DNA of 36,438 nt from Desulfuromonas sp. (GTDB lineage: Bacteria; Desulfobacterota; Desulfuromonadia; Desulfuromonadales; UBA2294), in contig PKUH01000117.1 in assembly GCA_002869615.1 (NCBI GenBank), forward strand, positions 16,634-53,071, read 5' to 3'. The notes beneath the pieces were generated by a model that had not been told where the DNA came from, did no database searches, and saw only the letters and a program-made list of their open reading frames with translations. The position numbers and the translations under genes were made by a program. This document shows, one piece after another, positions 1 to 36,438 of the stretch. How positions within the stretch are numbered: position 1 is the stretch's first letter; every line of letters begins with the position of its first letter.

Positions 1-611
1 AATCCGGCGTTCAGGTAACGCCAGTGACTGACGGATTGAAATCTGCGCAGTGAGGGAACCCGCATCATTAGGGCGGACTTGCTGGCGTGTCATTCTTTTG
101 CTTACTTTTCTTGGACAAGCCCTTCGGCTGGCTCAGGACAGGCAAGAAAAGTAAGGAGCACGCCGGGCGATACCGGCGACCTTTGGGTTGGACGGGGATA
201 CTACCCGAAGTCCAGGGAAGTGTCCCCCCTGAAGGCAGAAAACAGAATACTTAAGGCAGGAGAACCGCGCGGTCGCGGCCGCGCACTCCGCCATACTCTT
301 TTATTGAGCCATAAAAGAGTACGCAGAAAACGGCTCCCTTGCCGGGGGCTTTCTATGCAACTGGGTTTGTTTCTGTTCAACTTTGCTGCCAGGGAGTTTG
401 CCTTGAGGCAAACGCAGTTCTCGTTGTGGCGGTTGCTGTTGGGCTGCGGTTTAGTGAACGCGGTGCCAAAGGGCGGCCTCAAGAGCTCCACGGGTGAGTC
501 AAGAGCTTTGTTTTTAAAGTATTGAGACTTTTCCTGTTTTTCTCTGACAGCTGACAGCTTAAAACTTACAGCTGCCTTATATGTAAGCCCGCCGGGCGAT
601 ACCGCCGAAAG
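1..611 (+). repeat. Composite dispersed repeat, copy 1 (modules B-A)
   Basis: This non-coding stretch has two modules, both seen again near 15.5-16.1 kb in the same orientation. Module B (about 1-180) matches about 15972-16148. Module A (about 194-586) matches about 15570-15949. Module A contains a perfect 11-bp hairpin, TACTCTTTTAT/ATAAAAGAGTA (294-304 and 311-321), conserved in both copies. It also has an inverted repeat at 194-206/215-227 whose left arm carries two changes relative to copy 2. A short piece resembling the end of module B (587-611) follows. Open frames here are not gene-like: no ribosome-binding site or recognisable family. Module B may continue to the left of the window. 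Confidence 0.85.
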
Positions 612-618
612 TCAATCT

Positions 619-1422
619 CTAAACCGCTTCCGGTGGCCCCGACATCAGCTCGACCTGAACATCCATGCTTGACAGGATACCGGTCCCGAACTGGTGGAAG
701 ACCGAGACATCGGCCGCATCGCGGCCAAAAGCAATAGTGATCCGGCGCCCGACCGCCTGCCTCTGGGTCGGGTCGAAGGTGTACCACTGGCCGCCGACAA
801 AGACCTCGTACCAGGCATGCATATCCATCGGCTCAAGCCCGTACAGGTAGCCGACCACCAACCGCGCCGGCATACTGATACTACGGCACAATGCGATGCC
901 AAGGTGAGCCAGGTCGCGACAGACGCCTTCACCTCTGGCCGAGACTTCCGTTGCCGAAATCGGAACATTGCTCGAACCCGGAACGTAACGGACCTGGTTC
1001 ATGATCCATTCTTCGATGCGGGCGACCTGGTCATAGCCGGGACGGGCCCCGCCGACAATCTCCAACGCCTGGTTGGCCATGCGGTCCGATTCACAGTAGC
1101 GGCTTGGCAGCAGGTAGGGAAGAACCGATTCGGGCAGGTGCTGAATCTCGACGAAATCAGCGCCGGTCGATGTGTCCAGGTAGTCATTGACCAGCACCTC
1201 GACCGTGGTGTTGATCGAAAAATCGCCGGACGGGGTCATCAGCCGCTGACAAAGGTTGCCGAACAGATCGGTATATTCGAGTACCGGCACCGACGGGTTC
1301 ATGATGTATGACTCGCGACCGATCCACTGCCGTTCGCTGCTGCGCGGACGCAGCATCAGAATGAGCGGCGTCGAAGGTTGAATCTCGAAGTTGAGGGTAC
1401 AGCTCGCTTTGATCCAGGACAT
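619..1422 (-). CDS. Transglutaminase-like cysteine peptidase-fold protein (last gene of operon)
   Basis: A 267-residue cytoplasmic protein (no signal peptide seen) of the bacterial transglutaminase-like superfamily. An N-terminal beta-rich region (about 1-110) precedes the core. The catalytic triad is visible: Cys168 in GEGVCRD, His202 in DMHAWYE and Asp217 in TFDPT. Such proteins use the Cys-His-Asp triad for amide-bond hydrolysis or transfer. In clusters with ATP-grasp and alpha-E proteins they are predicted to cut or transfer peptide linkages, but the substrate is unknown. The start lies 5 nt after the alpha-E gene stop, so it is very likely co-transcribed and translationally coupled. It is the third transglutaminase-type protein in the operon. 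Family assignment is firm; biochemical role is inference. Confidence 0.88.
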   Translation of the reverse strand: MSWIKASCTLNFEIQPSTPLILMLRPRSSERQWIGRESYIMNPSVPVLEYTDLFGNLCQRLMTPSGDFSINTTVEVLVNDYLDTSTGADFVEIQHLPESVLPYLLPSRYCESDRMANQALEIVGGARPGYDQVARIEEWIMNQVRYVPGSSNVPISATEVSARGEGVCRDLAHLGIALCRSISMPARLVVGYLYGLEPMDMHAWYEVFVGGQWYTFDPTQRQAVGRRITIAFGRDAADVSVFHQFGTGILSSMDVQVELMSGPPEAV

Positions 1423-1427
1423 TTGAT

Positions 1428-2405
1428 TTACTCCATTGTCCTGCTTGCGTTGGCGTCCTCTTCAAGCTGCGGGCTGAAGAAAACACCCTGAATGGCTGCA
1501 CCGACCTCATTGATCCGGGTCTGGGTCGCGTCGAGGTATTCATGCAGGCCGAACTCGAAAATGTCGTCAAGTGAGGCGAAGTTAAACTCCGAGAGCAATC
1601 GTCCCAGGGTCTGCTCGGCCTTGTTAGAAAAGGTTCCGCGGGCGCTGCCGGTGATATTATTCATCGAGATCATCGCCGTGATAATGCAGTAATGAGCCGC
1701 CCGTGGAAACTTGGGATCGAGAACAAGAAATTCGACAATTTTTTTCGGATCGATGCGACCGTACTTCTTGCGATACATTTCGAAAGCGCTGGCCGAGCGC
1801 AACAGCGCCCCCCAGAGAATATTGTCGTAGGAACTTCCAACGTAATCAACGGAGGGGAGCAGAATGAAGTATTTGACATCGAGCAGTCGCGAGGTTTTGT
1901 CGGCGCGCTCGAGCATCCGGCCCATCCTGCCGAAATGCCAGCCTTCTCCATGATTCATGGTCGAATCGGTAATCCCGATAAAGGCGTGGCTGGCGTTCAT
2001 GATGTCGTTAAAAAACTGATGCGGCAGATCCATCGATACGTCACCGGCCGCATTATTGATCATCAGGTAGAACGTATTGATCTGTTCCCACATCTCCGAG
2101 CTGATATACTCCCGCACCGAGCGGGCGTTTTCCCGGGCGGCGCGGACGCAGGAATAGATCGAGTTCGGGTTTTTCCGGTCAAAAACCAAAAACTCGATTG
2201 AATTTTCCCGGTTGGCAACGCCATAAAGCTCCTTGAAGAGTTCATGGTCGCCGGTCGTATTGATCAGCGGCTGCCATTGATCAACGACGGTTTCGGGGAT
2301 ATCGAGGGCCATGTGAAAGTTTGCATCGATAAAACGTGCAACATTTTCAGCCCGTTCGACGTAACGGTTTAACCAGTATATTGAATTCGCAACACGACTG
2401 AGCAT
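1428..2405 (-). CDS. Alpha-E domain protein (DUF403), stand-alone
   Basis: A 325-residue, largely helical protein. It opens with the alpha-E signature MLSRVANSIYWLNRYVERAE, which matches residues 511-530 of the fused protein at 4856-7423, so the two are paralogues. Alpha-E domains occur almost only beside circularly permuted ATP-grasp and transglutaminase genes and are thought to work with the ATP-grasp partner; no activity can be read from the sequence. The start is 3 nt beyond the stop of the upstream ATP-grasp gene and the stop is 5 nt before the transglutaminase gene, indicating one transcript. Full length for the family. No membrane segment or signal peptide is evident. Confidence 0.88.
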   Translation of the reverse strand: MLSRVANSIYWLNRYVERAENVARFIDANFHMALDIPETVVDQWQPLINTTGDHELFKELYGVANRENSIEFLVFDRKNPNSIYSCVRAARENARSVREYISSEMWEQINTFYLMINNAAGDVSMDLPHQFFNDIMNASHAFIGITDSTMNHGEGWHFGRMGRMLERADKTSRLLDVKYFILLPSVDYVGSSYDNILWGALLRSASAFEMYRKKYGRIDPKKIVEFLVLDPKFPRAAHYCIITAMISMNNITGSARGTFSNKAEQTLGRLLSEFNFASLDDIFEFGLHEYLDATQTRINEVGAAIQGVFFSPQLEEDANASRTME

Positions 2406-2408
2406 GAA

Positions 2409-3890
2409 TTATCCCTCCTGAATTTGACTGCTTGTTTTCGTGTCAGGCTGCCCTGGCGCCTCGAGCACCCAGGTATCCTTACTCCCTCCGCCCTGCGAGG
2501 AGTTGACAACCAGGGAACCTTTTTTCAAGGCAACCCGGGTCAGCCCGCCGGGCAGAACATAATTACTCTCCTTGCCGAAGAGAATGTAGGGACGAAGGTC
2601 GACATGACGTCCTTCAAAATGATCATCAACCAGGACCGGGACCCGGGACAGGGCCAGGGTCGGCTGGGCAATATAAGTCCGCGGCTTGGCCTTGATCCGT
2701 TCGGCAAAATCTTCCTGCTCGGCTTTGGTCGAATGCGGCCCGATCAACATCCCGTAGCCGCCCGATTCATTAACCGCCTTGACTACCAGCTTGTCGAGAT
2801 TTTCGAGGACATACTTGCGATCATCATCGCGCCAGCAGGCATAAGTCGGAACATTATTAACGATCGGATCTTCGTCAAGATAATAACGGATAATTTCCGG
2901 GACGTAGGCGTAGACCGCCTTATCGTCGGCGACCCCGGTGCCGGGCGCGTTGGCCAGGGAGACCCCGCCGTTGCGGTAAACCTCCATCAACCCCGGAACT
3001 CCGAGCATGGAATCCTCGCGGAAAGCCTTCGGGTCCATGAAGTCATCGTCGACGCGCCGGTAAATAACGTCGACCCGCTCCAGCCCCTTGGTCGTCCGCA
3101 TCATCACTTCACCGCCGTGCACCACGAGGTCACGTCCTTCGACCAGCGGGACCCCCATCTGCTGAGCCAGGAAACTGTGCTCGAAATAGGCCGAGTTGAA
3201 AGTGCCCGGTGTCCAGACAACCACCGTCGGCGCCCGCACCGCAGCCGGCGCAACCTCCTGCAGCATCTCGAGCAGACGGCTCGGGTATTCGGAAACCGGC
3301 TGCACCCGGCAGGCATCGAACACCATGGGAAAGGTCCGCTTCATCAGCGCCCGGTTCTCAAGGACATAGGAAACCCCCGACGGACAGCGCAGGTTATCCT
3401 CGAGCACGAAATACTCGCCGGATCCGTCACGAACCAGATCGGTACCGGTGATGTGACACCAGATCCCGGCCGGCGGTTTGAGACCGATACACGGCTTGCG
3501 GTAGCCATCGGCCGACAGCACCAGGTCGGCCGGAATAATGCCGTCCTTCATAATCCGCTGTTCGTTATAGATGTCATCGATAAAAAGATTGAGGGCTCGG
3601 ATCCGCTGAGTCAGACCCTTCTCGAGTTTTTCCCATTCGTTGGCCTGTACGATCCGCGGCACGATATCGAAGGGGAAAATTTTTTCGGTCTGCGCTTCAT
3701 CACTGTAGACATTGAAGGTGATGCCGAGGTTCAGAAGAGCCCTCTCGGCCGCCGCCTGCCGTCGCTGCAACTCCTTTTCAGGCAAAGCATTGATGCGATC
3801 GATGAGTACGTCGGCGCCGGGTCGCGGCTGCCCTTTTTCATCAAAAACCTCATCATAAAAACCTTCCAGTTCATAACCGTCAAACCTCAT
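2409..3890 (-). CDS. Circularly permuted ATP-grasp protein (DUF404/DUF407 type), stand-alone
   Basis: A 493-residue protein of the circularly permuted ATP-grasp family, predicted to activate a carboxylate as acyl phosphate and ligate it to an amine. Family motifs are [19 protein letters not shown] (162-180), [11 protein letters not shown] (274-284), and the ATP-binding Lys371 with an intact glycine-rich loop ESGGYGM (375-381). The start was chosen at 3890 because AAAGGAG lies about 6 nt upstream; a longer TTG-started frame to 3926 lacks this support. It overlaps in function and sequence with the N-terminal half of the fused protein at 4856-7423, whose loop is altered. It sits in the middle of the six-gene operon, directly before the alpha-E partner. 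Confidence 0.9.
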
Positions 3891-3977
3891 CGGAAACTCC
3901 TTTCTGAAAACATTCCATTTCCTCAACCTGCTGAAACAGGCTCATCTGCAATAATTGACAACACGTCTCCGGTCGGT

Positions 3978-4859
3978 TCAAGTCGAAAGTCTGGCGACAT
4001 CGACCGAAACCGCCACCTTGTGCTTACCGCCACCGAGGGCAACGCCCCGGAGTGGCGAGACATCTGAAAAGTCTCGACCCCAGGCGACTGTTACATGCTG
4101 CCCGGACGGAATCTGGTTATTGGTCGGATCGAAATCGATCCAGCCGGCGGTGCCGGCAAAAACCGAAAACCAGGCATGCGAGGCGTCGGCTCCGACCATT
4201 TTTTCCTTGCCCGGCGGCGGCACGGTTTCAATATAGCCACTGACATAACGGGCGGCCAAACCCATGGCCCGCAGGCAGCCGATCCCGAGATGAGCAAAGT
4301 CCTGACAGACGCCGTGCCGGTTCTTGAGAACATCTATCAGGGGTGTCGAAATCGTAGTGACGCCGGGATCGTATTTAAAATCCTCATAGATGCGCCGCAT
4401 CAGGTCGGTGACGGCCTCAAGCAAAGGTCGCTCCGGGGTAAAAGAAGGCCGGGCATATTCGGTCAATTGTTGCGACCCGTGCACCAGTTTGGACCTGAAT
4501 CGGCAGGGTAGCGCCGCCAGAACGTCCTGTTTCTTTTCGGACGACAATTGATCGCGGACACTCTCCCAGGAAGAACCGTTGTCGGCAGCGGAATAACCGG
4601 TCTCCGAAGAGATCGCAAGATCACTGACAGCGGTCACCTTCAGTTTGCCATGCGGCTCCTGAATGGCAAAGTGGCTGATCCGGTTGCCGAAAAAGTCAGT
4701 CCGTTCATGCAGGTCCGTCGGCATCGGGTCGATCTGCAATCCGGAAGTCAGACATTTCTGTGTCGCCGTATCGCGCGGCAGCAAAACCGCCCGGTTCCAG
4801 CACAGGCTCACCTGCCCGGTGTAATCGTATTCGGTGGTATGGGTGACCCGGAATTTCAT
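3978..4859 (-). CDS. Transglutaminase family protein with N-terminal beta domain
   Basis: A 293-residue protein. The N-terminal transglutaminase-associated beta region (about 1-85, starting MKFRVTHTTEYDY) is followed by the catalytic core. Triad residues are visible: Cys185 in HGVCQDFAHLG, His228 in ASHAWF and Asp244 in DFDPTN. The start codon overlaps the stop of the upstream ATP-grasp/alpha-E fusion gene as ATGA, so translation is probably coupled. The 87-nt gap to the next gene is the largest inside the operon. By family precedent it is a peptidase or amidotransferase acting on amide or isopeptide bonds; the substrate is unknown. Confidence 0.9.
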   Translation of the reverse strand: MKFRVTHTTEYDYTGQVSLCWNRAVLLPRDTATQKCLTSGLQIDPMPTDLHERTDFFGNRISHFAIQEPHGKLKVTAVSDLAISSETGYSAADNGSSWESVRDQLSSEKKQDVLAALPCRFRSKLVHGSQQLTEYARPSFTPERPLLEAVTDLMRRIYEDFKYDPGVTTISTPLIDVLKNRHGVCQDFAHLGIGCLRAMGLAARYVSGYIETVPPPGKEKMVGADASHAWFSVFAGTAGWIDFDPTNNQIPSGQHVTVAWGRDFSDVSPLRGVALGGGKHKVAVSVDVARLST

Positions 4860-7423
4860 GAGGCCTCGCGCTTCTGGGAGATGGCACCCATCTGCTGTGG
4901 CGGCACAACCGGACTGAAATAGAGCTGGACCAGGTTCTCCGAAAGGTTGACCAGCCGTTCTTTTTGCCCCGACAGGAACCTCTCAAGCAGCGGATAAATA
5001 CTCTCCGAGCTCGATAACTGGGTCAGCTGGCGATGGTCAGTGCCCTCAAGCTCGCTGATCGCTTCGCTAATCAACTGCTCATCTTTTTGCGGCCGGAGCG
5101 CCGCCTGATCACGCGGCAGGTGGTCTATGTGCATTTGCAGTTGCTTCAGCTGGAAGGCAAGCGCCCGCGGATAATTTTCATCCATTAACAAGAGCTCGAG
5201 TACCGTTGATAACTGCATGAAAGAACGATACCGCCGCCGGAAAACGATCAGGCTGTTGCTGGTCGCCAGCACCGCCTCCATCATCTGTGATTCCACCGTC
5301 GGATCATAGCATGGAACCAGAGTCGCCCGGAGCAGGGCGATCAGGTTCTGGGCCCGCTCCAGTCTCCGACCGATATTCAAAAGGAGCCAGGCACCCTCGC
5401 GCGACATGTTCTCATGGGCCAGTCCGCTGAATGCAGCCAACTGCGTGATTAACTGGTTGATGCTTTGATTGAGCCGACCGCCGCCAATCTGCTGCAATGA
5501 TAGTTTTGGATGCCAGTTCTGCTGCATGTTGTCGACAACCCGCCAGGCATCAGCCGGCAAGTAGTCCCGGACAGCATAAGTTGATCGCCCCAATCCCTGC
5601 AACGAGGCACGCAGGGTTCCGGGCCGTTTGACATCACGTGCCAGGGAGAGCAGTTCGGCCCGCGGATCGGCCAACTTCTTTTCAGCACCTTCGCCGGCAA
5701 ATCCGGGAAAGGTCGACGTCACCTCGGTCAGGGCCCGTAACAGATGATCGAGGTTTCTGCGGTCATCGGGGTCACGAAATTCATTATACTCTCGCAGCTT
5801 ATTGAGAATCGAGCGCATCAGCCTCGACGTCGCCTCGGTCCGTTCGGCATAACGTCCGGCCCAGAAAAGGTTTTCGGCGGCGCGGCTCGGAAGAGCTGCC
5901 AAAAGCGGCTCAATCGTCTGGTCCGGCAGCGGGTTGCGCCAGAGGTTGACCTGTTTTTCCGGCTCCGGAGTCAGAACCCAGGTATCTTTGACACAGCCAC
6001 CCATCCTCGGGTTCAGCAGACTGCTTTCATCGGTCTCGACCCGGCTTATGCCGCCGGGCATGGCCACATACGAATCTTCATGTGCAGTCAGAAAAGTATT
6101 GATCATGCATGATTTCGACTCAATCTTGTCGGAGACATACGCCGGGACCGTCGAAATAGTCGCCAGCTCCTGACCAACAAACAGGTGCGGGTTCTCCTCG
6201 ATCCGATTGCGCCAGGCTTCAAGCTCCTCGCGCGACGACTCCCCCGGTATCATCCGGGGACACCCGGAAATCGGATGAATCGGTTTAACCATCAATTTGT
6301 CGAGATTATTCAGGACAAACTCACGCTCACGGGGTTGACCGCACCACCAGGTTGCAACCGATGGCAGCCGCAGCTCTTCACCGAGAAAATGCCGGCAGAG
6401 CCCCGGCAAAAATGCGAGCAGGGCCGGATTTTCAATGATGTCAGTACCGATGGCATTAGCCGTAGAGACGTTGCCCTGACGAACGACATCAAGCAGACCG
6501 GGAACACCGAAGAGGGAGTTGCCGCGCAACTCAAGCGGGTCACAAAGATCATCGGCGAGGCGCCGCAGGACGACATCGACCTGGCGCAAGCCGCCGAGAG
6601 ATTTTAACCAGAGGCAGCCGTCACGAACCACAAGATCACCCCCCTGAACCAGCGGGTACCCGAGGTAGGTTGCGAGATAGCCATGCTCAAAGTAGGCCGC
6701 ATCTTCCGGTCCCGGCGTCAGAATAACAATAAACGGTTCGGCCTTGTTCTGTGGTGCCATCTGCACCAGGTTCTGGCGCAAGGCCCGGTAATACATCGCC
6801 AGCCGGTGCACCTGGAAATCCTTGAACAAGCGCGGGAAGCTCCGGGCCATGACGATCCGGTTTTCCAGGGCGTATCCGGAACCGAGAGCAGGTTGCGAGC
6901 GATCCTCGAGAACCCAGAAACGGCCATCCTTGCCCCGGGCCAGATTCGCCGAATAGGCATTCAAATGCCTCTGACCGGGCGGAATAACTCCGGCGCACGG
7001 CAGCAGAAACCCATTGTGGCAATAAATCAGTTCCGGTGGCAGCAGCCCCTTTTCAATAACTGTTCGCGGTCCGTAGATATCGGCGAGAATGCGGTTCAGC
7101 AATTCGGCCCGCTGAATCAGACCCTGCTCGATCAGTGACCACTCTTCGCTACCGATAACCAGTGGAATGGGATCGAAATGCCAATCCCTGGACGGCTCGA
7201 ACAGGTCAAAAACATTGTGGGTTGCAATGTTTTCCTGAAGCAGTCGCTGGGCTCCTTTGCGCCACCCCTTTAAACGTTTCGGACCAAGATGTTCCAAAAC
7301 ATCCATCAATTTCTGTTCGTGCGGCGAAAGATCGCTGATCAGTTCCCTGATTTTGAACTGGTCGAGCTCGGTAGCAAAAGCCTGTGAACCACTGTTTTTA
7401 GAAAATTCATCACTACTGTTCAT
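4856..7423 (-). CDS. Circularly permuted ATP-grasp / alpha-E fusion protein
   Basis: An 855-residue two-domain protein. Residues about 40-495 are a circularly permuted ATP-grasp domain (VLEDRSQPALGSGYALENR at 171-189; DVVLRRLADDLCDP at 283-296). Residues about 511-850 are an alpha-E domain beginning LPSRAAENLFWAGRYAER. It is the fused counterpart of the two separate genes at 2409-3890 and 1428-2405. After Lys380 the glycine-rich loop of the stand-alone paralogue (SGGYGM) is replaced by ISGCPRM, so nucleotide binding may differ; this may be usual for the fused subfamily. The ATG at 7423 has only a weak GAGAAG upstream. It begins 45 nt after the amidoligase gene and overlaps the next gene by 4 nt. 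Confidence 0.9.
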   Translation of the reverse strand: MNSSDEFSKNSGSQAFATELDQFKIRELISDLSPHEQKLMDVLEHLGPKRLKGWRKGAQRLLQENIATHNVFDLFEPSRDWHFDPIPLVIGSEEWSLIEQGLIQRAELLNRILADIYGPRTVIEKGLLPPELIYCHNGFLLPCAGVIPPGQRHLNAYSANLARGKDGRFWVLEDRSQPALGSGYALENRIVMARSFPRLFKDFQVHRLAMYYRALRQNLVQMAPQNKAEPFIVILTPGPEDAAYFEHGYLATYLGYPLVQGGDLVVRDGCLWLKSLGGLRQVDVVLRRLADDLCDPLELRGNSLFGVPGLLDVVRQGNVSTANAIGTDIIENPALLAFLPGLCRHFLGEELRLPSVATWWCGQPREREFVLNNLDKLMVKPIHPISGCPRMIPGESSREELEAWRNRIEENPHLFVGQELATISTVPAYVSDKIESKSCMINTFLTAHEDSYVAMPGGISRVETDESSLLNPRMGGCVKDTWVLTPEPEKQVNLWRNPLPDQTIEPLLAALPSRAAENLFWAGRYAERTEATSRLMRSILNKLREYNEFRDPDDRRNLDHLLRALTEVTSTFPGFAGEGAEKKLADPRAELLSLARDVKRPGTLRASLQGLGRSTYAVRDYLPADAWRVVDNMQQNWHPKLSLQQIGGGRLNQSINQLITQLAAFSGLAHENMSREGAWLLLNIGRRLERAQNLIALLRATLVPCYDPTVESQMMEAVLATSNSLIVFRRRYRSFMQLSTVLELLLMDENYPRALAFQLKQLQMHIDHLPRDQAALRPQKDEQLISEAISELEGTDHRQLTQLSSSESIYPLLERFLSGQKERLVNLSENLVQLYFSPVVPPQQMGAISQKREAS

Positions 7424-7468
7424 ATTGCACTTCTCAACAAGTTTTATTCTGGAAATCCAGTGTATAAA

Positions 7469-10400
7469 TCAGTCGACCCGGCCATGCCGCAAATCGAATG
7501 TGTACGGGAATTCAGCGTTCGGCTCTTCAAGCGGCGGTGCCATCTGTTCCAATGAAGCTTCGCGCGGCAGAAACTCGCCAAGGCCGGAGAATTCCGGCGG
7601 CATCTGAATCGGTCCCTGTGAATGTTCGGTCACGGTAAACAACGACCCGCGCCGCGATTCAGCGGTGACGGCGTTGACCGGGAAATCATCATAGTTGCGT
7701 CCGCCCGGGTGCGACACATGGTATGTACAGCCGCCGATCGAACGACCGCTCCAGGTGTCAATGACATCGAAAGTCAGGGGGGTGTGCGGCTTGATCGTCG
7801 GATGCAATGCCGATGGCGGCTGCCAGGCTCGATAGCGCACGCCAACCACGAACTCGTCACTGCGTCCGGTGTTGCGCAGCGGCAGACGCCGGCCGTTGCA
7901 GGAGATGACATGCCGCCCTTCGGTGAGACCGGTGACGTGCAACTGCAGTCTTTCGACCGACGAGTCGACAAAGCGCGCCGTGCCCTGGCTGGTCACTTCT
8001 TCGCCGAGCACGTGCCAGGGTTCGATGGCAAACCGGAGTTCGAGCTCGATCTCATCAATCTTGACCGTCCCGTACCGGGGGAAACGGAATTCGAAAAACG
8101 GGTCGAACCATTCGAGTTGAAACGGGTACTCCGCCCGCTGCAGATCGGCAATCACGTCCTTCATATCCTGCCGGACGAAATATGGCAGCAGGAACCGATC
8201 ATGCAGTTCGGTCCCCCAGCGGACCAGGTCATGCTTGTACGGCTCTTTCCAGAACCAGGCGAGCAGGGTCCGCAGCAACAGGTTCTGGACCAGGCTCATC
8301 CGCGCGTGCGGCGGCATCTCGAAGGCCCGTAATTCAACGATACCGAGTCGGCCGCTGGCGCTGTCAGGCGAATAGAGCTTGTCGATACAGAATTCGGCCC
8401 GGTGCGTATTGCCAGTGACATCGATCAGCAGGTTGCGGAACAGGCGATCGACCAGCCACGGCGGCGGCACCTCGTTCTCCGGCAGTTGTTGAAAGGCGAT
8501 TTCCAGCTCGTAGAGAGAATCATCCCGGGCCTCGTCGATGCGCGGTGCCTGGCTGGTCGGGCCGAGGAACATTCCGGAGAAGAGATAGGAGAGCCCCGGG
8601 TGATGCTGCCAGTAGGTGACCAGGCTGCGCAGCAGATCAGGCCGTCGCAGCATCGGGCTGTCGGCCGGCGACGGACCACCCAGGGTAATATGATTGCCGC
8701 CGCCGGTGCCGGTATGGCGTCCGTCGAGCATGAACTTTTCCGTACCGAGTCGGCATTCGCGCGCTTCCCGGTAGAGCAGGGTCGTGTTGTCGACCAGCTC
8801 CGTCCAGCTGCCGGCAGGATGGATGTTGACTTCGATGACGCCGGGATCCGGAGTGACCAGCAGCCGCTCCAGGCGGTTGTCGCGCGGCGGTTCATAGCCC
8901 TCGATCACCACCGGCATCTTCAGCTTTTTCGCCGTTCTTTCGACGGCGGCGATGAGGTCGAGGTAATGCTCGAGAAAGCTGAGTGGCGGCATGAAAACAT
9001 GGAGCCGGCCGTCGCGTGCTTCAACGCAGAGCGCGGTATGGTAGATTTCGATTTCGCCGACCGGGCCATCTTCTGCCGGTGCATCCGCCGACTTTTCATC
9101 AGCAGCGTTCCCGGCCGACCGATCATGGTAGTCGTCAAGTTCCGGCTTCTCTTCAAACGGGTCGCGCTCGTAAAACGGCTCACGCTTCTCCGGCGCCACC
9201 CAGGGGAGCGAATCGAGCGGCAGGCGCATTCCCATGGCCGAGTCGCCGGGGATCAGGAACATCTGGCCGCGGCGAAACTCCCAGGGGCTGCTGTCCCAGG
9301 CATTTTTTTCATCGATCCATTTCACCGGCAGGGCATAACCGACCGGCTGGCCGAGGTCATTCTCCAGCGCCTTGGCCAGGGCACGGCGTTCGGCCGGATC
9401 CTTCAGGTCGGCTTTCAGCGGATCGAGGTTTTCCGGCAGGGTTCCTTCCTTCCAGAGCCAGTAGAGAACATCCTCGTATCCCGGAACCAGGTAACTCTTT
9501 TTGATCCCGATCTCTTGCGCCAGCTTTCCGGCAAATTTTTGTGCTTCGGCCGGACCGAGCTTGTAGTCCTTGTTGATGTCGGCGAGAAGAGCGGTGTCGT
9601 GCCAGACCGCAACGTCGTCCTTGCGCCAGAAACAGCCGTAAGCCCAGCGCGGCAGCGGCTCGCCCGGGTACCATTTCCCCTGGCCGAAGTGCAGCATGCC
9701 GCCGGAGCCGAAACCTTCGCGCAAGCGTTGCAGCAGTTGATAAGCGAGCTCCCGTTTATGCGGTCCGTCAGCGGCCGTATTCCACTCGTCACCCTCCATG
9801 TCGTCTATCGAAACGAAGGTCGGTTCGCCGCCCATGGTCAGGCGCATATCTTCGGCGACAATCTCCTCGTCGACCTTCTGGCCGAGCGCGTCGATCAACA
9901 GCCACTGCTCGTCGCTGTACGGCTTCGTCACCCGTGGATCTTCGTGAATCCGCCGAACCAGATTACTGTGTTCAAATTCAACCTCGCACGGCTCGGTCGA
10001 GCCGGTGACCGGGGCGGCGCTCATCGGATGCGGCGTACAGGCCAGCGGAATATGCCCTTCGCCGGCTAATAACCCGGAAGTCGGATCGAGCCCGACCCAG
10101 CCGGCCCCGGGGATGTAAACTTCGGTCCAGGCGTGCAGGTCGGTAAAGTCCTCTTCCGGCCCGGACGGGCCATCCAGCGATTTTTCATCGGCGGCGAGCT
10201 GAATCAGGTAGCCGCTGACGAAGCGGGAAGCGAGACCGAGGTGCCGGAAAATCTGCACCAGCAGCCAGGCCGAGTCGCGACAGGAACCGATCTCCCTTTT
10301 CAGCGTGGTTTCACAACTCTGGACTCCCGGCTCCATGCGCACCGAGTAGTTGACCGTCTGCTGAAGCAGACGGTTGACTTCGACCAGAAAGTCGATCGTG

Positions 10401-10819
10401 CTCCGTTCAGTTCGATCCAGTTTCTCGAGCCAGGCCTTCAATAGCGGCCCCGCCTCGATCTTTTCAAAATAAGGGGCGAGTTCGGACCGTTCAAGCTTGG
10501 CATAGGTAAACGGCACGTTCTCGGCATACTCCTCGATGAAAAAATCGAACGGGTTGTAGCTGGTCATGTCGGCAATGACTTCAACCTCGATCCGTAATTC
10601 TTTTGTCTTTTCCGGAAATACAAGCCGGGCCAGGTAGTTGCCGAAGGCATCCTGCTGCCAGTTGATAAAGTGATCTTCAGGAAAAACCTTGAGAGAATAA
10701 GCATGAATCGGCGTCCGGCTGTGAGGAGCCGGACGCAATCGAACAACATGCGGATGAACAGTGATCGGTCGATCAAACTTGTAGCGGGTGTTGTGATTAC
10801 AGGCAACGCGAATCGGCAT
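7469..10819 (-). CDS. Transglutaminase plus putative amidoligase (DUF2126) protein, first gene of operon
   Basis: A 1116-residue multidomain protein. The N-terminal transglutaminase-associated region (about 1-90, MPIRVACNHNTRYKF) leads into a transglutaminase core with Cys180 (GSCRDSAW), His229 (DLHAWTEV) and Asp245 (GLDPTSG). The remainder is the DUF2126 domain, classed as a putative amidoligase related to glutamine-synthetase-like COOH-NH2 ligases; a glycine-rich HTGTGGGNH motif lies near residue 700. The start at 10819 was preferred because GAGG stands about 9 nt upstream; a TTG 39 nt further out has no such support. It could combine bond making and breaking in one chain. It heads the operon, preceded by an AT-rich promoter-like region. 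Family is firm, reaction is inferred. Confidence 0.9.
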   Translation of the reverse strand: MPIRVACNHNTRYKFDRPITVHPHVVRLRPAPHSRTPIHAYSLKVFPEDHFINWQQDAFGNYLARLVFPEKTKELRIEVEVIADMTSYNPFDFFIEEYAENVPFTYAKLERSELAPYFEKIEAGPLLKAWLEKLDRTERSTIDFLVEVNRLLQQTVNYSVRMEPGVQSCETTLKREIGSCRDSAWLLVQIFRHLGLASRFVSGYLIQLAADEKSLDGPSGPEEDFTDLHAWTEVYIPGAGWVGLDPTSGLLAGEGHIPLACTPHPMSAAPVTGSTEPCEVEFEHSNLVRRIHEDPRVTKPYSDEQWLLIDALGQKVDEEIVAEDMRLTMGGEPTFVSIDDMEGDEWNTAADGPHKRELAYQLLQRLREGFGSGGMLHFGQGKWYPGEPLPRWAYGCFWRKDDVAVWHDTALLADINKDYKLGPAEAQKFAGKLAQEIGIKKSYLVPGYEDVLYWLWKEGTLPENLDPLKADLKDPAERRALAKALENDLGQPVGYALPVKWIDEKNAWDSSPWEFRRGQMFLIPGDSAMGMRLPLDSLPWVAPEKREPFYERDPFEEKPELDDYHDRSAGNAADEKSADAPAEDGPVGEIEIYHTALCVEARDGRLHVFMPPLSFLEHYLDLIAAVERTAKKLKMPVVIEGYEPPRDNRLERLLVTPDPGVIEVNIHPAGSWTELVDNTTLLYREARECRLGTEKFMLDGRHTGTGGGNHITLGGPSPADSPMLRRPDLLRSLVTYWQHHPGLSYLFSGMFLGPTSQAPRIDEARDDSLYELEIAFQQLPENEVPPPWLVDRLFRNLLIDVTGNTHRAEFCIDKLYSPDSASGRLGIVELRAFEMPPHARMSLVQNLLLRTLLAWFWKEPYKHDLVRWGTELHDRFLLPYFVRQDMKDVIADLQRAEYPFQLEWFDPFFEFRFPRYGTVKIDEIELELRFAIEPWHVLGEEVTSQGTARFVDSSVERLQLHVTGLTEGRHVISCNGRRLPLRNTGRSDEFVVGVRYRAWQPPSALHPTIKPHTPLTFDVIDTWSGRSIGGCTYHVSHPGGRNYDDFPVNAVTAESRRGSLFTVTEHSQGPIQMPPEFSGLGEFLPREASLEQMAPPLEEPNAEFPYTFDLRHGRVD

Positions 10820-10886
10820 AAAATTATCCTCATCAAGACTTTTAAATGGCTGACACAAAAATCATGTATTTCTAAAGATTTATACG

Positions 10887-10928
10887 ATTTATTAATATAA
10901 CACACTAAATGTTAATTATAAAATTAAC
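10887..10928 (-). promoter_or_regulatory. Candidate promoter and palindrome upstream of the amidoligase operon
   Basis: On the minus strand TTAACA (10910-10915) and ATAAAT (10887-10892) are spaced 17 nt apart, a plausible sigma70-type pair. The -35 box overlaps the palindrome GTTAATT-ATAA-AATTAAC (10911-10928; 7-bp arms), which could be an operator. The region is very AT-rich, so chance matches are likely. Confidence 0.3.
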
Positions 10929-11302
10929 TGCCGATTCCAGGTTTCACTGATTCAAGCTGCCGAACCGGCACAAACAGAGCCGCAAGGCAACGATCTGTTC
11001 TGGTCGGACGCCCTCGCAAGGATAGAGTGCAGTGGGTAGATGTTCCTATGGACGCTTCATGCCGAAACGGAAAATATTGACCCGCCAAAAAAGAGCTGAG
11101 GTAATCAATATGTGGGTTTAGGCCATAATGCAAACTGACCATTATTGAAATTCAAATACTTGCGAATCTTTTTTAATTCTAAATTTGTTCTGCGTCAAGC
11201 CTGCATCATAGACTCGCCTCTAATATTCAGGGCATATCATAGATTGCCCTCCGACCTTACAATTTCAACACTGCAACAAGGCCAACAATCTGCAATTTAA
11301 TC
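10929..11302. other. Non-coding stretch between amidoligase operon and fic terminator
   Basis: No convincing gene is seen. One short minus-strand open frame (10924-11142, 72 codons) has no ribosome-binding site and no recognised domain; it could be a relic of a dispersed element. The right half becomes strongly AT-rich. Confidence 0.5.
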
Positions 11303-11334
11303 AAAAAAAACCCACCCCAAATAGAGGTGGGTTT
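11303..11334 (-). terminator. Rho-independent terminator downstream of fic
   Basis: A perfect 9-bp stem, AAACCCACC/GGTGGGTTT, has a 9-nt loop. On the minus strand it is followed by a run of eight T. It lies about 120 nt past the fic stop codon and also separates fic transcription from the amidoligase operon. Confidence 0.8.
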
Positions 11335-11356
11335 GGCTCCCCGAGCCGGACGGTAG

Positions 11357-11410
11357 TGGCCACTGGCAGGAGAATCTTATGATTTAACTCTCAGAATCAA
11401 CCAGTGGCCA
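11357..11410. repeat. Inverted repeat in the fic 3' untranslated region
   Basis: Perfect 10-bp arms, TGGCCACTGG (11357-11366) and CCAGTGGCCA (11401-11410), enclose 34 nt. The structure lies between the fic stop and its terminator, so it would be carried in the fic mRNA tail. Function is unknown. Confidence 0.6.
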
Positions 11411-11452
11411 TTTTTACCATCCTGCCTTTCAAATACAAATCCAAGCTACACT

Positions 11453-12637
11453 TCAGGCATCTACTGGCATGTTGAGGATATCAATAACCTCGTGCGCAAT
11501 AAAAACTCTGTTACGCTTAGAGCCTTCTTCTTTCATTGAAAGCATGCCTATATTCACTAATTTACTCAAGGCTGCACTTACTGAGGGGAATGAAGTATTC
11601 AAATCATTCATCGCTCGTTTTGCTGTCAAAACTGGAGAGCTAATTAGGAGTTCAGGAAATTTATGCAATATCGAATCGGACCTTAAACCAAGCCCACCTA
11701 TTGTCGTCTGCCATTTCCCTAATACTCGCTCTAAAGCTAACCCTGTTTTTATAGACTCTTGTACAGCAGACTCTACCCCCAAAGCAAAGAAACGTACCCA
11801 ATCAGCCCACCTATCTCTGAGCTGAACACCAAGCAATGTATCGTAATATTCTTGTTGGTTACTTTTTAGATATCCTGCTAAATAAACTGGAGGGTAGCCT
11901 TCAGCCACCAACATCAGAGGCAGTAAGATCCTACCCACTCTACCGTTACCGTCCAGGAAGGGGTGAATACTCTCGAATTGAACGTGCGCAATCGCCATTC
12001 GAGTGAGGATTGATGGCACAAGCTGCTCATCTTCAGGCGCACGATACTGGAGAATGTTTTCAAGATCATCCATACACTCCTGTAAACGCGCAGGAGGGGG
12101 AGGAACAAAGCGAGCGTTATATATATTTCCGCCTCCACCGATCCAATTTTGTGATTCCCTGAATTCTCCTGGCGTTCCATTGTATTCAACGTTCTCCATT
12201 AGAGTCGCATGTATTTCTTTTATTAGACCACAATCTATCGCCACGACTCCTAACTCTCGAACCTTTCCAAGACCTTTTTCAAGAGCTACTACGTAGTTTT
12301 TTGTTACACGTACATCCTGAGGCATACCTTCATCACTCCCTGTTGCCTCATAAGCTAACAAATCGTCAACCTCTGATTGAGTTCCCTCTATTTGGCTGCT
12401 TCGTACTGCTTCTCGGCGATCCCACGTTCTAGTAATGAAATCCGGGTTAGGCAGTCGCCCTGAGACCTCCTCTAGCAAATTTAAAGCTTTATGAGCACGA
12501 GCTATTTCGTTCCATCCCTCCTTCCCAAGATCAAGTCGTCTCGGCACTGGGGGCGGGATAAGTGCATATGCTCCAGAGTATATATTTAATGGAACAAGGA
12601 GTTTCTGTCGTTCCTGTGAAAGGTCTTTCGCTTGCAT
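11453..12637 (-). CDS. Fic family protein (class II, self-inhibited AMPylase type)
   Basis: A 394-residue Fic-domain protein. The Fic motif HPFLDGNGRVGR is complete at 225-236, with the catalytic His225. An N-terminal inhibitory-helix motif SSQIEG (S/TxxxE(G/N), Glu84) places it in class II, in which that Glu blocks ATP binding until relieved. The C-terminal third (about 310-390) resembles a winged-helix region. Fic enzymes generally transfer AMP or another phosphate-containing group to Ser, Thr or Tyr hydroxyls; the target here is unknown. The ATG is preceded by AAGGGGGG. No antitoxin gene adjoins, consistent with internal inhibition. The gene is visibly more AT-rich than its neighbours, suggesting acquisition by transfer. 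Confidence 0.93.
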   Translation of the reverse strand: MQAKDLSQERQKLLVPLNIYSGAYALIPPPVPRRLDLGKEGWNEIARAHKALNLLEEVSGRLPNPDFITRTWDRREAVRSSQIEGTQSEVDDLLAYEATGSDEGMPQDVRVTKNYVVALEKGLGKVRELGVVAIDCGLIKEIHATLMENVEYNGTPGEFRESQNWIGGGGNIYNARFVPPPPARLQECMDDLENILQYRAPEDEQLVPSILTRMAIAHVQFESIHPFLDGNGRVGRILLPLMLVAEGYPPVYLAGYLKSNQQEYYDTLLGVQLRDRWADWVRFFALGVESAVQESIKTGLALERVLGKWQTTIGGLGLRSDSILHKFPELLISSPVLTAKRAMNDLNTSFPSVSAALSKLVNIGMLSMKEEGSKRNRVFIAHEVIDILNMPVDA

Positions 12638-12662
12638 GTAGACCCCCCTTTTAACCTTTAAT

Positions 12663-12692
12663 AGTTAGAATCCTAACTTAAACTTAGAGCAA
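12663..12692 (-). promoter_or_regulatory. Candidate fic promoter overlapping a palindrome
   Basis: On the minus strand TTGCTC (12687-12692) and TCTAAC (12664-12669) are 17 nt apart. The -10 box falls inside the palindrome AGTTAG-AATC-CTAACT (12663-12678), about 26 nt upstream of the fic start. A repressor site here would block initiation. Assignment by consensus only. Confidence 0.35.
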
Positions 12693-12695
12693 AAG

Positions 12696-12806
12696 CCTTA
12701 AATAATCAAGCCATTTATTAAAGACTAAATGCCTTATCCTTAAATGAATACAGGCCTTATTTAAGGATAAGGCTACATTCTTAAATAGAGTAGTGGTATA
12801 TTTAAG
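12696..12806. repeat. Cluster of CTTAAAT motifs with a 15-bp inverted repeat upstream of fic
   Basis: Five copies of CTTAAAT occur in about 110 bp: 12697-12703, 12739-12745, 12759-12765 (reverse), 12780-12786 and 12800-12806 (reverse). Two of them form part of a perfect 15-bp inverted repeat, GCCTTATCCTTAAAT (12731-12745) and its complement (12759-12773), with a 13-nt spacer. The array could bind a regulator or form a cruciform. The rest of the 12638-13015 gap holds no gene. Confidence 0.6.
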
Positions 12807-12898
12807 ACTAGGAAACAGATTAGAAGATGATAGTCACGTTTATAGGCAGACGCTAAGTCATGCAAAATCTCTAAATGAACATTTACTGGCCAAAACAC

Positions 12899-12928
12899 AA
12901 AGGCCCGAGTCTAACGACTCGGGCCTTT
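12899..12928 (-). terminator. Terminator hairpin downstream of mgtE
   Basis: A perfect 13-bp stem, AAAGGCCCGAGTC/GACTCGGGCCTTT, has a 4-nt loop. It sits about 90 nt past the mgtE stop codon. T-rich sequence follows on the minus strand (TTTGTGTTTT), so it most likely ends mgtE transcription; the symmetric ends may let it act in both directions. Confidence 0.8.
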
Positions 12929-13015
12929 GATACATCATGCAGAATTTCTTGAGCTTGATTTATTCAGTCTACGATATCCCTAAAAATCTACGGTATCGCC
13001 AAAACCCACAAGGAT

Positions 13016-14371
13016 TTAATTGAGCATCTGCAGGAAAAAGGTCGCCATACCGAAGTAGATCATTATACCGGTGATATCGTTGGCGGTCTGCACAAATGGC
13101 GCGGCGGCAATCGCCGGATCGACGCCGATTTTCTTGAAAAAGGCGGGTGCCATGACGCCCATGGTTGCCGCGACGGTCATGGCGATGACCATCGCCAGGC
13201 CAACGACGATTCCGAGATAGGGATTGCCGTGCCAGAACCAGGCGATCGCGCCGACGGTCATCCCGCAGACCCCGCCCATGATCAGGCCGACCCGGATCTC
13301 CTTGAACATGACTCGCCTGATCGCCGACATTTCGATCCGGCCGGTAGCAAAGCCACGGACGACAATGGTTGCCGACTGGCCGCCGACGTTGCCGCCCATG
13401 CCGGTGATAACCGGGATAAACGTGATCAGGGCAATAACCGACTCCAGGGTTATCCGGAACTTCCACATCAGGTAGCCGGTGACCACCCCGCCGAGCAGGT
13501 TGGTCAACAGCCAGGGCAGACGGAGCCGGGCAATCCGGAACGACTTGTAGCCGAGAATCAGCTCTTCGTCGCTGGCGCCGGCCATCTTGTAGATATCCTC
13601 GGTCGCCTCGGCACGGATAACATCGATGATGTCGTCGACCGTGATAATACCCTTGAGCTTGTTGGCATCATCGACAACCGGTACGGCCAGGATGTTGTAC
13701 TTTTCGACAACCTTGGCCACCTCTTCCTGGTCCATATCGATGCGGACGCTGATCACATCGCCGGCCATGATATCCTTGAGCTTGCGCGCCGGTGAAACCG
13801 TGAGCAGCTTGCGCAGGGAGAGGATGCCGACCAGCTGATCGTGCGCGTTGGTCACGTAGAGATAGAAGACCATCTCGGCGTCTTCCTGCTCCTGCAGGGC
13901 GGCGATCGCTTCCTTGACCGTCAGCTCCTCCTGCAGCGAAAAGAACTCGGTCGCCATGATGCCGCCGGCGGTCTCTTCGTCGTACTGCAGCAGTTGCTCG
14001 ATTTCATGCGAGTCCTCGTCTTCCATGTGCTTGAGGATTTCACTCGCCAGCTCGTCCGGAAGGTTCTGAATGACGTCGGCCGCATCGTCGTAGGCCATCT
14101 CTTCAAGGACTTCGGTAATCTCTTCCTTTTTCAGTTCGGACAGCAGTTCGGCTCCGACCTCGGGATCAAGCTCGGAGACAACGGTTGCCGACGTTTCGGT
14201 GTCCTTGATCAGGTTGAACAGAATATGCTGGTCGGGAAGCTCAAGTTCGCGAAACAGGTAGGCGACATCGGCCGGATGGCTCTTGGCAAGCACCTTGGCG
14301 ATATTGTGGTGTGCGTCTCTTCGGATCAGCCGCTTGACAGTTTCAATGAGTATTTGATGGCGGTGTTCCAT
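13016..14371 (-). CDS. mgtE: Magnesium transporter MgtE
   Basis: A 451-residue inner-membrane Mg2+ channel/transporter of full family length. The N-terminal helical MgtE domain (about 20-125) is followed by two CBS domains (about 135-258), a connecting helix (about 260-282) and five membrane segments (about 285-450). The conserved GMGGNVGGQ motif is at 324-332 and the pore-region NDITG motif at 431-435. In characterised homologues the N and CBS domains bind Mg2+ and close the pore when the ion is plentiful. ATG at 14371 has GGAGA upstream. It is monocistronic, divergent from the PAQR gene. No Mg2+ riboswitch was recognised in the short leader. Confidence 0.95.
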   Translation of the reverse strand: MEHRHQILIETVKRLIRRDAHHNIAKVLAKSHPADVAYLFRELELPDQHILFNLIKDTETSATVVSELDPEVGAELLSELKKEEITEVLEEMAYDDAADVIQNLPDELASEILKHMEDEDSHEIEQLLQYDEETAGGIMATEFFSLQEELTVKEAIAALQEQEDAEMVFYLYVTNAHDQLVGILSLRKLLTVSPARKLKDIMAGDVISVRIDMDQEEVAKVVEKYNILAVPVVDDANKLKGIITVDDIIDVIRAEATEDIYKMAGASDEELILGYKSFRIARLRLPWLLTNLLGGVVTGYLMWKFRITLESVIALITFIPVITGMGGNVGGQSATIVVRGFATGRIEMSAIRRVMFKEIRVGLIMGGVCGMTVGAIAWFWHGNPYLGIVVGLAMVIAMTVAATMGVMAPAFFKKIGVDPAIAAAPFVQTANDITGIMIYFGMATFFLQMLN

Positions 14372-14414
14372 TAGTGATTCTCCAAGAGACTGAAAACAGG
14401 AAGGAAACGTCCCA

Positions 14415-14443
14415 ACCTAACACCCGACAACGCGGAATGTCAA
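14415..14443 (-). promoter_or_regulatory. Candidate mgtE promoter
   Basis: On the minus strand a consensus -35 box TTGACA (14438-14443) lies 17 nt before TTAGGT (14415-14420), ending 43 nt upstream of the mgtE start. The -10 match is weak. Confidence 0.5.
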
Positions 14444-14482
14444 CGCTTCGAAATAAATAAAGGATTGAAATATTTACAAAAG

Positions 14483-14506
14483 TTTTACCCCGCCGGCGTG
14501 GTAAAA
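14483..14506. promoter_or_regulatory. Nested palindrome in the mgtE/PAQR divergent region
   Basis: TTTTACC (14483-14489) and GGTAAAA (14500-14506) enclose the smaller palindrome CGCCGGCG. It lies 53 nt upstream of the PAQR start and could be an operator or a leader hairpin. No protein can be assigned. Confidence 0.3.
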
Positions 14507-14559
14507 GAGGGATAATCTCAGATATTAAAGTTGGCCTCCGCCAATTAGAGGAGATCGAT

Positions 14560-15237
14560 ATGGGATTGCTTTCAAGCGAGAACCTGACCAGCCGAACATC
14601 CGAATCGAACTACACAACCGGCGAGGAAATCGCTAACGGCATCACGCACGGCATCGGCGCCGGGTTATCTATCGCCGGCCTCGTGCTCCTCGTATACTAC
14701 GCCGCCGTTTATGGCAACGCCTGGCACATCGTCAGCTGTGCGATCTACGGCACCACCCTGGTGCTGCTTTATACGGTCTCGACCCTCTACCACAGCATTC
14801 CGTCGCCCAGAGTGAAATCGGTGATGCAGATTCTCGATCATTCGGCCATCTTCCTGCTGATCGCCGGCACCTACACCCCCTTCACCCTGGTCAGCCTGCG
14901 CGGCCCCTGGGGTTGGAGTCTGCTCGGGGTGATCTGGGGAGCGGCACTCCTCGGCATCCTGTTTCAGACTGCGCTGCAGAAAAGCTGGGTCGCCCTGACG
15001 GTCGGACTCTATATCCTGATGGGCTGGGCGGTCATTGTCGCCATCCAGCCGCTGCTTTCAGCGGTACCCGCCGAGGCCTTCGTGCTGCTCCTCGCCGGCG
15101 GACTCGCCTATACCCTCGGCACCCTCTTCTTCATCTGGAAGCAGCTGAAGTTTCATCACGCGATCTGGCACCTGTTCGTACTCGCCGGCAGTGCCCTGCA
15201 TTTCTTTGCGGTGTTCTATTACGTGATCCCGGCGTAA
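14560..15237 (+). CDS. trhA: Hemolysin III / PAQR family membrane protein
   Basis: A 225-residue protein with about seven membrane segments, the length usual for bacterial hemolysin III (TrhA/YqfA) proteins. Family features are the N-terminal GEEIANGITHGIGAG, STLYHSI (74-80), DHSAIFLLIAGTYTPF and the C-terminal HHAIWHLFVLAGSALHFF. The conserved His and Asp residues form the metal-binding site in PAQR relatives. In E. coli the homologue affects membrane fluidity homeostasis; cytolysis has been claimed for some Bacillus members. The ATG at 14560 follows AGAGGAG at good spacing. It is transcribed alone, divergent from mgtE, and followed by repeat-rich DNA. Exact activity is not known from sequence. 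Confidence 0.9.
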   Translation: MGLLSSENLTSRTSESNYTTGEEIANGITHGIGAGLSIAGLVLLVYYAAVYGNAWHIVSCAIYGTTLVLLYTVSTLYHSIPSPRVKSVMQILDHSAIFLLIAGTYTPFTLVSLRGPWGWSLLGVIWGAALLGILFQTALQKSWVALTVGLYILMGWAVIVAIQPLLSAVPAEAFVLLLAGGLAYTLGTLFFIWKQLKFHHAIWHLFVLAGSALHFFAVFYYVIPA

Positions 15238-15264
15238 GGCTGGAGGCTGGAGGCTGGAGGCTGG
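15238..15264 (+). repeat. Tandem 7-bp repeat GGCTGGA, about 3.9 units
   Basis: Four near-perfect tandem units of GGCTGGA start immediately after the PAQR stop codon. Slippage-prone, but non-coding in this position. Confidence 0.9.
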
Positions 15265-15338
15265 TACTTAGCGTAAATCAAAAAATACCAAAATCAACAA
15301 CTTCCCTTCGGCAAGCCTCCACAGCTGAATCAAACTCA

Positions 15339-15419
15339 TGTCATCCCCGTGAAAACGGGGACCCATTTTAACTCATTTTAAAAAGTACACATGGATTCCC
15401 GGTCAAGCCGGGAATGACA
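15339..15419. repeat. Double-hairpin intergenic repeat
   Basis: The ends TGTCATCCCCG (15339-15349) and CGGGAATGACA (15409-15419) are inverted repeats. Each half also folds on itself (CCCCGTGAAAACGGGG and TTCCCGGTCAAGCCGGGAA). This resembles the short intergenic palindromic repeats scattered in many proteobacterial genomes. No coding capacity. Confidence 0.7.
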
Positions 15420-15471
15420 GCCGAAACAAAAAAGGTTCTTCGCAGATTAGAGTGAATACAACGTTAGACTC

Positions 15472-16148
15472 CTCCTTCAGCTGGCTCAGGACAGTCAAGA
15501 AAAGTCAGGATCCGGTCGTTCGATACCGGCGGTCTTGATTGGTTTTGTTTATGGCGGCACCTGTTAGATGGGGACACTTCCCGAAGTTCTGGGAAGTGTC
15601 CCCGGAGAAATATTTACGTTGGGAGAACCGCGCGGTCGCGGCCGCGCACTCCGCCATACTCTTTTATTGAGCCATAAAAGAGTATGCAGAAAACGGCTCC
15701 CTTGCAGGGGCTTTTTTGTCCGGTCTGGGTTACTTTTGTTCAACTTTGCTGCTCAGGAGTTTGCCTTGAGGCAAACGCGTTACGTCGCTGTGGCGGTTGC
15801 GGTCGGGCTGCGGTTCAGTGATCGCGCTGGCGGAAGCGACCTCAAGAGCAATGGGGGCAAGTCAAAGGCTTTGCTTTTAAAGTTTTGAGACTTTTCCTGG
15901 TTTTCTCTGACAGCTGACAGCTTAAAACTTACAGCTGTCTTATATGTAAAACCGCCAAGCAAGTGGATTTTCATCCGACGTTCAGGTAACGCCAGTGACT
16001 GACGGATTAAAATCCGCGAAGTGAGGGAACCCGCATCATTAGGGCGGACTTGCTGGGGTGTCATTCTTTTGCTTACTTTTCTTGGACAAGCCCTTCGGCT
16101 GGCTCAGGACAGGCAAGAAAAGTAAGGAGCACGCCGGGCGATGCCGGC
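15472..16148 (+). repeat. Composite dispersed repeat, copy 2 (modules B'-A-B)
   Basis: Same orientation as the copy at the left edge. A degenerate end of module B (15472-15531) is followed by module A (15570-15949) and a full module B (about 15972-16148). Module A starts with a perfect 13-bp inverted repeat, GGGGACACTTCCC (15570-15582) and GGGAAGTGTCCCC (15591-15603), reminiscent of REP-type palindromes. It also contains the 11-bp TACTCTTTTAT hairpin (15657-15667/15674-15684). No transposase is present and open frames in it look spurious. Confidence 0.85.
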
Positions 16149-16167
16149 TAACTGGAATTATGCTTTC

Positions 16168-16211
16168 ATGGTGCGATTGAAAAAGTATGGCGGTATTTGG
16201 GTGCGCACCAT
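16168..16211. repeat. Short inverted repeat ATGGTGCG / CGCACCAT
   Basis: Eight-bp arms (16168-16175 and 16204-16211) are separated by 28 nt, between repeat module B and the terminator. No function can be assigned. Confidence 0.4.
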
Positions 16212-16239
16212 TTATTCCCGATAAAACGCGATGAACCAC

Positions 16240-16277
16240 AACCAAGGGCCGCCCGAACGGGCGGCCCTTGGTTTTTT
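16240..16277. terminator. Strong terminator hairpin downstream of the outer-membrane protein gene
   Basis: A perfect 15-bp stem, AACCAAGGGCCGCCC/GGGCGGCCCTTGGTT, has a GAAC loop. Six T follow on the plus strand, and an A-run precedes the stem on the minus strand. It is 17 nt beyond the stop of the minus-strand gene, so it probably serves that gene and could also stop plus-strand transcription from the repeat region. Confidence 0.8.
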
Positions 16278-16293
16278 GCATCAGCATATAAAC

Positions 16294-17187
16294 CTAGAAA
16301 TGATAAACGAAGCGGAAGTTGATCCGATCCCCTTCCGGCCGGTCATTCGCCCTGAATTCCTTGTAGATATTGGCAAACAGGTGCATATCCTTTGAAAAAT
16401 GATAGACCGCACCCGGGCCGATGGCGACGACACTTTCATCATCGCCGGAGTCGTTTCCGTTAATTTTCGTATCGGTGAGCTGCTCGAAGAAGTAGCCGTT
16501 GACGCCAACCCGCAGCTCTTTCGGCATCAGTTCGTAGGCAACGGCCCAGTTGCCGTGCAGCGCCATCCCCGGCTCAAGATCGGCTTTTCCGGGACCAAAA
16601 TCGCCATTCTCGCCATTCCAGAGGAAGTGCAGGCGCCACGATGCGGTCACCTTCGGAGCGGGGAAAATCGTCGCCGCCCAGTAGGGGTTGAACGAGAAGT
16701 GGTTACTCGACTGATTCAGCAATTTATTATTATCATAGTCCCCGGTCGGCAGGATCAGCTGCAGCTCGACCCGGTTGAGCATGAACGGGCCGTTTTTGCC
16801 CATGATCGGATCCCACTGCAGATAGGGGCCGATCAGCAGGTCGCCGATACCGCTGCCGTTATTCGGTAGATTCGAATCGATATCGACAAACGGCACCATC
16901 ACGTTGATACCCCATCTGGCGTCGGGAAACAGCAGCTCCTGGTTCGACTGGTAGGTGTACTGGTTCATCAGCACGAAGACGTCGACATCACCGCCGGGGA
17001 TACCATCGAGATCGTCACTGGTATAGTACTGCAGGTACTCCTGCACGTAGTGGCCGGGGCCGGCCGGCGGCGCGCCGTCGAGAAAGCTGGTGAAGCCGAG
17101 ATTGACATTCGGTTGGAAATAAGCGAATGCCGGAGCAGCGATCACCAACAGCGCCGCGGCAACAATCAGGTTACGCAAGATCTTCAT
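16294..17187 (-). CDS. Outer-membrane beta-barrel protein, phenol-degradation MetA/SphA-like family
   Basis: A 297-residue exported protein. A signal peptide (about 1-22, ending APAFA) precedes alternating beta-strand sequence ending in FRFVYHF, with a C-terminal Phe typical of outer-membrane barrels. Strand patterns such as VELQLILPTGDY and LRVGVNGYFFEQLTD resemble the SphA/MetA-type 'transporter' family found in aromatic degradation clusters. No degradation genes are nearby, so substrate and pathway cannot be named. The ATG follows GGGAGGC at good spacing. Located between polA and the repeat cluster, probably monocistronic. Confidence 0.75.
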   Translation of the reverse strand: MKILRNLIVAAALLVIAAPAFAYFQPNVNLGFTSFLDGAPPAGPGHYVQEYLQYYTSDDLDGIPGGDVDVFVLMNQYTYQSNQELLFPDARWGINVMVPFVDIDSNLPNNGSGIGDLLIGPYLQWDPIMGKNGPFMLNRVELQLILPTGDYDNNKLLNQSSNHFSFNPYWAATIFPAPKVTASWRLHFLWNGENGDFGPGKADLEPGMALHGNWAVAYELMPKELRVGVNGYFFEQLTDTKINGNDSGDDESVVAIGPGAVYHFSKDMHLFANIYKEFRANDRPEGDRINFRFVYHF

Positions 17188-17244
17188 ATTTGCCTCCCAT
17201 ATCTAAAACGAAAAAAGAATGACCGGTTTTTTATTATTCACTAC

Positions 17245-17273
17245 AGAATCGGAGATTTTCGCATATAAGTCAA
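17245..17273 (-). promoter_or_regulatory. Candidate promoter of the outer-membrane protein gene
   Basis: On the minus strand TTGACT (17268-17273) and GATTCT (17245-17250) are 17 nt apart. The -35 box lies immediately after the polA stop codon. Consensus match only. Confidence 0.4.
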
Positions 17274-17274
17274 G

Positions 17275-19944
17275 CTAATGCGCCTCGTGCCAGTTCTTGC
17301 CGGCCCCGACTTCAACCAGCAGCGGCACCGAGATCGGCACGGCATTTTCCATCTCTTCCTTGATCAGCGACTTGACTGTATCAGCCTCGCTCGCGGGCAC
17401 ATCAAAGACCAGTTCGTCATGGACCTGGATCACCATCTTTGCGTTGAGCCCTTCTTCTTCGAGGCGGCGCGCGATATTGATCATCGCGACCTTGATGATA
17501 TCGGCGGCCGAGCCCTGGATCGGGTAGTTGATAGCGTTGCGCTCGGCATAGCTGCGCACCGCCCCGTTGCTGCTGTCGATCTCCGGGATCGCGCAGCGCC
17601 GGCCGAGCAGGGTCGTCACATACTTTCTGGCCCGTGCTTCCTCGCGGCAACTCTCCATGAAACTTTTGATGTGAGAATAACGGGCAAAGTAGTTATCAAT
17701 AAAAACCTGTGCCTCCTTCGGCTTGATGCCGAGATCCTTGCCGAGACTGAAGGCACCCATGCCGTAAATCACGCCGAAGTTGATGGTCTTGGCCTGGCGC
17801 CGCTGCTCCGGGGTGACCATCTCCGGAAACACGTTGAAGACCTCGCTGGCGGTGCGGACGTGAATATCCTCGTTGGCGGCGAAGCTCTCCTTCAGGGTCG
17901 GTTCGTCGGCCATGTGGGCCAGCACCCGGAGCTCGACCTGCGAGTAATCGGCCGATATGATGATATTGCCGTCCGACGCAATGAAGGCCTCGCGGATGCG
18001 CCGCCCCTCCTCGGTCCGGATCGGGATATTCTGCAGATTCGGCTCACTCGATGAAAGCCGTCCGGTCGCCGTAATCGCCTGGTTAAAAGATGTGTGAATG
18101 CGTCCGGTTTCCGGATTTACAATCTTCGGCAGGGCATCGCTGTAGGTGCTCTTGAGTTTCGAAACCGAACGATAATCGAGGATCCGGGCGGCGATCTCGT
18201 GTTCCTGGGCCAGGTTGGTCAGGACCTCGACATTGGTCGACCAGCCGGTCTTGGTTTTCTTGCCGCGCGGCAGCTGCAGATGCTCGAACAGCACGTCGCC
18301 GAGCTGCTTGGGGGAACCGATATTGAAGTTGACGCCGGCCAGCGCATGGATCTCTTCTTCGAGCTCGGCCAGTTTCCCCTTCATCTCAACCGACAATCCG
18401 CCGAGGAATTCGGCATCGATGCGGACGCCGGTCCACTCCATGTCGGTGAGGATCTCCATCAGCGGCATCTCGACATCGTGAAACAGCCGCTCCTGCTCCT
18501 CGGACTTGACCATCGGCTCCAGCTTCTCGGCGAGGCGCAGGGTGATATCGGCATCCTCGGCAGCATAAACCGTCGCCTTTTCAATCTCGACTTCCGAGAA
18601 ACAGATCTGTTTTTTGCCGCTGCCGGCAACCTCGCTGTAGGGAATCGTCCGATAGTCAAGCAGGTCGGCGGCCAGGGCATCCATGCCGTGTGACTTGGAT
18701 GCCGGGTTAGCCAGGTAGGAGGCGAGCATGGTGTCGCAGGTCACCCCCTTGATATTGATTCCGCCACGGCGCAGGACCAGGGCGTCATACTTGACATTCT
18801 GACCGATCTTCGCCTTGTCCGGATTTTCGAGTAGCGGCTTCAGGGTATCAACTACCTGCTGACGATCGAGCTGATCCGGGGCCCCGAGATAGCTGTGCCC
18901 GACCGGCAGGTACCACGCCTCCCCCGGTTCAACGGCAAACGAGAAGCCGACCAGGTCGGCCCGGGTCGCGATCAGGCTGGTGGTTTCGGTATCGAAGGCG
19001 AAGCGGTCGGCCGATTCGAGCTTGCCGAGCAGCGCATCGAACTGCTCCTGGTTGAGCACGCAGTGGTAATTCTCGCCGGAAGCCTGGTCGATTACCGAAA
19101 ACTCCTGCAGAAGTTTGTAGAATTCGAGCCGCTTGAACAGATCGGTCAATGCGTCATTGTCCGGTTCACCCAGGGGATAATCTTCATCCCCGTCAAGTGG
19201 CACATCATCAATCAGGGTGACCAGTTTTTTCGAAATCAGTGCCAGGTCACCAAAGTTTTCAAGGTTTTCGCGACGCTTGCCTTTCAGCTGGTCAAGGTTG
19301 GCCAGCAGGTTCTCGACTGTACCGAACTCCTTGATCAGAGCGACTGCCGTCTTTTCGCCGATCCCCGGAATACCGGGGACATTATCGGAGCTGTCACCGG
19401 CCAGGGCCTGAACCTCGATCACCTTGTCGGGCGTTCCGCCAAACCGTTCGGCGACCTCTTCAGGCCCCGAGCGCTTATCTTTCATCGTGTCAAGCAGGCT
19501 CACCTTGTCGGAGACAATCTGCATCATGTCTTTGTCGCCGGTAACGACAACGACATCATAGTTGTCGGCGGAAAACTGTTTGGCCAGGGTCGCCATGATA
19601 TCATCGGCCTCATACCCCGGCTTTTCGATACACGGGATATTGAAACCGGCAACCAGCTCTTTAATCAGCGGAATCTGCGGCACCAGGTCGTCCGGCATCG
19701 CCGCCCGATTCGCCTTGTATTCGGGATACATCTCTTTGCGAAAAGTCGGTGCTTTGCTGTCGAAAACCACCGCGATATGCTCAGGTTTTTCATCCCGGAG
19801 AATCTTCAGCAGCATGTTGGCGAAGCCGAATACGGCATTGGTCGGCTCACCTTTGCTGTTGCTGAGATGGCGCACCGCATAATAGGCCCGGTAAATATAG
19901 GAAGAACCGTCGATGAGATAGAGTTTTCCAGTTGATTCTGACAT
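17275..19944 (-). CDS. polA: DNA polymerase I
   Basis: A full-length 889-residue family A polymerase for Okazaki-fragment maturation and repair synthesis. The N-terminal 5'-3' exonuclease (about 1-290) has GDKDMMQ and GIPGIGEKTA. The 3'-5' proofreading domain (about 310-490) keeps the metal-binding residues: FDTET, NVKYDALVL and YAAEDADITLRL. The polymerase domain (about 510-889) has motif A SADYSQVELRVLAH, motif B RRQAKTINFGVIYG and motif C QVHDELVFD (Asp843, Glu844). All three activities therefore look intact. The ATG at 19944 has TGGAG about 9 nt upstream. It is divergent from the type II secretion operon. Confidence 0.98.
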   Translation of the reverse strand: MSESTGKLYLIDGSSYIYRAYYAVRHLSNSKGEPTNAVFGFANMLLKILRDEKPEHIAVVFDSKAPTFRKEMYPEYKANRAAMPDDLVPQIPLIKELVAGFNIPCIEKPGYEADDIMATLAKQFSADNYDVVVVTGDKDMMQIVSDKVSLLDTMKDKRSGPEEVAERFGGTPDKVIEVQALAGDSSDNVPGIPGIGEKTAVALIKEFGTVENLLANLDQLKGKRRENLENFGDLALISKKLVTLIDDVPLDGDEDYPLGEPDNDALTDLFKRLEFYKLLQEFSVIDQASGENYHCVLNQEQFDALLGKLESADRFAFDTETTSLIATRADLVGFSFAVEPGEAWYLPVGHSYLGAPDQLDRQQVVDTLKPLLENPDKAKIGQNVKYDALVLRRGGINIKGVTCDTMLASYLANPASKSHGMDALAADLLDYRTIPYSEVAGSGKKQICFSEVEIEKATVYAAEDADITLRLAEKLEPMVKSEEQERLFHDVEMPLMEILTDMEWTGVRIDAEFLGGLSVEMKGKLAELEEEIHALAGVNFNIGSPKQLGDVLFEHLQLPRGKKTKTGWSTNVEVLTNLAQEHEIAARILDYRSVSKLKSTYSDALPKIVNPETGRIHTSFNQAITATGRLSSSEPNLQNIPIRTEEGRRIREAFIASDGNIIISADYSQVELRVLAHMADEPTLKESFAANEDIHVRTASEVFNVFPEMVTPEQRRQAKTINFGVIYGMGAFSLGKDLGIKPKEAQVFIDNYFARYSHIKSFMESCREEARARKYVTTLLGRRCAIPEIDSSNGAVRSYAERNAINYPIQGSAADIIKVAMINIARRLEEEGLNAKMVIQVHDELVFDVPASEADTVKSLIKEEMENAVPISVPLLVEVGAGKNWHEAH

Positions 19945-19973
19945 GCAATTGACTCCAGGAAGTGGTTGGTCGG

Positions 19974-20002
19974 ATTATTTCATAATTACGATTAAAGGTA
20001 AA
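19974..20002 (-). promoter_or_regulatory. Candidate polA promoter
   Basis: On the minus strand TTTACC (19997-20002) and AATAAT (19974-19979) are 17 nt apart, ending about 30 nt upstream of the polA start. Confidence 0.4.
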
Positions 20003-20083
20003 CGAATACAGGATCAAACTTGGATCAGCCTGAATCCACCGACCATGGCTCTTCCAATATCTCAGTTTACGCTTGTAACTTAT

Positions 20084-20110
20084 TTGATTTCCTTGCTTTT
20101 TCGCTATAAT
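20084..20110 (+). promoter_or_regulatory. Candidate promoter of the gsp operon
   Basis: A perfect -10 box TATAAT (20105-20110) is preceded by TTGATT (20084-20089) with a short 15-nt spacer; ATTTGA two nt upstream would give 17. It lies about 30-40 nt before the gspC start. Confidence 0.5.
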
Positions 20111-20137
20111 GTGAATATTATTGGTAGCTAATCAATT

Positions 20138-21019
20138 GTGGATTTTTTTATGCTTGCACTGCAGCCAAAACAGGTCAAAATTTTCGTACTCGCTTCAATC
20201 TGCATCTGCGGACTGTCAATCGGGTATTTTTGCGCACAATTGGCCGGGGTCCTGTTGCAACCGGAGGAAGCCTCTGGTCCGGCAGCCGGCAATACCGACC
20301 GCGCCGGTACGCCCCGAACTGTCGCCGTTGACACCGGCCTGATCCTCGACAGAAACATATTCGACCCGGCGATGCGCGGCCAGGAACAGGAACCGGAGCA
20401 ACCGGCTCGCGAAACCAGCGCTCCGGTGAACGTCGTGACCGCCAGCGACCTGAAACTGTTCGGTACGGTCGACGGCGGTAATGATCCGCTGGCGCTGATC
20501 GAGTCTGGCGGCAAGGTCAAGGTCTACCGCATCGGCGACGAAATCCCGGGCGGCGGGCAACTTTTGGAGGTTTCGCGCAACGAGGCGATTATCACCCGTG
20601 CCGACGGCAGCCGGGCGAAACTGGTTATCGTCAAGCCGGAGCTGGCAAGCACCGCAAGAACCTCGACACCGACCGGCGGCGGTATTCGCAGTCTCGGCGA
20701 CAACCGCTGGACGGTGGCACGCGATGAAGTCGAAAAAGCCCGAAGCAACCTCAACCAGCTCCTCAAGTCTGCCCGCATGGAACCGAATATCGTCAATGGA
20801 CAGACCGAAGGGTTTATCGTCAAGATGGTCCGGCCGAAGTCGCTGCTGGCCCAGCTCGGCATCCGCCGCGGCGACAAGGTCAGGCGGGTCAACGGCGTCG
20901 AACTCAACTCGCAGGAGAAGGCTCTGCAGATTTTTCAGCAGCTGCGTGAGGCCAAACGTTTAACAGTCGACCTCGAGAGAGGAAACGAAAACCTGACCTT
21001 TGATTATGAAGTCAACTAG
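20138..21019 (+). CDS. gspC: Type II secretion system protein GspC
   Basis: Inner-membrane protein that links the assembly platform to the secretin. A short cytoplasmic N terminus leads to one membrane segment (about 14-40), a periplasmic homology region (about 65-165, with ILDRNIFDP and LKLFGTV) and a C-terminal PDZ domain (about 205-290, with KSLLAQLGIRRGDKVRRVNGVEL). The length of 293 residues is normal. The start is ambiguous: GTG at 20138 or ATG at 20150 (289 residues); neither has a strong ribosome-binding site. First gene of the operon, 31 nt before gspD. Confidence 0.9.
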   Translation: MDFFMLALQPKQVKIFVLASICICGLSIGYFCAQLAGVLLQPEEASGPAAGNTDRAGTPRTVAVDTGLILDRNIFDPAMRGQEQEPEQPARETSAPVNVVTASDLKLFGTVDGGNDPLALIESGGKVKVYRIGDEIPGGGQLLEVSRNEAIITRADGSRAKLVIVKPELASTARTSTPTGGGIRSLGDNRWTVARDEVEKARSNLNQLLKSARMEPNIVNGQTEGFIVKMVRPKSLLAQLGIRRGDKVRRVNGVELNSQEKALQIFQQLREAKRLTVDLERGNENLTFDYEVN

Positions 21020-21050
21020 TTTCCACATGGAAGCACAAAGGAGATTGAAC

Positions 21051-22961
21051 ATGACGTATCGTGTTCTCCGGATATTTGTTCTGGCATGCCTTGTATGGGG
21101 GATCGCTTCAAGCGCTCTCGCCGCCGAACCGCAGGCCGAAGGGATCGCCATCGACTTCCGGGATGTCGAGCTCACCGATCTGATCCAGACGATCAGCGAG
21201 ATGACCGGCAAAAACTTTATTTACGATGACACCCTGAAGGGAAAGGTCAGCATCATCTCCCCGGAAAGGATGTCGCCGGATGAAGCATACGAGGCCTTCC
21301 TTTCGGTTCTCAGCGTCAAGGGGTTCACCCTGGTGCCGACCGGCCGGACCAACAAGATCGTTCCGATCCGCATTGCCAAGGAGAGTAACCTGCCGACCGG
21401 AACCACGGTCCCTTCCGGCGAACAGTACGTCACCCAGTTGATCCGGATGAAATATGTCGATGCCGGCGACCTGGCGACCGCGGTGCTCAAGGATCTGGTA
21501 CCGAAAACCAGCCATGTCGCTGCTTACGGTCCGTCGAACACCCTGATTATTACCGACAATGCGGCGAACATCGAGCGGCTGGTCCAGATCATTCGCCAGC
21601 TCGATGTGCCGACCACCCTCGAACAGATTGAGATTATTCCGTTGCAGTATGCCGGCGCCGAAGAGCTGACCGATATCATCACGCAATTGCTGAGTCGCGG
21701 CGCTGTCACCCCGGCCGCACGCGGCCGGAGAGCAGCCCAGGCAGCCCAGGCGGGTGACAGCGAGACGACCCGGGTCATCCCGTATCCCCGGACCAATGCC
21801 CTGATCGTCATTGCCGCCAAGGGCGAACTGCAGACGATTCGCAGCCTGGTTGAGCAGCTTGACCAGTCGCCGCCGGACGACCGTTCCTACATAAATGTCT
21901 ATTACCTTGAGAATGCCGATGCGACCAGCCTGGCCGGCACCCTCAACGAAATCCTTACCGGAATCAGCCAGAAGGCGCGCCAGGAACGCACCGCCCAGAA
22001 TACACAGCAACCGGTCAACCTGAAGCAGGTGACCATTACCGCCGACAAGCCGACCAATTCCCTGGTCATCAACGCCCGGCCGGAAGAGTTCGAGATCATC
22101 AAGTCGATCGTTTCCAAGCTCGACATCAAGCGCAAACAGGTCTTCGTCGAGGCGCTGATCATGGAGCTGTCGCTTGATGCGACCAAGAATCTCGGTATCT
22201 CGATCGTCGGTGCCGGTGCCAACCGGGATGGTGACGGCGGTATTATCGGCGGCAGTAACCTGAATTCGAACCCGACGACCAACGCCGTCAACCTGACCGA
22301 TTTCCAAGATGACGGATCTGGCATCCCGTCGGTTCTCGGCAAGGCGGTCAACGGCCTGATGGCCGGCGGTTTCCTTAACCCGACGACGATTACCGGGCCC
22401 GATGGGATCGATATCACTGTTCCGGCTCTTTCGGTGCTGATCGACCTCTCGCAGTCGGACGGCGACGTCAACATCCTGGCGGCACCGCGGCTTCTGACCT
22501 CCGATAACGAGGAGGCCGAAATCATTATCGGGTCGAACATCCCGGTCATCACTGAACGATTGACCGACACCGGCGGTTCCGGCGGTCTCGCCCAGTCGGT
22601 TTCGATCGAGAGGCAGGATGCCGCCCTGACCCTCCGCTTCACGCCGCAGGTCACCGAGGGAGATGAAGTCCGGCTCAACATCCATCAGGAGATCACCGAC
22701 GTTGCCTCGACCAATGACCAGATCGGACCGACCCTGACCAAGCGGCTGCTGCGCAACACGGTGATCGCCGAAAACGGTCGAACCATAGCGCTCGGCGGCC
22801 TGATCAGCACCAATATTCAGGACACGATCACCAAGGTTCCGTTACTCGGCGACATCCCGATTCTCGGCTGGCTCTTCAAGCGTAAGGATGTGATTGAGAA
22901 GAAAACCAATCTTCTGATTTTCATTACACCGCACATCATCCGCACCGCCGATGACCTTTAA
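21051..22961 (+). CDS. gspD: Type II secretion secretin GspD, ended by an in-frame stop before the usual C-terminal tail
   Basis: A 636-residue outer-membrane secretin that forms the export channel. A signal peptide (about 1-22, SSALA) precedes N0-N3 periplasmic domains (about 25-350) and the secretin domain (about 390-630, with the conserved VPLLGDIPILGWLFK near the end). The ATG at 21051 has AAAGGAG upstream; the longer frame to 21000 starts with TTG and lacks one. The protein stops at RTADDL with TAA (22959-22961). The reading frame continues for 47 codons that resemble the GspD tail (see next entry), so this may be a truncation or a split gene. Confidence 0.95.
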   Translation: MTYRVLRIFVLACLVWGIASSALAAEPQAEGIAIDFRDVELTDLIQTISEMTGKNFIYDDTLKGKVSIISPERMSPDEAYEAFLSVLSVKGFTLVPTGRTNKIVPIRIAKESNLPTGTTVPSGEQYVTQLIRMKYVDAGDLATAVLKDLVPKTSHVAAYGPSNTLIITDNAANIERLVQIIRQLDVPTTLEQIEIIPLQYAGAEELTDIITQLLSRGAVTPAARGRRAAQAAQAGDSETTRVIPYPRTNALIVIAAKGELQTIRSLVEQLDQSPPDDRSYINVYYLENADATSLAGTLNEILTGISQKARQERTAQNTQQPVNLKQVTITADKPTNSLVINARPEEFEIIKSIVSKLDIKRKQVFVEALIMELSLDATKNLGISIVGAGANRDGDGGIIGGSNLNSNPTTNAVNLTDFQDDGSGIPSVLGKAVNGLMAGGFLNPTTITGPDGIDITVPALSVLIDLSQSDGDVNILAAPRLLTSDNEEAEIIIGSNIPVITERLTDTGGSGGLAQSVSIERQDAALTLRFTPQVTEGDEVRLNIHQEITDVASTNDQIGPTLTKRLLRNTVIAENGRTIALGGLISTNIQDTITKVPLLGDIPILGWLFKRKDVIEKKTNLLIFITPHIIRTADDL

Positions 22962-23105
22962 ATGATCACCAACAAGTCGCGGGCAGCGATGGAGCGCTAC
23001 CGGAATGAGAAGGTTAATTTCGACCAACCGGTTCAGCAGATCGAAAATGATCTGAACGGCGACCCGGTCGAACAGACGATCGACGAAGACATCCAGAGGA
23101 ACTGA
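22962..23105 (+). CDS. In-frame continuation of gspD: detached C-terminal tail, or very small protein
   Basis: Forty-seven codons directly follow the gspD TAA in the same frame, beginning with ATG (TAAATG) and ending 7 nt before gspE. The peptide starts MITNKSRAAMERYRNEKV and is charged. In other secretins the segment after the final beta strand has a comparable shape (a few residues, then a K-Y/R-R-x-E basic helix, as in E. coli GspD). This suggests it is the native tail cut off by one substitution. No ribosome-binding site precedes the ATG; reinitiation at TAAATG is possible. A sequencing error would also explain it. Confidence 0.6.
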   Translation: MITNKSRAAMERYRNEKVNFDQPVQQIENDLNGDPVEQTIDEDIQRN

Positions 23106-23112
23106 AGATCCG

Positions 23113-24804
23113 ATGAGCTGGAAACTTCTTGGCGAAATACTGCAGGATGATTTTGACGTTGCGGCAGCAGCGATCGATAATGCCCTGGTGTCGCAGCAGG
23201 CGAATCCCGAGCCGCTCGGCAAAATCCTCCGGCGTGAGATCGCCCTGCCGGAAACAACCCTGGCACAGGCCCTGGCCATTCAGCAGGGGTTGACCTTTCT
23301 CGAAAGCATTCCGGCTGACAGCGACAACGAGGAATTGCTGCAAAAGATGCCGATCTCTTATGTTCGGGAACATCTCATCTATCCGCTGGCGATATCCGAA
23401 GACAATCTCGAACTGGCGCTCGCTGATCCGGGACGGGATGAAGTAATCAATGACCTCGCCGCCCTTTACCAGCGCCCCCTGCAGCTGTATGTCGCCACCG
23501 AGGGTGAAATCCGGCAGGCGATCAACCGGCACTTCGAAAAACATTCCGAGCAGGCCGACAAGGTCATGGTCGATATCGGCGCAACCAATGAGCAGGACAC
23601 ATCGCTTGAGGCGAGCGACCTGATTGACTCCTCGGATGAAGCTCCGATCATCCGTTTCGTCAACAGCCTTCTGACCCAGGCTTACAAGCAGAAGGCAAGC
23701 GACATCCATATCGAACCGGCGGAAGGATCACTCTTTGTCCGCTACCGGATCGACGGCATCCTGCACGAGGTTTTGCAACCTCCGATAAAGGCGCACTCGG
23801 CGATCGTCTCCCGGATCAAGATCCTGTCGCATCTCGATATTGCGGAAAAGCGCCTGCCCCAGGATGGCCGCTTCGATGTCCAGATCGCCGGCAAGAAAAT
23901 CGATATCCGCGTTTCGGTGTTGCCGACCGATCTTGGTGAACGGGTCGTGCTGAGGCTGCTCGATCGTTCTGATGATCTACTGTCGCTCGAGGAACTCGGC
24001 CTGGCTGATAAAAGCCTGAAATCGGTCGAATCGATGATCAGCAAAAGCCACGGAATCTTCCTGGTCACCGGCCCGACCGGTTCGGGCAAAACGACAACCC
24101 TGTATGCCGGACTGATCCGCCTCAACGATCGCGAGAAGAATATCATCACGGTCGAGGATCCGGTCGAATACCGATTGGCCGGAGTTGGCCAGATCCAGGT
24201 CAATCCCCGGATCGACCTGACCTTTGCCGCCGGCCTGCGCTCGACCCTGCGCCAGGACCCCGACATCATCATGGTCGGTGAAATCCGCGACGCCGAAACC
24301 GCTACAATAGCGGTACAGTCGGCCCTGACCGGCCATATGGTCTTTTCAACCCTGCATACCAACGATGCCGCTTCGGCCCTGACCCGACTGGTGGAAATGG
24401 GCGTTGAACCATTTCTTGCCGCCTCCTCGATTGTCGGCATTCTGGCGCAACGCCTGGTACGTAAGGTCTGTGCCGATTGCGCCGAAGACTACAAACCGGA
24501 TCGCCAACTGATCAGAGAGGCCGGACTGGCTGACCTGATCCCGGCAACCGCTACCCTGAAGCGTGGCATCGGTTGCGAAAAGTGTCATGGCAGCGGCTAC
24601 CGCGGCCGGGTCGGCATCTTTGAACTGCTGACCATGACTGATTCGATCCGGGAAATGCTGCAGGCCAAGAATGATGCCGCCGCGATCCGTAAAAAAGCGA
24701 TAGAAGAAGGGATGACGCCGCTCCGGGAATCGGGAATCAAGCGCATCCTCGCCGGAGAAACAACGCTCGAAGAAGTTCTGCGCGTCACCCAGGAGGAGAC
24801 CTGA
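23113..24804 (+). CDS. gspE: Type II secretion ATPase GspE
   Basis: A 563-residue cytoplasmic AAA-like ATPase that powers pseudopilus assembly. An N1E/MshEN-like domain (about 1-140) is followed by N2E (about 170-290) and the ATPase core. Walker A GPTGSGKT is at 320-327, Walker B-like DPDIIMVGEIRD at 382-393, and the Asp/His box STLHTNDA at 412-419. A zinc-binding tetracysteine is present (Cys453, Cys456, Cys488, Cys491). All catalytic motifs are intact. The start has only a weak upstream GAAG. Stop and gspF start are separated by 1 nt. Confidence 0.97.
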   Translation: MSWKLLGEILQDDFDVAAAAIDNALVSQQANPEPLGKILRREIALPETTLAQALAIQQGLTFLESIPADSDNEELLQKMPISYVREHLIYPLAISEDNLELALADPGRDEVINDLAALYQRPLQLYVATEGEIRQAINRHFEKHSEQADKVMVDIGATNEQDTSLEASDLIDSSDEAPIIRFVNSLLTQAYKQKASDIHIEPAEGSLFVRYRIDGILHEVLQPPIKAHSAIVSRIKILSHLDIAEKRLPQDGRFDVQIAGKKIDIRVSVLPTDLGERVVLRLLDRSDDLLSLEELGLADKSLKSVESMISKSHGIFLVTGPTGSGKTTTLYAGLIRLNDREKNIITVEDPVEYRLAGVGQIQVNPRIDLTFAAGLRSTLRQDPDIIMVGEIRDAETATIAVQSALTGHMVFSTLHTNDAASALTRLVEMGVEPFLAASSIVGILAQRLVRKVCADCAEDYKPDRQLIREAGLADLIPATATLKRGIGCEKCHGSGYRGRVGIFELLTMTDSIREMLQAKNDAAAIRKKAIEEGMTPLRESGIKRILAGETTLEEVLRVTQEET

Positions 24805-24805
24805 G

Positions 24806-26017
24806 ATGCCGCTCTTCTCCTACGTCGGTTTCGACTCGGCCGGCTCGCGGGTCTCCGGTACCATTGAGGCGGCCGGGCGTAATGGCGCTCTCGGTCTCTT
24901 GCGTGACCGCGGCATCTACCCGACCGACGTCGCCGAAGAGAACAATGCCACCAGCAGATCCCGACGGCGACTCTTCACCCGCCGGGTCAGTCCACTCGAC
25001 CTGGCGACAACCACCCGGCAGCTGGCGACCCTGCTCGGCGCCGGCGTCCCGTTGAACGAAACCCTGGCCACCGTCGGCGAGCAGCTGGAAAGCCAGCAGA
25101 TGCAACGGGCGATCGAACGGGTGCGTGACCTGGTCGTTCAGGGCGAGGAGCTACACGCGGCGCTGGCGACCGAAGAGAGGATCTTCCCCGAACTCTACAT
25201 CAACATGGTCGCCGTTGGTGAAAGCGGCGGCGATCTCGACAAGGTCCTGGAACAACTGGCCGACTACTACGAAGAGGCGGCCCGCATCCAGGCAAAAATC
25301 CAGGCCGCCCTGACCTATCCCCTGCTGATGGCGCTGATCGGCAGCGCCGTCCTTTTTTTCCTGATCACCTTCGTCCTGCCGAAAGTGACCCGGATGCTCG
25401 AGGAGATGGACCGCGCCCTGCCCTGGCCGACCGCCGTGCTGATCGGCGGCAGCAATCTGCTCGCCGAGTGGTGGTGGTTGCTGTTGATTGTGTTGGGCGG
25501 CGGCCTGTTTGCCTTGCAGCGTTATCTCAACAGCCCGGCCGGCCGGCTCTGGTTCGACCGCCGACGTCTGCAGTTGCCGCTTTTCGGCAAGCTCTCCCTG
25601 CAACTGGCAACCGCTCGCTTCGCCCGCACCTTGGGCGCCCTGACCCGGGCCGGCGTCGCTTTGCCAAAGGCCCTCGAAATTTCATCCGGGCTGCTCGATA
25701 ATCGACTGTTGCAGGGGACCATAGAAGAGACGGTGGTCGCCGTCCGCGAAGGAGAGAGCCTGGCCGGTTCAATTCAGCGCAGCGGCCATTTTCCAGCGAT
25801 GCTGACCCGGCTAATCGCCGTCGGTGAAAAAAGCGGCAAGCTCGATGTGATGCTGCTGCGCGCCGCCACCACCTATGAACAGCAGTCGGAGCTGACCATC
25901 GGCAGCCTGCTCGCCCTGCTCGAACCGCTGATGATTCTTTTCATGGGCTGCAGTGTCGGCTATATCGTCATCGCCATCCTGTTGCCGATATTTGAGGCGA
26001 GCTCGGGATTCGGATAA
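24806..26017 (+). CDS. gspF: Type II secretion inner-membrane platform protein GspF
   Basis: A 403-residue polytopic protein of the inner-membrane platform. It has the usual two tandem GspF/PilC domains (about 65-190 and 265-390) and three membrane segments (about 168-195, 218-240 and 370-395). Motifs such as RQLATLLGAGVPL and ARTLGALTRAGVALPKALE mark the paired repeats. The ATG at 24806 follows AGGAGGAG. It is the last gene before the inverted-repeat insertion that separates it from gspG. Confidence 0.96.
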   Translation: MPLFSYVGFDSAGSRVSGTIEAAGRNGALGLLRDRGIYPTDVAEENNATSRSRRRLFTRRVSPLDLATTTRQLATLLGAGVPLNETLATVGEQLESQQMQRAIERVRDLVVQGEELHAALATEERIFPELYINMVAVGESGGDLDKVLEQLADYYEEAARIQAKIQAALTYPLLMALIGSAVLFFLITFVLPKVTRMLEEMDRALPWPTAVLIGGSNLLAEWWWLLLIVLGGGLFALQRYLNSPAGRLWFDRRRLQLPLFGKLSLQLATARFARTLGALTRAGVALPKALEISSGLLDNRLLQGTIEETVVAVREGESLAGSIQRSGHFPAMLTRLIAVGEKSGKLDVMLLRAATTYEQQSELTIGSLLALLEPLMILFMGCSVGYIVIAILLPIFEASSGFG

Positions 26018-26035
26018 AAACAACTGCAATAACTC

Positions 26036-26174
26036 TTAACGCAATGGCGCAAGGACGCAAAGAAAAACCTAATATACCTGAATGCTTACAAGAGGAAGAG
26101 TAATGTAAGAGTAGTTATCTATTATATGAGTTTATTATTATTTTTTCTTTTCTTAGCGACTTTGCGTCTTTGCG
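26036..26174. mobile_element. MITE-like inverted-repeat element between gspF and gspG
   Basis: Imperfect 31-nt terminal inverted repeats (26 of 31 positions match) bound about 140 bp. The left end reads TTAACGCAATGGCGCAAGGA and the right end is the complement of TTAACGCAAAGACGCAAAGT. The interior is AT-rich and non-coding. It occupies most of the only large gap (186 bp) in the gsp operon. Such GCAAAGACGCAAAG repeats look like non-autonomous dispersed elements. No target-site duplication could be fixed by eye. Confidence 0.65.
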
Positions 26175-26203
26175 TTAATAAAGAATTTAACAGGAGCTGA
26201 AAT

Positions 26204-26635
26204 ATGAATATTAAAGATCAACGCGGATTCACCCTGATCGAGATCATGGTCGTGGTCGTTATCCTCGGTGTCCTCGCGGCACTCGTTGTCCCCCGTTTCC
26301 TTGATCGACCGGAAGAGGCACGCCGGACCAAGGCGACGGTCGACATCAAGTCGATCGAGGAGGCCCTGGCCCTGTTCAAACTCGACAATGGCTTCTTCCC
26401 GTCGACCGATCAGGGATTGAAAGCCCTGGTCGAGAAGCCGGAAACCGGACGGATCCCGGCAAAATTCGCCGCAAATGGTTATCTGAAAAAGGTACCGGTC
26501 GATCCATGGGGAGCAAACTACGTCTACTTGTCACCCGGTGCTCATGACACCTACGACATCATCTCGTACGGTGCCGACGGCGAACCGGGAGGTGAAGGGA
26601 ACGATGCTGACATCGAGAGCTGGAACCTCAACTGA
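26204..26635 (+). CDS. gspG: Major pseudopilin GspG
   Basis: A 143-residue major pseudopilin forming the shaft of the secretion pseudopilus. A short leader MNIKDQRG is cut before FTLIEIMVVVVILGVL, with the conserved Glu at +5; the hydrophobic N-terminal helix is also the polymerisation segment. The C terminus carries the calcium-binding region (SYGADGEPGGEGNDADIESW). The ATG at 26204 follows AGGAGCTGAAAT. It overlaps the start of gspH by 32 nt. Processing needs a prepilin peptidase, which is not in this window. Confidence 0.97.
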   Translation: MNIKDQRGFTLIEIMVVVVILGVLAALVVPRFLDRPEEARRTKATVDIKSIEEALALFKLDNGFFPSTDQGLKALVEKPETGRIPAKFAANGYLKKVPVDPWGANYVYLSPGAHDTYDIISYGADGEPGGEGNDADIESWNLN

Positions 26636-27119
26636 ATCGGGCTTCACCCTGATCGAGCTGACCCTGGTGATCGCCCTGCTCGGGCTGCTGCTCGGACTGG
26701 TTATTCCGAAGCTGCCGGCGATCGGCGAGAACCGGCTCGAGGCAACGGCGCGGCGAATCGCCGGAATGGTCCGATATCTTTACAACGAGGCGGCGCTGAG
26801 CGGTCTCGAACACCGGCTCGCCTTCGACCTTGACAACAACAGCCTCGGCGGACGCAAACTCGACCCCGACGGCGAACTGACGGTGGTGACCGACAGCGGT
26901 CGTGACCACGAACTCGGCGGCTCGGTTACGATTGTCGATGTCTCGGTTCCGGGAAAGAACAAGGTCACCAGCGGCCAGCTGTTCAGCAGGATCTTTCCGG
27001 TCGGCTGGATGGAGGAAACGGTTATCCATCTCAAAAACAGCAACCGGACCTTGACCCTGCACCTGCAGCCACTGACCGGCGTGACCGACGTACACGAAGG
27101 ATACAAGGAGTTCGACTGA
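26604..27119 (+). CDS. gspH: Minor pseudopilin GspH
   Basis: A 171-residue minor pseudopilin. A 13-residue leader ends at Gly before FTLIELTLVIALLGLLLGLV, with Glu at +5. A globular beta-rich domain follows (VTIVDVSVPGKN, FFPVGW-like SRIFPVGWMEE). The ATG at 26604, inside gspG, was selected because GGAGG and AAGGGA precede it; an upstream ATG at 26538 would give an implausible leader. The overlap implies translational coupling with gspG. Confidence 0.9.
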   Translation: MLTSRAGTSTESGFTLIELTLVIALLGLLLGLVIPKLPAIGENRLEATARRIAGMVRYLYNEAALSGLEHRLAFDLDNNSLGGRKLDPDGELTVVTDSGRDHELGGSVTIVDVSVPGKNKVTSGQLFSRIFPVGWMEETVIHLKNSNRTLTLHLQPLTGVTDVHEGYKEFD

Positions 27120-27146
27120 GCCGACTGGCATCAGCTGAAGGAGCAA

Positions 27147-27563
27147 GTGATTTTGACCAGGTTCGATACGGAAAACAGCAGGGAGCGGGGACAGAGCGGG
27201 CAGCCTTCGGGGCAGCCTGGTTTCACCTTGCTTGAAGTTGTCATCGCGCTGTTGATTGTCGCCACCGTGCTCGTCTCGCTTCTCGGTCTGCAGGCGCGAA
27301 CGATCAATGCGGCCGATCGGCAACAGAAGCTCACCATGGCGACAATGCTGGCACAGCAGCAGATGAGCGAGACAGAATTGAACTACGCCGCCAACCAGAG
27401 TGGAGATGAAGGGACATTTGAGCCGCCCTATGATAATTACCGCTGGCAGGTCGAATTCAACACGACGCCGCTGGCTGCGGTTCGCGAAGTGACCGTAACC
27501 GTCGCCTGGGGCGAAGCAGGGAGCAACGAGGATGTCACGTTGACATCCTTCCTTTTCAATTGA
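27147..27563 (+). CDS. gspI: Minor pseudopilin GspI
   Basis: A minor pseudopilin of 138 residues if the GTG at 27147 is used. The cleavage site is Gly before FTLLEVVIALLIVATVLVSLLG, with Glu at +5. The leader is long, about 25 residues, and contains a short repeated SGQP. AAGGAG (27138-27143) is only 3 nt before the GTG but 9 nt before a TTG at 27153, so the latter may be the true start. In known systems GspI nucleates the tip complex with GspJ and GspK. It overlaps gspJ at TGATG. Confidence 0.9.
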   Translation: MILTRFDTENSRERGQSGQPSGQPGFTLLEVVIALLIVATVLVSLLGLQARTINAADRQQKLTMATMLAQQQMSETELNYAANQSGDEGTFEPPYDNYRWQVEFNTTPLAAVREVTVTVAWGEAGSNEDVTLTSFLFN

Positions 27564-28168
27564 TGCAGATGCGAAGCGACAGCGGTTTGACCCTGGTTGA
27601 GCTCCTGGTGGCACTGACCGTGACCGCCCTGATGCTGACCGCCGTCTACCAAACGGTCAGTTCGGCTTCGATCGCCCGGGAAAAGCTGGCTGTCAGCAAT
27701 GCCCGGCACCACATTGCCCGGATCGTGACTGAACGGATCGGGCGCGAGCTGCTCAGCCTGCATTATGTCGCTTCCGACGAACGGACCCGGTTCAGTGGCG
27801 GTCTCGGCGGCGGTGATATGGAGCTTCTTGTTTTTACGACGACGGCGAGCACACCGCTGGCCCGTGAGCCAGGTCTTCCGGCACGGGTTGTTTATCGACT
27901 CGAGGTTGACCGGGATGCCGACGATAACGCCTATCGGCTGACCCGGACCGAAACAAGCGCTCTTGATTTTGACACCGGTCGAGCCTATCGACTGGCCGAC
28001 GGTTTGTCCGAAATCGAGATCTCTTTTTTGAACAACGGTGACTGGTTAAACCGATGGGACTCGCTGTCGACGCAAGGTTTACCCGAAGCAGTCGCACTAT
28101 CACTGCGGTTTGGCGATATCGAAACCGGCAATGATTTCCGAACGGTCTGGACAATCGGTGATGAGTAA
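27563..28168 (+). CDS. gspJ: Minor pseudopilin GspJ
   Basis: A 201-residue minor pseudopilin, larger than GspH and GspI as usual. A short leader (MQMRSDSG) precedes LTLVELLVALTVTALML with Glu at +5. The first ATG overlaps the gspI stop as TGATG; a second ATG at 27569 is possible. The globular domain ends with FGDIETGNDFRTVW. It forms the pseudopilus tip with GspI and GspK in characterised systems. Confidence 0.92.
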   Translation: MQMRSDSGLTLVELLVALTVTALMLTAVYQTVSSASIAREKLAVSNARHHIARIVTERIGRELLSLHYVASDERTRFSGGLGGGDMELLVFTTTASTPLAREPGLPARVVYRLEVDRDADDNAYRLTRTETSALDFDTGRAYRLADGLSEIEISFLNNGDWLNRWDSLSTQGLPEAVALSLRFGDIETGNDFRTVWTIGDE

Positions 28169-29089
28169 ATGAATCTTCAGATCCGAAAAAATGAACGGGG
28201 CATGGTCCTGCTGGTCGTACTTCTGGTTGTCACCCTGCTGGTGACAATCCTGGTAGAGTTTTCTTTTTCAACGCTGGTCGATCTGCGCCTCGCAGAAACC
28301 TTTCGCGACACGACCCGGGCGACCTACCTGGCAAAAGGAGGAATCCGGGCCGGCCAGATTATTCTGCAGGATGATACAAACGGCTATGATGCCGCGGACG
28401 AACTCTGGGCCCAGGGGATCGAGGGCTACCCGGTCGGCAGCGGCAACATCAGCATCATGGTGGAAGACCACGGCGGACGCCTTGATCTGAACCGTCTGGT
28501 CACGGCAGCCGGCAATATTGATCCGCTGTTCAAGGACCGGGCAATCCGGCTTTTCGGACTGCTCGGTGCACCCGCTCCGGAGCAGATGACCGATGCCCTG
28601 ATCGACTGGATTGATCCCGATGATCAGATTGAGCCGGGCGGCGCCGAAAGCAATTATTATCGTTCGCTGGCGCAGCCCTACAACTGCAAGAACGGCCCAC
28701 TCGATAGTATTGAAGAACTGCATCTGATCACGGGCTTTGAGCGTTCTTTCATTGCACAACTGAAACCGCACGTCACAACCTACGGTTCGGCCAAGGTCAA
28801 CGTCAACACTGCAACCACGGAAGTGCTGCAGACTCTGGTCGCCGAAATGGACCAGATTACGGCCGAGCTGATTGTTGAAGCGCGGAGGGCGAAACCCTTC
28901 ATGTCGCTGAATGAGCTGAAAGAGCTGCCGGGGATGGAAACAATGTACGGTTTCGTATATCTTTATCTTGATGTCAAAAGTTCACGCTACATGGTCGAGG
29001 CGACCGCTTTTGTCAATGACGGACGCAGAACCATCCACGCCAACATCGCCAAGGATGGAAACCGTATTCTTTACAAGAGAGTTCTTTAA
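28169..29089 (+). CDS. gspK: Tip pseudopilin GspK
   Basis: A 306-residue pseudopilin, the large tip protein. The leader MNLQIRKNERG precedes MVLLVVLLVVTLLVTILV. The Glu normally found at +5 is absent, which is characteristic of GspK. The large soluble domain has the GspK signatures DHGGRLDLNRLV, DALIDWIDPDDQ and NYYRSLAQPYNCKNGPLDSIEEL, and a helix-hairpin-helix-like KVNVNTATTEVL. It starts directly after the gspJ stop and shares one base with the gspL start (TAATG). Confidence 0.95.
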   Translation: MNLQIRKNERGMVLLVVLLVVTLLVTILVEFSFSTLVDLRLAETFRDTTRATYLAKGGIRAGQIILQDDTNGYDAADELWAQGIEGYPVGSGNISIMVEDHGGRLDLNRLVTAAGNIDPLFKDRAIRLFGLLGAPAPEQMTDALIDWIDPDDQIEPGGAESNYYRSLAQPYNCKNGPLDSIEELHLITGFERSFIAQLKPHVTTYGSAKVNVNTATTEVLQTLVAEMDQITAELIVEARRAKPFMSLNELKELPGMETMYGFVYLYLDVKSSRYMVEATAFVNDGRRTIHANIAKDGNRILYKRVL

Positions 29090-30486
29090 TGGCCAGAACG
29101 TTTATAGGTGCTGATATCGACAACGGTCTTTTGCGGATGGTCGCTCTTGAAGAAGAGAGTGGCGTCCTCAAGCCGGTTGCCCTTATCCAGAGAGAGGCTG
29201 CATCAACCGAGGCATGCGCCGCCATGATTGCCGCAATTCTGGCAGAGTGGGATTCGACCAACTCCCGACTGGCCGCAGCCCTGCCGGCATCGGTCGGCCT
29301 GACTCGCAACCTTGAATTCCCTTTCGGCGACCGTAGAAAAATCGCGTCGGCCGTTCCCCTGGAGCTCGGTGCCCGGCTACCGATCAGCCTTGACGATTAT
29401 TTTGTCACCTCACTTGATCCGGTGGCGTCGGAAAATCAGGGTTACCAAACCACCGGCCTGGCGGTTCCGAAAGAAACCATCACCGATTTTCTCGACCCAT
29501 TTAACAATGAGCAACTGCCGTTACGTCATCTCGGAATCTTGCCGTTTGCCTATGCCGATGGATTCGTCGGGCTGCCGGACGAAGCGATTCTGCTCGATAT
29601 CCGTTCACATGAAATTTCTTCACTGCTTTTGCACCATGGTCAGCCCCGGGGCCATCGGATTCTGATCCGCAGCGATATCCGATCAGCGTCTGAAACGATC
29701 GCCCAGATCGGTCGCGATATCCACACCCTGCAGAAACGGGTCGGCCGCGACAATCTGCCGATCCGGATGTTCGGCCCCGGGCTTGATAAAGAACTTGAGG
29801 AAGCGATCCGTGCCGAATTCCCGGAGGCAGAAATTCCGGAAGAGTATTTTGAAGGAGAACGCCTGGCACCTGAATACATCCCGGCCCTGGCCCTGGCTCG
29901 ACTTGCCGCTAAACCGCGCAGAAGCTACAATTTGCGACAGGGAGAATACGCTTATAGGGGCAGCCTCGCACCCTATAAAAAACAGCTGATCGCCATTACG
30001 GCGCTGCTGTCGATAGCGTTGACGACGCTGATCGGTGGCGCCTGGCTTGCCTATACCGGCAAGGCGGCGATTGCTGATCAAATGCAAAAGCAGATGCAGG
30101 AGATTTATCGGCAGACCTTTCCCCGGGCAAATGAAACCCCGAAAGATGTTCTGCTGCACATGACCAGCCGCCTCAATGCAGCTCGCAACAGGAGCAATCA
30201 GTTCGGAGCCCCCGGGGCCGGGCCATTACCGACGCTGGCCGCTATTTCAAAAGCTCTGCCGGAAAACAGTTCGACTGTTATCGAGGAGCTCAATTATGAT
30301 GAAACCGGAATCCGTCTGACCGGCAAGGCACCGTCGTTCGATACGGTTGACCAGCTTGCTGCGGGGCTCGGCAAAAGCACTCTTTTCAGTTCGCCCCGGA
30401 TCGGTCAGGCCAAAACCAGTATCGACGGCAAGCAGATCGAATTCCGGATTGACCTCGGGTTCGCCGGCAAGGAAGGTGCGCAATGA
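29089..30486 (+). CDS. gspL: Type II secretion protein GspL
   Basis: A 465-residue inner-membrane protein that couples the GspE ATPase to the platform. The N-terminal cytoplasmic actin-like region (about 1-290, starting TFIGADIDNGLLRMV) is PilM-like. One membrane segment (about 302-324) follows, and a periplasmic ferredoxin-like domain completes the chain (about 380-465). Its start overlaps the gspK stop by one base and its stop overlaps the gspM start by 4 nt. Length and order agree with the family although sequence conservation of GspL is generally low. Confidence 0.88.
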   Translation: MARTFIGADIDNGLLRMVALEEESGVLKPVALIQREAASTEACAAMIAAILAEWDSTNSRLAAALPASVGLTRNLEFPFGDRRKIASAVPLELGARLPISLDDYFVTSLDPVASENQGYQTTGLAVPKETITDFLDPFNNEQLPLRHLGILPFAYADGFVGLPDEAILLDIRSHEISSLLLHHGQPRGHRILIRSDIRSASETIAQIGRDIHTLQKRVGRDNLPIRMFGPGLDKELEEAIRAEFPEAEIPEEYFEGERLAPEYIPALALARLAAKPRRSYNLRQGEYAYRGSLAPYKKQLIAITALLSIALTTLIGGAWLAYTGKAAIADQMQKQMQEIYRQTFPRANETPKDVLLHMTSRLNAARNRSNQFGAPGAGPLPTLAAISKALPENSSTVIEELNYDETGIRLTGKAPSFDTVDQLAAGLGKSTLFSSPRIGQAKTSIDGKQIEFRIDLGFAGKEGAQ

Positions 30487-31010
30487 TAAAGGACCTGAGC
30501 CAACGGGACAAGGCGGCCCTGATCGGTGGTGCGATTATTCTTTTCGTTCTGTTTTGCGTCTTCGGAATTGTTTTGCCCTATCGCTCAGCCATCGAGAATC
30601 TTGAGCTGGAAATTTCATCCGGAGAAAAACAGCTGGCCGAACTCAGGCAGCTGCAACAGGACTACAGGGTTCTGCAAAGAGACCTGTCCCGGCGTGAACA
30701 GAAGCTGGCCCGGGGCGACAATGCTTCATCCTTCTCGTCTATCGAGGCGATTGTCACCCGACTCGGGATGCGAGACAAGCTGGCTTCGATGCAACCGCAA
30801 CCGGCCAGCGTACGCGGCGAAATGTCGGTTGAAATTGTCGCAACGCGGATTGAACGCGTTGATCTCGGTCAGTTGATCAACCTGTTGCGGGCATTTGAAT
30901 CTTCCCCGACACTGCTAAATGTCACCAGTATGAAAATCAGAAAGCGTTTCGATGATTCAAGCCAGATTGATGCCGAACTCCGAATTGAAACACCAAAGCC
31001 AGGTTCCTGA
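30483..31010 (+). CDS. gspM: Type II secretion protein GspM
   Basis: A 175-residue bitopic inner-membrane protein, partner of GspL. A short cytoplasmic start (MIKDLSQRDK) leads to a membrane segment (about 12-34), a coiled-coil-like stretch (about 38-75) and a periplasmic ferredoxin-like domain (about 85-170). The assignment rests on topology and position between gspL and gspN. The start overlaps gspL as ATGA; the stop overlaps gspN as TGATG. Confidence 0.85.
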   Translation: MIKDLSQRDKAALIGGAIILFVLFCVFGIVLPYRSAIENLELEISSGEKQLAELRQLQQDYRVLQRDLSRREQKLARGDNASSFSSIEAIVTRLGMRDKLASMQPQPASVRGEMSVEIVATRIERVDLGQLINLLRAFESSPTLLNVTSMKIRKRFDDSSQIDAELRIETPKPGS

Positions 31011-31888
31011 TGAGAAACAGACTTAAAAACCTGAGTCAATATCTGCCGTTAAATCTGAGTGGAGTTGCGGCCATCCTTGGATATGTTTTTCTCGGACTGA
31101 CCATGGTCCTGCTCGGGCTGTACCTTGCCTTTCCGGAAAAAGCACTTCAGCGCCGACTCGAATTTGAACTGAACAGGAATATCTCCGGCGCCGTCTCGGT
31201 TAAATCGGCGGCGCTTTCATTGCCATTCGGCTTGACCGCCAGGGATATCCGGATCAGGATGAACGACCGGTCGATTCCGCAAATCTTTTTTGATTCGGTT
31301 GAAATGTCGCCCCATATTTCGGCCCTCTTCGGCAATCCGGGAATCAGTTTTAACGCCCGGACCGGCGACGGAAAAATCAGCGGCTCGGTAAAACAGCGCG
31401 GGCCAGCCGAGATCGACATTGATAATTATCTGTTCGATGAGCCGATTCAGCAATTTTCCGGATTAAAGATCAAAGGCGTCATCCGCTCGGCCCGCCTTGA
31501 AACCGAAGTTCCGACCCAGCCTGACAGCCGAACCAGAATCGAGGTCGTGGCCGAGAACCTGAATCTGACAGGGCTCGAAAAGGTCGGCTTTTCAGCTGCA
31601 GAGGTCGCCCTCGGCAACCTCGAACTGACCCTGAATGGACAAGGGCGCAAGCTTGACCTGGAGAGAGCCTCACTGAGCGGCGGCGACATTCGGGCCTCAC
31701 TGAGCGGCAACCTCTCATTCGGCCGGTCATTGCCGGCGACCCGGTTAAACCTGACGCTCCAGGTTCAGCCCACAACCGGGCTCGACCAGTCGCTCCGTTC
31801 GCTGTTTGACCTGCTCGGTTCCGCCGGTCCGGATGCCTCCCGCAAATTGACGATAAGTGGCTCCCTGGCCAGACCGAATATCAGATAG
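31010..31888 (+). CDS. gspN: Type II secretion protein GspN
   Basis: A 292-residue protein with one N-terminal membrane segment (about 19-42) followed by a periplasmic region. The pattern (VKSAALSLPFGLTARDIRI, DRNLSG-like repeats, LTISGSLARPNIR at the end) resembles AsmA-like beta proteins. This fits the GspN type seen in deltaproteobacterial and Leptospira systems. Its role is not established; it is dispensable in some species. Last gene of the secretion operon, 93 nt before lon. Confidence 0.85.
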   Translation: MRNRLKNLSQYLPLNLSGVAAILGYVFLGLTMVLLGLYLAFPEKALQRRLEFELNRNISGAVSVKSAALSLPFGLTARDIRIRMNDRSIPQIFFDSVEMSPHISALFGNPGISFNARTGDGKISGSVKQRGPAEIDIDNYLFDEPIQQFSGLKIKGVIRSARLETEVPTQPDSRTRIEVVAENLNLTGLEKVGFSAAEVALGNLELTLNGQGRKLDLERASLSGGDIRASLSGNLSFGRSLPATRLNLTLQVQPTTGLDQSLRSLFDLLGSAGPDASRKLTISGSLARPNIR

Positions 31889-31900
31889 TCTATTTCAGAC

Positions 31901-31928
31901 TTGCCAAATCGGCTGTAGCTCGTAAATT
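31901..31928 (+). promoter_or_regulatory. Candidate lon promoter
   Basis: TTGCCA (31901-31906) and TAAATT (31923-31928) are 16 nt apart, in the gap between gspN and lon. No terminator precedes it, so lon may also be reached by read-through from the gsp operon. Confidence 0.35.
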
Positions 31929-31981
31929 AATAGACAGGAGAATTAACTGCCTGAAACCCTTCAGGATTGCATGAGGCGTCA

Positions 31982-34420
31982 ATGTCAGATAACGAAAAGG
32001 ATTATTTCAACAATTACAATTCCGACAACATAACCGCCAACGGCGAAGTCCCGTCCGGCGACAGTCTGGTTCTGGCCCGGGACATCCTGCCGGAATCCCT
32101 GCCGATCGTTCCGGTTCGCCCCCGACCGGCTTTCCCGGGGATTCTGGTTCCGATCGTCCTGAATGATCCGGATCAAGTCTTGTCCTTTCAACAAGCGGCC
32201 GAAAGCAGCAGTAAGGCCCTCGGGCTGGTCCTGGCCAGGCATCTCGACCAGGAAGACTCGCCGGACAATCTGCATCAGGTCGGTGTTGCCGGTAAAATTG
32301 TCAAGGTCATTCATTCTGATGACGATTCGGCACACTTTCTGATCAACTGCCTCGAGCGCTTTACCATCAAGGACGCCTTGCAAAACCAGCATGGGATGTA
32401 CGCCCGAGTCAATTATAACTTTGAGGCCGAGTACAGTTCCAATCCGGAACTCAAGGCCTACTCAATGGCGATCATATCGACCCTGAAAGAACTGGTTCAA
32501 ATCAATCCGCTGTACAGTGAAGAGATCAAGCTATTCCTGAACCGCTCGAGCATGGAAGATCCCGGGCGTCTCGCCGATTTTACCGCCAACCTGACCAGCG
32601 CCGATGGTCAGGAGCTGCAAAAGATTCTCGAAGCTTTTGACGTGCGGCACCGCATCGATCAGGTCCTGGTTCTGCTCAAGAAAGAGCTGGAAGTATCACG
32701 GCTGCAGAGTCGTATTTCCCAGCAGATCGAGGAGAAGATTACCGGCCAGCAACGCGAATTTTTCCTGCGTGAGCAACTCAAGGCGATCAAACAGGAACTT
32801 GGCCTTGAGAAAGAAGGTAAAACGACCGAGATCGAAAAATTTGAGGAACGGATCAAAAACCTGACCCTCAACGAAGAAGCGCAACGGGCCATCGACGAAG
32901 AGATCGAGAAGTTCCGCCTGATCGAGCCGTCGTCACCGGAATATAATGTCTCCCGCAATTATCTCGACTGGCTGACCATCCTCCCCTGGGGCCGCTTCAG
33001 CAAGGATTCTTTTGCCATCGATCGCGCCCGCAAGCTCCTCGATCGCGACCACTATGGTCTCGAAGACGTTAAGGAGCGGATTCTCGAATTTATCGCCGTC
33101 GGCAAAATGAAAGGCGAAATTTCCGGATCGATTATCTGCCTGGTCGGTCCTCCCGGGGTTGGTAAAACCTCGATCGGCCACAGCATCGCCGAAGCACTCG
33201 GCCGTTCCTTTTACCGCTTTTCCCTCGGCGGCATGCGCGATGAAGCCGAGATCAAGGGGCATCGCCGAACTTACATCGGGGCGATGCCGGGCAAGTTTAT
33301 CCAGGCGATCAAAAGCGCCGGTACCGCCAATCCGGTACTCATGCTCGACGAAATCGACAAGGTCGGCGCTTCGTTCCAGGGTGATCCGGCTTCGGCTTTG
33401 CTCGAAGTTCTCGATCCGGAACAGAATTCATCCTTCCGAGACCACTACCTGGATGTTCCGTTCGACTTGTCTAATGTCCTGTTTATCGCCACCGCCAACC
33501 AGCTCGACACGATTCCGCGCCCCCTGCTTGACCGGATGGAAGTGATCCGGCTCTCCGGCTACATCCTGCGCGAAAAGCTGGAAATTGCCAAACGCTACCT
33601 GGTGCCGAAGGTGATGAAGAAACATGGTCTGAAAAAAACTCAGGTGACCATTAACAAGGCGGCATTAACTGAGATGATTGACGGCTATGCCCGTGAAGCC
33701 GGGGTTCGTGGTCTCGAGAATGTAATCAAAAAAGTGATGCGCAAGGCCGCCATGCGTTTCGCCGAAGAGCAGCTTGACAAAATAACGATAAACAAAAAGG
33801 ATGTTGAAGAATGTCTCGGCAAGCCGATTTTTACTTCCGAAGAGGTCTTTGCCAATACCCCTGGAGTCTCGACCGGCCTCGCCTGGACCAGCCTCGGTGG
33901 TGCCACTTTACAGATTGAAGCGACAGCTGTCGAGGCCAAGGCGAAAGGATTCCGCCAGACCGGTCAGCTCGGCAACGTTATGATCGAAAGCGCCCAGATT
34001 GCCTACTCGTTCGTTATGGCTAAAGGTGAGCGTTACCGGGTGCCGAACGGTTTCTTTGACAACCACTATGTCCACCTGCATGTACCGGCCGGAGCGACCC
34101 CGAAAGACGGCCCGTCAGCCGGTATCACCATGACGACGGCCCTGATCTCGATGATTAGCGGTCAGCCGGTTCTCGATAAACTCGGCATGACCGGCGAGTT
34201 GACCCTGACCGGGCAGGTCCTGCCGATCGGCGGAGTCAAGGAGAAGACCATCGCGGCCCGGCGTGCCGGCCTGAACACGGTGATCTTCCCGAACGGCAAC
34301 CGGGCCGATTTCGACGAGCTACCTGATTACCTCAAGGAAGGGCTCGAAGTCCATTTCGCCAAAACCTACGACGATGTTTACCAGGTTGCTTTCGGCAAAA
34401 AACCGAAAAAAACAGGATAA
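31982..34420 (+). CDS. lon: ATP-dependent protease Lon
   Basis: An 812-residue LonA-type protease degrading misfolded and regulatory proteins. An N-terminal substrate-binding domain (about 30-225) and coiled coil precede the AAA+ domain: Walker A GPPGVGKT (389-396) and Walker B LMLDEID. The C-terminal protease domain has the catalytic dyad Ser712 (KDGPSAG) and Lys755 (GGVKEK), 43 residues apart as in E. coli. The ATG at 31982 follows GAGG; a TTG 15 nt earlier is less likely. The N-terminal 25 residues are rich in Asn, Asp and Tyr. It is followed by its own terminator. Confidence 0.97.
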
Positions 34421-34455
34421 CTCAATAATCAGACCAGGACAGATTCAAGCAAATA

Positions 34456-34489
34456 GAAACCCGCAGCAAGTCATCTCGCTGCGGGTTTC
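34456..34489 (+). terminator. Terminator hairpin downstream of lon
   Basis: A perfect 12-bp stem, GAAACCCGCAGC/GCTGCGGGTTTC, with a 10-nt loop lies 36 nt past the lon stop. The T-run is short, mostly within the stem end. Confidence 0.7.
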
Positions 34490-34548
34490 GTTAAACGGAA
34501 AGAAAAGAAGATAAATATAAGTTAATTCATATTTCCATATATGTCAAC

Positions 34549-34585
34549 CTGTAAAAAAGACCGGTCGTGCGGCCCTTTTTTACAG
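34549..34585. terminator. Bidirectional terminator between lon and trpS
   Basis: Arms CTGTAAAAAAG (34549-34559) and CTTTTTTACAG (34575-34585) enclose a GC-rich core with a small CCG/CGG stem. The A/T tracts flank the core on both strands. It ends 17 nt from the trpS stop and probably ends trpS, and backs up the lon terminator. Confidence 0.7.
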
Positions 34586-34602
34586 AATAAAAATCAGTAA
34601 GC

Positions 34603-35559
34603 CTACCCGACCTTCTTGCGGACCTTGCGCAGCGTCTTCAAGGCCGCGTAGCGCGCCTTATCGGCGCCTTTTGCCAGGGTGTCGCGCAACCCGGCAGGAT
34701 CAGCCAGCAGGTCTTCCCTTTTCTGCCGATAGGGCTCGAAGGTATCGCGGATGGTTTCAAACAGCTCCTGTTTAACCTCGCCATATCCGAGCCCGCCCGC
34801 TTCGTACCGTTTGCGCAAATCAGCCTGGCCGGTCTTGTCCAGAAACAACGAATAGATCTGGTAGACATTGCAGGTGTCGGGATCTTTCGGTTCCTCGACC
34901 GGCGTCGGATCGGTGACAATCCGCATGACCTGTTTACGTAACGCCTTTTCCTCGAGGAAGAGATCAATCGTATTGCCGTAGCTCTTGCTCATCTTCTGAC
35001 CGTCGAGTCCGGGGACGGTCGCCACCTCGTCATCAATCTCCGGTTCGGGGAGGGTAAAGATTTCACCGTATTCGTTATTGAACTTGATCGCGATGTCGCG
35101 CGTCACCTCGACGTGCTGTTTCTGATCCTTGCCGACCGGCACCTTGTTGCTCTGGAAGAGCAGGATGTCGGCGGCCATCAGGACCGGATAGGCGAACAGG
35201 CCGTGATTGGCGGCTATCCCCTTGGTCACTTTGTCCTTGTAGCTGTGGCAGCGTTCAAGCAGACCCATCGGCGTGAAGTTAGAAAGATACCAGGTCAGCT
35301 CCTGGACCTCGGGCAGGTCCGACTGCACCCAGAAAGTGCTTTTCTCAGGGTCAAGGCCGAGGGCAATAAAGCTGGCGGCCGCTTCCAGGGTGCCACGGGC
35401 CAGCGCCTTGCCATCACTCAGCGATGTCATGGCATGATAGTTGGCGATAAAGCAGAAAAGTTCTTCCTGCTCCTGGTATTTGATCATCTTGTCCATCATC
35501 CCGAAAAAATTTCCGAGATGCAGAGCGCCGGAAGGCTGGATACCGGATAGGACGCGCAT
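34603..35559 (-). CDS. trpS: Tryptophan-tRNA ligase
   Basis: A 318-residue class I aminoacyl-tRNA synthetase that charges tRNA-Trp. It has the HIGH-like motif GALHLGN (His14) and KMSKS at 189-193, both intact, and the usual length for bacterial TrpRS. The start at 35559 was chosen because AAGGAG is about 10 nt upstream and the protein then begins MRVLSGIQPSG as in homologues; a TTG 18 nt further out is unlikely. It is convergent with lon. A hairpin followed by five T lies in its leader (35591-35620), which could attenuate transcription. Confidence 0.97.
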   Translation of the reverse strand: MRVLSGIQPSGALHLGNFFGMMDKMIKYQEQEELFCFIANYHAMTSLSDGKALARGTLEAAASFIALGLDPEKSTFWVQSDLPEVQELTWYLSNFTPMGLLERCHSYKDKVTKGIAANHGLFAYPVLMAADILLFQSNKVPVGKDQKQHVEVTRDIAIKFNNEYGEIFTLPEPEIDDEVATVPGLDGQKMSKSYGNTIDLFLEEKALRKQVMRIVTDPTPVEEPKDPDTCNVYQIYSLFLDKTGQADLRKRYEAGGLGYGEVKQELFETIRDTFEPYRQKREDLLADPAGLRDTLAKGADKARYAALKTLRKVRKKVG

Positions 35560-35590
35560 GTGAGGAGTCTCCTTCAAGTTGGAACAAATG

Positions 35591-35620
35591 AAAAACCGCG
35601 ATCGATTAGTGATCGGCGGT
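35591..35620 (-). promoter_or_regulatory. Terminator-like hairpin in the trpS leader (candidate attenuator)
   Basis: On the minus strand ACCGC-C-GATC pairs with GATCGCGGT: 9 bp with one bulged C and a 7-nt loop, followed by TTTTT. It ends about 31 nt before the trpS start, and no other minus-strand gene lies upstream in the near region. The remaining 35621-35852 gap shows no gene. Confidence 0.4.
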
Positions 35621-35852
35621 ATTTGAATCTTGATCCTGAATCCAGATCAGTTACTGACCCGCGAGAAACAACGCCCGATTGTATTGATTCAAAAGACGGC
35701 GCAAAATTATCATTGCATTAACCGGACAGTTTCATGGTGCTGTAAATTAGCAGGATGAGTATGCTTCGTCAATAGTCACGAAACAGCTTGCTTACCGGAT
35801 GACCGGTGTCATAATGAAAGAAATAATCAATTTCTTGACTGGGGAGCAGAGA

Positions 35853-36035
35853 ATGGAAACGACCAGGAAATGGTATTGCAGCTGCCGGGGGAAGCCGGTC
35901 GAGTTAAGTCATGCTGATCCGCTCGAAGAAGAACAGGGTGAGCCGATCTGCAGCCGTTGCGGGGCATCCCCTTCATCCGACCCGAAGAAGACTGTCAGCT
36001 TCAAGGATTTCCGAGGAGGAAAAGATCGCGTTTAA
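35853..36035 (+). CDS. Small zinc-ribbon-like protein
   Basis: A 60-residue protein with two cysteine pairs, Cys9/Cys11 (YCSCRG) and Cys33/Cys36 (ICSRCG), spaced like a small zinc ribbon. The middle is acidic (DPLEEEQGE) and the end basic. The ATG at 35853 follows GGGGAG; an upstream ATG at 35799 is less well supported. Function is not known; a nucleic-acid or protein-binding role is only a guess from the fold. It overlaps the 3' end of the convergent DUF4177-like gene by 4 nt. Confidence 0.7.
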   Translation: METTRKWYCSCRGKPVELSHADPLEEEQGEPICSRCGASPSSDPKKTVSFKDFRGGKDRV

Positions 36036-36229
36036 TTCGCCGACGTTTCCCTGGTAAAGAGGACAAAAGCCATCGCCGGGCGCTTGCTGCTCTCGCTCAT
36101 CGCAAACTGCATGCCGTCATAGTTCCAGCCCTGCGCAACCCATTCATTGATAATGCGCTCCAGGGTGTCGTCGGAGACGGTACTGGTTTCGATCACCTTG
36201 TATTCAGTTTTAGCTTCAACATTCATCAT
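36032..36229 (-). CDS. DUF4177-like small protein
   Basis: A 65-residue protein with the look of DUF4177: EYKVIETSTVSDDTLERIINEW then AQGWNYDG and a C-terminal strand AMAFVLFTR. Such proteins are widespread and of unknown function. The start may be either of two adjacent ATG codons (36229 or 36226); no good ribosome-binding site is seen. It is divergent from the next gene with only 15 nt between starts, so its promoter must lie inside that coding region. Confidence 0.7.
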   Translation of the reverse strand: MMNVEAKTEYKVIETSTVSDDTLERIINEWVAQGWNYDGMQFAMSESSKRPAMAFVLFTRETSAN

Positions 36230-36244
36230 CAGGAGAATACCAGA

Positions 36245-36438
36245 ATGGCAATCAGTGGCAATCCAAAAAAAATAGCCCAGGACATCAGCAACGGCATTGT
36301 TTCGATCTCACCACCGATGCTGAAACGCTACAACGCAGCCGACATAAAAATTATCCTCAGCAACATGGCAATTGTCTCACGCGAATTACGGGCCGAACAG
36401 ATCCCGCTTGAAGATATCGTTGAACTGAAAAAGAAAAA
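36245..36438 (+). CDS. Hypothetical protein, 3' end cut by the window
   Basis: An open frame begins with ATG at 36245 after AGGAGAATACCAG and runs to the window edge (64 codons, no stop). It starts MAISGNPKKIAQDISNG and is rich in Lys, Ile and Ala, mainly helical by composition. I do not recognise the family. The good ribosome-binding site supports it as a real gene. Confidence 0.65.
   Translation, partial: MAISGNPKKIAQDISNGIVSISPPMLKRYNAADIKIILSNMAIVSRELRAEQIPLEDIVELKKK

Follow-up and report, generated by a model that had tools for sequence, protein, structure and literature searches.

A private in-frame TAA separates gspD from its S-domain tail in a draft Desulfuromonas genome

The window, a 36,438-nucleotide stretch of a contig from an environmental bacterium of the Desulfuromonas type, contains a type II secretion operon that is complete from gspC to gspN and is followed by lon. 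All genes of the operon are open except gspD, which is closed by an in-frame TAA at 22959–22961, as seen in both the sequence and its translation. This stop had been claimed in an earlier note on the same DNA and is indeed present. The features of the locus are as follows.

20138–21019, + strand: gspC, intact (NF041515 GspC_delta, above cut-off)
21051–22961, + strand: gspD up to the in-frame TAA, with signal peptide, N0, N-domains and secretin domain, 636 aa (Pfam, TIGR02517)
22959–22961, + strand: private in-frame TAA, predicted to lie within the first turn of the S-domain helix (sequence; C-module model of a relative)
22962–23105, + strand: S-domain tail of gspD, 47 codons and a TGA, in the same frame and coding-like (homology, GC3, pN/pS)
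23113–24804, + strand: gspE, intact (TIGR02533, above cut-off)
24806–26017, + strand: gspF, intact (TIGR02120, above cut-off)
26204–31888, + strand: remaining type II secretion genes, namely gspG, a gspH-like pseudopilin gene, gspI, gspJ, gspK, gspL, a gspM-like gene and gspN, all open

The gspJ/gspK junction of this operon is itself TAAATG (window 28166–28171), with zero gap as at the gspD stop.

The portion of gspD before the stop contains the Pfam domains N0, Secretin_N (three copies) and Secretin, and this portion alone matches TIGR02517 (type_II_gspD) with 515.7 bits against a cut-off of 351.35, over positions 1–595 of the 600 in the profile. The full-length TIGR02517 match, the N0, Secretin_N repeats and Secretin domain, and the position between gspC and gspE all identify the gene as gspD; its S-domain is encoded in frame but 3′ of the TAA. 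An ATG (22962) lies immediately 3′ of the stop, from which the gspD frame stays open for 47 codons (22962–23102) until a TGA at 23103–23105, leaving 7 nt before the gspE ATG at 23113. The translated frame reads ...ITPHIIRTADDL*MITNKSRAAMERYRNEKVNFDQPVQQIENDLNGDPVEQTIDEDIQRN*, where the asterisks are stops. The earlier description of 47 open codons that start with ATG and end 7 nt before gspE is exact, and the 151-nt gap it reported between gspD and gspE is likewise correct (22962–23112). The length of this open run is not rare by itself, since at least 47 open codons follow the stop in 21% of 467 long ORFs of the sampled genome, mostly because another gene follows; it is through homology that the run in gspD stands above chance. 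Searched by itself, the 47-residue tail has no match in Pfam or NCBIfam. A frameshift at the CTTTAAA sequence was considered and rejected, as inspection of both the +1 and the -1 reading showed no conserved tail. Only reading across the stop therefore restores the GspD tail.

The tail aligns without a change of frame to the intact GspD C-terminus of the one further genome known here for the genus (G001, L004; MERYRNEKVNFDQPV / MERYRTEKINFDQPV), where GspD runs through the stop position as RSADDLDRLTQRSRELMERYRTEKINFDQPVEALEQDMNGYSDET... The window's tail also has the threonine present without exception in 32 relatives. Wherever the contig of a relative extends this far, the secretin domain is followed by a tail, mostly of 40 to 90 residues. 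The codon aligned to the TAA in 77 non-identical relatives specifies mainly Ala, Glu, Asp, Ser or Thr, and is never a stop. When 136 genomes of the order were searched with the whole frame (E≤1e-100), 101 were matched, and a stop lies inside the match in the window's genome only; at the gspD position none of the other 100 matching genomes has one. The segment past the stop had been likened to a GspD tail before, which the alignment with intact relatives bears out, and none of the relatives aligned at the stop ends at DDL, as the earlier note had allowed that they might. Judged by these alignments, the 47 residues are the genuine C-terminal (S-) domain of GspD.

The tail also has the composition and substitution pattern of coding sequence. 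Its GC3 is 0.77, against 0.76 in the body of the gene. In the comparison of the window with the sister species, the tail has a pN/pS of 0.36, against 0.24 for the body; body stretches of like length give about 0.05–0.5, so that the value of the tail falls within the range of the looser stretches. No indel separates the tail from the sister species over 33 aligned codons. These coding-like properties indicate that the interruption is recent, or artificial, and the tail has thus evolved as protein essentially throughout the time since the split from the sister species.

The place of the stop within the S-domain was estimated from structure. The intact same-genus GspD aligns with E. coli K-12 GspD (5WQ7) into the tail. 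An AlphaFold model of the C-module of this same-genus protein has a mean pLDDT of 65.5, rising to about 70 to 80 in the region relied on here, and predicts a helix at residues 313–331; the stop would map to residue 317, in the first turn. Foldseek searches with this model rank solved type II secretins first, but the medium confidence of the monomer keeps the TM scores poor; only the placement of the helix was taken from the model. The Ala-Phe pair in helix alpha-12 of the S-domain, a motif linked to the pilotin dependence of secretins (PMC6532946), is absent in the 47-residue tail and in the same-genus tail. The suggestion of the earlier note that loss of the tail could alter targeting through the pilotin is therefore unsupported. 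It is more likely that loss of the S-domain would affect assembly and function through the packing of the helix on the neighbouring subunit. In Aeromonas, removal of the whole S-domain from ExeD results in poorer assembly and less secretion, neither being abolished; lipase reaches about 60% of wild type late in growth, and the authors assign a function to the helix touching the neighbouring subunit (PMC6532946).

The gspD stop is not the only one of its kind in this assembly. Orthologues were compared between about 0.9 Mb of the window's genome and 0.7–0.86 Mb of the sister genome. In four of the 121 orthologues (46,223 codons) a lone in-frame stop lies between near-identical flanks. One is gspD, and the other three are AcnA, with a TAG in a strongly conserved stretch (L115:4548, contig C3), a PilT-family ATPase, with a TGA (L116:6739, contig C4), and a sigma-54 response regulator, with a TAG between its receiver and ATPase domains (L116:10737, contig C4). 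Read across its stop, each of the three gives a full-length family match. Together with gspD they involve all three stop codons, which argues against the recoding of one codon. The interrupted AcnA is the sole AcnA-type match above cut-off in the genome; it may not be essential, AcnB-type aconitase being outside the search. The interrupted PilT has three intact paralogues elsewhere. The three extra stops per about 46,000 codons extrapolate to roughly 60 per genome, with a wide interval. The reverse comparison gave one clear lone stop of the sister genome in 139 orthologues, at least one per about 50,000 codons. Lone stops in the sister draft were seen in a TetR-like regulator and an ABC-F-like ATPase (L136:17871 and L206:13615), named from a look at the sequence only.

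An interior TAA also occurs in a single-domain response regulator (LDLHFP*EDG; L125:7695, contig C13); a second response-regulator match (C57) was left out of the count, natural stops at the domain end being suspected. Antisense frames and neighbouring genes dominated a first coding-score scan, and a stricter scan with the intrinsic coding score recovered PilT and the sigma-54 regulator in a noisy output. Counts of HATPase_c matches with a stop inside were rejected as evidence, as such matches occur in drafts and closed genomes alike; it is suspected that natural stops ending this often C-terminal domain were counted in.

Stops in several strongly conserved and otherwise intact genes, the only AcnA included, make a consensus sequence error the leading explanation, and on balance we lean towards it over a real and very recent mutation. 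The gene would then be an ordinary gspD, about 684 codons at full length, within a type II secretion operon that is complete in all other respects; one sense codon of gspD would read TAA in the draft through a wrong consensus base, and the living organism would produce normal GspD with its S-domain. GspD, GspE and GspF have one private substitution each at near-invariant columns, most relatives having none, which hints at a raised load of substitution errors in the assembly. Against an error, the contig is 53 kb long, and completeness and contamination of the assembly are 98% and 0.27%. The substitution class that fits the stops in AcnA, PilT and the sigma-54 regulator accounts for 40% of expected stop-making changes anyway. 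Nor do the marks of recency decide the matter, as a coding-like tail and a private stop fit a nonsense mutation equally well. That such a mutation arose very recently in the strain or population, leaving a GspD that ends at DDL without the S-domain, is a serious alternative that we hold to be the less probable. The other single stops of the genome could likewise be real pseudogenes, and the extra lone stops are compatible with these or with strain variation. Secretins without an S-domain exist, for instance the PilQ-like secretin of this genome (L002), which ends ITPRIIE*, and a gspD nonsense mutant would survive, since ExeD without the S-domain is partly functional (PMC6532946). Were the mutation real, as it may be, the barrel would still fold and would assemble poorly, and type II secretion would be weakened rather than abolished. 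However, a technical cause is suggested by the similar stops in conserved genes, the only AcnA among them, and retention of the S-domain in every relative whose contig reaches it indicates that its loss is selected against.

Two further readings take the TAA as real and the tail as translated, and both are far less probable than error or mutation. Programmed or tolerated read-through, with a minority of full-length GspD mixing into the 15-mer, is very unlikely. The tail is in frame and coding-like, and one study reports that apparent read-through of in-frame stops is widespread in prokaryotes (PMC7918605); nevertheless, the gspD stop recurs in none of the other 100 matching genomes of the order, and sharing among relatives is the main test of that study. 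Genome-wide recoding of TAA is rejected, since 171 of 472 long ORFs (36%) in the sampled genome end normally with TAA. A TAA followed by A is not known to be a leaky context, and the window contains no tRNA gene; the genome has 41 tRNA matches. Termination at the TAA with reinitiation at the adjoining ATG, giving the S-domain as a separate 47-residue protein, is less probable still. It would draw on the TAAATG juxtaposition, found too at the gspJ/gspK junction, and on the fact that Met directly follows the stop position in none of the 77 relatives. However, that position is Leu in five relatives and Thr or Lys in some others, mostly one base from Met, and no Shine-Dalgarno sequence precedes the ATG at 22962, whereas gspD, gspE and gspF have purine-rich upstream sequence. 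The tail also has no hydrophobic segment, its best 12-residue mean being -0.8 against +2.7 for the GspD signal peptide, so that it would stay in the cytoplasm, unable to follow the exported secretin, and a split GspD occurs in none of the relatives. A mixed-subunit secretin, built from truncated GspD and S-domain-bearing GspD made by read-through or reinitiation, with assembly tuned by the efficiency of termination, is correspondingly improbable. Of the four options listed in the earlier note, recent nonsense mutation and sequencing or assembly error stand, and the split secretin and read-through do not. Nothing here is new in kind, as the error and recent-mutation readings are both ordinary.

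The case serves mainly as a warning. In a draft genome, a single stop close to the 3′ end of a gene looks like truncation, splitting or recoding, but elsewhere in this assembly unrelated conserved genes are interrupted in the same way. The gspD stop would also escape annotation with family models, because TIGR02517 ends almost exactly there. Compared with known type II GspD (TIGR02517; 5WQ7, XcpQ 5WLN and PulD 6HCG), the gene has the same signal peptide, N0, N-domains and secretin domain, an S-domain in the interrupted frame, and the operon order C-D-E-F-G onward; it differs in the TAA at the start of the S-domain helix, found in this draft sequence only. The in-frame stops collected in PMC7918605 are likewise lone stops in conserved and otherwise coding-like genes, but those kept were common to two or more species so as to limit artefacts, whereas the gspD stop belongs to a single genome. 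A further comparison is with the S-domain deletion of ExeD in Aeromonas hydrophila (PMC6532946). If the TAA is real, the product would be a similar barrel without the S-domain, and the locus would be a natural counterpart of that engineered deletion, whose effects were measured, whereas the truncated product here is predicted from sequence alone.
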